From NCBI GenBank assembly GCA_026003195.1, contig BPGU01000004.1, forward strand, positions 444,317 to 508,316: DNA of 64,000 nt, read 5' to 3'. A program made the position numbers and the translations under genes. Positions 1 through 64,000 of the stretch are shown here, piece after piece (positions within the stretch are counted from its first letter, which is position 1; the number at the start of each line of letters is the position of its first letter). The notes beneath the pieces are model-generated. The model did no database searches. It had not been told where the DNA came from and worked only from the letters and a program-made list of their open reading frames with translations. This DNA is from Armatimonadota bacterium (GTDB lineage Bacteria; Armatimonadota; HRBIN16).

Positions 1-121
1 CTGGCAAGAGCACCTTGCCGTCCAGCCTTTGCGCTGCGAGGCGAATGTTCTGCGTTCGAGCGCGGTCGGCAGGGTCCAAACGGGTGAAGACCCGTACCCA
101 CAAGTAGCGGAACTCCGGCAT
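1..121 (-). CDS. Partial hypothetical protein, 3' end outside window
   Basis: The reverse strand opens an uninterrupted frame with ATG at 119-121 and runs off the left edge after 40 codons (MPEFRYLWVRVFTRLDPADR and onward). A GGGAG Shine-Dalgarno lies six bases before the ATG, and the start is only 12 bases after the stop of the hybrid kinase, so the two genes are probably cotranscribed. The visible part has alternating hydrophobic and charged residues and no motif I recognise. An effector gene for the upstream sensor kinase is possible, but this is inferred from position alone. Confidence 0.5.
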   Translation of the reverse strand, partial: MPEFRYLWVRVFTRLDPADRARTQNIRLAAQRLDGKVLLP

Positions 122-133
122 GGCGATCTCCCG

Positions 134-2062
134 TTACGCAGAATCCAGTACCTCACGCACCCGGTGGGCCAGATCAGCAGGGCGGTATGGCTTGGGCAAA
201 AAAGCGACGCCTTCCTCCAGCACTCCGTGATGCATAATCACATTCTCGGTGTAGCCGGAAGTGTAGAGCACTTTCACGTAGGGGTACCGCTCCCGTAGCT
301 GGTGAGCCAGTGCGGCACCGCTCATGCCCGGCATCACCACATCGGTCAGCAGGAGATGCACCGGCTCTTCCATGTCCCTCATCAATTGCAGCGCTTCCTC
401 GCCGTCCGCCGCCTGCAGCACACGATACCCATGCACCTGCAACGCCGCCACAGCAACCTCCCGCACAGCGTCGTTATCTTCCACCACCAGAACGGTTTCG
501 TGCCCTCCGACAGCTTTCCTGCGCACAGGACGCTCGGGCAGGTTGTCCGCAGCCTTCTGCGCACGCGGTAGATACACTTTGAAGGTCGTACCCTTGCCCG
601 GCTCGCTGTACACCCAGATAATGCCCCCAGCTTGCTTCACGATGCCGTAACAGGTGGACAGCCCCAAACCGGTGCCTTTACCCACCTCTTTGGTGGTGAA
701 AAAAGGCTCAAACACACGGGCGAGAGTGTGCTCATCCATGCCTATACCCGTATCACTGATTGCCAGCAGTACATACTCGCCCGCCTGTGCTTCCGCGTGG
801 TGGGCAACGTATGCGTCGTCCAGAGTGACGTTCGCCGTCTCGATGGTCAGCGTGCCACCTTCAGGCATGGCATCCCGTGCATTAATGGCCAGATTCAGGA
901 TAACCTGTTCCACCTGGGTAGGGTCCGCGTAAACGTGCCACAGGTCCGGCTGCAACACCGTCTTCATCTGGATGTTTTCGGGAAGCAGGCGTTGCAGAAA
1001 TGTCTCTGTTTCACGCACCAGGTCGTTCAGAGGGAACACCTGCGGGGAGATAATGCGCCTTCGCGCAAAAGCCAGCATCTGGTTGGTGAGATTGCTTGCC
1101 TGTTCGGAAGCCTTCAGGATTTGCTCTACATGTTGATACGCCGGATGCTCACTGGGCAGAGCAGACTGCACCATTTCGGCGTAGCTCTGGATAACGGTGA
1201 GCAGGTTGTTGAAATCATGCGCGACCCCACCCGCCAACCTGCCCAAGCTTTCCAAGTTGGAGGAGCGTATCAGCTGCTCACTCAACCGCCGTGATTCGGT
1301 GACATCCAAAGCCACGCCCAGCAACTGTCGTGCGCTGCCATCGGGGAACCGGTCAAACACCGTCGCACGCAGTAGCAGCCACCTCCAGTCGCCAGTGCGG
1401 TGTCGTACCCGGCATTCCGCTTCCACCATAAACCCATCCGCCGCCTTTTGCAGTTTCGTCATCTCCTCTCGCACGCCGAACAGGTCATCAGGATGAAGTA
1501 TCTCCTCCAGTGCCACTTCCCCGTCGGTCAATTCGCCCGGCAGGTATCCCGTAATCGCCAGCGACTCGCGGCTGGCATAGCGCAATTGGCCCGCCTCCAG
1601 ATCGTAGATGAACAGCACCGCCGGCAAGGTATCCGAGATATGCTGCAGCAGGCGCTCGTTTCGTCGCAGGGCATCCTCCACGCGCCAGACGTCCGTGACA
1701 TCACGCAGTATCGCCATCACGTAGGTGATTCTGCCTGAAGGATCGCGCAGGGGAGAAAGAGAAGCCTCCATCAGGAACTCCTCACCCCCTTTGCGGTAGT
1801 GAAGAGCACGCCAGGAGGAGATGATTTCTCCCTGTATCGTTGCCTGCAGTTCGTCCTGCAGGGAACGTTGCGTGTTCGCTCCTTCCAGAAGGTGCGGAGT
1901 GCGCCCCAATACCTCCTCTGGAGAGTAGCCGGTCAAACGGGTAAAAGCGGAATTCACATACACGATGGTGGGACCAGGTGGGTTCGGGTCAGCAGTGGCT
2001 ATCAGCACAGCATCCGGTGCCTGTTCCAAAACCATCTGGGCAAACGTCTCTTCGAATCTCAT
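134..2062 (-). CDS. PAS-PAS hybrid sensor histidine kinase with C-terminal receiver
   Basis: A 642-residue soluble hybrid two-component kinase. Two PAS domains (about residues 10-120 and 140-258) precede a HisKA dimerisation/phosphoacceptor segment with the H-box AHDFNN (His282). A HATPase_c domain follows, with N-box NARDAMPEGG, G1 box SDTGIGMD, F-box FEPFF and G2 box GKGTGLGL. The C-terminal receiver (about 522-642) has the acidic pair VVEDND, phospho-acceptor Asp574 in LLTDVVMPG and conserved Lys624 in LPKPY. There is no transmembrane segment, so sensing should be cytoplasmic. A longer in-frame extension exists upstream, but the ATG at 2062 has a purine-rich ribosome site (AGAGG/CGGAG) and begins just before the first PAS, so I chose it. 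Signal and output are unknown. The small gene starting 12 bases downstream is probably in the same operon. Confidence 0.9.
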   Translation of the reverse strand: MRFEETFAQMVLEQAPDAVLIATADPNPPGPTIVYVNSAFTRLTGYSPEEVLGRTPHLLEGANTQRSLQDELQATIQGEIISSWRALHYRKGGEEFLMEASLSPLRDPSGRITYVMAILRDVTDVWRVEDALRRNERLLQHISDTLPAVLFIYDLEAGQLRYASRESLAITGYLPGELTDGEVALEEILHPDDLFGVREEMTKLQKAADGFMVEAECRVRHRTGDWRWLLLRATVFDRFPDGSARQLLGVALDVTESRRLSEQLIRSSNLESLGRLAGGVAHDFNNLLTVIQSYAEMVQSALPSEHPAYQHVEQILKASEQASNLTNQMLAFARRRIISPQVFPLNDLVRETETFLQRLLPENIQMKTVLQPDLWHVYADPTQVEQVILNLAINARDAMPEGGTLTIETANVTLDDAYVAHHAEAQAGEYVLLAISDTGIGMDEHTLARVFEPFFTTKEVGKGTGLGLSTCYGIVKQAGGIIWVYSEPGKGTTFKVYLPRAQKAADNLPERPVRRKAVGGHETVLVVEDNDAVREVAVAALQVHGYRVLQAADGEEALQLMRDMEEPVHLLLTDVVMPGMSGAALAHQLRERYPYVKVLYTSGYTENVIMHHGVLEEGVAFLPKPYRPADLAHRVREVLDSA

Positions 2063-2354
2063 CTCCGTTTTTCCTCTCTGAGACCAAGTTCTGGAAAGGC
2101 ACAGGCGCAGAGGTCGCCGACTTCGAACAGAGAGCAGAAAACACAGGCTCGTTCCCCGCAAGAGGAAAAGTTCCCTGCTGCACCGCCGTTGTGCGTTTCC
2201 AGTGCATTATAGCAGGTTTTCACAGTCACCTGCTACCCCATTCGGGGAAACTCGGTTATAATGAAGTTACATCGCATCGGAGGACGACAGCCTTTTGAGA
2301 GGCACTGTGAGGCGATGTTCGGGTGCTTGTTCGCAACGGGAGGAGGATTCAGAC

Positions 2355-3386
2355 ATGTTTCAGAAAGACCAGCCGAAGGTACGCCCGAAAACATTCCACG
2401 TGATTGTGATTATCTACGACCCCGTGCTGCGTACACGCGGCAACCAGAAGCTGACGCAGTACATGAAGTGGAACGACCCGCACAAACTCACGCAGGCGAT
2501 GATAGACGACGCCCGGGAGACCAGCGGTGGCTACGTGAACTACCGGGTAGTGGAAACCATAGAGTACGACGGCTTCCCCACCAAGCGCACGGGCTTTACC
2601 TACACCGAGCAGCAGTTCCTGGAGGTGTGGGAGAAGGACCGCAATAAGCACGTGCCCGGCATGACCAGCTTCAAGCGCATGTTTGACCAGTTTGACCTGT
2701 ATCGCAAAATCCGCAGCAAGAACGTGAGCGAAATCTGGCTGTGGGGCGCGCCGTATTTCGACTGGGACGAACTTCACTGGAAGACACCCGGCGACCGCAT
2801 CCCCTACCAGACGGACAATCCCTGGTTCTACCGACCCTACGACATTCCCGACGTGGGCAAGACGCTGTGGATTATGGGCTGGAACTACGAGCGCGGCGAG
2901 GGCGAGATGCTGGAAAGCTACTGCCACCGCATCGAGAGTGTGCTGTCGCTCACCGTCGGCAAGGGCATCTGGGATCACAAGCGCAACGGCGATAACATCT
3001 GGAACCGCTTCACCCGGGTGGACAAAGACTTTCCGGGCGAGTCGGAGGTGGGTAGCGTACACTACGCGCCCAATTCGCGCAGCGACTATGACTGGGATAA
3101 CCCCACCCCTGTCTGGAGCTATGCGGACGACTGGTTGACCTATCCCCACCTGCCGCGCAAGCGCAAGCTGATGAGCAACAAGGATTGGGGTTCGTTGCCT
3201 GGAGTTCCCGCCATCGTCCGGCACCACAAATGGTGGATGGCGCATATTCCCAAAGCACCGGGAGTGACCGACGGCTTTTACAACAACTGGTGGGAGTACA
3301 TTGTGAACTACGACGAGGCAATCAAGAAGCTGCCTCCACCGGGAGCGACCTTCCAGAAGGCGAAGGTGGCGATGTACGCGGAGTAA
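2355..3386 (+). CDS. Conserved hypothetical protein, Trp/Tyr-rich
   Basis: A 343-residue protein starting at an ATG preceded by GGGAGGAGG at about ten bases; an earlier in-frame ATG at 2295 has no such site. There is no signal peptide or membrane helix. It is rich in Trp, Tyr and Asp, with segments such as VSEIWLWGAP, LWIMGWNYERG and GEMLESYCHR. From memory, similar motifs occur in secreted conserved-hypothetical proteins of actinobacteria and Chloroflexi, but I cannot assign a function. A TATAAT -10-like hexamer lies at 2257-2262 in the 291-base gap shared with the divergent kinase, without a good -35. The gene ends four bases before the left tRNA-containing repeat of the mobile element, so it marks the left chromosomal flank. 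Confidence 0.75.
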   Translation: MFQKDQPKVRPKTFHVIVIIYDPVLRTRGNQKLTQYMKWNDPHKLTQAMIDDARETSGGYVNYRVVETIEYDGFPTKRTGFTYTEQQFLEVWEKDRNKHVPGMTSFKRMFDQFDLYRKIRSKNVSEIWLWGAPYFDWDELHWKTPGDRIPYQTDNPWFYRPYDIPDVGKTLWIMGWNYERGEGEMLESYCHRIESVLSLTVGKGIWDHKRNGDNIWNRFTRVDKDFPGESEVGSVHYAPNSRSDYDWDNPTPVWSYADDWLTYPHLPRKRKLMSNKDWGSLPGVPAIVRHHKWWMAHIPKAPGVTDGFYNNWWEYIVNYDEAIKKLPPPGATFQKAKVAMYAE

Positions 3387-3390
3387 AAAA

Positions 3391-3471
3391 GATGGCGCCC
3401 TCGGAGGGATTCGAACCCCCGACGCCCTCCTTAGGACGGAGGCGCTCTGTCCACTGAGCTACGAGGGCGCG
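3391..3471. repeat. Left attachment repeat (attL-like), 81 bp
   Basis: Identical over 81 bases to 10386-10466 in the same orientation, and the sequences diverge immediately on both sides. It covers the whole 76-base tRNA-Arg plus two bases past the CCA and three bases before the 5' end. This is unusually long for a core repeat, since most tRNA-targeting integrases duplicate only the 3' part. Confidence 0.9.
3393..3468 (-). tRNA. tRNA-Arg (anticodon CCT), left copy
   Basis: Cloverleaf with acceptor GCCCTCG paired to CGAGGGC, T8-A9, anticodon stem CCTCC/GGAGG around loop GTCCTAA (anticodon CCT, decoding AGG), T-loop TTCGAAT, discriminator G and encoded CCA. It is identical to the right copy. 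Its 5' flank is element DNA, so it would need a promoter supplied by the element, and I see no convincing one. It may be a silent copy. Confidence 0.93.
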
Positions 3472-3508
3472 AGATGTTGTACCCTGTTCGCCTGATTGCC
3501 CCAGAATC

Positions 3509-3524
3509 ACACAACATCTTGTGT
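3509..3524. repeat. 16-bp near-palindrome, left arm site
   Basis: ACACAACATCTTGTGT. Its exact reverse complement occurs at 10341-10356 near the other end. Each copy is itself nearly palindromic around ACA-CAA/TTG-TGT. The position, between the tRNA repeat and the integrase start, fits an integrase or excisionase arm-binding site or an operator. Binding is inference. Confidence 0.55.
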
Positions 3525-3553
3525 CCACACAAACACAAGCAGGAGGGCACAAG

Positions 3554-4483
3554 ATGGAGCAGAACGCCTCTTTTCGAGTCACTGACACAAACCCGATTTT
3601 GCTGGCATTCCAGCTCTGGCAGGAACACCTGCACGCGAAAGGGTGCACCGTAAAGACCCTCAGCACCTACAGGGAACTGGTGCGTCCCTTCGTGACCTAC
3701 CTCTGCCAGTGCGCCCCTGACCTGGACAGCGTAACCCCTTCGCACATCGTGAACTACCTCAGTCAGCGCAGACAGTGCGGACTCTCCTCACACACCCTGC
3801 ATACCGACTGGCAGAAGGCACGCGCCTTCTGGAACTGGTGCTTGCGCATGGAACTGACTTCCAATAACCCCTTCGCGAAGGTGGAGCCACCCAAGCGCGA
3901 ACAAGTGCTCAAACCTGCCCTCACCCTTGAAGAGGTACAGAAACTGCTGCAAGCGTGTGAGGGCAGAGAGTGGTTGCCTCTTCGCGACAGAGCACTGATT
4001 CTGCTGCTGCTGGACACCGGTCTGCGCATCCACGAGGCGCACTCGTTGCGTGTGGGTGACGCCATGCAAGACACACTGGTCATCAAGGGCAAAGGCGGTA
4101 AACAGCGCGTGGTGGTGTTGAGTGCAGAGGTGAGGCTTGCGGTGCAACGTTACCTGAAGGCTTACCAGACACAGCAGCAAGTGAAACTGCACACGGACAG
4201 TCCCCTGTGGTGGGGAGCCTCTGGCGCGTTGACTTTGCACGGGATCAAACTGGCAGTGCGCAGAGCGGGCAGACGCGCTGGCTTGAAACTGGGAGCACAC
4301 CAGTTGCGCAGAACGTTCGCCACGTGGAGCCTGCGCAACGGCATTGACTTGGAAAGACTGCGCTTGCTCATGGGTCACAGCGACATCAAGACCACACAGC
4401 AATACCTGTCGTTGGTGGAGCAAGACCTCAAGCAGGCACACCAGCAGCATAGTCCGTTGAATCTTCTCAGAGGACGCAGGTAG
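3554..4483 (+). CDS. Tyrosine recombinase / integrase
   Basis: A 309-residue site-specific recombinase expected to integrate and excise this element at tRNA-Arg. An N-terminal SAM-like core-binding domain covers about residues 15-105 and the catalytic domain about 120-300. The catalytic residues are all visible: Arg in TGLRIHEAHSL, Lys in the beta-hairpin KGKGGKQR, HQLRR (H-x-x-R), the second His in MGHSDIKTT and the nucleophile Tyr in QQYLSL. The ATG at 3554 has AGGAGG eight bases upstream. A GTG at 3521 in frame would add 11 residues but overlaps the palindromic arm site. The gene points away from the left tRNA. The downstream perfect inverted repeat at 4490-4558 may end its transcript. Confidence 0.93.
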   Translation: MEQNASFRVTDTNPILLAFQLWQEHLHAKGCTVKTLSTYRELVRPFVTYLCQCAPDLDSVTPSHIVNYLSQRRQCGLSSHTLHTDWQKARAFWNWCLRMELTSNNPFAKVEPPKREQVLKPALTLEEVQKLLQACEGREWLPLRDRALILLLLDTGLRIHEAHSLRVGDAMQDTLVIKGKGGKQRVVVLSAEVRLAVQRYLKAYQTQQQVKLHTDSPLWWGASGALTLHGIKLAVRRAGRRAGLKLGAHQLRRTFATWSLRNGIDLERLRLLMGHSDIKTTQQYLSLVEQDLKQAHQQHSPLNLLRGRR

Positions 4484-4489
4484 AGGGGA

Positions 4490-4558
4490 GGCGGGCGCGT
4501 GGACTGGACTGGCGCTCTTTCGGACAGATTCAGGGAAATCGGCGTCCACGCGCCCGCC
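4490..4558. repeat. 15-bp perfect inverted repeat after integrase
   Basis: GGCGGGCGCGTGGAC (4490-4504) pairs perfectly with 4544-4558 across a 39-base loop. There is no T-tract, so it is not a classical intrinsic terminator. It could be a protein-binding site, a structured RNA or a terminator of another kind. GC-rich hairpins of related base composition recur in this element at 8267 and 9379. Confidence 0.6.
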
Positions 4559-4616
4559 CCTGCATAGGGAAAGTAGGTGAAACAAATTCGGACGTAGAAT
4601 CGTCTATATTGTTGAA

Positions 4617-4684
4617 GCGTGTCGGTAGGCGTGTGCACTGCCTCTTAAGTGTCCACTGCCCTGTCCAGTGGACAACCGACACGC
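4617..4684. repeat. Nested inverted repeats upstream of regulator gene
   Basis: An outer 10-bp arm GCGTGTCGGT (4617-4626) pairs with 4675-4684. Inside it, GTCCACTG (4651-4658) pairs with 4666-4673. This double hairpin ends 27 bases before the start at 4712, after a TATATT -10-like hexamer at 4605-4610. It could be an operator for the encoded HTH protein or a structured 5' leader. Confidence 0.5.
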
Positions 4685-4711
4685 GAACAGCACCTGACAG
4701 GGAGGTGCAAC

Positions 4712-5602
4712 GTGCTGATTGACGACCTGAAGCAGCTCAAAGACTGGCGTGACCTCAGGAACCCTCAATTGCTGGAACGCGCCCAGCGGTTTGCCGACTG
4801 GTATTGCAGCATATGCATTGACGCCAATGAGAAGCTTCGGTTGGGAACCGAACTCTGGCAACAAGCACGAAACGACCTGCGTGTGTTTGCTCAGATTCTT
4901 CAACACTCCAGCAGCCTCCTCGGCTGGCAGTTGATTGCAGAAATCGTTTTGGTAGGTGCTGAGATTGGGACACGTTACCGCAAAGAGATTATGTCCTACG
5001 CACGGGTACTGAATTGGTATAGCGGACTTCAGGTGCAAAATGAATGGGATGCTGCTTTTGCGGTGTGTGCATACGAGTGTTGGTGGAAAGTGTTTTGTTC
5101 AAGCGAAGCGCTAAACCTGCTGCTCTGTGCAAATTCCTACAATCCAGTCAGTTCCCGTCTGTTAGCAGCAGAATTGCTGGCAGCACGTTATGATGCTACT
5201 ACAACAGATGTCTTCGCCGCTGCTCTCGAACAGTTGGGTTGTGAACCGAAGAGAAATGAGAGCGAACCACTAAGGCGTGAGGCCCGCATCAACCGCAACC
5301 CGGGTGGCACTGGATGCAACCAAGAGCGCGAGATTGCCGAGAGCCAGTTGCCCCTTCCCGAAGATGCCCCTTCACCACTGGAAACCGCAATCAGCGACGA
5401 GGCTGACCCGGCAGAGGTGGTGGCTGACAGAGACGTCGTAGAGCGTGCGATCGCCCGTTTCGGAAAGCGTACCGCAGACCTCTTGCGCCTGATGCTACAA
5501 GGCTACACCGCTACCGAAGCTGCCCAAGAGCTGGGCATCTCCCCTGCCACTGCCCGCAAGCTTCTGGAACGCGCCCGCAAACAATTTTCACGAAACCCCT
5601 GA
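4712..5602 (+). CDS. Sigma-70 region-4-like HTH protein of the element
   Basis: A 296-residue protein. Residues about 1-170 are helical and not recognisable, with several Trp and Cys. A linker rich in Glu, Pro and Asp follows. The last 60 residues form a sigma region-4 / LuxR-like helix-turn-helix: LLRLMLQGYTATEAAQELGI then SPATARKLLERARKQF. I chose the GTG at 4712 because GGGAGG lies just before it; the frame stays open back to 4649, but that stretch forms the nested hairpins. It lies between the integrase and the replication cassette and may be a transcription regulator or divergent sigma factor. No region 2 is evident, so a free-standing sigma role is uncertain. Confidence 0.65.
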   Translation: MLIDDLKQLKDWRDLRNPQLLERAQRFADWYCSICIDANEKLRLGTELWQQARNDLRVFAQILQHSSSLLGWQLIAEIVLVGAEIGTRYRKEIMSYARVLNWYSGLQVQNEWDAAFAVCAYECWWKVFCSSEALNLLLCANSYNPVSSRLLAAELLAARYDATTTDVFAAALEQLGCEPKRNESEPLRREARINRNPGGTGCNQEREIAESQLPLPEDAPSPLETAISDEADPAEVVADRDVVERAIARFGKRTADLLRLMLQGYTATEAAQELGISPATARKLLERARKQFSRNP

Positions 5603-5630
5603 AAAATCGCCTGAAACTGTACACGTTTTG

Positions 5631-5673
5631 CCCCCTCTCACCTGCTTATATAGTGGGAAGCAAAGAGAGGGGG
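5631..5673 (+). promoter_or_regulatory. Possible promoter and RBS-sequestering hairpin
   Basis: TATAGT at 5649-5654 with a weak TTGCCC about 15 bases upstream suggests a promoter in the 78-base gap. A perfect 9-bp inverted repeat, CCCCCTCTC (5631-5639) and GAGAGGGGG (5665-5673), has its 3' arm as the ribosome site of the 5681 ORF and is followed by TTTTCG. It could therefore mask translation or act as a weak terminator. This is sequence inference only. Confidence 0.3.
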
Positions 5674-5680
5674 TTTTCGT

Positions 5681-5881
5681 ATGGCGAAGGCAATCCTTGT
5701 GACCGACATCCGGCACAGTGACCGCCCCCTGCTGGCGAGCAGTGACCCTGAAGTGTTGCGAGCCGTTGGGGACGCCATTAAGGCACTGTTTGACCGGTGG
5801 GAGGCAGAAGCACGCGCCGACCTTGAGGTAGAACGCCTGAGGCGACTGGTGGAGGTGGACGAGGGAGAGGACGAGCGGTGA
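5681..5881 (+). CDS. Small acidic hypothetical protein of the element
   Basis: A 66-residue protein with ATG preceded by GAGAGGGGG. It is predicted helical, with a highly charged second half (RWEAEARADLEVERLRRLVE) ending in an acidic tail VDEGEDER. No family is recognised. It sits between the HTH protein and the RepA-like ATPase, and a strong hairpin follows 26 bases after its stop. It could be a small regulator or accessory replication protein. Confidence 0.5.
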   Translation: MAKAILVTDIRHSDRPLLASSDPEVLRAVGDAIKALFDRWEAEARADLEVERLRRLVEVDEGEDER

Positions 5882-5907
5882 GGCGGTGGAGCCTGCCACA
5901 AAGTGGA

Positions 5908-5935
5908 AGCCCGCTCTCCGACCAGAGAGCGGGCT
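5908..5935. terminator. 11-bp GC-rich hairpin before the helicase gene
   Basis: AGCCCGCTCTC (5908-5918), a six-base loop and the perfect complement at 5925-5935. No T-tract follows on the forward strand. Lying between the 5681 ORF and the ATPase start at 5970, it could attenuate transcription into the ATPase gene. Its presence also argues against the in-frame GTG at 5886 as the ATPase start. Confidence 0.45.
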
Positions 5936-5969
5936 GCGGACACAACTTTCTCAGCGGGGGACTGCCAAA

Positions 5970-7376
5970 ATGAGTATACCACAACAGACAAATGGGAACA
6001 AGAATCTGCAGGCACGCGCGAAGGAAGCCACAGACACCATCTTGCGCGAGGTCAACCGACACGCACCCGAAGACCAGTCCGGCGCACTGCAGCAGCTGCT
6101 GGGTGACTGGCTCGCTACCAACCGCGACCCCATCCTGCGCGAACTGGTGCTCGGTGAGGTGTCGCGACGGCTCCGGCTACCCGTCGGAAGCCTCAAACAG
6201 CTGGTGAAACCCGAACCAAACCTACCTAACACTATAGGGTGTGTTATGTTAGGTAGGTTGTATACCCTCAAAGAGCTGCGTGCCCTGCGCGAACACCAGA
6301 GCGAAACCGCTGAAGAGAGCCTTCCCCTGTTCGGCTTGAAAGGCATCATCCGCAAGGGCAGAACGCACCTGCTCGCTGGCAAGCCCCGTGTGGGCAAAAC
6401 CGAAACCCTCTTTCGCGGTGGAATGCTCCACTGGCACAACGAGCGCGTGCTCTACCTCTCGGAAGAGTATGAGGATGACTGGAGCATCCGACTGTCTTCC
6501 TTCGATGAGGATGAGTTGCCGGAACACGTGGACATCTGGCTGTGCGCGGGTGAACCGCGAGAGGCACTGTTGCAGAAGATTCAGCAGGGTTCCTACAGCG
6601 TGGTGGTGCTGGACACCGTGCGCGGCGTCTGGCGGTTGCGTGATGAGTTGCACCCCTCTCGCGTGGTAGACGACCTCATGCCTCTGATTAGTCTGCAGCG
6701 TCAGATGGGGTTCACGCTCATCTGTCTGCACCACGAGCGCAAGGCGGAAGGAGAGGCGATTACCGACCGGTTCGCGGGTACAAACGCGCTGTCGGCAATG
6801 TTCGACATGCTCATCAGTCTGGCTCCGAAGGGCGAAGACGGGTTACTGCTGACCTACGAGGGACGCACCAGCAAGGGCGGTAGTCTGCTTCTGCAGTGGA
6901 AGGGTGATGAGCTGTGCTACGTGGGCGAGGCAGACCTCGTGGAGTTCCGAACACTGGCGCAACGGGTGGAGGGCATCATCTACAGCGCGGGCAGAATGCT
7001 TACCACGAAAGAGGTCTGGCAAGAACTGGGCGAGCCACGTCCGTCGCTTTCACACATGAAGAACGTCTTGGAGCATCTTCTGGAGAACGGACGTATACAG
7101 CGCGAGCCAAAAGAGGAGCGCAAAGGTGCTACCTACCGGTGGTATGCGTCCACAAACCTACCTAACATAACACATCCTATAGTGTCAGGTAGGTTGGACG
7201 CGCCCACAAACCTACCTAACATAACACATCCTATAGTGTCAGGTAGGTTGGAACACCCCTCCGACTCTTCTGTCCAGCCCGAAGAAGACCCCTTCACGCA
7301 AGCCGAAGACGGTTTGCTGGCATACGACCTCGTCAGCGGGCACTGGTACCCCGCAGGCAGCGGAGGTAGTCCGTGA
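5970..7376 (+). CDS. RepA-like RecA-fold helicase/ATPase with embedded palindromes
   Basis: A 468-residue protein resembling AAA_25/RepA-type hexameric replicative ATPases. An N-terminal helical domain (1-80) precedes a RecA-like core with Walker A AGKPRVGKTET, Walker B SVVVLDTVRG and the sensor-like ICLHHERKAEGE. A C-terminal winged-helix-like region lies at about 330-390. Its likely role is to unwind the element's replication origin. The ATG at 5970 follows AGCGGGGGA; a longer GTG-started frame would include the hairpin at 5908-5935. Three 37-bp palindromic repeats are embedded in frame: one in the linker before the ATPase core (residues about 84-96) and two tandem near the C-terminus (about 396-426). 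They encode NLPNTIGCVMLGRL in one orientation and NLPNITHPIVSGRL in the other. The stop overlaps the next start (TGATG). Confidence 0.8.
   Translation: MSIPQQTNGNKNLQARAKEATDTILREVNRHAPEDQSGALQQLLGDWLATNRDPILRELVLGEVSRRLRLPVGSLKQLVKPEPNLPNTIGCVMLGRLYTLKELRALREHQSETAEESLPLFGLKGIIRKGRTHLLAGKPRVGKTETLFRGGMLHWHNERVLYLSEEYEDDWSIRLSSFDEDELPEHVDIWLCAGEPREALLQKIQQGSYSVVVLDTVRGVWRLRDELHPSRVVDDLMPLISLQRQMGFTLICLHHERKAEGEAITDRFAGTNALSAMFDMLISLAPKGEDGLLLTYEGRTSKGGSLLLQWKGDELCYVGEADLVEFRTLAQRVEGIIYSAGRMLTTKEVWQELGEPRPSLSHMKNVLEHLLENGRIQREPKEERKGATYRWYASTNLPNITHPIVSGRLDAPTNLPNITHPIVSGRLEHPSDSSVQPEEDPFTQAEDGLLAYDLVSGHWYPAGSGGSP
6221..6257 (+). repeat. 37-bp palindromic repeat, copy A (forward)
   Basis: The ends CCTACCTAAC and GTTAGGTAGG are perfect 10-bp inverted repeats, with flanking AA/TT extending the match. 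Its reverse complement matches copies B and C except at two positions. It keeps the ATPase frame open and lies in the linker between the N-terminal domain and the Walker A core. Confidence 0.85.
7157..7193 (-). repeat. 37-bp palindromic repeat, copy B (reverse)
   Basis: Reverse-orientation copy of the 6221-6257 repeat, with one mismatch between its arms (GTCAGGTAGG instead of GTTAGGTAGG). It is part of a 54-bp tandem duplication with copy C, which gives two 18-residue protein repeats. Confidence 0.85.
7211..7247 (-). repeat. 37-bp palindromic repeat, copy C (reverse)
   Basis: Identical to copy B over all 37 bases and exactly 54 bases downstream. The flanking CCACAAA and TTGGA are also shared, so B and C arose by tandem duplication of a unit that already contained the palindrome. 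Confidence 0.85.
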
Positions 7377-7696
7377 TGAGCTTCGGGGAACTGCGGAAGG
7401 AAATCATGTTGCTGTTGCGCTGGCACGCGGGCACACTGCGACTGCCCATGGTACGGTCAGAGGAGCATACTTACCTGCTGGCGGTGCTTGACCTGGTAGA
7501 CGACCTGAAGGCGACCCTGCAGGCGTATATTGCCGAGCGCAGCATCCGGCAGGACGTAGAAGCCCTTGAATCACGTCACGAAGCGCAGGTGCAGCAGATG
7601 CTTGCTGATGAGGAGCGCGTGGTGCGTACGTTCCAAGCAGCACTCAAACACGAGAAACCGCTGGAGCAGCGACTGCGTGAGGAGGTGGAGGTATGA
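7376..7696 (+). CDS. Small helical hypothetical protein of the element
   Basis: A 106-residue protein whose ATG overlaps the ATPase stop (TGATG), with GGAGG upstream, so it is translationally coupled to the helicase. It is predicted almost entirely helical with a coiled-coil-like C-terminal half (about 45-106, many Glu, Gln, Arg). No family is recognised. Position and coupling suggest an accessory factor for the ATPase, such as a loader or primase partner. This is inference. Confidence 0.65.
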   Translation: MSFGELRKEIMLLLRWHAGTLRLPMVRSEEHTYLLAVLDLVDDLKATLQAYIAERSIRQDVEALESRHEAQVQQMLADEERVVRTFQAALKHEKPLEQRLREEVEV

Positions 7697-7788
7697 GCAC
7701 ATCTTGCCCGACCCGTCAGGGGACGGTTGACATAGAGCATACCAACCCGACCGACGGTAAACCAACACACAAGGAGGTAACGACATGA
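7693..7788 (+). CDS. 31-residue mini-ORF coupled at both ends
   Basis: ATGA overlaps link it to the preceding gene (ATG 7693 inside stop 7694-7696) and to the next gene (its stop TGA 7786-7788 overlaps ATG 7785). The product starts MSTSCPTRQGTVDIEHTNP and is polar with no hydrophobic segment. GGAGGTGGAGGT precedes the start. It may be a true small protein or a leader peptide carrying ribosomes to the OB-fold gene. The double overlap makes chance less likely but does not prove expression. Confidence 0.45.
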   Translation: MSTSCPTRQGTVDIEHTNPTDGKPTHKEVTT

Positions 7789-8255
7789 AACTGGTGGTGA
7801 CGGCACAAGCACAGACCTTGCCCGACGACGTCTACACGGTGGAACTGGTGGACGTGCGGGAGCAGCAAGGAGCCTACGGCGAGCAGTTCGTGTGGCAGTT
7901 GCGCGTGGCGGAAGGCGAGTTTGAGGGCACGGAACTGCGAGCGTGGACGAACGCCAGCACGGCACTCAATGCGAAGGCGGTGAAGTGGGCAGCAGCGTTT
8001 GCGGGCAAGCCCTTCGCAACGGGCGACACGATTGACTTGGACGCGCTGAAGGGCAAGCGTGCCCGGGCGGTAGTGCAAGCGAAGCAGACCGCTGACGCGC
8101 GCGTGTTTGCGCGGGTGACCGACATTCTGCCCGTTCGGCGCGTGCAGGTCGGTCAGCGGGTCAAGCATGGCATGGTCGCGGTTCCTGCCACCAGTCAGGG
8201 GTTCTACGAGATGGCGGACGACGAAGACCCTGACGACCCCTTCGCGCAGGCGTAA
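7785..8255 (+). CDS. OB-fold-like, phage DUF669/SSB-type protein
   Basis: A 156-residue protein with AAGGAGG seven bases before the ATG. The pattern DVYTVELVDVREQQGAYG, then QFVWQLRVAEGEFEGTELRA, then a helical segment and LKGKRARAVVQAKQ resembles phage DUF669-type single-strand-binding proteins, whose core is an OB fold. The C-terminus is acidic (EMADDEDPDDPF), as in SSB tails that recruit partners. Lying beside a helicase and a VRR-NUC nuclease, it probably binds single-stranded DNA during element replication or repair. The family assignment is by pattern, not alignment. Confidence 0.6.
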   Translation: MKLVVTAQAQTLPDDVYTVELVDVREQQGAYGEQFVWQLRVAEGEFEGTELRAWTNASTALNAKAVKWAAAFAGKPFATGDTIDLDALKGKRARAVVQAKQTADARVFARVTDILPVRRVQVGQRVKHGMVAVPATSQGFYEMADDEDPDDPFAQA

Positions 8256-8266
8256 GAGAGGGAAGT

Positions 8267-8289
8267 GGGCAGGCGCGTGCGCCCTGCCC
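8267..8289. terminator. GC-rich hairpin between element genes
   Basis: GGGCAGG (8267-8273) pairs with CCTGCCC (8283-8289), with additional GCGC pairing possible in the loop, and C-rich sequence follows. It lies in the 68-base gap between the OB-fold gene and the next ORF. It may be a partial terminator or a processing hairpin. Confidence 0.4.
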
Positions 8290-8323
8290 GCCCCCAAAAC
8301 ACCAACGAAAGGAGTGTATAGAC

Positions 8324-8671
8324 ATGCAGACAGTTACACGAACAGCAAGGCGAGTCCTCTACACCCGTGACGGCAGGCACAGCGGTTGCGTGCTGGATGG
8401 CTTCCGACTGGTGCGCCGTGTGCAGGCGAGCAAGCACCAGTTGCGACAGCCCCCAGCGTGGGCGTTTGAGCGCCACATTCTGGAGCAGGCACACGAGGCA
8501 GGCGCGTCACTGGTGGAGGTGCACGACGTGGAGAGTGGCATCACCTACATCGCGCCACTGGCGACGCTGTGGCAGAAGGGCATCCGCATCCAGCGCGGAC
8601 ATGGCGAGCAGATTGCCCTGCCGTTGAACCTGTGGCACAGGGCAGACCCACGACAGCCGAAGCTCTTCTAA
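8324..8671 (+). CDS. Hypothetical protein of the element
   Basis: A 115-residue basic protein (many Arg and His) with AAAGGAG ten bases before the ATG. Its composition (SKHQLRQPPAWAFERHILEQ, then SLVEVHDVESGITYIAPLAT) suggests a small alpha/beta fold. No known family is recognised. It is encoded between the OB-fold and VRR-NUC genes in the same direction, so a DNA-transaction role is plausible. Confidence 0.6.
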   Translation: MQTVTRTARRVLYTRDGRHSGCVLDGFRLVRRVQASKHQLRQPPAWAFERHILEQAHEAGASLVEVHDVESGITYIAPLATLWQKGIRIQRGHGEQIALPLNLWHRADPRQPKLF

Positions 8672-8682
8672 AACCGCCGGAA

Positions 8683-9021
8683 ATGGCTCCAGAAGGCTCG
8701 TACAGACGCGAAAAGGTCAGTGCCCATAGCCAGCACGCCCGTGCCATCGTCTGCTACTTACAGAAGCGTGGCGCGTGGTGTGCCCGAATTCGTGGCACAT
8801 GGGGACAGCGACGCGGTCTGCCTGACATTCTGGCGTGCTGGCGTGGGCACTTGATTGCCATTGAGGTCAAGACCGGCAAGCACGCCAGACTGTCCCCACA
8901 GCAGAAGCGGGAACACGAGGCGCTACGTGCTGCAGGCGCGACGGTGCTGGTGGGCGATGCCACTGAAGTCGTGCGCCAGTTGGAAGCCCTTACAGGAGAG
9001 CCTCAGGGCAGGTTGCTGTGA
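8683..9021 (+). CDS. VRR-NUC domain nuclease
   Basis: A 112-residue protein consisting almost entirely of a VRR-NUC fold, a PD-(D/E)XK-type nuclease domain found in phages and in FAN1-like enzymes. The core is visible: RIRGTWGQRRGLPDILACW (catalytic Asp in GLPD), then LIAIEVKTGKHARLSPQQ (Glu-x-Lys, EVK), and the terminal helix ATVLVGDATEVVRQLEAL. The start at 8683 is 12 bases after the preceding stop with only a weak CCGGAA site, so translation may depend on coupling. An open frame extends to 8569 but overlaps the previous gene. Such single-domain nucleases often act as junction-resolving or structure-specific enzymes in replication modules. Confidence 0.85.
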   Translation: MAPEGSYRREKVSAHSQHARAIVCYLQKRGAWCARIRGTWGQRRGLPDILACWRGHLIAIEVKTGKHARLSPQQKREHEALRAAGATVLVGDATEVVRQLEALTGEPQGRLL

Positions 9022-9055
9022 GGCAGGGAATAAGTGCTTGAGGAGGTGAGCAGCA

Positions 9056-9289
9056 ATGACACACAACCTTTGCAGGGACGCTGTAGTCAACATGCAGCAC
9101 GCCACAGGTGCGTTACGGCGGTTGTATACTCTGGTGGCGATGGGCGCGGTTCCTTCGCGTGAGGACTACGCGCAGGTGCACCGACAGGCGACGGAACTGA
9201 ATCAAGCCTTCCACCGTCTGTTGAAGGCACTCAAGGCGCAGGGCATGTTTGAGGATGATTCAAGCAGTCTACCACCAGCGGAGCGTTAG
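9056..9289 (+). CDS. Small helical hypothetical protein of the element
   Basis: A 77-residue protein with a strong GAGGAGGTGAG ribosome site. It is helical (NMQHATGALRRLYTLV, EDYAQVHRQATELNQAFHRL) with an acidic-polar tail. No family is recognised. Its TAG stop lies within the first unit of the 12-bp repeat array, so the array directly follows the coding region and would be transcribed with it. Confidence 0.6.
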   Translation: MTHNLCRDAVVNMQHATGALRRLYTLVAMGAVPSREDYAQVHRQATELNQAFHRLLKALKAQGMFEDDSSSLPPAER

Positions 9290-9363
9290 CGCAGGCGTTA
9301 GCACTAACGTTAGCGCAGGCGTTAGCGCAGGCGTTAGCACTAACGTTAGCGCAGGCGTTAGCG
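9286..9363. repeat. Iteron-like array of 12-bp repeats
   Basis: Six complete 12-mers begin at 9286 in the order a-b-a-a-b-a, where a is TTAGCGCAGGCG and b is TTAGCACTAACG, followed by a partial seventh unit. This is the same as two 36-bp direct repeats. Unit b with its flank contains the palindrome CGTTAGCACTAACG. A short AT-richer stretch with duplicated GTTTACAAAA follows at 9417-9436. This arrangement resembles an iteron origin or partition site; function is inferred. Confidence 0.7.
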
Positions 9364-9378
9364 TAGTGAGAGCATGAC

Positions 9379-9406
9379 GCAGGCAGGGCGCACGCGCCCT
9401 GCCTGC
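9379..9406. terminator. Strong hairpin ending the rightward operon
   Basis: GCAGGCAGGGCG (9379-9390), loop CACG, and its perfect complement at 9395-9406. It lies after the last rightward gene and before the oppositely oriented sigma-like genes. No T-tract is present, but position and stability favour a terminator. Confidence 0.5.
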
Positions 9407-9497
9407 TAACTCAGGGGTTTACAAAAGTTTACAAAACTGGACACTTTTTGCGCTCACATGCCCCACACCCCACACCCCACCACTGCCCTGCGTGAGG

Positions 9498-9827
9498 TTA
9501 GTCGGTGTTTTCAGGAGGAAGGAGGGCTTCGAGGGAAACGACTTGAAAACGCCGAAGCTGTTTGGCGCAGGCTCGTTCAAGATCACGCAGGCAGTAATCC
9601 ATTTTCCACGAGAGCCACCGGCGCAGGACAATCTGCCCTGTCCATGCGCTCCACGCTTTCCAGAGGGCGATGCGCAGCTCCTGCTCTATGTCACCCATGT
9701 CCATGCCCATACTGTTCAGGCGGGCGACCTGAGGGTGTCTCACACGCAGGTAGTGCTCCAGCACCTTTTCAGCTAAGGCATCCTCATACGCAGGGTTGTC
9801 CTGCAGGAGCGTGTCCAGTCTCATCAT
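9498..9827 (-). CDS. Sigma region-2-like small protein
   Basis: A 109-residue leftward protein. The segment MGDIEQELRIALWKAWSAWT looks like sigma-70 region 2.1-2.2 (core-binding helix, D-x-x-Q-E), followed by basic RRWLSWKMDYCLRDLERACA resembling region 2.3-2.4. There is no helix-turn-helix region 4. It lies 85 bases downstream of the region-4-like gene at 9913-10170, in the same direction. The pair may work as a two-subunit sigma factor, as known for SigO-RsoA in Bacillus. Either of two adjacent ATG codons could be the start, and the ribosome site is weak. Confidence 0.55.
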   Translation of the reverse strand: MMRLDTLLQDNPAYEDALAEKVLEHYLRVRHPQVARLNSMGMDMGDIEQELRIALWKAWSAWTGQIVLRRWLSWKMDYCLRDLERACAKQLRRFQVVSLEALLPPENTD

Positions 9828-9912
9828 TCATTACATCGGCTGCCGAGAATTGTAAGAAAACTCATGATTGAAACAAAATGAGACAGATCTGTCTCACGGT
9901 TCGTAGCTTGCC

Positions 9913-10170
9913 TTACATCACGTGAGGCGCGAGCAACTGCAGGCACTCGCGCAGGGTGTGTGCAATGTCTGACTTGCGCCGGTTCATGATGAAGGCGATG
10001 GTCTTCAGGTCGTAGCCGAAACCGTAACGTAAGGCGAGCACAGCAAGCGGTTCACAGCCTGCGGTGGTATAGAGGTGCTGTAAGGCACTCTGAATGTCAG
10101 CGGTTCGCTCCACCTGCAGAAGGTCTTCCAGTGCGCTGAGGTCAGGCGGTTCCACGTATTCGGTTGACAT
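9913..10170 (-). CDS. Sigma region-4-like HTH small protein
   Basis: An 85-residue protein starting at the ATG at 10168-10170, which has AGGGG about six bases upstream; the open frame back to 10293 lacks a comparable site. The C-terminal part, LAVLALRYGFGYDLKTIAFI then MNRRKSDIAHTLRECLQLL, resembles the sigma-70 region-4 helix-turn-helix. The N-terminal half is acidic. With the next gene (region-2-like) it may form a split sigma factor, or it may be an independent DNA-binding repressor near the right end of the element. Confidence 0.6.
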   Translation of the reverse strand: MSTEYVEPPDLSALEDLLQVERTADIQSALQHLYTTAGCEPLAVLALRYGFGYDLKTIAFIMNRRKSDIAHTLRECLQLLAPHVM

Positions 10171-10340
10171 CTTCTGCCCCTGTATGCTATGATGGGAGTG
10201 CCTGCGCGGTGGCAGAGCACCCGCAGGCGTGGCGTCCAGCAGGGTGGGTGCTGAACGCGGGTACAGGTTACCGCAAACAGTTCCCGCTGTCAAGCCCCTT
10301 GTTCAGAACGCCTCTTTTCTGAGAATTGTCAGTCTGCGGA

Positions 10341-10356
10341 ACACAAGATGTTGTGT
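10341..10356. repeat. 16-bp near-palindrome, right arm site
   Basis: ACACAAGATGTTGTGT, the exact reverse complement of 3509-3524. It lies 30 bases inside the right tRNA repeat, while the left copy lies 38 bases inside the left repeat. The near-symmetric placement suggests a shared binding protein at both ends. Confidence 0.55.
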
Positions 10357-10385
10357 CCCTGTGGGGTAAGAGGTAGCATATATGG

Positions 10386-10466
10386 GATGGCGCCCTCGGA
10401 GGGATTCGAACCCCCGACGCCCTCCTTAGGACGGAGGCGCTCTGTCCACTGAGCTACGAGGGCGCG
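10386..10466. repeat. Right attachment repeat (attR-like), 81 bp
   Basis: Identical to 3391-3471 over 81 bases and in the same orientation. The right flank is chromosomal, just before the GHL10 gene, and supplies the 5' side of the tRNA. This copy is therefore likely the original tRNA locus with its native promoter. Confidence 0.9.
10388..10463 (-). tRNA. tRNA-Arg (anticodon CCT), right copy
   Basis: Same 76-base cloverleaf as the left copy, with encoded CCA and anticodon CCT (codon AGG). Its 3' end faces the mobile element and its 5' flank is chromosomal, so it is probably the expressed copy. Confidence 0.93.
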
Positions 10467-10540
10467 CCTCAGCACCATTAGTGTAACACGACTCGGCAGG
10501 GAGAGTCAAGATAACGAAAAGGGAAAACGGGGAGGATACC

Positions 10541-11971
10541 ATGCGTCTGGAGCAAACACTTCCTTCTGTAGAGCGGGAATATCGCGGTATGTGGGTGGCT
10601 ACTGTGGACAACATCGACTGGCCCTCCAAACCCGGGCTTCCGTCCGATGTGCAAAAAGCCGAACTGATAGCGATACTGGACAGGGCGGCGGAACTGAGGT
10701 TCAACGTGATCGTGCTGCAGGTGCGCCCGGCGTGTTCGGTGCTGTACGACTCCAGAATCGAGCCCTGGTCCGAGGTGCTGAGCGGAAGGATGGGTAAGCC
10801 GCCCGAACCCTACTACGACCCTCTCGCCTTTGCGGTGGAAGAGGCGCACAGGCGCGGCATGGAGCTCCATGCGTGGTTCAATCCCTATCGGGCACGACAT
10901 CCCTCCGAGAGGTCGGAGATTCATCCCCAGCACATCAGCAAGCGACGCCCCGAACTGGTCAAGCAGTACGGACGATACCTGTGGCTGGACCCTGGCGAGC
11001 CCGATGTGGTGGAACATTCCCTCTCGGTGATGCTGGAAGTGGTGAAGCGCTACGACGTGGACGGCGTGCATATCGACGATTACTTCTACCCCTATAAAGA
11101 GCGCGACGAAAAGGGCAATATCCTCGATTTCCCCGATGAACCCAGCTGGCAGCGCTACCGCCGCTCTGGCGGCAAGCTGAGCCGTGACGACTGGCGCAGG
11201 CAAAATGTGGACCGCTTTGTGGAAAGGGTCTACCGCGAAATCAAGGGCACCAAACGCTGGGTGAAGTTCGGCATCAGCCCCTTCGGTCTGTGGCGACCGG
11301 GCTATCCCCCCCAGGCACGCGGCTTTGACGCGTACTCGGAGCTCTACGCCGACTCGCGCAAATGGCTGCAAGAAGGCTGGTGTGACTACTATGTGCCTCA
11401 GCTGTATTTCAAGAGAGACCATCCCACCCTCAGCTTCCCTGTATTGCTGAAGTGGTGGGTGGAGCAGAATACACGGGGCAGACATATCCTCGCTGGCAAC
11501 TTCACCAGCAAGGTGGCAGACGGCAGCAGCACCGCGTGGGATGCGCAGGAGATTGCCGAGCAGGTACGCCTGACGCGCCAGCAGGCAGGTGCAGTGGGCA
11601 ACATCCACTTCAGCGCACGGGCGTTCATGCAGGACAGGGGAGGCATCTGCAAGCTGATTCGAGACCTGCACGCCCAGCCTGCGCTCACTCCGCCTTCGCC
11701 CTGGCTGAGCCGTTCCAAGCCGCGCTCGCCTGCGGTTCAGGCAACCCGATCTGCCGGGGGAGCCATTCAGCTTCGATGGCAGGCTCAGGGAAGGCACCCT
11801 GTAGCATGGTGGGTAGTGGCTTACCGCAACAACGGTGAGTGGACAGTGCAGGCATTGCCCGCACACAGCGAGGGCTATATCGTGCCTCCGGTGGCAAACC
11901 TCGCTTTCGTGTGTGTGATAGACCGTTATGGTAATGCCAGCGACTGGGCAGCAGCAGAGATGACGGGGTGA
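10541..11971 (+). CDS. GHL10/DUF187-type glycoside hydrolase-like protein
   Basis: A 476-residue protein of the GHL10 (YngK, formerly DUF187) group. It has a TIM-barrel-like N-terminal region of about 330 residues starting EYRGMWVATVDNIDWPSKPG, with strand motifs NVIVLQVRPACSVLYDS, GMELHAWFNPYRARHP, VDGVHIDDYFYP and VKFGISPFG. The C-terminal part (about 390-476) looks like a fibronectin-type or Ig-like domain. GGGAGG precedes the ATG. No signal peptide is obvious, although most relatives are exported. The family is thought to act on polysaccharides, but the substrate is not established. It begins 75 bases right of the element's attR. Confidence 0.85.
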   Translation: MRLEQTLPSVEREYRGMWVATVDNIDWPSKPGLPSDVQKAELIAILDRAAELRFNVIVLQVRPACSVLYDSRIEPWSEVLSGRMGKPPEPYYDPLAFAVEEAHRRGMELHAWFNPYRARHPSERSEIHPQHISKRRPELVKQYGRYLWLDPGEPDVVEHSLSVMLEVVKRYDVDGVHIDDYFYPYKERDEKGNILDFPDEPSWQRYRRSGGKLSRDDWRRQNVDRFVERVYREIKGTKRWVKFGISPFGLWRPGYPPQARGFDAYSELYADSRKWLQEGWCDYYVPQLYFKRDHPTLSFPVLLKWWVEQNTRGRHILAGNFTSKVADGSSTAWDAQEIAEQVRLTRQQAGAVGNIHFSARAFMQDRGGICKLIRDLHAQPALTPPSPWLSRSKPRSPAVQATRSAGGAIQLRWQAQGRHPVAWWVVAYRNNGEWTVQALPAHSEGYIVPPVANLAFVCVIDRYGNASDWAAAEMTG

Positions 11972-11984
11972 CTCCACAGACGTT

Positions 11985-13112
11985 TCACGCGCGCATGCCC
12001 AACGTCTGATAAACCTCCAGCGTTCGCCTCGCCGACTCCTTCCACGAGAAGCGGGCAGCTTGCTGGAAGCCACGCTGACGCATCTGCTGGCGTACCCACT
12101 CGTTGGTCAGTACCGTGTGCAGCGCCTGCGTCCACACCACAGGGTCATGAGGCGAAAGCAACATGCCCGTATCGCCCACCACCTCGCGCATCACGGGAAT
12201 ATCGCTCGCCAGCACAGGGCAACCGCACTGCATCGCTTCTAACGGCGGCAAACCGAAACCCTCATACAGGCTGGGATACATCAGCGCGTCGGCAGAGGAG
12301 TAGAAGCTGGGCAGGTGTTCGTCTGGCACGTAACCTGTCAGCACCGTCCTCTCCTGCACCTCCCAGTGGGCAATCGCCTTTTGCAGCTCCTCCATCCCCC
12401 AGCCCGGTTTGCCCACGATCACCAGCCGATGCGGCAGGTTGCCCGGCAACACCACCTGCGCGAACGCCTGCACCGCCAGCGGGAGGTTCTTGCGCGGTTG
12501 CAACACCCCCACCATCAGCACGAAAGGCGTCTCCAAGCCGTAGTGCTGGCGCAGGGTCTGCTCGGCTACCGCTCGCTCCACCGGTCGCATCCGCTCATCC
12601 GATGCGTTGGGTATCGCCACCACCTTCTCTGCAGGCAGTCGGTATACGCGCAGGATGTCCTGACGGCTGCTTTCGGAAACGGTGATGACCCGCGCGGCAC
12701 GACGCATCGAGCGCGGTACGGTGAGATTCAGCAGCAGACGGTGTTTCAGCGGAAAACAGTGAGGCATCAGGCGAAAGGAGATGTCGTGCACAGTGGTCAC
12801 TACCGGCATCTTCAGACGAGTGGGCACGGTGTATTGCACGTGTGCCACATCCGCGCCATCGGCGTTTGCCGCGTCGGGAAAGAGTTTCCAGCTCCACCAG
12901 CGCAGGTTGCGGGCAGGGATGACCCTCTGCTTCAGACGCTCGTCCTCAGGTAACAGCGGGTCGGTGATGGGAGTGTGCGTATATAGCAGGATGCGATGCT
13001 CATGTTCCAGCGCACACAACCCGCGCACCAGTCCCAACCAGTAGGTGCGGTCGCCCGTGTAGGCTCCTGTCAAACAGCGGGCGTCAATGGCGATGCGCAT
13101 CGGCGAACTCAT
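11985..13112 (-). CDS. Glycosyltransferase, GT4-like (GT-B fold)
   Basis: A 375-residue GT-B enzyme. The N-terminal acceptor domain starts MRIAIDARCL. The C-terminal nucleotide-sugar domain has VLMVGVLQPRKNLPLAVQAF and the E-x7-E motif within YEGFGLPPLEAMQCGCPVL. It probably transfers a sugar from an NDP- or GDP-sugar in exopolysaccharide or lipopolysaccharide assembly; the donor is unknown. The start overlaps the end of the upstream Ppx gene by 29 bases, so the two are coupled. A second ATG at 13100 is possible. Confidence 0.9.
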   Translation of the reverse strand: MSSPMRIAIDARCLTGAYTGDRTYWLGLVRGLCALEHEHRILLYTHTPITDPLLPEDERLKQRVIPARNLRWWSWKLFPDAANADGADVAHVQYTVPTRLKMPVVTTVHDISFRLMPHCFPLKHRLLLNLTVPRSMRRAARVITVSESSRQDILRVYRLPAEKVVAIPNASDERMRPVERAVAEQTLRQHYGLETPFVLMVGVLQPRKNLPLAVQAFAQVVLPGNLPHRLVIVGKPGWGMEELQKAIAHWEVQERTVLTGYVPDEHLPSFYSSADALMYPSLYEGFGLPPLEAMQCGCPVLASDIPVMREVVGDTGMLLSPHDPVVWTQALHTVLTNEWVRQQMRQRGFQQAARFSWKESARRTLEVYQTLGMRA

Positions 13113-14007
13113 AAACGATTCCCCAGCGGAGTCCCCTCATGCTGACCGCAATCCTCTGGGCATGCAAGCATTGCATGGCGGTGGCGGCGATCAGCGCACC
13201 CGCATGTAGCACGGGAGCGCGTTCTGGCTCGATGCCCGGCAGCTGGCGGCGTTGTGCGAGGGGCAGAGCACACAGCCTGTCCGCAAGCGACTGCATCTCC
13301 GCCAGCGTGAGCGAGGCTCCATGTACCCGTTCGGGACGGTACTCTGTGTAGCCCTTGTGCAGCGAGGCGAGGTTCACGAACGTTCCTCCCACCCCGACGA
13401 GATACTCCCTATCCGCAAGGTGGCTCTCGTTGTGAAGATGTTGCGCTACCGTCTCCTGCAAGGCGAGAATCTGCTCGGCGGTCGGCGGGTCAGAGCGCAG
13501 ATGCGCCTCCGTCAGACGAACGGCACCGATGGGATAGCTGTGACTGGCTTGCAACACCCCTGCGCAACCACGGCTCACCTCCGTGCTCCCCCCGCCCACG
13601 TCCAGCATGGTCAGGCACTCCGACTGTTGCGTAAACAAGGGGTCCTTCGCCACGCTGAGGTAGCTGAGGTACGCTTCCCGCTCACCGGAGATAACCTCTA
13701 CGGATAACCCCATCTGCTCGCACGCTTGCAGGAACTGGGAAGCGTTTTGTGCCTTGCGCAACACCTCCGTTCCCACAGCGATGATCGTATCCGCCTGAAG
13801 CTGCCGGGCTTCTTCCAGAAGCTCGTGGAGGGCGCGTAGCGAACGCTGCATCGGCTCTTCGCTCAACCTGCCGGTAGCGTTCAAGCCTTCCCCCAGCCGC
13901 GTGATGTGGCTGCGCTCGCAGAGGGTGCGTATCTCCCCCTCCTGCACCTCCACAACCGTTAGCAGGATGGAGTTCGTACCGATATCGATGGCGGCAAGGA
14001 TGGACAT
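13084..14007 (-). CDS. Ppx/GppA-family exopolyphosphatase
   Basis: A 307-residue protein with the ASKHA-type phosphate-binding motifs AAIDIGTNSILLTV and LTMLDVGGGSTEVS, and GVGGTFVNLASL. It hydrolyses terminal phosphate from polyphosphate or pppGpp in this family. The length is that of the short Ppx forms (about 300 residues) that lack the C-terminal HD-like domain. AGAAGGAGAAAAA precedes the ATG. It overlaps the downstream glycosyltransferase and is probably cotranscribed with it. Confidence 0.88.
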   Translation of the reverse strand: MSILAAIDIGTNSILLTVVEVQEGEIRTLCERSHITRLGEGLNATGRLSEEPMQRSLRALHELLEEARQLQADTIIAVGTEVLRKAQNASQFLQACEQMGLSVEVISGEREAYLSYLSVAKDPLFTQQSECLTMLDVGGGSTEVSRGCAGVLQASHSYPIGAVRLTEAHLRSDPPTAEQILALQETVAQHLHNESHLADREYLVGVGGTFVNLASLHKGYTEYRPERVHGASLTLAEMQSLADRLCALPLAQRRQLPGIEPERAPVLHAGALIAATAMQCLHAQRIAVSMRGLRWGIVYEFADAHRH

Positions 14008-14108
14008 TTTTTCTCCTTCTCTGCGATTATATCATAGAAAGAACGAAAAAAGGATCGGGCAGAACGAAAAGAGTAGTCTGTCAAGCCTGTTTCTTGCCTC
14101 ACCCTCTG

Positions 14109-14228
14109 GAGGGCAAGGCTCCTGCGGAGCCGTCGGTTTCTGAACCGAACCCCCTGATCCCCTTCTCTGCGAGCAAAGGAGGAACCACCATCGTCCCTTG
14201 CCTCACAGGAGAGGGGACAGGAGTGAGG
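14109..14228. repeat. Composite hairpin-rich dispersed repeat, forward copy
   Basis: It begins with GAGGGCAAGGCTCCTGCGGA, continues through TGAACCGAACCCCCTGA, an imperfect CCCTTCTC hairpin region and GGAGAGGGGACAGGAGTGAG. The same order of blocks occurs reversed at 23481-23608. A preceding AGTCTGTCAAGCC (about 14072-14084) resembles the end of the MITE-like elements. It lies in the gap of about 300 bases upstream of the fusion gene; nothing coding is supported there. Confidence 0.6.
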
Positions 14229-14255
14229 TTGATCTGGCGCATGGACGCCCACCTG

Positions 14256-14285
14256 TTGCACCTCCTTGCGAAGACAGGATACAAT
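14256..14285 (+). promoter_or_regulatory. Sigma-70-type promoter of the Clp_N-OTC fusion gene
   Basis: TTGCAC (14256-14261), an 18-base spacer and TACAAT (14280-14285). The predicted start, about 14292, lies 24 bases before the GTG at 14316. This places the real coding start after the promoter and excludes the longer open frame from 14094. Confidence 0.6.
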
Positions 14286-14315
14286 AAACTATCCCAAACG
14301 GGGGAGGTGGACAGG

Positions 14316-15737
14316 GTGCATTGGGAGCGATTGACTGAGCGTGCCCACCGCGTTATCTACAATGCTCTGCAAGAGGCAGCACACCTGGGCGAAAACTACG
14401 TGAGTACCGAGCACCTGCTACTGGCGCTGCTCCGTGAGAGCAATGCCACCGCACTCCAGGTGCTTCAGCAACTGGGGGTGAGCCCCAGCCGCTTGCGTAT
14501 GGAACTGGAGCGACAGGTGCCGCGAGGAGAGGACAGGGTTGGGCAGGAAACGCAGTTAACCCCTCGTGCTAAGCGCGCCGTCGATTTCGCCTACGATGAG
14601 GCGCGTCGGCTCCATCATCACCACATCGGCACCGAGCACCTGCTGCTGGGATTACTCCGCGAGGCAGAGGGGCTTGCGGGCAGAATGCTCCAGCAGATGG
14701 GGGTAGACCTCGAACGGGCGCGGATGGCGGTGCAGGCGGTGAGGGAGAGCAGAGGGGTGCCCTCCGCAGAGGTCACTATCTCGCGAACAGATGTGCTGCG
14801 CGGCTTGCAGGGGCGCGACCTGCTGGGTATCCACGACCTCACTTCTGAGGAATGTATCGCCCTGCTGCAGCTGGCGGCGGAAATGAAGCAGGCGACGCGC
14901 CAGGGAAACGAGGTCGTTCGCTGGAAGCGGCCGCACCTGCTGGCGATGATTTTCGAGAAGCCCTCCCTGCGCACGCGCTTCACCTTCGAAGCGGCGATGG
15001 TGCAGCTGGGCGGACACGCCATCTACCTTTCGCCGAATGAAATCGGGCTGGGCAAGCGCGAAAGCGTGGCGGACGTAGCACGCAACCTGGAACGGTGGTG
15101 TCAGGTCATCATGGCGCGAGTGTTCTCGCACCAGACGCTGGTGGAACTGGCGCAGCATGCGAACGTTCCCGTCATTAACGCCCTGAGCGACCTCGAGCAT
15201 CCCTGTCAGGCACTCGCCGACTTCCAGACGCTCATCGAGCACAAAGGCGAGGCGAAGGGCAAACATCTGGTGTTCGTAGGCGACGGCAACAATGTGGCGC
15301 ACAGCCTGATGCTGCTGGCGGCAAAGCTGGGCACGCACTTCACCATCGCCTGCCCGCAGGGCTACGAGCCGAACGAGCATATCCTTGCGCTGGCGAGGGA
15401 GATCGCCTCCGCCACCGGTGCGTTGATTACCGTCATGCGCGACCCGAAGGAGGCGGTACGCACCGCCGATGCCATCTACACCGATGTGTGGGCGAGCATG
15501 GGGCAGGAGCACGAGGCGGAACAACGCAAGCAGGTATTCCAGCCCTATCAGGTGAACGCGGAACTGCTGCAGGCGGCGAAGCCGGGCGCGATAGTGATGC
15601 ACTGCCTGCCTGCCCATCGCGGCGAGGAGATTACCGACGAGGTGATGGACGGCGCGCAGTCGGTGGTGTTTGACCAGGCGGAGAACCGTCTGCACGCGCA
15701 AAAGGCGGTGCTTGCCGCGCTGGTTGGGGACTGGTAG
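14316..15737 (+). CDS. argF: Clp_N domain fused to ornithine carbamoyltransferase
   Basis: A 473-residue protein. Residues about 1-145 are two Clp_N repeats as in ClpA/ClpC/ClpB N-domains, with [16 protein letters not shown] and then HHIGTEHLLLGLLREAEG. A complete ornithine carbamoyltransferase follows (about 160-473): carbamoyl-phosphate site EKPSLRTRFTFE, HPCQALADF, and ornithine motif MHCLPAHRGEEI. The enzyme makes citrulline from ornithine and carbamoyl phosphate in arginine synthesis. The GTG start has GGGGAGG eight bases upstream and lies below a TTGCAC-18-TACAAT promoter. No AAA+ domain is present, so the N-part cannot act as an unfoldase. It may dock the enzyme to adaptor proteins or a Clp protease. 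The downstream glycosyltransferase starts two bases after the stop. Confidence 0.88.
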   Translation: MHWERLTERAHRVIYNALQEAAHLGENYVSTEHLLLALLRESNATALQVLQQLGVSPSRLRMELERQVPRGEDRVGQETQLTPRAKRAVDFAYDEARRLHHHHIGTEHLLLGLLREAEGLAGRMLQQMGVDLERARMAVQAVRESRGVPSAEVTISRTDVLRGLQGRDLLGIHDLTSEECIALLQLAAEMKQATRQGNEVVRWKRPHLLAMIFEKPSLRTRFTFEAAMVQLGGHAIYLSPNEIGLGKRESVADVARNLERWCQVIMARVFSHQTLVELAQHANVPVINALSDLEHPCQALADFQTLIEHKGEAKGKHLVFVGDGNNVAHSLMLLAAKLGTHFTIACPQGYEPNEHILALAREIASATGALITVMRDPKEAVRTADAIYTDVWASMGQEHEAEQRKQVFQPYQVNAELLQAAKPGAIVMHCLPAHRGEEITDEVMDGAQSVVFDQAENRLHAQKAVLAALVGDW

Positions 15738-15739
15738 CG

Positions 15740-16633
15740 ATGCCTCTGGTGAGCGTGGTGCTGACCAGCTACAACCACGCACCTTACCTGCCGCAGGCGA
15801 TAGAAAGCGCGCTGAGGCAGACGCTGGAGGACAGGGAGATTATCGCCATAGATGACGCCAGCACAGACGACTCGCCTCAAATCCTGCAACGCTACGCTGA
15901 CCGCGTGCGTGTCGTGTTGCACGCGAGCAATCGTGGCACGTACGCCACCCTCAACGAAGGCATCGCGCTGAGCCACGCGCCGTATATCGCCATCCTGAAC
16001 TCGGACGACGTGTGGCTGCCGGACAAGCTGCAGAAGCAGCTGGCGGTAATGGAGAGCGACCCGCGTGTCGGGCTGGTGCATACCGGCTTCCGGCTCATCG
16101 ACGCCGAAGGCAACCCGATAGGGGGCGACCCGCTGGGCGTGCGCTTCCATCCCAACCCGCAGGGCGACCTTCTGCCGGATCTGCTCACGCGCAATCTGTT
16201 CATCACCTCCTCCGTGATGTTCCGGCGAGACTGCGTGCAAAGGTGTGGCGCGTTTGAGGAACACCTGTTCGGCATGGGCGACTGGGACCTGTGGCTGCGC
16301 ATCGCCGAGCACTATCTGGTCGGCTACGTGCCTGAACCGTTGACGCTATACCGCCTGCATGGGCAGAACACCATGTATCAGAGCGCGCGTATGCTGGAAG
16401 ACGACCTGTGGATTCACGAGGAGCGCATCCGCAAGCGCATCCCCGAGCTGCTCCGGCGGGACGGCTGGCGGATGCGACGTGCTATCGGCATCGCGCTGGC
16501 GGCACTGGGCGTGATTTATGACAGGATGGGGCGGCGAGACAAAGCGCGTGAAGCGTTTCTGCAGAGCCTGCGCTACTACCCCTGGCGGCTGAAGACGTGG
16601 CTGCGGCTGCTCCTGGTACTCCGCCACACGTGA
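15740..16633 (+). CDS. Glycosyltransferase family 2
   Basis: A 297-residue GT-A enzyme opening MPLVSVVLTSYNHAPYLPQA, with the UDP-binding IAIDDASTDDSPQI and the metal-binding DxD-type motif LNSDDVWLPDK. FGMGDWDLWLRIAEHY is the typical acceptor-site ED/WDLW region. The final 80 residues are basic and helical and may contact membrane. The ATG lies two bases after the fusion-gene stop, so translation is coupled even though the pathways seem unrelated. The sugar donor is unknown. Confidence 0.9.
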   Translation: MPLVSVVLTSYNHAPYLPQAIESALRQTLEDREIIAIDDASTDDSPQILQRYADRVRVVLHASNRGTYATLNEGIALSHAPYIAILNSDDVWLPDKLQKQLAVMESDPRVGLVHTGFRLIDAEGNPIGGDPLGVRFHPNPQGDLLPDLLTRNLFITSSVMFRRDCVQRCGAFEEHLFGMGDWDLWLRIAEHYLVGYVPEPLTLYRLHGQNTMYQSARMLEDDLWIHEERIRKRIPELLRRDGWRMRRAIGIALAALGVIYDRMGRRDKAREAFLQSLRYYPWRLKTWLRLLLVLRHT

Positions 16634-16713
16634 GACCTGTCGCAACCTTACGGGCGCGAGGAAGGCGATGCTCCTGCCGAGCCGTTGTGGTGTTTGCTCA
16701 CGGCTGAAGGTGA

Positions 16714-17940
16714 CTACCGCACCCGGGCAAAGCGCAGCTTGCCCACGCGAATCACCGCGCCGTGCAGAGAGGCGACCTCTATCTCCTCGTTGGGGTCGGC
16801 GTGGCGCACGCCGTTGATTTCCACCGCCCCCTGCTGAATCATGCGCCGCCCCTCGCTGTTGCTGCTCACCAGTCCTAACGCAGAGAGCAGGCGCGGGAGC
16901 CACACCTTGCCATCCTTCACGATGTCCGCCGGCACCTCGTACTCGGGCATCTCTTCGGGCATCTCGCGCGCCGAGAAGACGCGCATGAACTCGCGGTCCG
17001 CCTCCTGTGCCGCTTCTGTGCTGTGGTAGATGCTCACAATCTCGCGGGCGAGACGACGCTTGACCTCCATCGGATGCAACGTGCCGTTGTTCAGCCCCAG
17101 CGCAATCTCGCGCACTTCGTCCATCGGCACGTCGGTGCACAGTTCGAAGTACGACACCATCAGCTCATCGGGCAACGACATCACCTTGCCGAACATCTGG
17201 TCGGGCGGTTCGGTAATGCCGATGTAGTTGCCCAGCGATTTGCTCATCTTCTCCACGCCGTCCAGCCCGACGAGCAGGGGCATGGCGAGCACCACCTGCG
17301 GGTCCTGCCCGTATTCGCGTTGCAGGTCGCGCCCCACCAGGTTATTGAAAATCTGGTCGGTGCCGCCCATCTCGATGTCCGACTGGATAGCCACCGAGTC
17401 GTAACCCTGGCATAGCGGGTAGAGGATTTCGTGCATGCCCAGCGGCTTGCCCTCGGCGAGGCGGTTCTGGAAGTCGTCGCGCTCCAGGATGCGCGCCACC
17501 GTGTATTTGGACGCCAGCTGTATCACGTCGGCGAAGGTCATCTTGCCGAGCCAGTCGCTATTGAAGTAGATTTCGGTACGTTCGGGCATCAGGATGCGGT
17601 ACAGTTGCTGTTGATAGGTACGGGCGTTCTCCTCCACCTCCGCACGCGACAGCTGGGGGCGGGTTTTGCTGCGCCCGGTAGGGTCGCCGATCATGGCGGT
17701 AAAGTCACCGATGATGAGGCAGGCGATATGTCCGAACTCCTGAAACTGGCGCAATTTGCGCAGCACCACCGCAAAGCCCAGGTGAATATCGGGTGCAGTG
17801 GGGTCCAAGCCCAGCTTCACGCGCAGAGGTTTGCCCGTCCGTGCCGATTTCTCCAGCTTCTCGCGCAGACCGTCTTCAGGGATAATCGCCGCCACCCCGC
17901 GTTGCAGCACTTGCAGTTGATGTTCGATACTCACCATCAT
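16714..17940 (-). CDS. tyrS: Tyrosyl-tRNA synthetase
   Basis: A 408-residue class I aminoacyl-tRNA synthetase. It has the HIGH-equivalent HLGFAVVLRKL, the tyrosine/ATP pocket GLDPTAPD and MGGTDQIFNN, the KMSKS loop EKMSKSLGNY, and a C-terminal S4 RNA-binding domain (about 345-408, EGRRMIQQGAVEINGV). It charges tRNA-Tyr. Two adjacent ATG codons at 17935-17940 have GGAG six bases before the first. The longer frame to 18093 has no family similarity and approaches the tRNA-Val gene. Confidence 0.95.
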   Translation of the reverse strand: MMVSIEHQLQVLQRGVAAIIPEDGLREKLEKSARTGKPLRVKLGLDPTAPDIHLGFAVVLRKLRQFQEFGHIACLIIGDFTAMIGDPTGRSKTRPQLSRAEVEENARTYQQQLYRILMPERTEIYFNSDWLGKMTFADVIQLASKYTVARILERDDFQNRLAEGKPLGMHEILYPLCQGYDSVAIQSDIEMGGTDQIFNNLVGRDLQREYGQDPQVVLAMPLLVGLDGVEKMSKSLGNYIGITEPPDQMFGKVMSLPDELMVSYFELCTDVPMDEVREIALGLNNGTLHPMEVKRRLAREIVSIYHSTEAAQEADREFMRVFSAREMPEEMPEYEVPADIVKDGKVWLPRLLSALGLVSSNSEGRRMIQQGAVEINGVRHADPNEEIEVASLHGAVIRVGKLRFARVR

Positions 17941-18132
17941 CCTCTGCTCCAGCGATGAGGGCAGTGCCGACCTGCCCGTACTGTACCGTTGGGTTATGTT
18001 ACCAAATTGGAGGGTGGTTGCGCAACTGCTCCTGCGCGGAAACCGAAGACGCCCTGAGAGAGACCAGCTCGTTGCAGGTTCCAGTTTTGGCATCCATCAC
18101 AACGTGCTGTGTGTGGGGAGTAGCACATATAG

Positions 18133-18206
18133 TGGTGGGCGGTAGTGGATTCAAACCACTGACCCCTCGTTGTCAACGAGGCGCTCTTCCGCTGCGCCAA
18201 CTGCCC
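18133..18206 (-). tRNA. tRNA-Val (anticodon GAC)
   Basis: Acceptor GGGCAGT/ACCGCCC, anticodon stem CCTCG/CGAGG with loop TTGACAA (anticodon GAC), T-arm AGTGG-TTTGAAT-CCACT, discriminator A and encoded CCA. The acceptor has one A-C mismatch at pair 5-68, and the T-loop starts TTTGA instead of TTCGA. The rest is regular. Confidence 0.85.
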
Positions 18207-18228
18207 ACAAGCTCTGTATTATAGCACC

Positions 18229-18834
18229 TCAGGGATTGTCAAACTGGCGTAGCGCTTCGTGCAGCGGGGGACGTTCCCACAGCCAGCGCACAGGTAGTCG
18301 CAAACCCTTCAGCACCTCACTGTGGTAGATGCCTTCTGCATCTTCATAGCGCCGCACGTAACGACCGTCCGCTCCCAACACGAAAAAGTCCACCCGTCGC
18401 TCGTCGGGGTCTATGACCCAGTATTCGGGAATGCCTTCCAGTTCGTATTCGGCATACTTTTCACCCCGGTCACGCAGCAGGCTTTCGGGGGAGGTAATCT
18501 CCACCACCAGGTCTGCCCCACCTTCCAGATAGGTGTCATGCAAACGGTGCAGGTTCTGGTTGGCAACGAAAATCAGGTCGGGTTCACGCCCACGCTCACT
18601 GCGCAATAAACGCATCTGGAAGGGGGCGGAGACCACACGTCCCAGTTCGTACCGCTGCACAAAAGCACGAATCAGTGCGTGGAGAAAGCCCGCAATGTCC
18701 TGATGCTCTAGTCTTGCAGGCGACAAATAGACCACCTCCCCGTCCACCCACTCCGCGAGCGTGTCTTCGTCTATCTGTTCTAAGAACTGCTCGTAAGTGA
18801 TTTTCACCTTTCCCGACGGTGCAGGCAGTGCCAT
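18229..18834 (-). CDS. Uma2-family (DUF820) putative endonuclease, copy 1
   Basis: A 201-residue protein of the Uma2/DUF820 group, a PD-(D/E)XK-like fold common in cyanobacteria and Chloroflexi and predicted to be a nuclease. The core motifs are GREPDLIFVANQN (catalytic Asp), ADLVVEITSPESLLRDRGEK (E...K) and EGIPEYWVIDPDERRVDFF. It is nearly identical to the next gene upstream except for residues about 36-69. The region before the start, including CATCACCCCTTCGGGTAT on the forward strand, is also duplicated. Biological role unknown; these genes often move and duplicate. Confidence 0.85.
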   Translation of the reverse strand: MALPAPSGKVKITYEQFLEQIDEDTLAEWVDGEVVYLSPARLEHQDIAGFLHALIRAFVQRYELGRVVSAPFQMRLLRSERGREPDLIFVANQNLHRLHDTYLEGGADLVVEITSPESLLRDRGEKYAEYELEGIPEYWVIDPDERRVDFFVLGADGRYVRRYEDAEGIYHSEVLKGLRLPVRWLWERPPLHEALRQFDNP

Positions 18835-18865
18835 CTCGCATCACCCCTTCGGGTATGTTCCTCAT

Positions 18866-19462
18866 TTACGTCCAGGAGATTGCCTCATGCAGGGGTGGAC
18901 GTTCCCACAGCCAGCGCACAGGTAGTCGCAAACCCTTCAGCACCTCACTGTGGTAGATGCCTTCTGCATCTTCATAGCGCCGCACGTAACGACCGTCCGC
19001 TCCCAACACGAAAAAGTCCACCCGTCGCTCGTCGGGGTCTATGACCCAGTATTCGGGAATGCCTTCCAGTTCGTATTCGGCATACTTTTCACCCCGGTCA
19101 CGCAGCAGGCTTTCGGGGGAGGTAATCTCCACCACCAGGTCTGCCCCACCTTCCAGATAGGTGTCATGCAAACGGTGCAGGTTCTGGTTGGCAACGAAAA
19201 TCAGGTCGGGTTCACGCCCACGCTCACTGCGCAATAAACGCATCTGGAAGGGAGCAGATACTGCGACGCCCATCGGATACTTGTCCAGGAACGCGCCGAT
19301 GTAGCGCAAAAGCCAATCGGAAACCAGCTGGTGCTCCAGGCTGGCAGGCGACAAAGAGACCACCTCCCCGTCCACCCACTCCGCGAGCGTGTCTTCGTCT
19401 ATCTGTTCTAAGAACTGCTCGTAAGTGATTTTCACCTTTCCCGACGGTGCAGGCAGTGCCAT
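18866..19462 (-). CDS. Uma2-family (DUF820) putative endonuclease, copy 2
   Basis: A 198-residue tandem paralogue of copy 1. Residues 1-35 and about 70-195 are identical, while residues about 36-69 differ strongly (LVSDWLLRYIGAFLDKYPMG here, DIAGFLHALIRAFVQRYELG there). The core motifs EPDLIFV and DLVVEITSPES are kept. The last few residues also differ, after HEA. Copy 2 lies 31 bases upstream of copy 1 in the same direction, so both may share a transcript. Confidence 0.85.
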   Translation of the reverse strand: MALPAPSGKVKITYEQFLEQIDEDTLAEWVDGEVVSLSPASLEHQLVSDWLLRYIGAFLDKYPMGVAVSAPFQMRLLRSERGREPDLIFVANQNLHRLHDTYLEGGADLVVEITSPESLLRDRGEKYAEYELEGIPEYWVIDPDERRVDFFVLGADGRYVRRYEDAEGIYHSEVLKGLRLPVRWLWERPPLHEAISWT

Positions 19463-19701
19463 CTCGCATCACCCCTTCGGGTATATTATGCATCACCAGG
19501 GGCAGGTATGACAAGGCGATCCTATCATTCACCACTACGCTGGGTGTGGCCCTCCGGCGAAGGTCAACTGCCTTTGCTTGCACGGTGGTGCCATGCCGGA
19601 CTGCCAACATGACAACGAGAAGGCATGTGGTACCAGCCCATGCGGCACATAGCCTGCTTCCAGAGCGAGAAGCGTATGACATCACGGAAGGAGGGTAGCC
19701 G

Positions 19702-20258
19702 ATGATTGCTGAGTTCGTCTCGACCGAGAAAGAGAGGGCAAGAACCACCGCTCTCAAAAGTCAGTGAATATATCATCTCGCTGTGCATTGGCGTTGCAGT
19801 GTTTGGGATAGTGCGCACTGCGGAGCGGCTTGCATTGTTCGGTTTGTGGGTTGTCTTCGGGTTCAGCAGTGATCTATCCTTTGCCGACGCCTGGAGCGAG
19901 AGCACGAGGTGGGTGTATGTCTGGTTTGAGTGCCAGGCTTCAGCTGGATACCCTGTCTGCTCGTAGGAGGCGGTATCGGTATTGCATCCTACTACATAAC
20001 TACTGTTGCGACCTCTGAACAGAGGAGCCTTTGGCGACGTCGGTTGTTCTGGGGTGTTATCTGCTTCTCTGGTCGTTCAGACACCTGCCGCTGGTGGTGA
20101 CACGGCTATCAGGCGCGCGGTCGGCGGCGGAAGGCGTGAGAATACTATTGTCTGTTTTGTTCCTTTACGCGATGAACGTGTTGTTCAGTGCGCTTGCTGT
20201 GTGGATAACCATCCTGACCACTCAAGGTTTTGTTTTGTGGAAGAGGGGGTATGCTTGA
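19702..20258 (+). pseudogene. Frameshifted small membrane-protein gene
   Basis: An ATG at 19702 with GGAGGG upstream starts MIAEFVSTEKERARTTALKS, which stops after 21 codons. Hydrophobic coding continues in another frame (EYIISLCIGVAVFGIVRTAE, then FGLWVVFGFSS), then back in the first (CLLVGGGIGIASYYITTVAT), then in the third (RILLSVLFLYAMNVLFSALA). The last piece ends TGATG, overlapping the prepilin start at 20258. Joined, these give a protein of about 180 residues with about four membrane helices and three frameshifts. It is either a decayed gene or a cluster of indel errors in the assembly. Confidence 0.5.
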
Positions 20259-20959
20259 TGCGGCGTGGTTTTACCTTGATGGAAATGATGATTGTGCTGG
20301 TAATCATCGCGCTGTTGGTAGCGTTGCTCTTGCCGGTTCTCCTCAGGGCGAGGCGGCACGCGCAGTCCACTCCGTGTACCAGCAACTTACGACAGCTGTA
20401 TTCAGCCTGGGCGATGTATCTTGAGGATACCGGTGGGAGATGGCCGAAGTTTCTCGTGGAGGTCTTACCTTATGCAGGGAATCGCGAGATTTTCCAGTGC
20501 CCACTGGATACGTACAACGGCATCATCACTGCGGAAACTCGTCGTGGAAAGTTTCCCGTTAGTTACTACTTTGTACCCTCTATGAAATGGTCATTGCACC
20601 TCCTATTCTCGGTGGATGAAAACCACGGCATCCTTGCTTGCATCCTGCATGGCGAGATGAGGCATCCCCGATATTTGCACCGGGGGCGAGGATTGTTCGA
20701 GCCCGACGCCGCGTTCGATGGGTTAACTCTGCGAGTGCGGAGAGACGGTTCGGTGCAGCGGGCGCAGGTGTTCAACGAGAGATGTGTTCGTGATGAAAAG
20801 GGCGTCCTACAACGCGACTACTGTAGTGGGATTTGTATACTGATGTGCATGAGGGACCAGAACGATCCCGCTGGTGCCTCGCGCCGGCAGACATTACGTA
20901 CGTGCCCTGTCCCCCTGAACCCTAGTTCGCAGACTCTTTTCAGAACGTTTGTACTTTGA
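20258..20959 (+). CDS. Type II/IV pseudopilin-like (prepilin) protein
   Basis: A 233-residue protein with a class III prepilin signal: short basic MRRG followed by FTLMEMMIVLVIIALLVALL, with Glu at position +5 after the cleavage Gly. The rest has the DUF1559-like CTSNLRQLYSAWAMYLEDTG and FQCPLDTYNG. Prepilin peptidase would cleave after Gly4 and methylate Phe. Its ATG overlaps the stop of the frameshifted membrane ORF, suggesting original coupling. The C-terminus overlaps the converging membrane-protein gene by 20 bases. Confidence 0.75.
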   Translation: MRRGFTLMEMMIVLVIIALLVALLLPVLLRARRHAQSTPCTSNLRQLYSAWAMYLEDTGGRWPKFLVEVLPYAGNREIFQCPLDTYNGIITAETRRGKFPVSYYFVPSMKWSLHLLFSVDENHGILACILHGEMRHPRYLHRGRGLFEPDAAFDGLTLRVRRDGSVQRAQVFNERCVRDEKGVLQRDYCSGICILMCMRDQNDPAGASRRQTLRTCPVPLNPSSQTLFRTFVL

Positions 20960-21647
20960 GCCAGTCCCTCAACAGAAACTGCAACCGTTCCAGAAACACC
21001 GCCATACGGGTCATCACCGTATTGCCGAAGAACGCGCCGAAGCTAATCATCAGCAACCAGCGTCCCAGCTTTGCCGTGTGGCGAACGGGTGCCCATTTGT
21101 GCTCAAACGAGAAGAAGAAGTACACCATCACGCACGCTATCGTGCCCACAAAGATGATATTGTTCAGCGACATCCATAGCGAGACAGGGGCGGTGCTCCC
21201 TCCCACCAGGGGGGTCCCATCGGCACGAGCGATCAACGGGCGGAAGGAGTCGGCAATCTGCGGCATGTTCATCAGCAGCTGCTGCTTGAACACCACGCCC
21301 GCACCTGCACCCAGCGTCATGCCAATCACGACGCGCGAAAGCCACAGGTACTTGCGGCTGAACTGGAAGTACCACAGCGTGCCCAGCAAGCCCACCAGCA
21401 CCCACAACGCCTTCGCACTGCCGGGCGCAAAGCCGTCCATCACCGCTGCGAAGCCCTGCGTCATCGGCTCCCACCACAGCGGCTGGAGCACCTGTTTCCA
21501 CATGATGATGAAATTGTAGCCCACGCCCAGACCAATCATCACGTTCAGCAGCAGGCGGTACAGCTTGTTATCGCTGATGAGGTAAGAGTAGATTCCCAGG
21601 GTGACTATCGCCGCCAGCCAGATTTGCCAGGTTGCTGCGCCTTCCAT
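20940..21647 (-). CDS. Multi-pass membrane protein, unknown function
   Basis: A 235-residue protein with about six hydrophobic helices (IWLAAIVTLGIYSYLI, LLNVMIGLGVGYNFIIMW, ALWVLVGLLGTLWYF, VVIGMTLGAGAGVVF, IIFVGTIACVMVYFFF, LLMISFGAFFGNTVM). The ATG overlaps the stop of the upstream gene (TGATG), and GGAGGAGGAG supplies the ribosome site. I recognise no family. It is the last gene of a three-gene leftward membrane-protein operon (22916 to 20940), so the products may form one complex. Confidence 0.75.
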   Translation of the reverse strand: MEGAATWQIWLAAIVTLGIYSYLISDNKLYRLLLNVMIGLGVGYNFIIMWKQVLQPLWWEPMTQGFAAVMDGFAPGSAKALWVLVGLLGTLWYFQFSRKYLWLSRVVIGMTLGAGAGVVFKQQLLMNMPQIADSFRPLIARADGTPLVGGSTAPVSLWMSLNNIIFVGTIACVMVYFFFSFEHKWAPVRHTAKLGRWLLMISFGAFFGNTVMTRMAVFLERLQFLLRDWLKVQTF

Positions 21648-22504
21648 CAGCTCCTCCTCCTGCGTGCGGCAAAATAACCGACGTTGCCCAGTATCACCGC
21701 CACGATAATCACCAGGTGCCCAAACGCCTGCGGTACGATGAGCCTGGTGCCCATGCTGTTGCGCTCGCGGATGTCGGGGTGGAGCAGGGCATCGTACTCC
21801 GCCGCGCCGCGCACCCCCACCAGCATCCCCACCAGTTGCCCCGACAGCAGGTAGCGGTAATAGGTGGTGGACTGGATGCCCGCGCAGCCGAACGCAATGG
21901 GTGTGCCATACACACCGTGTACGAAGGGTATCCAGTCCTCCAGCGGCGAGTAGGTGACGGAGTAAATCAGGTAGATGTCCTCGATGTTGCGCACGCGCTG
22001 CATCAGAGGCAGGCGCTGGGTGTCGTCCAGCGAATAGCCGCGCGAGTCCTTTTTATATTGCTGGCGGATGTCCTTGGCGATTTGCTGCATCGCCTGCCAG
22101 CCGCCTTTGGTATAGCCCAGGTTCACCCAGTCCACACCGTACCGGCGGTCAGGGAACTTCTCGCGAACCAGCTTTTCGATCACCTTGTCGGCGAACTGCG
22201 GTCCCAACGGCGTAATCTCTACCGACGTGACGATGAAAGGGATGCGCTTGCGCAGCAGGTGTTCGAACACCACTTCCACCTGCCCCCAGTTCTCGCCCTG
22301 ACTGCCTGCATCCCATGCGCTGTCCACCAGGACCACCTTGCCGGGAGGGCACTTTTCAATAAACTCGTACAGCCTGCGCGTTTCGGGCGAGACGTATACC
22401 GGCAGCTTGATGTTCACCACGAACGGCAGCGCACACGCCAGCCAGATGGATAGGTAGATCCACCGTCGGTCAATCGCCTGCAACTTCGAGAGCCATTCTA
22501 TCAT
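21647..22504 (-). CDS. Membrane-anchored protein, unknown function
   Basis: A 285-residue protein with an N-terminal membrane helix (WIYLSIWLACALPFVVNI), a soluble extracytoplasmic-type domain of about 220 residues, and a C-terminal helix (GHLVIIVAVILGNVGYF) ending in Arg-Arg-Arg-Arg-Ser. The middle contains KCPPGKVVLVDSAWDAGSQG and DWIPFVHGVYGTPIAFGCAG, an alpha/beta pattern without a motif I can name. The ATG at 22504 starts just before the first helix; the longer frame to 22582 adds a poor N-terminus. It overlaps the downstream gene by one base. Confidence 0.7.
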   Translation of the reverse strand: MIEWLSKLQAIDRRWIYLSIWLACALPFVVNIKLPVYVSPETRRLYEFIEKCPPGKVVLVDSAWDAGSQGENWGQVEVVFEHLLRKRIPFIVTSVEITPLGPQFADKVIEKLVREKFPDRRYGVDWVNLGYTKGGWQAMQQIAKDIRQQYKKDSRGYSLDDTQRLPLMQRVRNIEDIYLIYSVTYSPLEDWIPFVHGVYGTPIAFGCAGIQSTTYYRYLLSGQLVGMLVGVRGAAEYDALLHPDIRERNSMGTRLIVPQAFGHLVIIVAVILGNVGYFAARRRRS

Positions 22505-22559
22505 GATGTTGTGCCCTGTTCGGTATTTTGGACAAAGTAGTTGCTTGAACAAATCTATT

Positions 22560-22916
22560 TTATCCGTCGCATGCGAAAGCACCTGCTGCGTAATGACAAA
22601 CGTATGTCAGACCCATGGATAACAGGAACCCCATCCAGTAACCGGTCATTTTGAAGAATGAGCGAAGGCTGCTGCCCAAGGTGTCGGTCAAGGGGGAAAA
22701 GATTCCTGCAAAGAGGAGCAGCGTTGCTGTCGCGGTGCCACGTCTTGCGTTTCTTTGTGCCTGTCTTTGCAGACGCATGAACAACCTGCGCGCGAACCCT
22801 CTGACCGGCTTGCTGCGTCGCATCACGGCGTACAGAATCATCACGACGTAAAAGGTTATCACGGCCCATTGCCCCATGCAAAGATAATCGGCGTGCTGTA
22901 GGCGTACAGGTTCCAT
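22560..22916 (-). CDS. Small membrane protein, unknown function
   Basis: A 118-residue protein with two or three hydrophobic segments (WAVITFYVVMILYAVM, TATLLLFAGIFSPL, WMGFLLSMGLTYVCHYAAG) and a very basic stretch between them (RRLFMRLQRQAQRNARR). The ATG at 22916 has GGGAGG eight bases upstream, which decides the start over the longer open frame. It lies 55 bases upstream of the next membrane gene and probably begins the operon. Confidence 0.65.
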   Translation of the reverse strand: MEPVRLQHADYLCMGQWAVITFYVVMILYAVMRRSKPVRGFARRLFMRLQRQAQRNARRGTATATLLLFAGIFSPLTDTLGSSLRSFFKMTGYWMGFLLSMGLTYVCHYAAGAFACDG

Positions 22917-23011
22917 ATATGCCGCCTCCCAATCGATGCAGGCAACATAAGCACGGGGTCTCCCTCCCACCCTCCAGTTTATCCTCACAGGGCGCGAAGC
23001 CCGAAGACCTC

Positions 23012-23275
23012 TCACTGCAGTGTCGGCTGCGCAGGCGCCACTGGTAACCTGGGCATTCTGGCTCCTCTCATACACTCCTCGTATTGGCGTAAACAATCAT
23101 TCATCATCCGCCGATAAACGGCGGGACATCCTATGTCACAGAGCATCACCGCACCCAGCGCTGCCAGCTCGCATATCGCACCACAGAATGGTTTTAGGGG
23201 AGGTAGGGCTGTCGCCAGACAGAGCGGTTGACAAATGCTAGGTCCCCTCGCAACTATCGCAGCACAGACGTCCAC
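23012..23275 (-). CDS. Possible small cysteine-rich protein
   Basis: An 87-residue open frame starting with GTG, containing seven Cys residues and repeated Cys pairs (FCGAICELAALGAVMLCDIG, then NDCLRQYEECMR). The spacing recalls small Cys-rich bacterial proteins of unknown function. The ribosome site is weak, so this may be only an open frame. It is oriented with the membrane operon and ends 95 bases before it. Confidence 0.3.
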   Translation of the reverse strand: MDVCAAIVARGPSICQPLCLATALPPLKPFCGAICELAALGAVMLCDIGCPAVYRRMMNDCLRQYEECMRGARMPRLPVAPAQPTLQ

Positions 23276-23634
23276 GCAAAACGCCAGGAATCCTTGTGCT
23301 AATCATCTGCAGTGCTGCAGCTGTGTTTCGCAGTCCTGCGCGGGATCAGGAGGCGTTGGCACCGGTATAGGCCCAGGGAATGGTATCCACTGACACGGAT
23401 TCAGGATAGCTGTGGTACGAGGCAAGTATAAAATACCCTGCACGGATACCGTGTCCACATCCCGTTTCGGAAGATTCTACCTCCCCCCCGTCCCCTCTCC
23501 CACGGGGAGAGGGGCGTTCACGGTTCCCCCTTCCCGTGCAGGGAAGGGGGCTAGGGGGTTCGGTTCAAAGGGCAGCGACACCAACGGCTCGGCGCGAGCC
23601 TCGCCCTCTTGGGGGAGGACAGGCTCCCTGACCG
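23276..23634. other. Intergenic region with no supported gene
   Basis: About 360 bases without a credible ORF. The right two-thirds (23481-23608) are the reversed copy of a composite dispersed repeat. The left part holds no motif I can name. Confidence 0.6.
23481..23608. repeat. Composite hairpin-rich dispersed repeat, reverse copy
   Basis: Read on the reverse strand, it runs GAGGGCGAGGCTCGCGCCGA, TTTGAACCGAACCCCCTAG, a CCCCCTTCCC/GGGAAGGGGG hairpin, then a CCCCTCTCC/GGAGAGGGG hairpin and CGGGGGGGAG. This is the same block order as 14109-14228. It has at least three self-complementary stems and no coding potential. Confidence 0.65.
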
Positions 23635-24399
23635 TTAGTCACACAGCCAGTAGTTTTCGTTGGGATACGAGCCGCCGCCGCTGGGCAACCCCTCTGGCGA
23701 GACCAGCGTCTCGTCGAACTCCTTCGAGGACGCCACAAACTTGGCGTGCCCGTCGGCGAAGATCAGGCTACCACCCTGCGAGTGCCACTGGCGGAAGTAG
23801 TCGTAGGGCGGGTCAAAGTCGTAGCCATACTTCTCGTAGCCCGACACGTTGCGACTGAAGAAGGGAAACATCTCATCGCGCATGATGCGCGTCTGCGCCG
23901 GGCTGACGAAGCTGGCGTCGGTCACTATCTTCTGCTGGTAGCCAAAGTTGCTGCACACCTCCAGATTGTTCTGTGTGGAGAAGCCGCAGACCACCGTGTA
24001 GCAGCAGTGGGTGAAGCGGTAGCTGGAACCGTACGCCTGCCAGTAGGAGTTGGTGCCCGGCACATCGCGCTGCTGATAGGGGCTACCCGTGTCGCTCGGG
24101 CACTTGAAGATGGGCTTGTTTTTGGTGTAAGGCTCCAGTGAGACCTCCACTCCCAGGTGCCCGGGCTGCCCGGCAGGGGGCTGGCTGTTGTAGGCGTGGA
24201 AGATGGGGAAGGTCTCGTCGTAGTCCTGCACATACAGACGCACCGCCAGACCGATTTGTCGGGCGTTAGAGATGCAGGTGGCTACTCGCGCGCGCTCGCG
24301 CGCCTGGGCGAAGACGGGGAACAGAATCGCCGCCAGCAGCGCGATGATGGCGATAACCACCAGCAGCTCGATGAGCGTGAAACCGCGCTTTGCTTTCAT
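23635..24399 (-). CDS. DUF1559-family pseudopilin-like secreted protein
   Basis: A 254-residue protein starting [20 protein letters not shown], a textbook prepilin N-terminus cleaved after Gly6, followed by [20 protein letters not shown]. The DUF1559-type body has a conserved [20 protein letters not shown], several Cys, and the C-terminal H-x9-DG-like [14 protein letters not shown]. Such proteins are greatly expanded in Armatimonadota and Planctomycetota and are thought to be secretion- or pilus-linked. The ATG at 24399 has GGAGGAGG upstream. The leader carries its own promoter, a TPP riboswitch and a terminator hairpin, so expression should fall when thiamine pyrophosphate is abundant. That is unusual for this family. 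Confidence 0.88.
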
Positions 24400-24433
24400 G
24401 GTGCAAACCTCCTCCTTCGCTGTCACGCCAGCG

Positions 24434-24463
24434 AAAACGCCGCCTCTCGGCAGAGAAGCGGCG
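24434..24463 (-). terminator. Intrinsic terminator downstream of the TPP aptamer
   Basis: On the reverse strand, CGCCGCTTCTC pairs with GAGAGGCGGCG (one G-T pair) around TGCC, followed directly by TTTTCG. Placed 30 bases after the aptamer and 35 bases before the DUF1559 start, it is a credible riboswitch expression platform. Confidence 0.75.
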
Positions 24464-24492
24464 CGAGGATTTGCACATCTTTCGTTCGCCAC

Positions 24493-24583
24493 TCCGCTTC
24501 CCTACGCCGGCATTACCCGGATCAGGTTCCGAGGGTTCCTCGCCTTGCGCGAGGTCTCAGCCGTAGTCGGCTCCCCTAGCGGA
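24493..24583 (-). promoter_or_regulatory. TPP riboswitch (THI element)
   Basis: The reverse strand shows the conserved aptamer: TAGGGGAGCC, the pyrimidine-sensor loop GGCTGAGA, a variable P3a hairpin CCTCG/CGAGG, then ACCCTCGGAACCTGATCCGG, GTAATGCCGGCG and TAGGGA. Terminal P1 pairing TCCGCT/AGCGGA closes the structure. It binds thiamine pyrophosphate in known examples. It is followed by a terminator and the DUF1559 pseudopilin gene, with no thiamine gene in between or nearby. Confidence 0.93.
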
Positions 24584-24632
24584 TGCGTATCGCCCGGCGG
24601 CGATTCGCTGCGCGGTATCTGTATTGTCATCT

Positions 24633-25331
24633 TCAGTATACCCCAAAGCGCGGGCGGATGCAATCGGTGACCCGCTGCACCACAAAAGCCCCAACGGTGG
24701 GTCTGATCTGCCACCCCTTGCCCACATCCAGCGCAGTGCTTAACCCCAACGTCAGGTCTACCCATGATGCTGCCTCGCAGCCGTAGTAGTAGCCGTTAAA
24801 CTTCGGGCAACCGTAACCGACCTGTGCACTCAGCCGGAGCTGCTCCTGCAGAGGGAGCTCCACTCCAGCCGTGACATAGGTTCCCTTCGCAGCGTGCACA
24901 TCCCGGTACACGGTCAGGCTCGGTGACAGGGGGCTATCACTGCTCAGCGACAGGTATACCTCGCGGGTGCGTTCCCATCCGGTGCCGGGGTACTGGTAGT
25001 CTATCCAGCCCAGCGCAATCTGCAGGCTTTTCCACGAGGTGGCGTACTCTATGCTGAAGTCCCACTCGGTGAAGGTGCCGGCGGGTTTACTGCGCACGTA
25101 TTGCGAGCCGTTGTGATTGGTCAGCTCCAGATTGCCCCATGCTGAGGCGGTCAGATTGCCCAGCTGGATGCTGGTGTTCTGCTGGAGCACCCAGTTGTTC
25201 ACCGTATTGACGCCGCGCGAGACGTATTTGGAGCTGAACGTGTAGGTTCCGCTCAGGTTCACCTGAGCATCTGAGAGCGAAGCATGCACGCAGACAGCCG
25301 CAACACACGCCATAGCGACTCGAAAGCGCAT
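24633..25331 (-). CDS. Outer-membrane beta-barrel protein, TorF/Gcw_chp-like porin
   Basis: A 232-residue protein with a signal peptide (MRFRVAMACVAAVCVHASLS, cleavage probably after DAQ). A run of alternating-hydrophobic strands follows. The start NLSGTYTFSSKYVSRGVN is typical of the TorF/Gcw_chp putative porin group, and later strands such as QIALGWIDYQYPGTGW and VDLTLGLSTALDVG fit a 10-12-strand barrel. The ATG at 25331 has GGAGGTAGGAG upstream. It supports an outer membrane in this organism. Substrate unknown. Confidence 0.75.
   Translation of the reverse strand: MRFRVAMACVAAVCVHASLSDAQVNLSGTYTFSSKYVSRGVNTVNNWVLQQNTSIQLGNLTASAWGNLELTNHNGSQYVRSKPAGTFTEWDFSIEYATSWKSLQIALGWIDYQYPGTGWERTREVYLSLSSDSPLSPSLTVYRDVHAAKGTYVTAGVELPLQEQLRLSAQVGYGCPKFNGYYYGCEAASWVDLTLGLSTALDVGKGWQIRPTVGAFVVQRVTDCIRPRFGVY
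24635..24663 (-). promoter_or_regulatory. Promoter for the TPP riboswitch transcript
   Basis: On the reverse strand, TTGCAT, a 17-base spacer and TATACT. The predicted start lies about 45 bases before the aptamer. The promoter overlaps the end of the upstream beta-barrel gene, so the riboswitch transcript need not depend on that gene. Confidence 0.65.
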
Positions 25332-25571
25332 TTGGTCTCCTACCTCCCTGGGCTTTTCCCACAGATTCTTTGCTCCGTGCACGACACGTCGGACGGGCTA
25401 CCGTTATGATGATCGGCTTCATGCCGCGCTTGTCATGCTGTACAAAGCGGGGTCAGGTGAAGAAGGTTACTCCTCTTCGCGCATCGAGGATCTGTGGAAA
25501 GAGATGAGTTTTGACCATAATAGAAGATGATGCGCACGACCAGAAACTCGTGCAAAGGAGGCATGTATCCG

Positions 25572-27563
25572 ATGAGCTGGTTCTATAACCTCAGCACCAG
25601 AGCAAAGCTGGCAGCAGGCTTTGGAGGCTGTCTGGTGCTGATACTGGTCATGGGCGCTTTTTCCGTGAGCCGCCTCGCACGGATGGATGCCATAGCCAAC
25701 GCTATCGTCTCCGATCCGCTACCGAGCAGCATCACCCTGGGCGATTTCGGCGCACAAATGCGTCAGTTCCGCCTCTATGGGTTCAATCACGTCGCGGCAG
25801 CGGGACAGCCCGCCCGGCTGCAGCAGATCGAGCAGGCGATGCGCGAGAGCCTGTCCAGAATAGAAGAGCGCTTGAAAGAGTATGAGGCGACCATCCACTT
25901 TGAAGACGACCGCCAGAACTTCCAACAGCTGAAGCAGTCGTGGGAGCGATATCTGCAGCAGCACGCCCGGCTGGTGGAGCTGGACAGGCAGGGCAAAGGC
26001 GATCAGGCGGAAAAGCTGATTAACGGCGAGATGAAAGAGCTCTTTCTGGGCGAGATTGTGCCCACACTGGAGAAGATGTTGGACTGGAATGAGAACTACG
26101 GCAAGAAGCTCGCCGCGCAGGCTCGCCGCACCTATACACAATCGCGGCTGTCTATCCTCGGCGCGATTCTGGCTGCCGTATTCATCGGTGCGCTGCTCGG
26201 CTGGTCCATCGCTCGCTACATCACGGGTGCGCTGTCACAGGTCGTGGAGCGGATAGAAGCCATGCGCACGGGTGATGTCACCAGCCTGCAGCAGGCGATG
26301 CTGGCGATGGGCAACGGCGACCTGACCGCCAGCGTGCAGTCCACCGCTCAGACCATCTCTCTGGACACGAAGGACGAGTTCGGCATGCTGGCAAAGACCT
26401 TCAACGGCATGGTGGAACAGCTGCGCGCCATGACGGAGAGCTACCGACAGGCGCAGACCTCCCTGCGGGAAGCGGTGGCGCAAATTGCCCAGAACGCCCA
26501 CTTCGTCTCCAGCACTAGCCAGCAGCTGGCAGCATCTACCGAGCAGTCCGGGCAGGCGTCTAACGAAATCGCTAAAGGCAGCGAGCAACTCGCCCAGCAG
26601 GCGGGCGAAGCCGCTCAGGCGATGGACAACCTCGACCGAGCCATCCGCACCGTGCAGCAGGGCAGCGAAGCACAACGCGAAGCCGCCCAGCAAGCCGAAG
26701 AGGGCATGAGACAGGCTGCCAAAGCGGTGGAAGAGGTCGCTCGCTCCGCCCAGCAGATGGCTGCCTCCGCCCAGCAAGCCAGCGCGATTGCCCAGCAGGG
26801 TGGGCAATCGGTGGAAGAGATGTTGCGCACCATGCGCCAGATTCAAGAGCAAGCGGAAGCCTCCGCGCAGAAGGTGGCGCAGTTAGACCAGCTGGGTCAG
26901 CAGATAGGCAACATTGTGCAGACGATCGAGCAGATCGCGGAGCAGACAAACCTGCTGGCGTTGAACGCGGCGATAGAGGCGGCACGTGCGGGCGAGCACG
27001 GCAGAGGTTTCGCGGTGGTGGCGGACGAGGTGCGCAAGTTGGCGGAGCAGGCAGGTGCTGCCACCAAAGAGATTGCGACGTTGATTGGCAACGTGCGTTC
27101 TGGAGTGGAGGAGGCGGTTCGCGCCATGCAAGCCACCGGTGCACAGGTTTCGGACGGTTTCGCCCGCAGTGAGCAGGTCGGTTCCGCGCTGATGCAGATT
27201 GTGGAGGCGGCGCAGCAGGTAGCGGGTGAGGTGCAGTCGGTGACGGCGGTGGCGGAGCAGATGTCGGCGAGCGTGCAGCAGGTATTGGCGACGGTGAGCA
27301 CGGTGTTGCAGAGCGCGGAGGAGAACGCCCGCGCGGCATTAGAGATGGCATCGGGTTCGGAACAGGTGTCTTCGGCGATCGCGTCGGTAGCGAGCATCAG
27401 CGAGGAGGCGGCGGCGAGTGCAGAGGAGTTGAACGCCTCCAGCGAAGAGGTGGCTGCAGCGGCACAGGAACTGTCAAACATGGCGCAACAGTTGCAACAG
27501 CTGGTGAGCCGATTCCGCTACGAGGAGACGGACGGGCGAGCGCATCTGCGCTTCGCAGCGTAA
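25572..27563 (+). CDS. Methyl-accepting chemotaxis protein
   Basis: A 663-residue transmembrane chemoreceptor. TM1 is at about residues 12-32 ([12 protein letters not shown]), followed by a 4-helix-bundle sensor domain (about 35-190), TM2 near [22 protein letters not shown] to about 285, then a long Gln/Glu/Ala-rich coiled coil. The signalling hairpin [18 protein letters not shown] then [18 protein letters not shown] is fully conserved. The AAAGGAGG ribosome site favours the ATG at 25572 over that at 25563. It should signal through CheA/CheW; no che genes are in the window. A related sensor domain survives as a pseudogene at 45866-46459. Confidence 0.93.
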
Positions 27564-27595
27564 TCAGGCGCCTTCTGGCAAAGTCTCCGGCGACG

Positions 27596-27617
27596 GGGCA
27601 GGCGATGATGCCTGCCC
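27596..27617. terminator. Hairpin between convergent genes
   Basis: GGGCAGGC (27596-27603), loop GATGAT, GCCTGCCC (27610-27617), then TGTTCT. It lies between the convergent chemoreceptor and glycosidase genes and probably terminates the rightward transcript. Confidence 0.55.
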
Positions 27618-27625
27618 TGTTCTGC

Positions 27626-30600
27626 TCACGGAGCTGTGAGCAGTGCGACCTCACCGGCAGCGAAGGAGACCGTTGTGGAGGTACGTCCGGTGGCTCGCAC
27701 GGAAGATACGCCAGACAACGTCCCCACCGACACCTTCCCCTGTGGGAGCAGATACACTTGCACCTCGCGCTGCTGATGGGGCAGTACCAGTATCCGCCCG
27801 GAACGTGTGAGCGCCCTCCCATCCTGCGACACCAGCGCATAGTGCCCCGACGCGAAGGCGATGGTCTTTCCGTCCAGCTGCATCTCGCCTTCACTTTCGG
27901 CGGCGACCACCTCGCCCCCGGCGTTCACCAGCACAAAGGCGCACCCCTGCGGCTGAAGGAAGAGGGTGATGCGATGCGCAGGGATGCTCACCTGGCACTC
28001 TCCTGCTCCTTCATCTGCGCGAACCAGCGTGTACAGCCTGCCTCCATCCTCTGTGGGAAGCGAGAAGACGCGCACCCTGCCTCCCTGCGTCGCCACATCC
28101 GTCACGGATACCGCCGCCAGCTGGAGCACCTGTCGGTAGATGTGTTCGGCGCGGGCGTCCGGGGAAAGCTCCAGGGGGAAAGGCACATACACCACCCTTC
28201 CACGCCCCACTGCAGAGACAATGGGCTGAGCGGTGGCGCTTTGACCTGCTGTCTCGAAGGGCGAAAGAGGGGGGACGTCGGGCAGATGCAGCAGACTCAG
28301 CCTCTCTCTGCGAACGGGCTGGCGCGCTCGGTCAAAACCGACGTGCCCCGAAAGGTACAGCACGCCTCCTTGCTCCACCCAGCGCAGCACCGTCTGGAAA
28401 GTCTCATCGGTGGGGCAGTAGGGTAATACCCAGAATATCGCCTTCGCCGAGGGGGGTATCTGCTGCAAATCTTCCTCATTCAGCACGCCGAAATCGCCCA
28501 CCGTGTCCAGCAACAGGCTCACCGCCTGATGCAGCGCGCCGTGCAGGCGCGTGAACTGCGCACCGATGCGATGGCTATCCGGTACCAGCAGGTAAACCTG
28601 CGGGGGATGATAGGCGGGCTGCACATGCCTCAACAGCTCCGCCCCCTGCGCCAGCGTGTGCAACCACGGCTTGGCAACCGGCGTGCTGTGATGGACGAGC
28701 CCCCAGGGGAAGACCATCTCGTCAAAATCCTTCCAGTCCCAGTTGCACAGGAAGGTGGCTCCTAACCCCACCGCGTAGTGCAGCACCTGCTGGAAACGGG
28801 TCACGCTAACCTGCACGGGTAGTCCTGTCGCTCCGGTGATACGCGCATCGTGTGCCTCTTGCGCTCCGAACTCGCCCAGGCTCAAACCCTTGCCGTAAGC
28901 GCGGCGGTCAATCAGTTTGAACTCCAGCGGAAACTCCTGCAAGGGACCGTAGTAGTGCATGTTAGAGAAGTCGGTATAGCGTGTGCCCAAAATCTTGTCA
29001 GCGGGAGACATGCTGGGCAGGTAGCCCACGCACACCAGCGCATCGGGGTCGCCTGCCTTTACACCTTCTACGTTCGCCCGCACCCACCGATTGAGCAGTT
29101 CGCTCTCGAACCTCTTGAGGTCCGCGGTGCGCACATCGTCCCAGCGGTCGGTGCGGTTGCCCAGAGGCACATCGGGCAGCCTCGCCTCTGGCGGCTGCAC
29201 GCGCCACGCTTCACGCAGGGCTTCATCGGAGCCGTAACGCTCCTTCAGCCACTGGTTCCAGAGCCGACGCACGAGCGGGGTGTCCTGCAGGTCCACCGAC
29301 GGTTCATTCTGAATGTCGTAAAGGATGCCGGGCACGTCTCGATAGCGCTCCGCCCAGAAGCGGTTCCACTCCTTTTGCGCTTGCAGTTCTTCGTCGGTGA
29401 GCACCACCCCCATCCAGTCATGCAGGGAGAGGAAGATGACGATGCCGTGTTTCTGCGCCAGCTGCACGATGGCATCCATCTGCCGCTGTAGCCGTTCGGG
29501 GGGCACCGGCAAAAGGTCGAGGGGTGAGTGGTGGGGGCTTCCCTGGTAACCGTCCTTCGCAAAAGGCGAGAAGTGCAGGATGCGCAGGATGCGAATGTGG
29601 TGCTGTGCCATCAGGCGAAAATCGCGATCCCACACGGCAGGGTTCTCGTTGGCGGAGAAGAACATCATGCCCGTCTGGTTCGTGCCAACCAGAATGGCTG
29701 GTTTCCCATTGATGGTGAGAGAGTTCTCCTGCCAGCCGACCTTCGGACCGCGTGCTATCACCTTCTCATCCCGGATACAAAAGGCGGAGGTCAACGTGTC
29801 CACCACCTGCCCCTCCAGCCATAGCCGAGCCTGCACCGGATGGTAATCGCCCCGGAACCTGCCCGTGTTCACCGTTGTGCTCAGCGTGTGCGTCTCTCCG
29901 GGTTGCAGGGTTCTGTCCTGGCGCAGTATCCTGCGCCCGGACACTGTCATCTCTACGCGGACACGGGCAGGGCGTTTACCGAAATTCACCACCTCCGCGC
30001 TGAGGGTCGCCTCTTCGCCGCTGTCATAGATGGGCTGGTCGGAGCGCAGGCTTTGCAGGTACACCTTCCGCACGATGTGCTCTATGACCTGAGCCAGCAA
30101 GCGCTCCCGGGCGGCGTCCCCCAGCAGTATCGGTTCGCCCGAGGTGATGCCGCTCAACGCCCAGCTGGAGCCTTTATAGACATCGGCGAAATTGTGCAGG
30201 ATGCTCAGCACAGTTCCGCGCAGATGGCTCTTCGCATCGAGAGCCTCCATGACCGGAACCCACCGTCGGTAGACGGGCGGAAAAACAGGGCTGTTGACGC
30301 CTATCAGTCCGCAGGAGGAGAATCCCTGCACAGGCTTGTCCCAGCGCAAGTGCACCCCTGTTCCGGCAAAAACGCCGATTGCCCTGCACTGCACCGCATC
30401 CAGCAGCAGGAAAGCGGGGTCGAACACCCCAATCTGGTCCGGGGCAAGGGTCATTGCGTCGCCGGGCGTGCCGTAGCGGGTATTGAGGCGCGCGCGGCTT
30501 TCAGTGCCACCGCGGTCGTGTTCTTCTGCTGTCACCGTCTGCTCCACGTCGCGCCAGCGTTCACCGTCCCAGACGAGGGGATGGTCGAAAGCGTAACCGT

Positions 30601-31450
30601 CTGTGGCGAGGAAGCTGCCGCCCGCACGCAGATATGCCAGAAAAGCCTCCCGCGCCTCCAGAGGAAAGAAGGCACCGTACGGCAATATCACCGCGTCCAA
30701 ATGGTCGCGAGTCAGCGTTTGCGCATCGGCGAGGTCTCCCGCCTGGAGTAGCGTCACGCCGAACCCCGCTCGGCGGAGCGCCTGTGCCAGTTGTTGGGGA
30801 GGGTGCGCCGTACGAAAGCCGTCCGGCAAGGGCTGCGCGATGTGCAGGATAGCGATGTTGCCCCGCTCTCCGCGTTCCACCTGCAGCCCCTGTGTACGCG
30901 GTAGAGGTGCAGAATGAGGCTTCTCGCGCAACTCCCACTCCATCGCGTCCACCGTGACCTCCATATCGCCGAAGTTACAGCCAATGAGCATTCGGTCTGC
31001 CGAAACCATCTCGCGGGTGCGTTTGCCGCGCCCATCGAACTGGAAACCGGAGATGGGCAGAACCGCCTCGTGCCAGCCCTTTTGCAGGTAGCCCACCGAC
31101 CTGCCCCCTACCGCCACATGCTGTACCCACATATCCCCGTCGGGTTCCAGCAGCCAGATGTGCATCTTTGCCTGCGGGCGTGCCTGATGAACGTAGAGCC
31201 AGAAGCGCAGTGCCGTGGCGCTCGGAGGAACGAAACAGGAGCCGACGACATTGCCCCAGTGCGGCGGAGCATCCGTGTACACCAGGCGCAATGCGCTCGC
31301 CCCCTGCTTGACGGTGACTCTGTCCTGTTCGATGCGTACGACCCTTCCTCCATCTGGATGAGGCTGAAAGGTGCTTTCTGCCTCGAAGTCATGGAGAGGC
31401 ACACTCCCTGCTGTCGCGCAGACAAACAGAAACCACCACCATAGACGCAT
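27626..31450 (-). CDS. Large secreted GH5-like multidomain glycosidase
   Basis: A 1274-residue exported protein (signal MRLWWWFLFVCATAGS). The N-terminal about 20-165 looks like a carbohydrate-binding jelly roll. About 180-440 has a glutamine-amidotransferase/ThuA-like pattern (AQALRRAGFGVTLLQAGDLA, LPYGAFFPLEAREAF). About 440-570 is Ig-like. About 570-930 is a GH5-type TIM barrel with catalytic acid in YDIQNEPSVD and nucleophile in LSLGEFGAQEAHD. About 960-1090 recalls the trimerisation domain of GH42 beta-galactosidases, and the C-terminus is beta-rich. It likely cleaves a beta-linked polysaccharide outside the cell. It is probably cotranscribed with the TIG-domain gene 102 bases upstream. 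Confidence 0.8.
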   Translation of the reverse strand: MRLWWWFLFVCATAGSVPLHDFEAESTFQPHPDGGRVVRIEQDRVTVKQGASALRLVYTDAPPHWGNVVGSCFVPPSATALRFWLYVHQARPQAKMHIWLLEPDGDMWVQHVAVGGRSVGYLQKGWHEAVLPISGFQFDGRGKRTREMVSADRMLIGCNFGDMEVTVDAMEWELREKPHSAPLPRTQGLQVERGERGNIAILHIAQPLPDGFRTAHPPQQLAQALRRAGFGVTLLQAGDLADAQTLTRDHLDAVILPYGAFFPLEAREAFLAYLRAGGSFLATDGYAFDHPLVWDGERWRDVEQTVTAEEHDRGGTESRARLNTRYGTPGDAMTLAPDQIGVFDPAFLLLDAVQCRAIGVFAGTGVHLRWDKPVQGFSSCGLIGVNSPVFPPVYRRWVPVMEALDAKSHLRGTVLSILHNFADVYKGSSWALSGITSGEPILLGDAARERLLAQVIEHIVRKVYLQSLRSDQPIYDSGEEATLSAEVVNFGKRPARVRVEMTVSGRRILRQDRTLQPGETHTLSTTVNTGRFRGDYHPVQARLWLEGQVVDTLTSAFCIRDEKVIARGPKVGWQENSLTINGKPAILVGTNQTGMMFFSANENPAVWDRDFRLMAQHHIRILRILHFSPFAKDGYQGSPHHSPLDLLPVPPERLQRQMDAIVQLAQKHGIVIFLSLHDWMGVVLTDEELQAQKEWNRFWAERYRDVPGILYDIQNEPSVDLQDTPLVRRLWNQWLKERYGSDEALREAWRVQPPEARLPDVPLGNRTDRWDDVRTADLKRFESELLNRWVRANVEGVKAGDPDALVCVGYLPSMSPADKILGTRYTDFSNMHYYGPLQEFPLEFKLIDRRAYGKGLSLGEFGAQEAHDARITGATGLPVQVSVTRFQQVLHYAVGLGATFLCNWDWKDFDEMVFPWGLVHHSTPVAKPWLHTLAQGAELLRHVQPAYHPPQVYLLVPDSHRIGAQFTRLHGALHQAVSLLLDTVGDFGVLNEEDLQQIPPSAKAIFWVLPYCPTDETFQTVLRWVEQGGVLYLSGHVGFDRARQPVRRERLSLLHLPDVPPLSPFETAGQSATAQPIVSAVGRGRVVYVPFPLELSPDARAEHIYRQVLQLAAVSVTDVATQGGRVRVFSLPTEDGGRLYTLVRADEGAGECQVSIPAHRITLFLQPQGCAFVLVNAGGEVVAAESEGEMQLDGKTIAFASGHYALVSQDGRALTRSGRILVLPHQQREVQVYLLPQGKVSVGTLSGVSSVRATGRTSTTVSFAAGEVALLTAP

Positions 31451-31552
31451 CCCTGTTTACTCCCAGCGGCGATACTCTCTGGTTCGTCGCTTCCGAAGGC
31501 GTTCCTGCGGAAGGACGCGCTGTTCAGCACGTGTTTTGTAGCGAATGCTCCC

Positions 31553-33334
31553 TCACTCCACGCGCAGCACCTCATAGGTGACAGTGTAGCTGCCTGTGTC
31601 ACCGCTGTTTCTGAACTCCAGGGTGCCCGTAAAGCGCTTTTGGGCGTTGTCTGTCGCCTGCAGCAGCTCCAGAGCAGACCAACCGATGCCGCGCGTGCCC
31701 AGAAAGTCCGGGTCTCCGCCCAGCCATGCAATCACCTTCTGCACCAGCGGGATCAGAGCAGCGACGATTTTGGCTAACTCCACCTTCCCCATCGCGTTCA
31801 GTATCTCTTTTGCCAGGTCGCCGACGAAGCCGATGACCGTGCTTGCCGCCTTCGCATCTCCAGCATCCCACTCATACAGCGAGGTGCTGATAGCCAGCAG
31901 ACTTTTGACTTCACCCGGTCCTCCGCTCGGCAGGAATATGGTGCGGTCGCCTGGCTTGTAGCTCTGTTCATCGCCGTCGTCGAAGCCGGTGTATTCGCCC
32001 GTGTTTTTGGTCCACGCCTCTGTATCACGCGCCACCACCCAGGTGGTGACGATTTCATCGCTACCCGCCCACTCGGGGTTGGATTCGTCCGTACAGTGAA
32101 TCTTCACAAAGTTCACCTGGTAGCGGAAGGCGCGTACGGGGTAGACCAGGCGATTACTGATGCCATCACCGATAGCCATGACCACCTGATAGTTGCCCGG
32201 CAGCAGCGTGTGGGGAATAGTGATCTCTACCTGGGTATCGCTCAGCACCTTGCCGAGCGTAAAGCCCGCCTTCTCGCCCTCAAAGGTGACGTAAGACGCC
32301 AGCGGCTGTTCATCCAGTGGCAGGAAATAGACGCCGGGTATCGGATTGGGAGTCTTCAAAAAGTTCCTGCCGGTGAGAATCGCCTTTCTGCCCGGGTACT
32401 GCGACGGCGCGATGGAATCGAGCACAGGAGCCGGTGGAGGCGGTGTCTTGATGGCAAAGCTCACCTTGTTGGTGTCCTGCACACCCCTTGCGGTTTTTAC
32501 CGACACCTGCACCGCATACTGCCCGGGCTCCATCGGCGAGGGAAGGTTGAACTCTATCGCACTGGTGCTACACACCGACGGAGACAGGGTGGTCCATTCG
32601 CCTTGCGAACCACCTGCCAGCGTTTTGAAGAGGCGAATGGTGTTATCCGCCTTATTTGCCGAGAAGCCCCAGCCGAACAGGGTGAGCTTCTGTCCCGCCT
32701 CGTAGCCTGTAGCGGTGGCAGGGGAGATACGCACAATATGCGGTTTGGTCATATCGATGCCGGGCAGATTTGCCATACCGATGTTGGCGGTAACGTATTC
32801 GCTGGTGCTCACCTGTTTGCTGGCAGGCATCTGCAGGCGGAAAGGAACGGTTCTGCGCGTCTCCAGCACCATCCTGCCTATCGCCTGAAAAGCGGCAGGG
32901 TCTATGGGGCGCGCAGGGTCCAGATTGGCAAGCGCGGGGGGCAGTCCCCGTGTGCGCACAGAAGCCGGCAACGCGCGGTAGTCGGTGGCCAGATTCTGCA
33001 GAAGTCGGCGATCCACCTCGGGATGGCGTTGAATCACCCTGTCGAAAATCCTGTCCAGCTCGGAGGAACCACTGCGCTGGGAGCCTTGCAAGCCGCGCTC
33101 AATAGTATGCATCAGCACCGGCAGCAACGTGTCCGGCTCCTGAGACTTTTGCAGAGCCATCTCCAGACGTTTGGCAGGAGCCAGTCCCTCCTTCTTTGTC
33201 GTCTGTCCAGCCGGGGAAGGTGGTTTTTGCAGAGGTGGGGCGACTTGTGCCCAGCAGCTGCCCTGCATCGCCACCAAAACCACGCTGAGCAGCACGGCAA
33301 CACCCATCACAGGGAAACCAAACAGGCGTTTCAT
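31553..33334 (-). CDS. Secreted IPT/TIG-domain protein
   Basis: A 593-residue protein with signal peptide MKRLFGFPVMGVAVLLSVVL ending near CWAQ. A Pro-rich linker and helical region precede two IPT/TIG-like beta-sandwiches at about 200-300 and 310-400, recognisable by KPHIVRISPATATGYEAGQK, LTLFGWGFS and PVLDSIAPSQYPGRKAILTG. The C-terminal 190 residues resemble no family I know. It is probably extracellular and adhesive, or part of a carbohydrate-processing complex with the glycosidase downstream. Confidence 0.75.
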   Translation of the reverse strand: MKRLFGFPVMGVAVLLSVVLVAMQGSCWAQVAPPLQKPPSPAGQTTKKEGLAPAKRLEMALQKSQEPDTLLPVLMHTIERGLQGSQRSGSSELDRIFDRVIQRHPEVDRRLLQNLATDYRALPASVRTRGLPPALANLDPARPIDPAAFQAIGRMVLETRRTVPFRLQMPASKQVSTSEYVTANIGMANLPGIDMTKPHIVRISPATATGYEAGQKLTLFGWGFSANKADNTIRLFKTLAGGSQGEWTTLSPSVCSTSAIEFNLPSPMEPGQYAVQVSVKTARGVQDTNKVSFAIKTPPPPAPVLDSIAPSQYPGRKAILTGRNFLKTPNPIPGVYFLPLDEQPLASYVTFEGEKAGFTLGKVLSDTQVEITIPHTLLPGNYQVVMAIGDGISNRLVYPVRAFRYQVNFVKIHCTDESNPEWAGSDEIVTTWVVARDTEAWTKNTGEYTGFDDGDEQSYKPGDRTIFLPSGGPGEVKSLLAISTSLYEWDAGDAKAASTVIGFVGDLAKEILNAMGKVELAKIVAALIPLVQKVIAWLGGDPDFLGTRGIGWSALELLQATDNAQKRFTGTLEFRNSGDTGSYTVTYEVLRVE

Positions 33335-33518
33335 CGGAAATCAACCTCCTCGACGAATAGTCTCGGGGCGAGTCCTCAGCGAAACAGGGAGACAACAACG
33401 GAGAGGTCTGCTTCCAATAAGGACTTGCTCCTCATTATCGTATTCTCGGCTTCGCTTCGCTTTCCTTTGTCCCTGACGGATTGCCGGGCGGAGAGAACCA
33501 ATCTCGTCCCATCCGCGC

Positions 33519-33550
33519 AAAAATAATGGGCAACCCACGAGGGGTTGCCC
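33519..33550 (-). terminator. Intrinsic terminator of the PEP-CTERM gene
   Basis: On the reverse strand, GGGCAACCC pairs with GGGTTGCCC around TCGTG-like loop bases and is followed by ATTATTTTT. It lies about 30 bases after the gene's stop and is the clearest intrinsic terminator in the window. Confidence 0.85.
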
Positions 33551-33581
33551 TGCAAAGAGCCTGCAACAATTTCGCAGCCTG

Positions 33582-34496
33582 CTATCCTCTTCGTCTCCGG
33601 ATCGCCCATGCTCCAAGCCCCAACAGCAACACGCTCAGGCTGGAAGGCTCAGGCACAGGTACCAGGAAGTACTGGTCACCGGGGATGTTGCCGAAGTTCA
33701 CCAGACGCGGCTCACCGAGATTGCCTCCACCACCTATCCCCGCTAATACCTGATTGGACAGGTAGTCGTGCCCACTGCCATTGATGAAAGCGGACACCTT
33801 GATGAAACCACTGGTGGGACTGCCGATGGCGCTGAGCGGTATCGCCAACTCCACACCCGTCATCACATCCATACCACTGCCCGAGCCGGTACCGCCCGTG
33901 ACGCCTCCCACGTTGCTGTTATTGATCGTCACACGGATGCCAAACGGGTTGTTCCCATCTACCAGAACACCGTCACTCACCGCACCCGTGTTGCCCAGAT
34001 ACAACCCCACACCCGGACTGCCTAACTCCGCATAGTTCGCATATAACCGATACGGCGAACCGCCGCCCGTCACCCCCATCCAGAAGTCTGCCTCAAAATC
34101 GGGGTCAAAGGTCAAGCCGTTGCCGCTGCCGTCGTCTCCCATGCGGTTGAGCCCGTTGAAGTCCACGTCGGGGTTGTCTCCGCGCAGGCGGTTCTGCCCG
34201 CCGGGGCGGGTGTCGAAGAAGATTTCCAGTTTGTTGAAGTTGGACTCCAGGTTGCCCGCCAGCAGCAGGTAGAGCCAGCCGTTCTTGACGATGCCGTAGG
34301 CGACGTCCAGTTCGGAGCCGTTGGCGTAGTCCACCATGCCCAGGTTGCTGTCGCCGAAGCCGGTCTGGGTGTCCTGCACAGCGAGTATCCGGTACTCGGG
34401 GTCCCAAGAGCCGTCGATCGTCGGCTGGGCGAAGGTCACGGCTGCGAACAGCAGGCTTACCACGATCGCTGCGGCGAAGCAGGTAAAGCGCGTCAT
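33582..34496 (-). CDS. PEP-CTERM sorting-domain surface protein
   Basis: A 304-residue exported protein. A signal peptide (FAAAIVVSLLFAAVTFAQ) precedes a beta-rich domain of about 250 residues with many Gly, Asn and Asp. The C-terminal sorting signal is VPEPSSLSVLLLGLGAWAIR followed by RRRG. In known systems, exosortase removes this tail and the protein is anchored or released at the surface, often with exopolysaccharide. The ATG at 34496 has AAGGAGG nine bases upstream. A TTGACA-17-GATAAT promoter and a 16-bp palindrome precede it, and an intrinsic terminator follows, so it is a monocistronic, possibly regulated gene. Confidence 0.9.
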   Translation of the reverse strand: MTRFTCFAAAIVVSLLFAAVTFAQPTIDGSWDPEYRILAVQDTQTGFGDSNLGMVDYANGSELDVAYGIVKNGWLYLLLAGNLESNFNKLEIFFDTRPGGQNRLRGDNPDVDFNGLNRMGDDGSGNGLTFDPDFEADFWMGVTGGGSPYRLYANYAELGSPGVGLYLGNTGAVSDGVLVDGNNPFGIRVTINNSNVGGVTGGTGSGSGMDVMTGVELAIPLSAIGSPTSGFIKVSAFINGSGHDYLSNQVLAGIGGGGNLGEPRLVNFGNIPGDQYFLVPVPEPSSLSVLLLGLGAWAIRRRRG

Positions 34497-34524
34497 ACGA
34501 CGAACCCTCCTTTCCAATCATGTT

Positions 34525-34540
34525 CGGAATACGTATTCCG
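34525..34540. promoter_or_regulatory. 16-bp perfect palindrome, operator candidate
   Basis: CGGAATACGTATTCCG lies between the PEP-CTERM promoter's -10 (10 bases away) and the start codon, close to the expected transcript start. A dimeric repressor bound here would block initiation. The regulator is not identifiable from the sequence. Confidence 0.55.
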
Positions 34541-34550
34541 TTGATACTCT

Positions 34551-34579
34551 ATTATCGCCTTCTCTGCCAGGGTTGTCAA
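34551..34579 (-). promoter_or_regulatory. Promoter of the PEP-CTERM gene
   Basis: On the reverse strand, TTGACA (34574-34579), a 17-base spacer and GATAAT (34551-34556). It is a near-consensus sigma-70-type promoter about 55 bases before the start codon. Confidence 0.75.
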
Positions 34580-34715
34580 GATGGGCAGGGGGGTGTTCGA
34601 AAAATCCTCAGACACACCTTCGGAGGTTCCTCTGTGGTGAGCCAACTTCAGATTCACAGACGGGCACATGGAGGGAGAGGCTCCCGCCGAGCCGTCCCCT
34701 CCAGACAATGTGCGC

Positions 34716-37322
<2,607 letters not shown>

Positions 37323-37365
37323 GGTTCTTACCCTCCTGCGTTGTTGACGTATTGCTTGCGGTTTT

Positions 37366-37394
37366 ATTATACCACTTGATAGTATTATTATCAA
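37366..37394 (-). promoter_or_regulatory. clpB promoter
   Basis: On the reverse strand, TTGATA (37389-37394), a 17-base spacer and a perfect TATAAT (37366-37371). The transcript should start about 38 bases before the ATG. Confidence 0.85.
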
Positions 37395-37397
37395 GTG
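37373..37397. promoter_or_regulatory. HspR/HAIR-like operator in the clpB promoter
   Basis: CACTTGATA, seven bases, then TATCAAGTG is a perfect 9-bp inverted repeat covering the -35 and spacer. It matches the architecture of the HAIR element bound by the heat-shock repressor HspR (CTTGAGT-N7-ACTCAAG), here as CTTGATA-N7-TATCAAG. Binding by HspR would occlude RNA polymerase. Confidence 0.65.
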
Positions 37398-37520
37398 TTT
37401 TGCGTGTGCTTCTGCAAAAATCTGGTCGCGACAACGAGATGGAAAAAAAAGGACAGGCTCGGGCAGGAGAATGGCTGCCCGGCGCGAACCGGAGAGTAGC
37501 AAGAGTGAGGAGAGTTCGCG

Positions 37521-39422
37521 ATGGTCTTCGCGTGTCTGTTGCTGGCAACAGTGGCTCACGCCACACCGCAGGTGGAACTGCTCGGTCAACCGTGTCGTGC
37601 CAAGAACGTGCTGGCGGCGCGCTACGTGGTCGCTCCGGACGGCAAGGAGTGGTTTGTGCTCACCAACATGAACGAAAACGCTGGCATGGAGCTGATTTTC
37701 GTGGACTTTCGAAGCCACAAGGGTCAGGCGATTCGCGCTCCGGCGGGTGCGGGTTCCTGGGCGCTGCTGCAGGTTCCTGGCAATCGTCTCGTCGTGGGAA
37801 CCTTTTACGATGGCCAGTTCATGGTGTTTGACCTGCAGCGTATGGAGTTCGTGAAGACGGTGGACTTCCCCGGAGAGAGTTACATCTGGAACCTTGCGAT
37901 GGGTGGTGATGGGCGTGTGTATGGTGGAACCTATCCGGGCGCGAAGCTGGGTGCGCTGGATTTCAACACGTATACCGTCGAGGACTGCGGCGCCCCTGCC
38001 CCACCCAACATGTACCTGCGCTACGTCTCTGCCCTGCCTGATGGACGCATCCTGTGCAACTTCGGCATGGAAAAGCCCGTGAACCTGATTTACGATCCGA
38101 ACACCAGGAAGTTTGAGGAAGCCCCCCCTGTGCTGCAGGGCGTCAGTCGCGGTGTGTCCTGGAGTGGCTACTTCCTCGTGGGTTCACAGGTGCTGGACGG
38201 CAAAACGCTACAGCCGATAGAGCCGCCGTTTCCTCTGCCGCCCGGCGAAGGCGGCTGGGCAGTGGATGTGAACCTGAGCACGGACGAAGTGCTGTATCTG
38301 CACCGGGGTGGCGCGATTTACCGCTTTGTGAAGGGCGATGGAAGATGGCAGCGGCTTGCCTCTGTGGAGTTGCGCGGCGGAGGCATCTACGCCGCCACTG
38401 CAAAAGGCGAACTGCTCGGGGTGCGTGGACAAGATTACTTCGTCATCCAGCCGGGTGACACGCAGCTGACGCTGAAGCCGATACCGGTGGAGTCCGCTCC
38501 GCGTCCGACGTTGTTCCTGCGGCTGGACAAAAAAGGCAGGCTATGGGGCGGTCCGTACTTTGGGCAAACACTCTTCTGGATGGACACCCAAACGGGCAAA
38601 GCGGTGAACACGGGCACAGTGTGCAATGCCGGCGGTGAGGTATATGATGTCGCTTTCATGAACGGCAAGGTGTACGCCGTCGCATACGCGGGCGGCGACA
38701 TTGTGCAGTACGACCCCGAAGCCCCATGGGACCAGTGGAATAATGTGAATCCTCGCGTGATAGCCAGCGTAGGTGAGAAGGGCTACATTCGCCCTACAGC
38801 CGGAGTGCTGGTGGGAACCGATGGGAAGCTGTACTCCGGTTGGATGGCGAAGTACGGCGTGTACGGCGGCGCGATTGCCATCACCGATCCCAACACGGGC
38901 GAAACCGCGCTCCTCGAGAACCCTCTGGGCGAGCAGGCAGTGGAGGGGCTGGCAGAGGATGAAAAGTTCCTCTACGTAGGCACCTCGCTGGCTGCGAACG
39001 GCTTGCCGAATAAGACAGGTGAGTGGGCACGCTTCGGCGTGGTAGACAGGGCAACGAGGCAGGTGGTCTTTCGGCAGGAGTTCGAGGGCGCTTCAGGAGT
39101 GCGTACCTTCTGGCTGGACGCACAAACGAGGCATCTGGCGTTTTCGGTGGACGGCAAGCTGCGCCTGTTTGATACGGTCTCCCGACAGTTCCTCGAGCCT
39201 GCCGAAGGGACGCCTCGTGTGGGCAGTCGCATCGTCGGGCTGGGGGACGGCAAGGCGTATTACACAAGCAACAAGACGATCGTGAAGGTAGACCTGCGTA
39301 CTGGCAAAAGCGAGAACATCGTGGAACTGCCCGCAGGGGCTTCGAACGTGGCGGTGTCGGAGGAAGGCACCCTGTACGCCGCCTGCGGGGCAGACATCTA
39401 TCGCATCAGGAGGTCTCCATGA
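37521..39422 (+). CDS. Secreted beta-propeller-like protein
   Basis: A 633-residue exported protein (signal [14 protein letters not shown]). It consists of repeated short beta motifs with Gly-Gly, for example [39 protein letters not shown] and [18 protein letters not shown]. This suggests one or two beta-propellers of the NHL/SMP-30/YncE type. No catalytic residues are evident. TGAGGAG precedes the ATG. Its stop overlaps the next start (ATGA), so it is coupled to the NodB-like deacetylase gene and may bind the same glycan. That functional link is inference. Confidence 0.75.
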
Positions 39423-41194
39423 GCGCAACCAGCACCTTTGTTTCTCCTCTGGGCGTGTGCGTATTGCCCGCACGTCCACGCAACGCGGCGCGTACCGTCA
39501 GCTACGGGCAATATATCCATGAGATTCTCGCCCATGCGGGCTTGTGTTACCAGAACCTCGCTGCAGAGGAGATAGAAAAGAGCCTGCCAAACTTGAGCGT
39601 GCTGGTAACGGTCGGCGATAACTCCTTGCCCGACGCCACGCGCGACGCGCTGGCTCGCTGGGTGGAAGAGGGCGGCATGTGGCTGATGGTCGGGGGCACT
39701 GCCGGTTTGTCCGCGCTGCTCGGGGTGAGGGAGGAACCGGCAACCTATTCCGGCTGGGGCGCGAACATCGGCACGCTGGGCGAAGGCTACCTGCAGGTCA
39801 CCACCCCTGATCATCCTGTGCTCGCGCATGTCCCTCTGCCATTACACTTCTTTAACGGTGTGACCGTCCACGCAAGCACCGGCATTGTCCACGCCAGCGT
39901 GCTGGACGCGCACGGCAGAGAAACGCCCCGCGCCGCGGTGGTGGAAAGGCGTGTGGGCAGCGGGAGGTGTCTGCTTATCGCGCCAGACGTCACAGGCACA
40001 GTGGTGCGTATCCAGCAGGGCATTGCGGTCACACGCGATGGTGTCTCCGCACCCGATGGCACTGCACCCATCTGCGACGACATGCTCAAAAGCAGCGACG
40101 GCGGCGTGCTGGACTGGTGGTTCGACCGCCAGCCGGTGGAGGGTGTGCCCGGCTTCAGCGCGTTTTTGCACCCGGTTGCCGACATCTGGCGCGAGATGGT
40201 AATACGGGCGATACTCTATCTGGCGCAGGTGCGCAAAGTGGTCTTGCCGATGCTCTGGCTATACCCGCGCAACCTGCCCGCACTGGCGCATCTCTCCCAT
40301 GACACTGACGGCAACGAACCGCATCTGGCGGAGAGGATGCTGGAGGTGCTGGCGGAGGCAGGTATTCGCTCCACCTGGTGTGTGATCCCGCCCGGCTATC
40401 CTCAGAGCCTTATCAAGCGCATTGGCGCGGAAGGGCATGAGCTGGCGATGCACTTTGACGCCGTTGAAGAAGACACTGTATGGGATGAAGGCGCGTTTCA
40501 CGAGCAATGGCGCGTGCTCAAGAGGCTCTTCGGAGGCGATCCACCACGCACCAACAAGAACCACTACCTGCGCTGGGAGGGCGATACGGAGTTTTTCGAG
40601 TGGTGCCAGCGAAGGGGGATCCAGCTGGACCAGTCCAAGGGACCCTCGAAAACGGGCGAGGCGGGATTCAACTTCGGCACCTGCCACCCGTATTTCCCGA
40701 TAGACCCGAAGGGCAGACCGATAGACGTGCTGGAGCTGCCCACTCTTTCGCAGGACCTGAACGTGTTCGCACCGGATGCCTTGCTGGAGCCGTTGCTGAA
40801 CGCGGTGGCACGGCATCACGGCGTGCTCCATCTGCTATTCCATCCTGCCCATGTGGAGAAACCCGGCATCGCCGAAACGATACTCCGTTCTATCCGCCGG
40901 GCTCAGGAGCGGGGCATGGAATGGTGGACGGCACGGCGAATCAATGAGTGGGAGCGCGCCCGTCGCGGGATGCGCTGGCTGCAATACCAGCAACAAGATG
41001 GGGTGATAACCATCCGTTTGCAAAGCGACCAGCCTTTACAGGAGGCAACACTTTTACTCACTGCCGAGCACGGCGAGATAAGCGCTGATATAGAAGCCTT
41101 TCGAGCGGAGCGCACGGAGCGGTGGGGCTTTCCGATGACGGCGGTGACGTTGAACCTGCACGGCGAGGTGACGTTGCGGTTGCGAGTGTCTTAG
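39419..41194 (+). CDS. ThuA/GATase-like plus NodB-like polysaccharide deacetylase
   Basis: A 591-residue protein without a signal peptide. The N-terminal about 230 residues follow a class-I-amidotransferase-like alpha/beta pattern (YGQYIHEILAHAGLCYQNLA, LARWVEEGGMWLMVGGTAGL, GSGRCLLIAPDVTG). Residues about 270-520 carry a NodB-type barrel with LAHLSHDTDGNE (metal/catalytic Asp), GHELAMHFDA in place of the usual H-S/T-x-x-H motif, and LHLLFHPAHVEKPG. It may deacetylate or otherwise modify a sugar. The ATG overlaps the stop of the beta-propeller gene. Motif deviations make the catalytic assignment moderate. Confidence 0.7.
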   Translation: MSATSTFVSPLGVCVLPARPRNAARTVSYGQYIHEILAHAGLCYQNLAAEEIEKSLPNLSVLVTVGDNSLPDATRDALARWVEEGGMWLMVGGTAGLSALLGVREEPATYSGWGANIGTLGEGYLQVTTPDHPVLAHVPLPLHFFNGVTVHASTGIVHASVLDAHGRETPRAAVVERRVGSGRCLLIAPDVTGTVVRIQQGIAVTRDGVSAPDGTAPICDDMLKSSDGGVLDWWFDRQPVEGVPGFSAFLHPVADIWREMVIRAILYLAQVRKVVLPMLWLYPRNLPALAHLSHDTDGNEPHLAERMLEVLAEAGIRSTWCVIPPGYPQSLIKRIGAEGHELAMHFDAVEEDTVWDEGAFHEQWRVLKRLFGGDPPRTNKNHYLRWEGDTEFFEWCQRRGIQLDQSKGPSKTGEAGFNFGTCHPYFPIDPKGRPIDVLELPTLSQDLNVFAPDALLEPLLNAVARHHGVLHLLFHPAHVEKPGIAETILRSIRRAQERGMEWWTARRINEWERARRGMRWLQYQQQDGVITIRLQSDQPLQEATLLLTAEHGEISADIEAFRAERTERWGFPMTAVTLNLHGEVTLRLRVS

Positions 41195-41268
41195 GCGATC
41201 GGCTTCTGCCGAGCCGATTTGCAGGTTACCATCTCGCAGTATGAACCCATTGAAAGGGGGATACAACC

Positions 41269-42516
41269 ATGCCATCCTATACAACGACCGACCTGCCCGC
41301 TATTGCGGGAGGCGAACCGGCAAAGCGAACGCCCTTTGGGCGCGAGAAGCGTTACGGCGAGGAAGAACTGCATCAGCTGCGTGAGGCTTTGGAGCAGGGC
41401 AGCCTGTTCTACGCGCACGGCAACAAGGTGAAAACGCTCGAGAAACGCTTTGCCGAGAGGAACGGCGTGCCCTACGCCATCGCCTGCAGCAGTGGCACCG
41501 CCGCCATCCACGCCGCGCTGATTGCGGTGGGCATCTCGCCCGGCGATGAGGTAATCACTTCGCCCATCACCGATATGGGTTCGGTTATCCCTATCCTGTA
41601 TCAGGGAGCGGTGCCTGTGTTTGCGGACCTGCACCCGCACTCCTATACCATGCTGCCGGAGTCGGTGGAGGCGCGGATTACCCCCCGCACACGCGCAGTG
41701 CTGGCGGTGCATCTGTGGGGTAACGCCTGTGACCTGAACGCACTGCGCGACATTTGTCGCCGACACCATCTCTGGCTGATAGAGGACTGTGCGCAGGCGT
41801 TCGGCTGCCGCTACATGGGCGAGCCGATTGGCACCATTGGCGATATTGGCTGCTTCAGCCTGAACGAGTTCAAGCACATCTCCTGCGGCGACGGTGGTAT
41901 CGTGATTACCCGCGACGAGCGACTGGCTACCCGCCTGCGCCTTGCCACCGACAAGTGCTACAGCAGGGAGCCCGGTGTGACACAGCGCAACCCTACCTTC
42001 CTCGCCAACAACTACCGCATGACCGAACTGCAGGGAGCGGTGGCGGTAGCACAGCTGGACAAGCTGCAAAGCATCGTGGCACGGCGGCGGCAATGGTGTG
42101 AATCTCTCAGTCAAAAGCTGCACGGTTTGCCGGGCATTACTTTACCTCAGCCGACGACAGGTTGCCAGCCATCCTGGTGGTTCTATATGATGCGTGTGTT
42201 GCCGGAATCGCTGGGGGCGGACGCGGATACTTTCGCCGAGGCATTACGCGCAGAGGGTCTGCCTGTCGGCGCACACTATATCGGGCAGTGCGTGTACGAG
42301 TATCCGATCTTCACGAACTACTCAGCGTTTGAGCGCGGTTCTCATGCCTACACCTCTCGTCCGTACACCAGAGGGCTTTGTCCTTTTGCGGAGGCGATTC
42401 TGGACACCTGCGTGCTGTTATCCGTGAACGAGGCGTACACCGAAACCGACCTGGAGGAGACCGTGCACGCTATCCGCCGCGTGGTGCAGTGGTTTCGGAG
42501 TAAGAACCAGATGTAG
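41269..42516 (+). CDS. DegT/DnrJ/EryC1/StrS-family PLP aminotransferase
   Basis: A 415-residue fold-type I PLP enzyme of the sugar aminotransferase family. Visible motifs are SSGTAAIHAALIAVGISPGD (phosphate-binding), HLWGNACDL, LIEDCAQAFGCRYMGEPIG (Asp to the pyridine N) and the PLP lysine in FSLNEFKHISCGDGG. Members transaminate keto-sugars for surface polysaccharides or antibiotics; some are dehydratases or AHBA synthases. GAAAGGGGG precedes the ATG. It follows the deacetylase by 75 bases and may belong to the same glycan unit. The stop codon is within the left edge of a repeat element. Confidence 0.92.
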   Translation: MPSYTTTDLPAIAGGEPAKRTPFGREKRYGEEELHQLREALEQGSLFYAHGNKVKTLEKRFAERNGVPYAIACSSGTAAIHAALIAVGISPGDEVITSPITDMGSVIPILYQGAVPVFADLHPHSYTMLPESVEARITPRTRAVLAVHLWGNACDLNALRDICRRHHLWLIEDCAQAFGCRYMGEPIGTIGDIGCFSLNEFKHISCGDGGIVITRDERLATRLRLATDKCYSREPGVTQRNPTFLANNYRMTELQGAVAVAQLDKLQSIVARRRQWCESLSQKLHGLPGITLPQPTTGCQPSWWFYMMRVLPESLGADADTFAEALRAEGLPVGAHYIGQCVYEYPIFTNYSAFERGSHAYTSRPYTRGLCPFAEAILDTCVLLSVNEAYTETDLEETVHAIRRVVQWFRSKNQM

Positions 42517-42699
42517 TAGTTTGTCAGACCTTTTCCTTGCGATGTTGGTGTTGTCCCAGCGATGGAAAATCGCGGGCAACAGGGAACGAAACCTGCTGAC
42601 GCAGGTTATCCACCCCCGAAGGGGGTTTTGTCCCTGTTGCCTTGCGACTTCCAGTCGCCGGGTGGTCTCTCACAACATTGAGCCTTGACAGAGTAGCAG
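42513..42699. repeat. MITE-like multi-hairpin element between convergent genes
   Basis: The ends GTAGTAGTTTGTCAGACC and GCCTTGACAGAGTAGCAG are imperfect inverted repeats (11 of 18 matching). Inside are hairpins GCGAT/ATCGC (42559-42573) and an 11-bp outer stem GGCAACAGGGA (42575-42585) with 42631-42641. That stem encloses ACCTGC/GCAGGT and ACCCCC/GGGGGT, followed by GCGACT/AGTCGC (42644-42658). The right end shares GAGCCTTGACAGAGTAG with 54791-54807. No coding potential is seen. It may also terminate both convergent genes. Confidence 0.6.
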
Positions 42700-42709
42700 G
42701 GCAGGCTGC

Positions 42710-45649
42710 CTATCGAATGCGCCAGATGCCCACGTGGTCTACGGCGACGCCTGCTTTGCCGAACCATTCCACGCGCGTCTCTATCGCGCCGCCCGGGTGG
42801 CTGGTCATCAGCGCGACATAGCGGTACTCGCCCAGCGGCAGCTCCTCCGCCTGCACCACACGCTCGGCGGTGACGGGGGTGCCGCCCCCCACGCAGGTAT
42901 CCACCTTCAGCAGCGCACCCTGCGTCTCACCCGTACGCTTCAGCCGAAACAGCACCAGATATCGTCCTGCAGGCATGCCGGCGTAGGGACCGAACAGGAT
43001 ATGTCCCGCCTGCGCCTTGCCCGGTAGTGCGCTCCACGCCTTGCCTCCGCTGGCGGCAAGGTCATTCACCTCTTCGCCGGAGAGATGGCTCAGAGTCTCC
43101 GCCTCATAAAACGCCACCGGCTCTGCCTCACGAGGCAACGGCAGCCTGCCGATGACCTGCTCGGGCTGAATATGCAGGACGGGGATGCGTACCTCTCGCC
43201 GACCGAACGCCCCCTCGAAGGCGATTTGGACTGTATCCGCGCTCGGCACACCCTCTACCAGCACATCCACGCCACTGGACGGCAACAGGTCGATATTGTC
43301 AAAGGAGGTCGCCGCTTGCTGAAGTCCTTCCTCCACCTTCACGGCAATCTTCTGTCGCTGTTTGCCGGTGTTGCGCACATGCACGGTGAAAGAGGCGCGC
43401 TGCTCACCGAGCACGGCGACTCGGTCGGGAGGGCGCACGATAATCTGCTCGCGCTCCATCGCCTGCAAGTACAGCGCGGCGAGGTGGTCAGGACGCACAG
43501 CGACATACTCATCGCCCAGACGCTGCAGCAGGTCGCGTAGCATGGGCAGGCTCGTGCCCCAGTTCCACAGGAACAGGTGTAGAAAAGCGGGACGGTGTGC
43601 TGGCGTCATCGCTCGCACCTGCTGTTCCCACAGAGCAACCTGCTCCTCTGGAGAGGCGTTCTCTCGCCATCCTAACACTGCGTGGAACACGGGCACGTTG
43701 CGCGAAGTAAGGTAGGTGGCGTCTTCGTAGCGGGTGACGCGCTTGCCGTAGTCGGGGAAAAGCGCCTGCACCTGAACGATGTCGGCGTACTGGGCAATCC
43801 GCCTGGGGTCGGTGATGCCCATGATCCAGGCAGCGTACAGATCCATCGGCATCATCGCCTGGCGGGTGAGGTTCAGGAAGTCGGTGTATACCTTCTCGCT
43901 GTCACGGTAGCGTTTGCCGAACTGGTCGGGATAGGTATAGCCCAGTCCCGATACGGCGGTCAGCCAGTAGTCCTGTGGGGTGGAGGTCTCGTAGTAGTAG
44001 TCCACCACTGCGGGGATCAGCCATCCCGCCGCAGGGCTAATCGTCCAGCCGATGGGGATAGTGCCCCGCAGCGGGTCGCGCCACAGCTGCGGGAAGTTAT
44101 GAGTGGTCAACACCGGCAGGTTATCCCCGTCGGACAGGATGAAGGAGACGTATACCTTGTCGTCCTTCAGCGGAGGCGCAGGGGGTGCGGGCTTCTGGCG
44201 GAACTGCGCCACACGGATGCCCGAATGCACGGTCAGGTTAGCGACGTTGATGGTGCCTACCAGATACTTGCCGAACTCTGCGAAGAGGGTGACGCCCGGT
44301 CCCTCGCCGATGCCGATGTCCTTGCCCGCCCAGGGGTAGCTCAGCACGCAGGTATTGGGTGGCATTTTCGCCAGAACCTCTTCCGCAAGGCGTGCCTCCG
44401 CGTTGGGGTCGGAGTACGCCCGCGCGCCGTCAATCGGTCCCGATATCCAGAAGATGAACACCCTGTTCGCCACCAGATAGTCGCGCAGGGCGAGGTGGTC
44501 GGGGTAGGAACAGGCAATCAGGTGATGATTCATCTGCTCCCACAACGTTTCATAAGCCCATCGGTAAGCGTCTACGTTCTTTTTCCACCGCCCGCGCAGG
44601 TCGGCGACCACGGGCAGACTCAGTGCTCTGGCAATGCGGGGTGACGCCACCACCGCATCATGCACCCCAGCCAGCATGGTGGCGACGTTTTTGGTAGCGG
44701 GCACCGCGGGGTCGGTAATCACCACGCCTTTGATCAGGGAGCGGAACCGTTGCAACAGTTGCTGCGGGTTGCTTACTCGCTCTATCCGCTTCACCCAGCC
44801 GCGCTGGCGCATCCAGTCCAGCCAGAGCTGGTCGGTTTCGTGGAACAGATAGTAGACCTGCGGTCGCTGGCGGTTGACGATGCCCTGCAGGGAGAGTAGC
44901 AGCATCTGCCAGTCGGCGGGTTGGGGTCGGATATCCGCTACCAGCAAGGTTTGCGCAGGAGGCGACGACTTGGCGAATATCTCGCTCAGAGATGGTGAAG
45001 GCGCCGCCTGCAGGTCTTGGGGTTGACCGGAAGGCTGAGGGGGAGCGACACGCTGAATACCCAGCGGCACTTGCACGCCCTCCACGCGGAAAAGGCTCAC
45101 CCGGTCCACGCGCAGCGAAGCGTAGCCCGTCCAGCGCAGGCGACACTCCAGCTTGCCGCCCTCATAGCGGAAGAAGAGTGGGATCTGTACGTATCTGTCC
45201 GGCGACAACTCGGTGTCCACCACTTGCCGGGCAGCGAGGATGTTCTGACCGTAGCCTGTGCAGGCGTCTACCTCTGCCACGGTTTCGCCGTCCCGCAGGT
45301 CATCCAGCAGCTTCACCCGGAAGAACGCCACATAGTGACCCGGCGGCAGGTCTATGTAGGGACCGTATAGAATGTGCCCTTCCAGGTCTTGGTGCCCCCC
45401 GCGCTCGGAGGTTCGCGCCTCTCGCACCTTGCCGCCGTGCGCTTCAGGGTCGTTGACGATGCGCCCGACGTTCGAGCCTGCTTCCTCTGCCTCCCACGCA
45501 CGAGCGGGCGTATACTGTGCTTCGGGCAGTTTCATGGATGCGGGAACCTCCCGCCGCACCTGCACCCAGTCGGGGCTCTGCTGGGCAAAGGCGGCGGCAG
45601 ACAGGGCAATGAGGAGAAAAAGCAACCAGATATGCCGAAAGCATTTCAT
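42710..45649 (-). CDS. Secreted GxGYxYP-type putative glycoside hydrolase
   Basis: A 979-residue exported protein (signal CFRHIWLLFLLIALSAAAFA). Flanking beta domains at about 45-180 and 870-979 are related to each other (GHILYGPYIDLPPGHYVAFF near the start, GHILFGPYAGMPAGRYLVLF near the end). The middle carries the family signature in SGLGYTYPDQFGKR and the region QTLLVADIRPQPADWQMLLL. GxGYxYP proteins are predicted glycoside hydrolases of unproven substrate. The ATG at 45649 has AGGAGG ten bases upstream; the open frame further upstream is dispersed-repeat DNA. Confidence 0.8.
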   Translation of the reverse strand: MKCFRHIWLLFLLIALSAAAFAQQSPDWVQVRREVPASMKLPEAQYTPARAWEAEEAGSNVGRIVNDPEAHGGKVREARTSERGGHQDLEGHILYGPYIDLPPGHYVAFFRVKLLDDLRDGETVAEVDACTGYGQNILAARQVVDTELSPDRYVQIPLFFRYEGGKLECRLRWTGYASLRVDRVSLFRVEGVQVPLGIQRVAPPQPSGQPQDLQAAPSPSLSEIFAKSSPPAQTLLVADIRPQPADWQMLLLSLQGIVNRQRPQVYYLFHETDQLWLDWMRQRGWVKRIERVSNPQQLLQRFRSLIKGVVITDPAVPATKNVATMLAGVHDAVVASPRIARALSLPVVADLRGRWKKNVDAYRWAYETLWEQMNHHLIACSYPDHLALRDYLVANRVFIFWISGPIDGARAYSDPNAEARLAEEVLAKMPPNTCVLSYPWAGKDIGIGEGPGVTLFAEFGKYLVGTINVANLTVHSGIRVAQFRQKPAPPAPPLKDDKVYVSFILSDGDNLPVLTTHNFPQLWRDPLRGTIPIGWTISPAAGWLIPAVVDYYYETSTPQDYWLTAVSGLGYTYPDQFGKRYRDSEKVYTDFLNLTRQAMMPMDLYAAWIMGITDPRRIAQYADIVQVQALFPDYGKRVTRYEDATYLTSRNVPVFHAVLGWRENASPEEQVALWEQQVRAMTPAHRPAFLHLFLWNWGTSLPMLRDLLQRLGDEYVAVRPDHLAALYLQAMEREQIIVRPPDRVAVLGEQRASFTVHVRNTGKQRQKIAVKVEEGLQQAATSFDNIDLLPSSGVDVLVEGVPSADTVQIAFEGAFGRREVRIPVLHIQPEQVIGRLPLPREAEPVAFYEAETLSHLSGEEVNDLAASGGKAWSALPGKAQAGHILFGPYAGMPAGRYLVLFRLKRTGETQGALLKVDTCVGGGTPVTAERVVQAEELPLGEYRYVALMTSHPGGAIETRVEWFGKAGVAVDHVGIWRIR

Positions 45650-45865
45650 CGTTTCGCTACCTCCTGTGGCGTCGTCTGTATTTTCGCGATAGGGGAACTG
45701 CTGTCCTCTGGACGCCCCGAAGTGTGTTCCCTCATTCGGGTCATTGGAGGGCGAGGCTCCTGCCGAGCCGTTGGGTGTGGAGTGAGCGGCACGCACCCGT
45801 GAAAGCACCAGGATAACTCCTGAGGGGCACGATAGAGCGTGCCCCTCTCTTCCCTTTCAGCTCGT

Positions 45866-46459
45866 TTATGCCGCTTTACGCCAGGTGTTTTGCTGTCGCC
45901 CGCTGATGAGGTTCATCAGCGCATCCAGCCGACGAACGATCTCGTCCTTCGCCCGAAGGGCTTCCGACAGCAATCGCTCCGCCTACTCTTTCTGTCCGCG
46001 GTTGACCAGTGTGACGATCTCCCTCTCCAGCTGGTGGAAGCGGGCATGCGGAGATTCTATCGCCTGAAACTCGGCGTATGCGCCGAAGTCTCTCTGTGCA
46101 GAACTGTAGTACCACTTACCAATCTATTCGTGTAGATTTACATACTCCTGCCATGCGTTTTTGAACTCTTCAAAAGTCTGGCGGTTGTCTGCCGCAGTCA
46201 TGGAGGCTTCATACTGTTGGAAAGCCTCTTCTACCGCCTGAATGTTCTCACGGGCAGTTTCCTCCGCAGCTTGCATCTCTTTGGGGTCACCAGCGGCGAG
46301 GAGATGGCGAAACTCGCGCGCCCGAACCTGCGAAATGTTCGAGTCAATCTTGCCAAAGGCGATAGCGTTCGCCAGATGATGATGCACCACCTCGCGTGCG
46401 GGCTGATTCACTTTGGAGAGTTGCATCAGGCTGAAGATGCCTACCGCCAATTTGCGGGA
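45866..46459 (-). pseudogene. Chemoreceptor sensor-domain remnant with two in-frame TAG codons
   Basis: On the reverse strand a single frame encodes SRKLAVGIFSLMQLSKVNQP, then IDSNISQVRAREFRHLLAAG and FEEFKNAWQEYVNLHE, a 4-helix-bundle chemoreceptor ligand domain. It is interrupted by TAG at 46124-46126 and again by TAG after VTLVNRGQKE, then continues to TAA at 45866-45868. The N-terminal TM helix and the HAMP and signalling domains are missing. The two TAG codons could each be CAG-to-TAG changes. The similarity to the sensor domain of the intact receptor at 25572 is general. Confidence 0.75.
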
Positions 46460-46568
46460 TGAAACCTGAAGTGATTTCTCCGGTTTACCGATAATCAAGG
46501 GTGAATGCACCTCTCCCCCAGCCCCTCCTGTCCAGAGAGGGGAGAGCCAGGTCTCCACGGGTTCACCG

Positions 46569-47636
46569 ATGCCTGCAGAGGAACGCACCGAACAAGCGAC
46601 GCCGCGACGACGGCAAGAGGCACGCCGAAGGGGACAGGTTGCCCGCTCGGTGGAGCTGTCGTCGGTAGCGGTCTTTCTGGCGGTGGTGATGGTGCTGAAG
46701 GCGGTCAGCGAGGGCGCGCTGCAGGGAGCGATGGAGTCCATCCGTTTCGCGCTGACCAATCTCAGCCACACCGAGTTCTCCCCAGCGCTTGCGCTCTCGT
46801 TCGCGACGGGTTGCCTCAGCCATGCGGCGAAGGCGTTCCTGCCCGTGATCGGCGTGGCGATGGTGGTGGGCGTGGTGGTGAACCTGCTGCAGGTGGGCGT
46901 GATGTTCACCGCTGAACCGTTGGCTCCCAACTGGGCGAGGCTTAACCCAGTGGCTGGCTTCACCCGTCTGTTCTCGCGGCGTGCCTTCGTGGAGAGCGTC
47001 AAGACGTTGCTGAAGGTGTTGCTCATCGGCTGGCTCACCTTTTCGGCAGTGCGGGCAGACGCGGCGATGCTGTTGCGCTCCGGCGAGATAGACCCACTGA
47101 TGGTGCTCATGCTGGTAGGGCAGTTGCTGTATAAGATGGCGTGGCGCGTGGGACTGGCGATGCTGGTGCTGGCACTGCTGGACTACGGCTTCCAGCGGTG
47201 GGAGTACGAGAAGAGCCTGCGCATGACCAAAGAGGAGGTCAAGCAGGAGATGAAACAGACGGAGGGCGACCCGCAGGTCAAATCGCGCATCCGCGCCCGC
47301 CAGCAAGCCATCGCTCGCCGACGTATGATGCAGGCTGTGCCAAAGGCGGACGTGGTGGTGACTAACCCCACACACTATGCCGTGGCGTTGCAGTACGACG
47401 CGCAGAAGATGGCGGCTCCAGCCGTGGTGGCGAAGGGCATGAACCTGATTGCGCTGCGCATCCGCGAAATCGCCCAGCAGCACGGAGTGCCGATTGTAGA
47501 GAACCCCCCGCTGGCACAGAGTCTGTACCGCACGGTGGACATCGGTGAGCAGATACCGCCCGAGCTCTATCAGGCAGTCGCAGAGGTGCTGGCGTACGTC
47601 TATCGGCTGCGAGGTCATCGAGGAACACGACCATGA
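46569..47636 (+). CDS. flhB: Flagellar export switch protein FlhB
   Basis: A 355-residue membrane protein of the FlhB/YscU family. A basic N-terminus (TEQATPRRRQEARRRGQVAR) precedes four membrane helices (about 30-200), a charged linker (MTKEEVKQEMKQTEGDPQVK) and the cytoplasmic autocleavage domain with the N-P-T-H site in VVVTNPTHYAVALQYD. It sets substrate specificity of the flagellar type III secretion gate. No other flagellar gene is adjacent, which is unusual since flhB is normally next to flhA or fliR. The ribosome site is weak. Confidence 0.93.
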   Translation: MPAEERTEQATPRRRQEARRRGQVARSVELSSVAVFLAVVMVLKAVSEGALQGAMESIRFALTNLSHTEFSPALALSFATGCLSHAAKAFLPVIGVAMVVGVVVNLLQVGVMFTAEPLAPNWARLNPVAGFTRLFSRRAFVESVKTLLKVLLIGWLTFSAVRADAAMLLRSGEIDPLMVLMLVGQLLYKMAWRVGLAMLVLALLDYGFQRWEYEKSLRMTKEEVKQEMKQTEGDPQVKSRIRARQQAIARRRMMQAVPKADVVVTNPTHYAVALQYDAQKMAAPAVVAKGMNLIALRIREIAQQHGVPIVENPPLAQSLYRTVDIGEQIPPELYQAVAEVLAYVYRLRGHRGTRP

Positions 47637-47697
47637 GAGGGACAGGGATAACTCCCGTCACCCCGCCGAGGGTACTGGTACAGTGAAGGCGGTGCTG

Positions 47698-48105
47698 CTA
47701 CACGGAATAACTACCTATCGGCGTTTTGTGGAAGTGCACCATCAGCCAGCGTCCGTCCTCGCGCACGAACACGCGCGTCTCGTTGGTGGTGGTAAACAGG
47801 ATGCCGTTTTCTCCTGAACGGGTGACCACCAGCGTGTAGGTAACGATAGCCACGTTGCCGTACATCTGCACGCGGGGGTGGACAATGTCCAGGCGATACT
47901 GTGTGTTCGGTGGGCGCACACTCTTCTGCTGGCGCATGTAGTGCAGATGGAAGTCCAGCGTGTCGAGGCGTGCGGGCGTCTCCGCCTCAAAAGAGGAGAC
48001 ATCATCCGCCACCAGTTCGCGATAGGTATCGGTGTCCTGGCAGTAGATGGCGTGCAACAAGCGTTCCAGAGTTTGCATCACTTCTTGCTCGCGTCGTCGG
48101 TTCAT
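47698..48105 (-). CDS. NTF2/SnoaL-like (DUF4440-type) protein
   Basis: A 135-residue single-domain protein. It has the helix [20 protein letters not shown], then [12 protein letters not shown] and the beta-sheet part [20 protein letters not shown], ending [20 protein letters not shown]. This is typical of the CaMKII-association/SnoaL-like group. These cone-shaped folds bind small ligands or act as enzymes, but function cannot be told from sequence. GGAGGTG precedes the ATG, which overlaps the aroC stop (ATGA). The two are cotranscribed with no obvious metabolic link. Confidence 0.85.
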
Positions 48106-49190
48106 CGTTCACCTCCACACTGGGCGCGGTGACGCAAGTAGTGGTCTACCAGCACCAGCGCCATCATCGCCTCCACAATGGGCACGGCGCGAGGCAACAC
48201 ACAGGGGTCGTGCCTGCCTTTTGCCTGCAAGATGGCTGGTTCACGGTGCACGTTGACCGTCTCCTGCGGCTGCATAATAGTGGCTGTGGGCTTAAACGCC
48301 ACGCGAATGACGATGTTCTCGCCGTTGGAGATGCCGCCCTGCACACCGCCGGAGTAGTTCGTGCGCGTGCGCACCCTGCCTGAACCGTCCACGTAAAAGC
48401 GGTCGTTATGCTGGGAGCCGGTCAGGTCGGTTCCTGCAAAGCCGGAGCCGATTTCAAACCCTTTGGCGGCAGGAATCGATAGCATCGCCTTGGCGAGGTC
48501 GGCATCCAGCTTATCGAACACAGGCTCCCCCCATCCCGCTGGCACTCCACGAGCCACACAGCCTACCACTCCTCCCAGAGAGTCCCCCTGTCGGCGTGCC
48601 TGGTCTATCGCTTGTGCCATCGCCTCCGCCAGCACGGGGTCAGGACAGCGTACCGGATTGGCTTCCACCTGTTGCAGGGTCACCGTGTCGGGGTCTACCT
48701 GCGTACACAGGGTGTGTATCTTCTCCACCCAGCCCACAATCTCCACGCCCTGTTCGCGCAGTATCTTTTTGGCGACCGCCCCTGCTGCGACCCGCCCTAC
48801 CGTCTCGCGTGCGCTGGCTCGCCCACCTCCGCGCCAGTCACGGATGCCGTACTTCGCGTCGTAGGCGTAGTCCGCATGAGAGGGACGGTACAGTTCACGG
48901 AAATGCTCGTACGCCTCGGGACGGGCGTCTTCGTTCCACACCAGCAGACAGATAGGTGAGCCCAGCGTTCTGCCCTCGAACACGCCGGAGAGAATGTGTA
49001 CGGTATCGCTCTCTCGCCTCTGCGTGACCAGTTTGCTCTGCCCGGGGCGGCGCCTGTCCAGTTCGCTCTGAATCTCCTCCACGGAGATAGGCACGCCGGG
49101 AGGGCAACCGTCGATAACCACTCCTACCGCACCGCCGTGCGACTCGCCGAAGGTCGTTATTCGAAAGAGATGCCCGAAGATGTTTCCCAT
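48102..49190 (-). CDS. aroC: Chorismate synthase
   Basis: A 362-residue enzyme converting EPSP to chorismate with reduced FMN, the last step of the shikimate pathway. Signatures are [40 protein letters not shown], a Gly-rich [16 protein letters not shown] and [11 protein letters not shown]-like [11 protein letters not shown]. The ATG at 49190 is preceded by GGTGAGT. A perfect TATAAT lies at 49207-49212 on the same strand, which excludes the longer frame to 49208 as the start. Divergent from isocitrate dehydrogenase across an 83-base gap. Confidence 0.95.
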
Positions 49191-49273
49191 ACACTCACCG
49201 CTTTTCATTATACAAGGAATCCCCCGTTAACACCTCTAAGTGTATAGTGCATTTCTGTATTGGAGGGAAAGAG

Positions 49274-50740
49274 ATGAACCTTCATATCACACCATCTGGC
49301 AAAAAGCTGATTACGGTGATCCCGGGCGATGGTATCGGTCCTGAGTGTGTCTACTCCGCGCTGCGCCTCATCGAAGCTGCTGGCGTTCCGATAGAGTGGG
49401 AGGTGCGCGAAGCCGGTGCCAGTGTGTTCCAGAAGGGCCTGGAGAGCGGTGTGCCGCCAGAGACTATCGAGTCTATCCGCAAGACGCGCGTGGTGTTGAA
49501 AGGTCCGCTGGAGACACCTGTGGGGTACGGCGAAAAGAGCGCGAACGTGACCCTGCGCAAACTGTTCGAAACCTATGCGAACGTACGCCCCGTGCGTGAA
49601 ATGCCCAATGTGCCCACCCCTTACAGCGGGCGAGGCATTGACCTGGTGGTAGTGCGTGAGAACGTAGAAGACCTGTATGCCGGCATCGAGCACATGCAAA
49701 CGCCGGGTGTGGCACAGTGTTTGAAGCTGATTTCGCGCAAAGGGTGTGAGAAGATTGTGCGCTTCGCCTTCGAGCTGGCGCGGGCGGAAGGACGCAAAAA
49801 GGTGCACTGCGCCACCAAATCCAACATTATGAAACTGACAGAAGGGATGCTGAAACGCACCTTCGAAGAGATTGCGCCCGAATACCCCGACATCGAAGCG
49901 AACCACATCATCGTGGATAACTGCGCGCACCAGCTGGTGAAGCGACCAGAGCAGTTCGACGTCATCGTCACCACCAACATGAACGGTGACATCCTCAGCG
50001 ACCTCACCTCTGCGCTCATCGGCGGGCTGGGGTTCGCGCCTTCGGCGAACATCGGCAACGAGGTGGCTATCTTCGAAGCGGTTCACGGCTCCGCGCCCAA
50101 GTACGCGGGCAAGAACGTGATTAACCCCACGGCGGTCATCCTGTCGGCGGTGATGATGCTGCGCTACCTCGGCGAGTTTGAAGCGGCAGCTCTGATCGAA
50201 AACGCCATCATGGTCACTCTGGAAGAGGGTAAGGTGCGCACCGGAGACGTGGTGGGCTATGACCGATGCAACACCACCACCGAATATACCGACGCCATCA
50301 TCGCCAATCTGGGCAGGAAACCCAGTCAGACTTTCGTGCGCGAGTACCGCCCCATCCAGCTACCTCAGGTGTCGCGCGAGCCGGTGATGGTGCGCCCGAA
50401 AGAGCGAAGGGTGGTCGGCGTGGATGTATTCGTGGAGTCCGACCTGTTCCCCGAACCGCTGGGCAAGTTGCTGGAGGAATTGGCAGAAGGCTCCGCCTTT
50501 CAGCTCAAAATGGTCTCCAACCGTGGCACCAAGGTCTATCCTCCTACCGGTGCAATCACCGATGTGGTAGACCATTACCGCTGCCGCTTCGTGCTGCGCG
50601 ATGCACCTGGCGACGCCACAGACTCCCAGATACTGGACCTGCTGCAGCGCGTGGGTAGCCGACTGCGCTGGATGCACCTCGAGAAGCTACAGGAGCTGGA
50701 GGGAGCCATGGGCTACACGAAAGCACAGGGCGAGGATTAG
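49274..50740 (+). CDS. icd: NADP-type isocitrate dehydrogenase, Thermus-like long form
   Basis: A 488-residue decarboxylating dehydrogenase for isocitrate in the TCA cycle. Motifs are VIPGDGIGPE, KGPLETPVGYGEKSANVTLR, VVRENVEDLYAGIEHMQTP, the metal/substrate site TNMNGDILSDLTSALIG and NEVAIFEAVHGSAPKYAGKN. The C-terminal about 150 residues (VVGVDVFVESDLFPEPLGK to KAQGED) form the extra domain known from Thermus thermophilus Icd. From memory the match to that protein is very high throughout, including the KAQGED terminus. GGAGGGAAAGAG precedes the ATG. A perfect 14-bp palindromic hairpin ends the transcript. Confidence 0.93.
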   Translation: MNLHITPSGKKLITVIPGDGIGPECVYSALRLIEAAGVPIEWEVREAGASVFQKGLESGVPPETIESIRKTRVVLKGPLETPVGYGEKSANVTLRKLFETYANVRPVREMPNVPTPYSGRGIDLVVVRENVEDLYAGIEHMQTPGVAQCLKLISRKGCEKIVRFAFELARAEGRKKVHCATKSNIMKLTEGMLKRTFEEIAPEYPDIEANHIIVDNCAHQLVKRPEQFDVIVTTNMNGDILSDLTSALIGGLGFAPSANIGNEVAIFEAVHGSAPKYAGKNVINPTAVILSAVMMLRYLGEFEAAALIENAIMVTLEEGKVRTGDVVGYDRCNTTTEYTDAIIANLGRKPSQTFVREYRPIQLPQVSREPVMVRPKERRVVGVDVFVESDLFPEPLGKLLEELAEGSAFQLKMVSNRGTKVYPPTGAITDVVDHYRCRFVLRDAPGDATDSQILDLLQRVGSRLRWMHLEKLQELEGAMGYTKAQGED

Positions 50741-50746
50741 GTGCAT

Positions 50747-50774
50747 CCCCCTCCTGCCGCGCGGCAGGAGGGGG
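50747..50774. terminator. 28-bp perfect palindrome after icd
   Basis: CCCCCTCCTGCCGC directly abuts its exact complement GCGGCAGGAGGGGG. It forms a very stable hairpin seven bases after the stop. No T-tract is present. A terminator or a stable 3' end is likely. Confidence 0.6.
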
Positions 50775-50885
50775 AGATAGCCTCCTCAGCCGCATCTTGC
50801 ACTGTTGTTCGCACTGTGACATCGGCTCGGTAGTATTGTCTTGAACGAACGGGCTCGCGCGGGCGGTCCGAAGGGAGGTGCTGCC

Positions 50886-52031
50886 ATGACAGGTCAAGGC
50901 TCTCCATCCTCTGCGAATATCCCCTTCTGCATACTCGGCGCCGGCAACGGCGGTCTGGCGATGGCGGCGCATCTTGCGCTCAAGGGTGTGCGGGTGCATT
51001 TGTGGAACCGAAGCCCTGAGAGGCTTCTACCTATCCAGCGTTCTGGCTATATCCACCTGATTGCCAGCCCAGATCGCCCCGACTTGCCGCAGGGGCAGGT
51101 GCACATTCCAGTGGTTACAACCGACATCGAAGAGGCAGTGCACGACGCCAGAGTGCTGATGGTGGTGGTTCCTGCTACTGGTCACGCCGAGGTGGCAGAG
51201 AGGCTCGCACCACATCTGCGTGACGGGCACATCATTGTGCTGAATCCGGGGCGTACGGGCGGTGCGCTGGAGGTGTTACATGTTCTGCAACGGCACGGCG
51301 TGAAGGCAGATGTGATTGTCGCCGAGGCGCAGACCCTGCTCTACGCCAGTCGCGCACTGAACCCGGGACAGGTGCAGATTTTCGGCATCAAGAACAGCGT
51401 GCCCGTTGCGGCGATACCAGCCTATCGTACTCCAGAGGTGGTGCAGGCACTGCGCAGTGCCTATACGGAGTTCGTGCCGGGCGACAATGTGATGAAGACC
51501 AGCATGGACAACATCGGCGCAATTTTCCATCCAGCGGTTACCGTGCTGAACGCTGCACGCATCGAGAGCACACATGGCCAGTTTGAATACTACATCGACG
51601 GCATTACCCCCTCGGTGGCGCAGGTACTGGAGACCATCGACGTCGAGCGGGTGGCGGTGGCGGCAGCGATGGGTTTTGGATGCATGACCGCACGTGAATG
51701 GCTGTACATCGCCTACGGTGCTTCGGGCAAAACGCTGTTCGACGCTATCCGTGCCAATCAGGGCTACTATGGCATTCAGGCGCCGCCCATCTTGCACCAT
51801 CGCTACATCACGGAAGATGTGCCCATGAGTCTGGTGCCCATTGCCTCGTTGGGGGAGATGCTGGGCGTGCCTTGTCCGACTATCCGTGCCATCATCCATC
51901 TGGCGAACCTGATGCACGGCTGCGACTACTGGCAGACAGGACGCACAGTGGAAAAGATGGGGCTGGCGGGGTTGAGCTTGCGCGAGATTCGGCTGCGTAT
52001 TCTCGAGGGTATTGACTCAGAAATGAGGTGA
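50886..52031 (+). CDS. Octopine/opine dehydrogenase-family NAD(P) oxidoreductase
   Basis: A 381-residue enzyme. The N-terminal Rossmann domain begins IPFCILGAGNGGLAMAAHLA (GxGxxG with NAD(P) site), with LMVVVPATGHAEVAERLAPH. The C-terminal octopine-dehydrogenase domain (about 185-370) has NIGAIFHPAVTVLNAARIES and the helical EYYIDGITPSVAQVLETID. Family members reductively join amino acids and keto acids, or run in reverse. GGGAGG precedes the ATG at 50886. The next gene, a B12-binding mutase-like protein, starts nine bases after the stop. Confidence 0.88.
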   Translation: MTGQGSPSSANIPFCILGAGNGGLAMAAHLALKGVRVHLWNRSPERLLPIQRSGYIHLIASPDRPDLPQGQVHIPVVTTDIEEAVHDARVLMVVVPATGHAEVAERLAPHLRDGHIIVLNPGRTGGALEVLHVLQRHGVKADVIVAEAQTLLYASRALNPGQVQIFGIKNSVPVAAIPAYRTPEVVQALRSAYTEFVPGDNVMKTSMDNIGAIFHPAVTVLNAARIESTHGQFEYYIDGITPSVAQVLETIDVERVAVAAAMGFGCMTAREWLYIAYGASGKTLFDAIRANQGYYGIQAPPILHHRYITEDVPMSLVPIASLGEMLGVPCPTIRAIIHLANLMHGCDYWQTGRTVEKMGLAGLSLREIRLRILEGIDSEMR

Positions 52032-52039
52032 AAACAACC

Positions 52040-53914
52040 ATGGCACGCCCGCTACGAGGCGACGAGGTTTTCGGGCTGATACATCCCGCCATCGACGCCC
52101 ACACGCTTGGTATCAGCTCCGTAGCGCAGTTGCTACAGGAGTGCGGTTACACTGTCGTCATCGCTGACGCCAGCGTGTGTGATGCTGCGAACCAGCCCTC
52201 CTATCTGGACAACATAGAGATAGTGCTGCACTGGATTCGGCAGCACGGTATCACCCGGCTGGGATTCAGCTACCGCCTGGACCCGGCAGAAGGGGCAGAG
52301 CGTTTCGGCAGGCTGCTGCACCAGCTGCGCGAGCGGCGGATGCTTGCCGAGCAGGGTGGTCCCTTGCGAGGTATCTACTTTGCCGGTCTGCCAGCCGCGT
52401 GTGAACGGGTCACACGAGAGCATGGCGACCTCGTGGAGACCTTTGATGGCGATGAAACGCCCTCTGAAACCCTGCGCAAATGCGGAGTGCCATCGTCGCG
52501 TATCCCCTCCGCCATGAGCGCGGAGGTGGACTACGACGAGTTCCGCCTCCGATTCGGGCAAGAGCTGGTAGCAAGCGGCAAACATCTGCGGATCCAGCCT
52601 CCAGACCGTAGCGGTTATCCCCAGTTTGGGACGGCTCAGGACACCGTGCTGGCACGTATCCGTTATGCTCAACAGAACCAGCAACCTCCGCTGATGCGGG
52701 CGCATGTAGGACCCTACCTTCCCGACCGCGAGGCGGCAGTGCGTCTCTTCTTGGACTGGACGCGCGATCTGGCACGAGCAGGCTTTCTGGACGTACTCTC
52801 CATCGGCACCTCCCAGCTGAGCCAGTCGCACTTCGGTGAGGACTGGACGGGTTTGCCGAACGGAGGAGGTGTGCCTATCCACTCGCCGGAAGAGTTTCGC
52901 AGGATATGGCAAGCGGCGCGTCCGATGCTGGTACGCACTTATGCGGGTACACGAAATATCCCGCAGCTGGCGCGCATGTACGAGCAGACGATACACATCG
53001 CGTGGCACGCATTGTCCTTCTGGTGGTTCTGTCAGATAGACGGTCGCGGTCCCTATTCGGTCAGGCAGAACCTGGAACAGCATATAGAGACACTGCGCTT
53101 TATTGCCGAATCGGGCAAGCCGTTCGAGCCGAATATCCCGCATCACTTTGCCTTCCGCGGCGCGGATGATGTGAGCTACGTGGTGTCGTCCGTGCTGGCG
53201 GCGCGTACGGCGAAGCGGCTGGGAGTACGCACCCTCATCCTGCAGAACATGCTGAACACGCCCAGAGCCACCTGGGGCATCCAGGACCTGGCGAAATCGC
53301 GCGCACTACTGACCCTCGTGCGCGATCTGGAAGATGAACGGTTCCGCGTGATCCTGCAACCGCGCGCAGGGCTGGACTATTTCTCACCCAACCTCGCCCG
53401 GGCGAAAGCGCAGCTCGCGGCGGTCACTGCACTCATGGACGATATCGAACCGCACGACCCGAACAGTCCACCGGTTATCCACGTGGTGAGCTACTCGGAG
53501 GCGTCGCATTTGGCGGACCCCCCAGTGGTGAACGAGAGCATCCAGATTACCATCGCTGCGCTACAGGAGTACCGACAGTTGCGGGCGAAAGGCGAGGTAG
53601 AAGATATGTCCCAACACCCTGAGGTGCAAGCGCGCACGGAGGAGCTGCTTAGAGACGCACGTACCGTTCTCCGGGCGATCGAGGAGAGCATTCCAGACCC
53701 TTACAGCGCAGAGGGGCTCTACACGGTTTTCTGGGCAGGATTTCTGCCCGTGCCCTACCTGTGGGAAGGACGGCAGGAGTTTGCGCATGCGGTGCGCTGG
53801 CAGACGCGCGTGATACGCGGTAGTGTGAAGGTGGTGGACGAGCAAGGGATGCCCATCCCCGTGCCACAGCGGGTGCAGGTAGCGGCAGAAGCCGCGAAGT
53901 CGCGGCGAGTTTGA
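52040..53914 (+). CDS. B12-binding, glutamate-mutase-E-like protein
   Basis: A 624-residue protein. The N-terminal domain has the base-off cobalamin motif D-x-H-x-x-G in HPAIDAHTLGISSVAQLL (Asp19, His21, Gly24), followed by GYTVVIADASVCD and GITRLGFSYRLDPA as in B12-binding Rossmann folds. The C-terminal about 400 residues look barrel-like, with AGFLDVLSIGTSQLSQSHFG, RTYAGTRNIPQLARMYEQTI and YVVSSVLAARTAKRLGVRTL. They recall the catalytic subunit of glutamate mutase, though I cannot align them. It may be a coenzyme-B12 carbon-skeleton or aminomutase with both parts fused. GAGGTGA precedes the ATG; a GTG at 52028 is an alternative. Coupled to the opine-dehydrogenase-like gene upstream. Confidence 0.65.
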   Translation: MARPLRGDEVFGLIHPAIDAHTLGISSVAQLLQECGYTVVIADASVCDAANQPSYLDNIEIVLHWIRQHGITRLGFSYRLDPAEGAERFGRLLHQLRERRMLAEQGGPLRGIYFAGLPAACERVTREHGDLVETFDGDETPSETLRKCGVPSSRIPSAMSAEVDYDEFRLRFGQELVASGKHLRIQPPDRSGYPQFGTAQDTVLARIRYAQQNQQPPLMRAHVGPYLPDREAAVRLFLDWTRDLARAGFLDVLSIGTSQLSQSHFGEDWTGLPNGGGVPIHSPEEFRRIWQAARPMLVRTYAGTRNIPQLARMYEQTIHIAWHALSFWWFCQIDGRGPYSVRQNLEQHIETLRFIAESGKPFEPNIPHHFAFRGADDVSYVVSSVLAARTAKRLGVRTLILQNMLNTPRATWGIQDLAKSRALLTLVRDLEDERFRVILQPRAGLDYFSPNLARAKAQLAAVTALMDDIEPHDPNSPPVIHVVSYSEASHLADPPVVNESIQITIAALQEYRQLRAKGEVEDMSQHPEVQARTEELLRDARTVLRAIEESIPDPYSAEGLYTVFWAGFLPVPYLWEGRQEFAHAVRWQTRVIRGSVKVVDEQGMPIPVPQRVQVAAEAAKSRRV

Positions 53915-53957
53915 CGCGCAGACAGCAAGCGAATCCAGCACTTGGAGGAGAACAGGA

Positions 53958-54593
53958 ATGTCATGGATAGACCTCAGTATACCGCTCAAAGAGGGAATGC
54001 CCACTTACCCGGGCGATACCCCCTTCCAGATGAAACCCTTGCTGCGTATCGCCGAGGGCAAAGTGTGCAATCTCTCCGCTCTGCAAATGGGCACGCATAC
54101 CGGCACGCATGTGGACCCGCCCTGGCACTTTGTGGAAGAAGGCATCCGGGTGGATGAACTGCCCCTGGAAGTGCTTATCGGCAGGGCTTATGTGGTCAGT
54201 GTGCGGGGCGTACCTGCCGTCACCGCAGGCTCACTCGCTTCGGCTGGCATACCGGAGGATGCCGAACGTCTGCTCATCCAGACGGACAACTCCTTCGGTG
54301 CCTGGGAGAGCCCCCAGTTTGAGCCTCGCTTTGTGTATCTTGCGCCTGATGCGGCGGACTGGGTGGTGCAGAAGGGCATTCGGCTGGTGGGGATAGACTA
54401 TCTCTCTGTCGAACAGTTCGGCGCGCCCGAGCCGCTGACACACCGCACCCTGTTGGGAGCAGGGGTTATCGCGGTGGAAGGACTGAATCTGCGTGCGCTG
54501 GAGCCGGGCTGGGTAGAGCTTGTTTGTTTGCCCCTTCGGATTGAAGGGGGCGATGGCGCACCCGCCCGCGTTGTGGCAAGGAGGATACGATAA
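53958..54593 (+). CDS. Cyclase-family (kynurenine formamidase-like) metal hydrolase
   Basis: A 211-residue protein of the PF04199 cyclase/KynB family. The metal site is complete: MGTHTGTHVDPPWHFVEEG (H-x-G-T-H-x-D and second His), preceded by WIDLSIPLKEGMPTYPGDTP and followed by GIDYLSVEQFG. Members hydrolyse formyl-kynurenine or other amides and lactones. GGAGGAGAACAGG precedes the ATG. It ends with a ribosome-site-like AAGGAGG followed by the broken PEP-mutase-family gene, so the operon once continued. Confidence 0.88.
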   Translation: MSWIDLSIPLKEGMPTYPGDTPFQMKPLLRIAEGKVCNLSALQMGTHTGTHVDPPWHFVEEGIRVDELPLEVLIGRAYVVSVRGVPAVTAGSLASAGIPEDAERLLIQTDNSFGAWESPQFEPRFVYLAPDAADWVVQKGIRLVGIDYLSVEQFGAPEPLTHRTLLGAGVIAVEGLNLRALEPGWVELVCLPLRIEGGDGAPARVVARRIR

Positions 54594-54952
54594 CTAAGAA
54601 CGGGCGATTGCAACAGCTCCTGGAGCAGCCGGGCATTATCCGCTTGCTGGGTGCGCACGACGTCTGGTCAGCGCGTACTGCTCTGTCAAAGGTGAATCTT
54701 CGCTTTGCACCTCTGGAGGGCGAACCTCCCGGTGAGCCGAAAACCTGGATGCTGCAACGGCTCGGCAGGAGCCTCGCCCTCCAGAAGATGGAGCCTTGAC
54801 AGAGTAGTACGCTGTGCGCGAACTGGTACGGGCTTTCGCATGAGATGGGCGGGTGGATGCGATGCCATCGCGCATGGTTTCCTTCGCTGAAATCAAGCGG
54901 ATACGGGGCGTGAAGGGGTACCAGTCGCTGCGCGACAGGCTGTCCGACTGAT
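54594..54952 (+). pseudogene. PEP-mutase/isocitrate-lyase-family remnant
   Basis: Directly after the cyclase stop, the frame reads NGRLQQLLEQPGIIRLLGAH then DVWSAR, the N-terminus typical of PEP-mutase/methylisocitrate-lyase enzymes. AAGGAGG lies seven bases before ATA (54591-54593), where an ATG would be expected; a G-to-A change there would also turn an overlapping TGA into the present TAA. After 54674 a MITE-like element interrupts. From 54810, YAVRELVRAFA, an in-frame TGA and DGRVDAMPSRMVSFAEIKRI to LRDRLSD look like the C-terminus. Most of the middle, including the catalytic core, is missing. Confidence 0.6.
54675..54810. mobile_element. MITE-like element, 136 bp
   Basis: The ends GTACTGCTCTGTCAAAGG (54675-54692) and CCTTGACAGAGTAGTAC (54794-54810) are near-perfect inverted repeats. 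Inside, 27-bp arms at 54713-54739 and 54758-54784 pair imperfectly, and the right arm is the GAGGGCGAGGCTCCTGCCGA-type sequence seen elsewhere. No transposase is encoded. It lies inside the PEP-mutase-family remnant. Confidence 0.65.
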
Positions 54953-54968
54953 TGATAATGGAAGGTCA

Positions 54969-55072
54969 CGCTCTGTCGTGGCCCTGCGGACGCAACGGAA
55001 TGCCAACTTCCCAACAGACACAGGAAGGGCAAGGCTCTTGCCGAGCCATCTTCTTTGGGTCACGACAGAGCG
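54969..55072. mobile_element. MITE-like element, 104 bp
   Basis: CGCTCTGTCGTGGCCC (54969-54984) and GGGTCACGACAGAGCG (55057-55072) are inverted repeats with one mismatch. The interior has GAAGGGCAAGGCTCTTGCCGA. The CTCTGTC end core resembles the neighbouring element. It lies between the pseudogene and galT; the remaining gap to 55131 holds nothing recognisable. Confidence 0.6.
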
Positions 55073-55131
55073 ATCTTCTGCAACCCTCATCGGATGCAAC
55101 GGAGGGTGCCCCTCCGTAGATGCATCTCTGT

Positions 55132-56187
55132 TTAATGCACTGGCGCTACCAGTTCGGGCTGCCGGCTTTCCGTATCCAGCTGTACCTCGCGCAGGTGCTT
55201 GGCGGCATCTTCGGGTGTGGTCACGTTGATGTAGATGCCCGTGCCCAGTTCGAAGCCCGCCGCGATGGTCAGTCGCGGCATAATCGCCAGATGCCACTGG
55301 AAGTAGTGGTAGTTGCGCTCCTGGTTGATGGGCGCGGTATGCAGCGTGAAGTTATAGGGTGGATGGTGGAGCGCAACATCCATGCGCAACAGCACCTCCT
55401 TCAGGATGTGTGCGAACGCCGCTGCCTGCTGGCGGTCGATCTGCGTGAAGGAGGGCTGATGCCGCCGCGGCACAATCCAGGTCTCGAACGGGTACTTGGA
55501 AGCAAAGGGCGTAAACGCCAGAAACTCCTCGTTCGCCACCACCACGCGCTCACCCATTCGTTCCTCCTGTCGCACCATGTCGACGTACACGCACCGCTCA
55601 TGCAGGTCGTAGTACAGCGATGCGCCCTCGATGCGCCGGCGTACGTCTGCAGGAACCATCGGCAGAGCGATCAGCTGCGAGTGCGGATGTTCCAGCGACG
55701 CACCTGCCACCCGTCCATGGTTGCGGAACACCATGATATACTGGAACCTTTTGTCCTGTGCCAGGTCCAGCGAGCGATCGCGGTACATCCAGATGACCTC
55801 TTCCAGCTGCTGCTCGGGCATTAAGGCGGGATGGTGGTCGTGGCGAGGCGTTTCGATAATCACCTCGTGCGCTCCGACACCGTTCATGTAGTCGTACATG
55901 CCGATGCCGCTGCGCTCCAGGTCGCCCTCAATCGCCAGCGCGGGAAACTTGTTGGGCACCACACGCACCCACCAGTCCGGGCTGTTCGGATAGGTTCCTG
56001 CCTTGCGGTAGGAAGCCACCTCCGGCGGCGTCTGGTGCTCGTTGCCCGGGCAAAACGGGCACTCCGCCACGTACTCTGCCCGCTTCTCTATCACCTCGCT
56101 CGTCTTGAAATCTGACGGGCGTTTGCTTCGCTCGGTTGCGATGATCACCCATTCCCGGGTGACCGGATCTTTCCTTAGCTGTGGCAT
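55132..56187 (-). CDS. galT: Galactose-1-phosphate uridylyltransferase
   Basis: A 351-residue enzyme of the Leloir pathway exchanging UMP between UDP-glucose and galactose-1-phosphate. Visible are RKDPVTREWVIIATERSKRP, the zinc-binding CPFCPGNEHQTP, WWVRVVPNKFPAL and the catalytic HPHSQ in GASLEHPHSQLIALP (His nucleophile). The histidine-rich YFQWHLAIMPR lies near the C-terminus. TGAGGAGAGG precedes the ATG. No other gal gene is adjacent. Upstream, 56188-56426 holds no gene except the tatD promoter region. Confidence 0.93.
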   Translation of the reverse strand: MPQLRKDPVTREWVIIATERSKRPSDFKTSEVIEKRAEYVAECPFCPGNEHQTPPEVASYRKAGTYPNSPDWWVRVVPNKFPALAIEGDLERSGIGMYDYMNGVGAHEVIIETPRHDHHPALMPEQQLEEVIWMYRDRSLDLAQDKRFQYIMVFRNHGRVAGASLEHPHSQLIALPMVPADVRRRIEGASLYYDLHERCVYVDMVRQEERMGERVVVANEEFLAFTPFASKYPFETWIVPRRHQPSFTQIDRQQAAAFAHILKEVLLRMDVALHHPPYNFTLHTAPINQERNYHYFQWHLAIMPRLTIAAGFELGTGIYINVTTPEDAAKHLREVQLDTESRQPELVAPVH

Positions 56188-56390
56188 AGTGGACCTCTCC
56201 TCACGTCAACAATCTGATACGTGGTAGGCGGCACGTGCTTTATCCAATGAATGCATTCCACAACGGCAACATGCACGCCATACCAGTTTTTTGCTCTGAA
56301 TTCCGAATCTTGCGAATCATCCTGCTGGTATACTTCCTGTCGCTACGCATTTATTAGACGTTTGTTTACAAGATAAGGTTCCTCGTACTC

Positions 56391-56420
56391 TTGACAGGCG
56401 CCCGTCCTTTCAGGCATCAT
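56391..56420 (+). promoter_or_regulatory. Candidate tatD promoter, leaderless
   Basis: A perfect TTGACA (56391-56396), an 18-base spacer and CATCAT (56415-56420, four of six matches). Transcription would start at or within a base or two of the ATG at 56427, which lacks a good ribosome site. This suggests a leaderless message. Confidence 0.45.
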
Positions 56421-56426
56421 GGTGGC

Positions 56427-57203
56427 ATGAATATCTGGACGGATACGCACTGTCATCTGAACCATCCCGATTTCGCCTCCGACGCATCGCACGTCTGGAA
56501 CCGTGCGAGAGAAGCGGGCGTTCACCACGCTATCGTCGTCGGATACGACCTTGCCAGCAGTGAGTCTGCATTGCAGGTAGCGGCTGACTTCGACGGCTGC
56601 TGGGCGTCGGTCGGCATTCATCCTCACGACGCGGTGCACTGTGATGAGAACGCCTTGCTGCGGCTCCGCCAACTGGCATCACAGCCCCGCGTGGTGGCAA
56701 TCGGCGAAATCGGTCTGGACTATTACCGCGACCTCTCGCCGAAGGATGCACAGCGGTATGCTCTGGAACAGCAGATTCAGATCGCTCTGCAGCTCCGGCT
56801 GCCGGTCATCATCCACTGTCGCGACGCCTACGACGACCTGCTGGACATCCTTTCACAGTATCCCCTGCGTGGGGTGCTGCATTGCTTTAGCGGTGAACCG
56901 CGTCACGCCCAGCGCGCGGTGGAGATGGGCTGGTATCTGGGAATCGGGGGCGTCGTGACCTTCAAGAACGCCCATACCTTACGCGAGGTCATACAGCAAA
57001 CACCGCTGGAGAACCTGATTCTGGAGACGGATGCTCCCTACCTGGCGCCGATGCCTTATCGCGGCAAGCGCAATGAACCTGCCTACATCCCACTGATTGC
57101 CGAGATAGTTGCCTCGTTGAAGAACGTTCCCCTCGAGGAGCTGGCAACGGTAACCACTCAAAACGCGCGTTGTCTGTTTTCTTTAGAGGAGCGATGCCAG
57201 TGA
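56427..57203 (+). CDS. tatD: TatD-family metal-dependent DNase/hydrolase
   Basis: A 258-residue TIM-barrel hydrolase. The two-metal ligands are visible: WTDTHCHLNHPDF (H-x-H), GEIGLDYYRD (Glu), LPVIIHCRDA (His), GVLHCFSGEP (His) and ETDAPYLAPMPYRGKRNEP (Asp). TatD proteins have 3'-5' exonuclease or deacylase activity and are involved in DNA repair. The ATG at 56427 starts just before the first metal motif; the longer frame lacks support. ligA follows in the same direction after 116 bases containing a GC-rich hairpin-like sequence. Confidence 0.92.
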   Translation: MNIWTDTHCHLNHPDFASDASHVWNRAREAGVHHAIVVGYDLASSESALQVAADFDGCWASVGIHPHDAVHCDENALLRLRQLASQPRVVAIGEIGLDYYRDLSPKDAQRYALEQQIQIALQLRLPVIIHCRDAYDDLLDILSQYPLRGVLHCFSGEPRHAQRAVEMGWYLGIGGVVTFKNAHTLREVIQQTPLENLILETDAPYLAPMPYRGKRNEPAYIPLIAEIVASLKNVPLEELATVTTQNARCLFSLEERCQ

Positions 57204-57295
57204 AATTATCGGTTTGGCGAGAGGATTTTTAGAGGGGAACAGCACGGGGGGAGCCGGCAAGGACTCTGCTCCTGCGGAGCGTATACATCTGATAG

Positions 57296-59422
<2,127 letters not shown>

Positions 59423-59464
59423 CAGACGAGGGAACACCCTCTGAGGAGAGGAGGTACGGTCTCC

Positions 59465-60724
59465 ATGAGTACACGCGGCACATGGCTCATCGGATGTGGC
59501 GCGGTGGTTTTTCTCGTGCTGATGTCTGCAGGGATACTCTTCCTGCGCTGGACGGCACCGCCCGATGTGCCCGTTCCCTCTCCGCAGACACCCCCCGACA
59601 ACGCATACCCCGCCTACTTGCAGCTGGTGCAAAAGACCCACCAGTTGCAGGCAAGCACACCCGGGCTGAAGCAGCTGACTCGGCAGGTGTACCAACCCGG
59701 AGCCAGTGCCTCTACATTGCGCCGCTATGTTGCCGTCTATGAGCCGGTTCGGCGGGAATACAGAAATCTGCTGGCAAAACCTTCGGTCGTCACCGATTGG
59801 GAAAACATAGATAGCCTGATCAGGTCCTCCGCAACGTTCCGGGAATGGGCGCGTGTGGAAGCCGCCGACATGCGCCTGGCGTTTCAGGAGGGCGACGCAA
59901 CCAGAGCCATAGACGACCTGCGCACCGTCTTGCTGCTGTCAGAAGCGCTTCGCAACGGCGCACCGCTCCTGCGGTATCTCGTCGGAGAGGCGATGATAGT
60001 CATCGCTATCGCTACTTTCACCGAGGAGATGACGAAACTCCCCCCTGCCGAGTGCGACCGAGTGGTACAGGTCGTGCGGGAGTGGGAGAAGGTGCGTGTA
60101 CCCTACTGGCGGGCGCTAGAAGGCGAGAAGCGACTCACCATCGCCATGTACCACGCCCTGTACGAGGGCGGTGAAAGGATGACACGGCTCTTCGGTGCCT
60201 CGTCGGGTGCGCCCCGCTATATGGGCAGAATCATGAACTTGCGTGCCGCCACACGCGAAGCGGCGCGGCTGTACGATAAAGCCATCGCCGAAGCCCAAAA
60301 GCCCTTGCTCCAGAGAGGGTCGCCGGGCGTGCCCAAACATCCGCTCAACCAGAGCCCGATAGCGACCGTATGCGGCAAATCCTCCGACAAGTCTGCGGTC
60401 AACGTCACACGCTTGCGTCTGCTGGCGTGTGCAGCGGCAGTGCGTGCCTATCGGATGCGTCATGGGAGATATCCACGCACCCTGACTGAAGCAGGTGTTG
60501 CCGATTTGAATCAAGACCCTATCACCGGCGGACAGTTTGTGTACCGCACCGGAGCAAGGGGGTTTTTGCTGTATTCTGCAGGCGTAGATGGGCAGGACGA
60601 TGGAGGCAAGCGGGTGGTGGATTCGCGAATCTTCGAGGCAAGAGGGGACATCTCCCTGGTCAGATACGTCGTACCCAAAGCCACTGCCAACACGCCACCC
60701 GGGCCTGCGGTGTGGCTGAGATAA
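59465..60724 (+). CDS. Membrane-anchored hypothetical protein
   Basis: A 419-residue protein with one N-terminal membrane helix (LIGCGAVVFLVLMSAGILFL) and a Pro-rich linker. A largely helical extracytoplasmic domain follows, with NAYPAYLQLVQKTHQLQAST, EGDATRAIDDLRTVLLLSEA and RLLACAAAVRAYRMRHGRYP. The last resembles the tail of secreted pseudopilin-like proteins (AYR-x-x-HG-x-YP ... DPITG). GAGGAGAGGAGG precedes the ATG. Function unknown; relatives of this type are common in Planctomycetota and Armatimonadota as far as I recall. Confidence 0.75.
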   Translation: MSTRGTWLIGCGAVVFLVLMSAGILFLRWTAPPDVPVPSPQTPPDNAYPAYLQLVQKTHQLQASTPGLKQLTRQVYQPGASASTLRRYVAVYEPVRREYRNLLAKPSVVTDWENIDSLIRSSATFREWARVEAADMRLAFQEGDATRAIDDLRTVLLLSEALRNGAPLLRYLVGEAMIVIAIATFTEEMTKLPPAECDRVVQVVREWEKVRVPYWRALEGEKRLTIAMYHALYEGGERMTRLFGASSGAPRYMGRIMNLRAATREAARLYDKAIAEAQKPLLQRGSPGVPKHPLNQSPIATVCGKSSDKSAVNVTRLRLLACAAAVRAYRMRHGRYPRTLTEAGVADLNQDPITGGQFVYRTGARGFLLYSAGVDGQDDGGKRVVDSRIFEARGDISLVRYVVPKATANTPPGPAVWLR

Positions 60725-60739
60725 GAACAGGAGGAGGAA

Positions 60740-61474
60740 ATGTCGGACGCTTTCGCCATCTGCAAACTCTACAAATACCTGCGCGTGGTAGATGTTTGTG
60801 ACGCGCTGGACGGCATCGGCTACTTTGACCTGACACTGATGTCGCCCGACGTACGCCCTCTGTGGAGCGGGATGCGCTTCTGGGGTGTGGCGCTGACGGT
60901 GCGCTGTGTGCCCGCGAACCGTCCCATGTGGAAGCTGAGCACCACCGAAGAGATTGTCAATGCGCACGGTATCTGGTTCCAAGAGGTGGGACACATCGGC
61001 TTTGAACATCTGATCCAGCCCGGTCACGTGATAGTCACCGATACGGGCGGCAGTAAAGAGGTGGGGTTCTGGGGTTCCGCCAACAGTTTGGGCGTGGTCG
61101 CGGCAGGCGCAGTAGGCATCATCACCGACGGCTACGCACGTGACACCTACGAGCTGACTCTGCAAAAGACGCCGATATGCTGTCGAGCGCGGGGACGCAC
61201 CATCATTCCGGGGCGTATCGAGGTCGCCGAGGTGCAGACCCGGATTGGCTGCGGGGGTGTGCAGGTGCGCCCGGGCGACATCGTCGGGGCGGATGATGAC
61301 GGCGTGGTGGTCGTGCCGCTGGAGGTAGCCGAAGAGGTGGCGAGGCACGCCCGCGCCGTGTTGCTGGCAGACATGCGCGCCCGACGCCAGCTGTACGAGA
61401 GGCTGGGCATGACGCCAGACCACACGGTGGACTACGAGACGGTGGAGAAGTACTACGCGGAGCTAGAGGAGTAA
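60740..61474 (+). CDS. RraA-family protein (HMG aldolase / oxaloacetate decarboxylase-like)
   Basis: A 244-residue protein of the RraA/MenG-like fold. The start LRVVDVCDALDGIGYF corresponds to the usual S/D-x-x-DAL helix. The metal/ligand loop is GSKEVGFWGSANSLGVVAAG, with GIITDGYARDTYEL (usually G-x-x-x-DG-x-x-R-D) and a C-terminal RPGDIVGADDDGVVVVPLE. Members are class II pyruvate aldolases, oxaloacetate decarboxylases or RNase E inhibitors. AGGAGGAGG precedes the ATG. Next to a 3-hydroxyisobutyrate-dehydrogenase-like gene, a catabolic role is more likely than RNase control. Confidence 0.85.
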   Translation: MSDAFAICKLYKYLRVVDVCDALDGIGYFDLTLMSPDVRPLWSGMRFWGVALTVRCVPANRPMWKLSTTEEIVNAHGIWFQEVGHIGFEHLIQPGHVIVTDTGGSKEVGFWGSANSLGVVAAGAVGIITDGYARDTYELTLQKTPICCRARGRTIIPGRIEVAEVQTRIGCGGVQVRPGDIVGADDDGVVVVPLEVAEEVARHARAVLLADMRARRQLYERLGMTPDHTVDYETVEKYYAELEE

Positions 61475-61567
61475 GTTCACATGCAGAAATATGAAGGGAG
61501 AAAGGGACACGGAGGCAAAGAGCATAGAGAAGAGTGCCTAGGCTTACATGAGTGAGAGGAGGAAACG

Positions 61568-62455
61568 ATGGCTCAGGTCGCTTTCATCGGGTTGGGAACA
61601 ATGGGTTATCCGATGGCGGGACACCTCGCCAAACGGTTTGATACATTGGTGTGGAACCGCACTGCCAGCAAAGCACAGGCACACGCGCAACAGTTTGGCT
61701 CCCACGCAGTGACCGACTTGAGGGATACAGCGCAGGCGCAGTTCATCTTCACCTGCTTGCCTACCAGCGTGGAGGTAGAAGCCGTGGTGGAGCAGGTTCA
61801 GCCCGCGCTGAAGCCTGACACGGTGTGGATAGACTGCACCAGCGGCGACCCCAATCACAGCCGACGCATCGCCCAGCGGTTGCGGGAGGCAGGTTGCGAC
61901 TTTCTAGATGCTCCTGTTTCGGGAGGCAAAGCGGGCGCGGAAGCGGGCACGCTGACGGTGATGGTAGGTGGTCACCGCGAAACCTACGAGCGCGCTTTGC
62001 CCGTGATTCAGGCTTTCGCAGGCAAGGTGTTCCACGTGGGCGACGTGGGCGCGGGGCACGCCGTCAAAGCGGTGAACAACATGCTGCTGGCGATTGCCCT
62101 GCTCTCGGCGGCGGAGGGGTTGGTGACGCTGGTGAAGCAAGGAGTAGACCCTGCCATCGCGCTGGAGGTGATTAACGTCAGCTCGGGACGATCGTTCTCC
62201 ACCGAAGTACATTTCCCCGAACGGGTGCTCACCAGAGAGTTCCCGAACACCTTCAGCCTTGCTCTGCTGGCGAAGGACGCGCGTATCGCCGTCTCGATGG
62301 CGCGTGAGGCGTACGTGCCCGTGCCGTTGATGCAGCTTGCCGCAGAGATGTTCGAGATGGCGAAGCAGCAGATTGGCGGCGACGTAGACCATACGGCAGT
62401 AGTGAAGCTGATCGAGTCGTGGGCAGGTGCGGAGATTGCCCCAAAGGGGACATAG
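61568..62455 (+). CDS. 3-hydroxyisobutyrate dehydrogenase-family oxidoreductase
   Basis: A 295-residue beta-hydroxyacid dehydrogenase. The NAD(P)-binding start is AQVAFIGLGTMGYPMAGHLA, the substrate site DAPVSGGKAGAEAGTLTVMV, and the catalytic lysine lies in GHAVKAVNNMLLA. The C-terminal helical domain contains LLAKDARIAVSMAREAYVPV. It could act on 3-hydroxyisobutyrate, tartronate semialdehyde, 2-hydroxy-3-oxopropionate or related compounds. GAGAGGAGG precedes the ATG. It follows the RraA-like gene by 93 bases; together they could handle a C4-C6 hydroxy- or keto-acid. Confidence 0.9.
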   Translation: MAQVAFIGLGTMGYPMAGHLAKRFDTLVWNRTASKAQAHAQQFGSHAVTDLRDTAQAQFIFTCLPTSVEVEAVVEQVQPALKPDTVWIDCTSGDPNHSRRIAQRLREAGCDFLDAPVSGGKAGAEAGTLTVMVGGHRETYERALPVIQAFAGKVFHVGDVGAGHAVKAVNNMLLAIALLSAAEGLVTLVKQGVDPAIALEVINVSSGRSFSTEVHFPERVLTREFPNTFSLALLAKDARIAVSMAREAYVPVPLMQLAAEMFEMAKQQIGGDVDHTAVVKLIESWAGAEIAPKGT

Positions 62456-62471
62456 CCCCCCAAGGGGGGCT
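62454..62471. terminator. Hairpin overlapping the dehydrogenase stop
   Basis: AGCCCCCC, AA, GGGGGGCT: a perfect 8-bp stem beginning in the TAG stop. It lies between convergent genes, with no T-tract. A second inverted repeat, ACTCACGTGC (62491-62500) and GCACGTGAGT (62534-62543), lies further on before the next stop codon. Confidence 0.45.
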
Positions 62472-62565
62472 CACCCGGTTAGAAAGGCACACTCACGTGC
62501 GCCACTACAAACTATAGGAAGGCTCGTAGCGGGGCACGTGAGTCTGCCGGCCACAGGGTTCTTCA

Positions 62566-64000
62566 CTACGACCCGCCGGGCGGCTGGCTGGGAGGTGTAG
62601 TGACGTCGATGTATAGTGTGACCACGGGATTAGGGTTCGGCGTATCCACAAAACGCTCTTCCCCACCGGGCGCGGTGAGCTTTAGCTTCCATCTCCAACC
62701 CTTGCCGAGGTATATCTTTGCCCCCTGCTTGCCAACATATGTATCTGGAGCAGCAGACGGCGGCGGCGATGGGTTGGTAAGGGGTATATCGCGCAGTGCC
62801 TGAACGATACCCTCAGCATGGGCGGTGCTTCCGTCTGGATACCTCACCTTGACGTAGACCGTCCACTCCTGCGTGAGGTTGACCACACGCGGGACGCTCA
62901 TCGTGCCATCGGTGAGCACCGAGTACACATCCCCCCATGCCATCACCTCGCCCGGTTTTAGACCTGACGCCTGCTGGTTTTGCAGGTCCTGAAGCCATTG
63001 GTTCGCCGCATTCGCTGCAAGCACCGAAAGAAAACCGCGCTGTGGAGCAAGCAGGGTGTGAATGGTGCTCAGAAAAGCCTCCAGTGCCCTTTGACGCTTC
63101 TTGCGCTCGTAGGGGATCGCCAGCACCGCCGTCACCTGACCGGTAAAACCCACACGCCACCTCGCACAACCCTCCGAATAGGGCAACGCCTGCACAGACG
63201 GCAGCGGGCGAGAGGGATCCTCTGCCGCCGCCGTACTGACTGCCTGTACGAGCTGTGCCATTGCCTGCGGGTCGGCTACCCTGAACCGCCCAAAGTTTAC
63301 TGTGTTCGCAATGGTCTTCTTCCGGTATAGCCCCCTAAACGGGTCGGGGGGCCATACATCAGTGATCACCACTGGGCTGTCGTTCATGAAGTCATGATAC
63401 GCTGTGGAGTAGCTGCGCCCCATACCACTGCCTACGTAGGTTTTCGCGCCCGGTGGATTGTACGGGTTACCAGACCGGCTGCCCCCGGCATCGCCAGGCT
63501 GTTCCCCAAAGTGAGAGCAGTACGCCGGTTCAATATAGTAGGGTTCAAAGTTGCCTCCTACCAGCACCGGCACCACCGTATCAAACTTGCCTACGTCTAC
63601 CGCAATGCGAGCCAGCACCCGACCGGTGTCGTTCAACACCTCCGCCACCATCTCACGCAGGTCTGCGGGGATGGAGAACACCCCCGAAGCTTCTGTGCGA
63701 TAAGCGTTCGCCCAGATGCTACCGACCAGTTGCCATGTTTCAGCGTTACGAAACTCCACCCGACCCAACCTGCCCTGCCGGTCGGTCACGCGCACCTGAA
63801 TCTCCAAGTAATCACCGGATGGAGTGAACAGCCCCCAACCGGGTTCCTCCGGCAGTTCCAACTCGCTGAACGACCGGCTGAGCAGTTGGTCGAAGTCCAC
63901 CGGCTCGTTGGGCGAAAAGTCCGCTGCCCACACGCGCAGGGTGAGTTGCCGCTGTGCATCCACGATGAGGCTGGTGAACTGCCCACGCACTGCAATGAGA
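62566..64000 (-). CDS. Partial hypothetical protein, 5' end outside window
   Basis: At least 477 residues, open through the right edge; a GTG at 63990 is internal since the frame continues upstream (LIAVRGQFTSLIVDAQRQL). Beta-rich segments (EIQVRVTDRQGRLGRVEFRN, VLNDTGRVLARIAVDVG, WTVYVKVRYPDGSTAHAEG) flank a helical middle (ALEAFLSTIHTLLAPQ). The C-terminus is Pro-rich (PSPPPSAAPD, TTPPSQPPGGS). No catalytic motif is recognised. It may be an extracellular or structural protein; the missing N-terminus would show whether it has a signal peptide. Confidence 0.7.
   Translation of the reverse strand, partial: LIAVRGQFTSLIVDAQRQLTLRVWAADFSPNEPVDFDQLLSRSFSELELPEEPGWGLFTPSGDYLEIQVRVTDRQGRLGRVEFRNAETWQLVGSIWANAYRTEASGVFSIPADLREMVAEVLNDTGRVLARIAVDVGKFDTVVPVLVGGNFEPYYIEPAYCSHFGEQPGDAGGSRSGNPYNPPGAKTYVGSGMGRSYSTAYHDFMNDSPVVITDVWPPDPFRGLYRKKTIANTVNFGRFRVADPQAMAQLVQAVSTAAAEDPSRPLPSVQALPYSEGCARWRVGFTGQVTAVLAIPYERKKRQRALEAFLSTIHTLLAPQRGFLSVLAANAANQWLQDLQNQQASGLKPGEVMAWGDVYSVLTDGTMSVPRVVNLTQEWTVYVKVRYPDGSTAHAEGIVQALRDIPLTNPSPPPSAAPDTYVGKQGAKIYLGKGWRWKLKLTAPGGEERFVDTPNPNPVVTLYIDVTTPPSQPPGGS

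Follow-up and report, generated by a model that had tools for sequence, protein, structure and literature searches.

The 64 000-nucleotide stretch of DNA analysed here (the window), from an uncultured Armatimonadota bacterium, contains a 7.08-kb element that we consider, with a probability of about 70%, to be a phage satellite integrated at a tRNA-Arg(CCT) gene and one member of a family of similar elements in this phylum. As we infer from its sequence and that of its relatives, the element would be packaged in the particles of a helper phage. The preliminary description had proposed either a phage satellite or an integrative plasmid from a phylum that is poorly sampled, and our analysis supports it. 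Empty sites in related genomes, arm-like sites at both ends and the integrase family identify a site-specific mobile element of an Armatimonadota genus, integrated at a tRNA gene.

Boundaries and insertion site

The element is bounded by 81-bp direct repeats at positions 3391-3471 (left) and 10386-10466 (right), both read on the reverse strand, which match at 81 of 81 bases and were already noted in the preliminary description as identical repeats with a complete tRNA-Arg(CCT) each. Each repeat comprises a 76-nt tRNA gene whose CCA is encoded (3393-3468 and 10388-10463, reverse strand), together with 3 nt on its upstream side and 2 nt beyond it, and these two are the only full matches in the 4.58-Mb genome. 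The flanking genes at 2295-3386 on the left and 10541-11971 on the right are conserved across the genus. In two sister species of the same genus (G005 and G003), the left flank, a single tRNA-Arg(CCT) and the right flank are contiguous, which is the empty site that the preliminary description had named as a check, and which shows that the insertion is real and its ends exact. The left tRNA copy has element DNA as its 5′ flank. Upstream of the right copy is the native sequence that G005 and G003 also conserve, so this copy is most likely the expressed host gene. Because a whole tRNA copy is carried by the element, the host has one intact tRNA with the element in or out.

A 16-nt palindrome, ACACAACATCTTGTGT, is found near the left end (3509-3524) and again near the right end (10341-10356), about 120 bp inside each outer end, with a consensus at both ends and at similar distances in most relatives. 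A scan of 15 elements for its core motif, ACAACATNTTGTGT, with up to two mismatches allowed, located the motif near both ends in 13 of them, in most cases 70-145 bp inside the outer ends; among the elements scanned, L061 has an approximate right end, and contig ends truncate L073 and L074. These palindromes are putative arm-type sites of the integrase.

Gene content and replication module

Profile searches bore out the preliminary gene list of an integrase, a RepA-like ATPase, an OB-fold-like protein, a VRR-NUC nuclease and sigma-like regulators. The tyrosine integrase (3554-4483, forward strand, as are all genes described in this section; 309 aa from ATG; PF00589 1.3e-29, phrog_1 3e-49) has all of the residues R, K, HxxR, H and Y by eye. 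It is followed by a regulator with a C-terminal sigma-70 region 4 or HTH (4649-5602; PF08281 4.4e-7), with homologues in L061, L069, L073, L077, L078 and L079, and by a small conserved ORF of 66 aa (5681-5881) that has 91% identity in L061/L069. The gene for the RepA-like AAA_25 helicase (5970-7376; PF13481 1.5e-10), which is 63% identical to the Rep of L075 over the helicase, is overlapped at its stop by an ORF of 107 aa (7373-7696) for which no homologue was found. The SSB-like protein (7785-8255) has counterparts in nine sister elements at 93% to 36% identity, in several of them fused to an RNase H domain; the match of the window protein is weak alone (phrog_378 0.03) and that of the L078 homologue is 3e-4. 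Next are orf115 (8324-8671), the hallmark protein of the family, a VRR-NUC/Hjc-type nuclease (8683-9021; PF01870 1.5e-6, phrog_93 4e-18) and orf77 (9056-9289), which is conserved in the sigma-type elements and present as a fragment in L071. The structural model of orf115 weakly resembles Hjc, RecU and restriction-endonuclease folds, a likeness too weak to assign it as a nuclease (Z 6.2, Foldseek E 0.05, no conserved ExK motif by eye). A perfect hairpin, GCAGGCAGGGCGC-ACGC-GCCCTGCCTGC (9379-9406), lies between the convergent operons and is probably a bidirectional terminator. None of the element ORFs tested against Pfam and PHROGs has a credible match to a head, tail, portal, capsid or terminase family, in agreement with the earlier observation that virion genes are lacking.

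The sister Rep proteins join a Prim-Pol domain (PF09250) to the AAA_25 helicase, as in L069 and L078, whereas the window RepA consists of the helicase without Prim-Pol, and its C-terminal part is, by eye, probably a winged helix. Within repA we found three in-frame copies of an iteron-like 41-nt quasi-palindrome (iteron sequence AACCTACCTAACATAACAC): an inverted copy at 6219-6259 (reverse strand) and two forward copies at 7155-7195 and 7209-7249, which repeat in tandem with a 54-nt unit. A second array consists of seven 12-nt units, GCGTTAGCGCAG, at 9283-9366, and neither array occurs elsewhere in the genome. We considered whether the 41-nt palindrome is a palindromic element dispersed through genes of this genome and rejected the idea, as it is confined to repA. 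The two densest repeat clusters include one within the 3′ portion of rep in 14 of 15 elements, in most far above dinucleotide shuffles (the rep cluster is weak in L073 and absent in L075), and the repeat sequence differs between most elements. We infer that the 41-nt repeats may form the origin bound by RepA. Iteron searches of the genome and the genus recovered no helper with the iterons of the window element, and no match to its iteron was found in IMG/VR.

A family of related elements

Close relatives of the integrase are found throughout the genus, mostly at tRNA Gly(TCC), Gly(GCC), Gly(CCC), Met(CAT), Arg(TCG), Leu(CAG), Thr and Arg(CCT), and a further 14 well-resolved loci are located at about eight tRNA genes. 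The integrase clades track the tRNA target, with the window element and L073, both at tRNA-Arg(CCT), forming a clade with support of 100/99. The family cassette includes integrase, regulator, Rep, SSB, orf115 and the VRR-type nuclease, and not every element has all of them. Among 291 Armatimonadota genomes, 18 encode orf115. Another Armatimonadota family (G200 and G212) has elements of about 7-8 kb with the same cassette between tRNA copies, and the N-terminal part of the G200 Rep has, by eye, the look of a zinc-finger/TOPRIM primase.

The elements are mosaic in cargo: L061 and L069, from two species, share 96.8% identity over 7.1 kb but have different sigma modules. The genes beside the window site are 11-16% apart in DNA between the two host species, and near-identity of the elements in species so diverged therefore indicates recent inter-species transfer within the family. 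In IMG/VR, scans with orf115, SSB, the region-2 sigma protein and the integrase recovered only two distant orf115-bearing contigs (L107 and L108), in which the cassette is absent. A literature search joining ‘phage satellite’ and Armatimonadota found no paper, and the family is apparently undescribed so far.

A putative split sigma factor and links to phages

Near the right end of the element, on the reverse strand, are genes for a sigma region-2 protein (9498-9827; 109 aa) and a sigma region-4 protein (9913-10170; 85 aa), giving separate proteins encoded side by side as in two-part phage sigma factors. The region-2 protein alone matches PF04542 at 0.011, with stronger scores for its homologues in L069 (8e-6), L061 (5e-8) and prophage L128 (2e-9). 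The region-4 call relies mainly on the L061 homologue (PF04545 3.5e-5), just below the Pfam cut-off, the window copy being weak (phrog_3512 0.005 for a longer ORF). A PDB profile search with the region-2 alignment gave weak sigma-factor matches only and one with the region-4 alignment nothing meaningful; modelled by itself with AlphaFold, the region-4 protein gave no usable structure (pLDDT 53). Carriers of the region-2 protein are the window element, L061, L069, L073 and two G009 loci. In each of the five clear loci the region-2 and region-4 genes are neighbours; the contig of L073 ends at that point. Both gene orders occur, differing between two lineages.

Split late sigma factors are known from T4 (gp55/gp33) and SPO1 (gp34/gp33). 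The pair described here is like them in its separate region-2 and region-4 proteins and its association with phages, but it is located on a 7-kb element without structural genes, and the sequence relation was compared at the sigma domains only. No close relative of the pair was found in phages, and a literature search for satellite-encoded sigma factors found nothing usable.

Several of the sister elements carry a terminase small subunit (TerS). It was identified in L063 (phrog_4044 5.5e-24), with orthologues in L062, L070, L072 and L130, and in these five elements it neighbours an amidase gene. Further TerS matches are present in L131 (8e-11) and L133 (3e-6), and a weaker TerS-like HTH protein in L064, L071, L076 and L078. 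The PHROGs search found no TerS in the window element.

Phages share components with the family, two of them (L128 and L065) in the same genome. Prophage L128 encodes a region-2 homologue, 54% identical to the L061 counterpart, directly upstream of TerS, TerL, portal and major head protein genes, with no recognisable region-4 partner. Phage contig L065 has a distant region-2 protein directly upstream of its terminase genes and an integrase of the same family as that of the window element. Genome-wide, TCAACAGTAA iterons in close pairs are confined to two places, sister element L061 and prophage L128. In addition, the nuclease of phage contig C8 is 79% identical to that of sister L063. Common ancestry or gene exchange, rather than parasitism, could also explain why genes and iterons are shared with phages.

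Satellite, plasmid or prophage remnant

The main rival to a phage satellite is an integrative plasmid that runs its own integration, excision and replication, spreads by transformation or mobilisation, and uses the sigma pair for its own expression. The combination of integrase, Rep/SSB and nuclease is also plasmid-like, as are iterons inside rep, and the window element has no terminase. However, no relaxase, conjugation or partition gene is among its Pfam and PHROGs matches, sister elements with the same core have a terminase small subunit and an amidase, and the homologue of the sigma region-2 protein is placed in a phage late operon. We favour the satellite because of the TerS genes of the sisters, the region-2 homologue ahead of TerS-TerL in the prophage, the iterons common to L061 and L128, and the nuclease with 79% identity on a phage contig; a plasmid is accordingly unlikely in our judgement, though it deserves to be taken seriously.

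The element could alternatively be the remnant of a phage of the L128 or L065 type that has lost its structural genes and is decaying in place. The integrase family in common with L065, the region-2 sigma protein in common with L128 and a Rep that has no Prim-Pol domain would suit such an origin. We find it improbable, as the ORFs are open, the ends exact and the arm sites intact, the same compact architecture without structural genes recurs in numerous elements, both across species and in another Armatimonadota family, and one sister pair (L061/L069) shows recent transfer between species. A plain chromosomal duplication of the tRNA, with unrelated genes between the copies, would explain their identity but is hardly credible given the contiguous empty site in two sister species, the integrase and the symmetric arm-like sites at both ends.

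For the phage satellite, we propose the following cycle. During helper-phage activity, the integrase would act on the tRNA core and the palindromic arm sites to excise a circle. The RepA-like helicase would bind the iterons within its own gene and start replication with the SSB of the element, using a host or helper primase since its own Prim-Pol domain is missing, and the VRR-NUC nuclease, perhaps also orf115, may process replication or packaging intermediates. The two-part sigma factor, related to the late-operon protein of the phages, would take the place of the terminase small subunit of the sisters and activate the late genes of the helper or bring them under its control, after which the element DNA would be carried in helper particles. 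We suggest, quite tentatively and with more doubt than belief, that satellites are paired to particular helpers via shared origin iterons, and that in one branch a two-part sigma factor seizing the late-gene switch replaces TerS-based hijacking of packaging.

Comparison with known satellite classes

Knowledge of phage satellites comes mainly from a few well-studied phyla. P4-like satellites combine tRNA integration, their own helicase-based replication with iterons, a lack of capsid genes and dependence on phage late genes. The window element is similar in its tRNA integration, helicase-based replication with iterons, lack of capsid genes and, as proposed here, late-gene dependence. In contrast to P4-like satellites, the Reps of its sisters are of the Prim-Pol or zinc-finger/TOPRIM type, the iterons are inside rep, its own Rep has no primase, and the P4 hallmarks (alpha primase-helicase, Psu, delta and AlpA) are absent from its Pfam and PHROGs matches. 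Phage-inducible chromosomal islands (PICIs) have an integrase, a replication module and a terminase small subunit. The first two are present in the window element and the third in sister elements only (L062, L063, L070, L072, L130, L131 and L133); the window element is also smaller than PICIs, has the split sigma pair where sisters have TerS, and yielded no identified PICI regulator.

Phage satellites in general are described as att-bounded, with an integrase and regulatory and DNA-replication genes, about 7-20 kb long, without virion structural genes, and mobilised in helper particles (PMC13376191). Of these features, the window element has the att-bounded integration with its own integrase, the regulatory and replication genes within a suitable length (7.08 kb), and the absence of virion structural genes. 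PICMIs of Vibrionaceae carry int, AlpA and a DUF3987/DUF5906 primase and are integrated next to fis (PMC10803314). The window element is like them in its minimal size, integrase, replication gene and lack of capsid-remodelling genes, but differs in that it occupies a tRNA-Arg gene instead of a site beside fis, has no AlpA match and encodes an unrelated Rep of the AAA_25 type.

If our reading is correct, phage satellites would extend to the mostly uncultured phylum Armatimonadota, with many integrase clades using one tRNA each and with late modules that can replace one another: TerS plus amidase, a TerS-like HTH protein, or the split sigma pair. Exploiting a helper through a split sigma factor carried by a satellite would be an unusual strategy, and one open to direct testing. 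Where a satellite and a prophage in one genome have iterons in common, satellite-helper pairs can be guessed from genome sequence alone.

Extent of the tRNA duplication

Duplication of the whole tRNA had been singled out in the preliminary description as unusual. The oddity is real, yet it recurs in at least four other elements: L072 and L078 (both Leu CAG), L131 (Lys) and L134 (Ala). Across elements, the identity between tRNA copies is graded from 56 to 94 bp and in every case covers the 3′ portion of the tRNA, with 56-58 nt at Arg TCG and Gly GCC and about 69-77 nt at Gly TCC and Met. As the end of a graded range within the family, the complete copy is less special than first thought, and a simple account is that the att of the element was stretched until a complete tRNA was carried. 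The identity of the copies need not mean recent insertion, since tRNAs change slowly. A literature search on whole-tRNA att duplication found nothing usable. As with the canonical tRNA-targeting tyrosine integrases described for Islander (PMC4383910), a tRNA gene is entered and restored by element sequence, but the displaced copy in the window element is complete rather than a fragment, and those of its sisters range from 56 nt to complete.

Hallmark protein orf115 and a possible satellite in Chloroflexota

The hallmark protein of the satellite-like family, orf115 (window 8324-8671, + strand), has no match in Pfam. In structure comparison its model is nearest, though weakly so, to the folds of Hjc, RecU and restriction endonucleases, with Z of about 6. 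A possible Chloroflexota satellite, found at 9-16.5 kb in Anaerolinea thermolimosa (L112), includes orf115, a TerS-like gene and an integrase adjoined by a tRNA-Pro, with helicase- and primase-like ORFs recognized by eye.

Phage, terminase and integrase genes in the host genome and genus

The genome holding the window (G000) has a prophage at about 651-667 kb of contig C1 (L128) with terminase (TerS and TerL), portal and capsid genes. The left edge of the prophage carries an IS110-like transposase, and iteron-encoded repeats (NSKPVTVD) make up most of a 400-aa ORF (L128:6606-7808). Two further contigs look like phage contigs: C8 (34.6 kb) carries TerL and a VRR-NUC nuclease gene 79% identical to that of a probable satellite, the sister element L063, and C14 (11 kb, L065) encodes an integrase, a primase-helicase, a sigma-2-like ORF and TerL, ahead of which lies a small TerS-like ORF.

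A TerL-like gene (phrog_2) is present in all 10 genomes of the genus. The G000 copy (C3:420337-421566; L129:9275-10621) and that of G002, which adjoins a gene bordering the window element, are apparent orphans among non-phage genes and possibly represent a domesticated terminase.

Two copies of one integrase region in G000, on C1 near 12 kb (L066) and C9 near 27 kb (L067), show 39% against the integrase of the window element, and neither is adjoined by a tRNA. A similar copy of this region also occurs in another Armatimonadota genome, G005.

Follow-up and report, generated by a model that had tools for sequence, protein, structure and literature searches.

Palindromes in the coding linkers of a Rep helicase gene are probable initiator-binding sites of a tRNA-integrated element from the Armatimonadota

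Why should one short, nearly palindromic DNA sequence occur three times within a single gene, in both orientations, and be translated each time? The question is raised by an ATPase gene (rep) in the window, the 64,000-nucleotide stretch of DNA analysed here, in whose numbering all positions are given unless a locus is named. The host is a hot-spring-type bacterium of the genus HRBIN16 (Armatimonadota) with a genome of 4.58 Mb, and rep is carried by an integrative element that measures 6995 bp from repeat to repeat and is inserted in tRNA-Arg (Table 1). A 29-bp inverted repeat (83% identity) lies just within both ends of the element (3496-3524 and 10341-10369) and possibly represents the integrase arm sites. 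The small protein encoded after rep is a possible SSB-like protein.

Table 1 Features of the integrative element and of the rep gene
Feature	Position	Strand	Description
Left end, 81-bp perfect direct repeat	3391..3471		contains tRNA-Arg(CCT) 3393-3468 (-)
Tyrosine integrase	3521..4483	+	Phage_integrase E 1.3e-29; phrog_1
HTH protein, C-terminal sigma-70 region-4-like	4649..5602	+	Sigma70_r4_2 4.4e-07
rep	5970..7376	+	N-terminal helical domain, SF4 RecA-like (AAA_25) helicase, winged helix, disordered tail
Palindrome copy 1	6219-6259	+	linker between N-terminal domain and helicase; peptide NLPNTIGCVMLGRL
Helicase and winged-helix cassette	6306..7145	+	translated homology to G002 rep, 65% identity
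Winged-helix-like domain	6930..7148	+	secondary structure in models; candidate iteron-binding domain
Palindrome copy 2	7155-7195	- (reversed)	C-terminal tail; peptide NLPNITHPIVSGRL
Palindrome copy 3	7209-7249	- (reversed)	same sequence as copy 2, displaced by 54 bp
Small protein after rep	7785..8255	+	no Pfam match; rep of G002 and G009 has a similar-looking protein after it
Hjc / VRR-NUC type nuclease	8569..9021	+	Hjc 1.5e-06; phrog_93 4.1e-18
Right end, second 81-bp repeat	10386..10466		contains tRNA-Arg(CCT) 10388-10463 (-)

The coordinates confirm three copies within rep, one forward and two reversed, as a sequence-only reading of this DNA had stated. The same reading described a 37-bp palindrome; the repeat stands, the length is 41 bp and the symmetry is confined to the arms. 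These are 13 bp each (AACCTACCTAACA and TGTTAGGTAGGTT) and pair at all 13 positions in copy 1; copies 2 and 3, which are parts of one 54-bp tandem duplication, each have a single mismatch (12 of 13 paired). The 15-nt centre between the arms (CTATAGGGTGTGTTA) is asymmetric, so that the 41-mer is not a full palindrome and the orientation of each copy is defined by its centre. No such repeat is expected from 100 shuffles of the window. All three copies start in codon phase 0, the sole stop-free frame of the three whichever way the 41-mer is turned; each copy does keep the frame open in both orientations, and the peptides first given for the copies are correct. The G+C content of the palindromes is 39% versus 58% for the rep gene.

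The helicase domain of the window Rep matches AAA_25 (E 1.5e-10) and resembles the RadA/KaiC/DnaB folds. Most Rep relatives consist of a zinc-finger/Toprim primase, an SF4 helicase and a winged helix, and as a group they are T7 gp4-like by profile (3e-14). The primase N-terminus is present in the relatives L005, L064, L067, L070 (Toprim only) and L081 and absent from the window Rep, and the winged-helix region of the relatives scores to HTH_12, Penicillinase_R and HTH_5. In two AlphaFold2 models pLDDT is ~85-94 for the greater part of the helicase and winged helix and <50 at residues 80-97 and 398-468, the parts encoded by the palindromes. The models thus bear out the earlier placement of the copies in linkers, and the palindromes are predicted to encode interdomain linker in the window Rep.

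The palindromic elements of Rickettsia are dispersed mobile repeats that are read in frame as protein, and the copies in rep had been likened to them. A Rickettsia-type or MITE-like element inserting in frame into genes would suit a palindrome that is in frame, in disordered linkers and in both orientations. Such an element is expected, however, to be dispersed at many unrelated sites and to leave an empty site in orthologues. When mismatches or a variable centre were allowed, the genome contained no copy of the 41-mer outside the three in rep, and the element was absent from the 60 other phylum members searched, nine of which belong to HRBIN16. The matching places in the orthologues are occupied by other palindromes, unrelated in sequence, which insertion of a single element family cannot explain. 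The tempting reading as a Rickettsia-like coding insertion is corrected accordingly: with the 41-mer restricted to one gene, and palindromes of unrelated sequence in its stead in the orthologues, the insertion reading is scarcely credible and was rejected, and the presence of different palindromes in the same places makes a built-in origin far likelier than a selfish insert.

The relatives of Rep were found only by whole-genome protein and profile searches; with the single protein as query, no homologue was detected among phages, plasmids, IMG/VR and GTDB contigs. The elements carrying a related rep are tRNA-integrated and ~5.5-7.8 kb long where both ends were found. Palindromes occupy two places, the linker ahead of the helicase domain and the tail beyond the winged helix, in 11 of the 13 rep genes examined among the Armatimonadota homologues, with a spacing of 936-1040 bp between the centres of the first and second place (P1 to P2). 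The site sequence is particular to each of the homologues examined and recurs in every copy of the site belonging to that gene. The G009 gene (AACCTAACCTGGCA...TGCCAGGTCAGGTT) repeats the window layout, one copy forward before the helicase and two reversed in the tail, while G002 has ACCTTGCA-based sites, one per place and inverted. HR16 (G003), a sister genome in the genus HRBIN16, carries TTTGTTCCACCAC...GTGGTGGAACAAA twice between genes, just outside rep, and once in the 3' end of rep. Sites in family f39 (three elements in G241, two in G253 and two in G249) and in G005 are mostly tandem 8-bp units such as TCTGGCAA, ATTGCACT, ATTCGTGC, TCGGAAAC and GCAACTCC, which in most f39 sites surround an AT-containing core; Tandem Repeats Finder independently reports the 8-bp arrays in L064-L067, L070 and L071. 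The arms in the window and in its HRBIN16 relatives are not clean tandem 8-mers. The window arms do fit RYYYAAC...GTTRRRY by eye, as in an integron attC site; the arms of the other elements do not, and this candidate was dropped.

The cores are of TATA, ATAG, TTAA or CTAA type and usually asymmetric; those of TATA or TTAA/CTAAT type are short (~12-16 bp), often with a G/C run. Copies are clearly inverted in seven of the 11 two-place genes, and also in G247, where both lie in the tail 85 bp apart. In three of the 11 (G241b, G253a and G005) the sites are nearly symmetric and in one (G249b) the copies are direct; orientation is thus not universal. The encoded peptides are not conserved among the homologues. 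Position and palindromic structure are conserved, whereas the sequence is not, be it of the peptide or of the DNA. The sequence-only reading would have been refuted by segments that are kept at the protein level without being palindromic in the DNA; these were looked for and the opposite was found, the palindromic structure being kept and the protein not.

The palindromes are not a side effect of the protein sequence. In 12 of 13 rep genes the score of the two best palindromes exceeded that of all synonymous-codon shuffles (20 per gene), with G002 at the edge of its shuffles. Of 14 rep genes, 11 contain repeated palindromes within a single ORF, compared with 14 of 375 other ORFs of at least 200 aa (Fisher p 2e-12). 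This control is not fully blind, as the G005 gene was retained in the rep set on account of its palindromes despite a weak protein score, and several of the 14 other ORFs are themselves AAA_25 rep-like genes (e.g. L050, L056 and L076).

Comparison of these sequences suggests that the palindromes are probably cis-acting initiator-binding sites, the origin modules of the tRNA-integrated element, embedded in both disordered linkers of Rep. The Rep encoded by the same gene would bind them, its C-terminal winged helix recognising the half-sites, which would be the 8-bp iterons in most f39 relatives. The strands would open at the core of TATA/TTAA type. The pair of inverted modules would load the helicase, with its own or the host primase, on opposite strands or, alternatively, would be looped together; replication would then start after excision of the element. 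Coding through the sites would be tolerated because the linkers are unstructured. The earlier suggestion that the palindromes are iterons recognised by their own gene product gains indirect support, in that site position is kept as sequence turns over, copies within a gene are identical in concert, most f39 relatives have tandem 8-bp units and iteron similarity correlates better with the winged helix than with the primase or ATPase (see below).

Other sites and other binders were considered. Seven tandem 12-bp repeats (GCGTTAGCGCAG type) lie at 9283-9366, past the nuclease gene and ahead of the right end of the element; no such array was seen in the relatives examined. It is a possible second iteron array, and could instead be the origin of the window element. 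Two of the three copies in HR16 lie outside rep, and the true binder of the palindromes could be the HTH protein encoded beside rep. A related proposal is that the palindromes are not an origin but operator or maintenance sites (partition, copy-control) for another element protein, such as this HTH protein. Its sigma-region-4-like gene is directly upstream of rep in the window, as is a gene with a similar HTH in HR16 (L013), where two palindromes flank it, and a dimeric regulator would suit palindromic sites. Sites midway through rep and at its 3' end are odd for an operator, however, and a consensus scan of 5600-7800 for a promoter or operator gave no sigma-70-type promoter match. In families whose Rep contains Toprim the sites are linked to rep itself, and it is the winged helix of Rep that tracks iteron similarity; we consider operator or maintenance sites unlikely.

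Much less probable is that the palindromes act in the rep mRNA, as hairpins or by long-range pairing of copy 1 with copies 2 and 3, and control translation or stability. The 41-56-mers do fold well as single strands (z -3.3 to -7.3, DNA parameters), but neither tandem 8-bp units in the arms nor a conserved placement on either side of the helicase domain would be expected of an mRNA hairpin, and the direct copies of G249b show that copy-to-copy pairing is not conserved.

If the winged helix of Rep reads the sites, the two should vary together. Pairwise among eight f39 genes, iteron similarity correlates with winged-helix identity at rho 0.43, compared with 0.20 for the primase and 0.16 for the ATPase, a weak correlation that is only suggestive since the 28 pairs are not independent. 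G241b and G253a have a common iteron (AGTGCAAT) and winged helices that are 63% identical, whereas G241c, with a primase 80% identical to that of G241b and a winged helix only 48% identical, has a different iteron. Co-resident elements of distinct sequence carry different iterons (three in G241, two in G249, two in G253 and three in G000), as incompatibility would require of compatible replicons. The G005 genome contains two identical copies of its element (L081 and L080).

Clear translated homology between the rep genes of the window and G002 is limited to the helicase and winged-helix cassette, and leaves gaps of ~46 bp and 10 bp to the palindromes on its two sides. In G005 (L081:4989-7067) a G009-like primase is followed by a different, unrelated-looking helicase between the palindromes. 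These two cases indicate that module exchange respects the sites, the linkers being also natural break points. They would also be expected if the palindromes were recombination sites for exchange of the helicase-winged-helix cassette among elements, homology between the window and G002 starting and stopping 10-46 bp away from the palindromes. Linkers are, however, where domain swaps would be expected in any case, no recombinase besides the integrase was found, and with site sequences that differ between elements the two partners would not both be recognised by a site-specific recombinase, all of which makes recombination sites highly improbable. An invertible segment between the inverted copies was dropped as a candidate, as sites differ among elements and no dedicated recombinase was found.

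Two further tRNA-integrated elements of the same genome, L075 and L076, are 83-86% identical to the window at 7712-9043 and differ in the rep segment; the three are mosaic elements with exchanged replication modules. The Prim-Pol/AAA_25 genes of the other two (L075:4114-6558 and L076:4636-7239) finish with inverted iterons of 9 bp, which lie in frame and translate as VDSVDS...STLSTL and EPVEPV...STTSTG.

On the reading of the palindromes as origin modules, a bolder and quite tentative proposal is a two-site origin within its own helicase gene, in which inverted, self-matched palindromes bracket the cassette, and protein and sites travel and diversify as a unit. If true, new replication specificities and compatible co-resident elements would arise by the swap of a single segment.

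Several known systems share parts of this arrangement, on a non-exhaustive survey of open-access literature. Replication of phage P4 requires two separate cis regions, ori and crr; the P4 helicase belongs to another class than the SF4 Rep, and to our knowledge its repeat regions do not lie within helicase linkers in the arrangement seen here. RepA of RSF1010 is a RecA-like hexameric helicase, and ssiA and ssiB are placed on opposite strands, close together in an intergenic origin. The P4 alpha protein combines primase, helicase and winged helix and binds short origin repeats, and in RSF1010 two stem-loop start sites (ssiA and ssiB) and iterons are served by three separate proteins, RepA, RepB' and RepC (PMC4234260). 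The origin of pRN1 from Sulfolobus is a stem-loop that is conserved in structure and not in sequence and adjoins a primase-helicase-winged-helix gene (PMC4234260); it is a single 100-bp stem-loop without iterons, downstream of a gene for an archaeal prim-pol with an SF3 helicase, whereas the palindromes here are inside the gene. SaPI and SCCmec origins are found directly downstream of the respective helicase genes (PMC7581432).

Closer still are origins within genes. The lambda ori lies within gene O, and its iterons, inverted repeats of ~19 bp, are part of the sequence that codes for the initiator binding to them (PMC5043065). The window and its relatives similarly have repeated short sites inside the gene of the putative initiator itself. 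Lambda has a single iteron cluster, however, and O is not a helicase, whereas here the sites lie on both sides of the helicase domain, ~1 kb apart, and the palindromes are larger than lambda iterons and mostly inverted to each other. In pSK41 (RepA_N) and pT181 the origin falls within the coding region of rep, where it specifies a linker that the protein can function without, and the pSK41 boxes are bound by a winged HTH (PMC5703833). The window sites, with their low pLDDT, resemble those of pSK41 in encoding an interdomain linker, but the RepA_N and Rep_trans initiators of pSK41 and pT181 contain no helicase and have one origin within rep. In-gene origins are therefore already known from lambda O and pSK41; what differs here is that the sites are duplicated and bracket the helicase domain.

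If the palindromes are origin modules, they form a natural series of matched initiator and site pairs with different recognition sequences at the same gene positions, useful for studying changes of specificity in winged-helix initiators and the emergence of compatible replicons. A single protein could then have two separate stretches of coding linker maintained as DNA sites, and uncharacterised small integrative elements in the Armatimonadota and other phyla would have a simple origin signature. Repeated short sites were also observed in the 3' coding tail of AAA_25 helicase genes from other phyla and a viral contig (L054:2099-4408, L061:2675-4882, L055:658-2619, L050:4035-6215 and L027:874-2295), where they encode peptides such as VTSVTSVTS and STSSTSST; in-gene tail iterons may thus be widespread.
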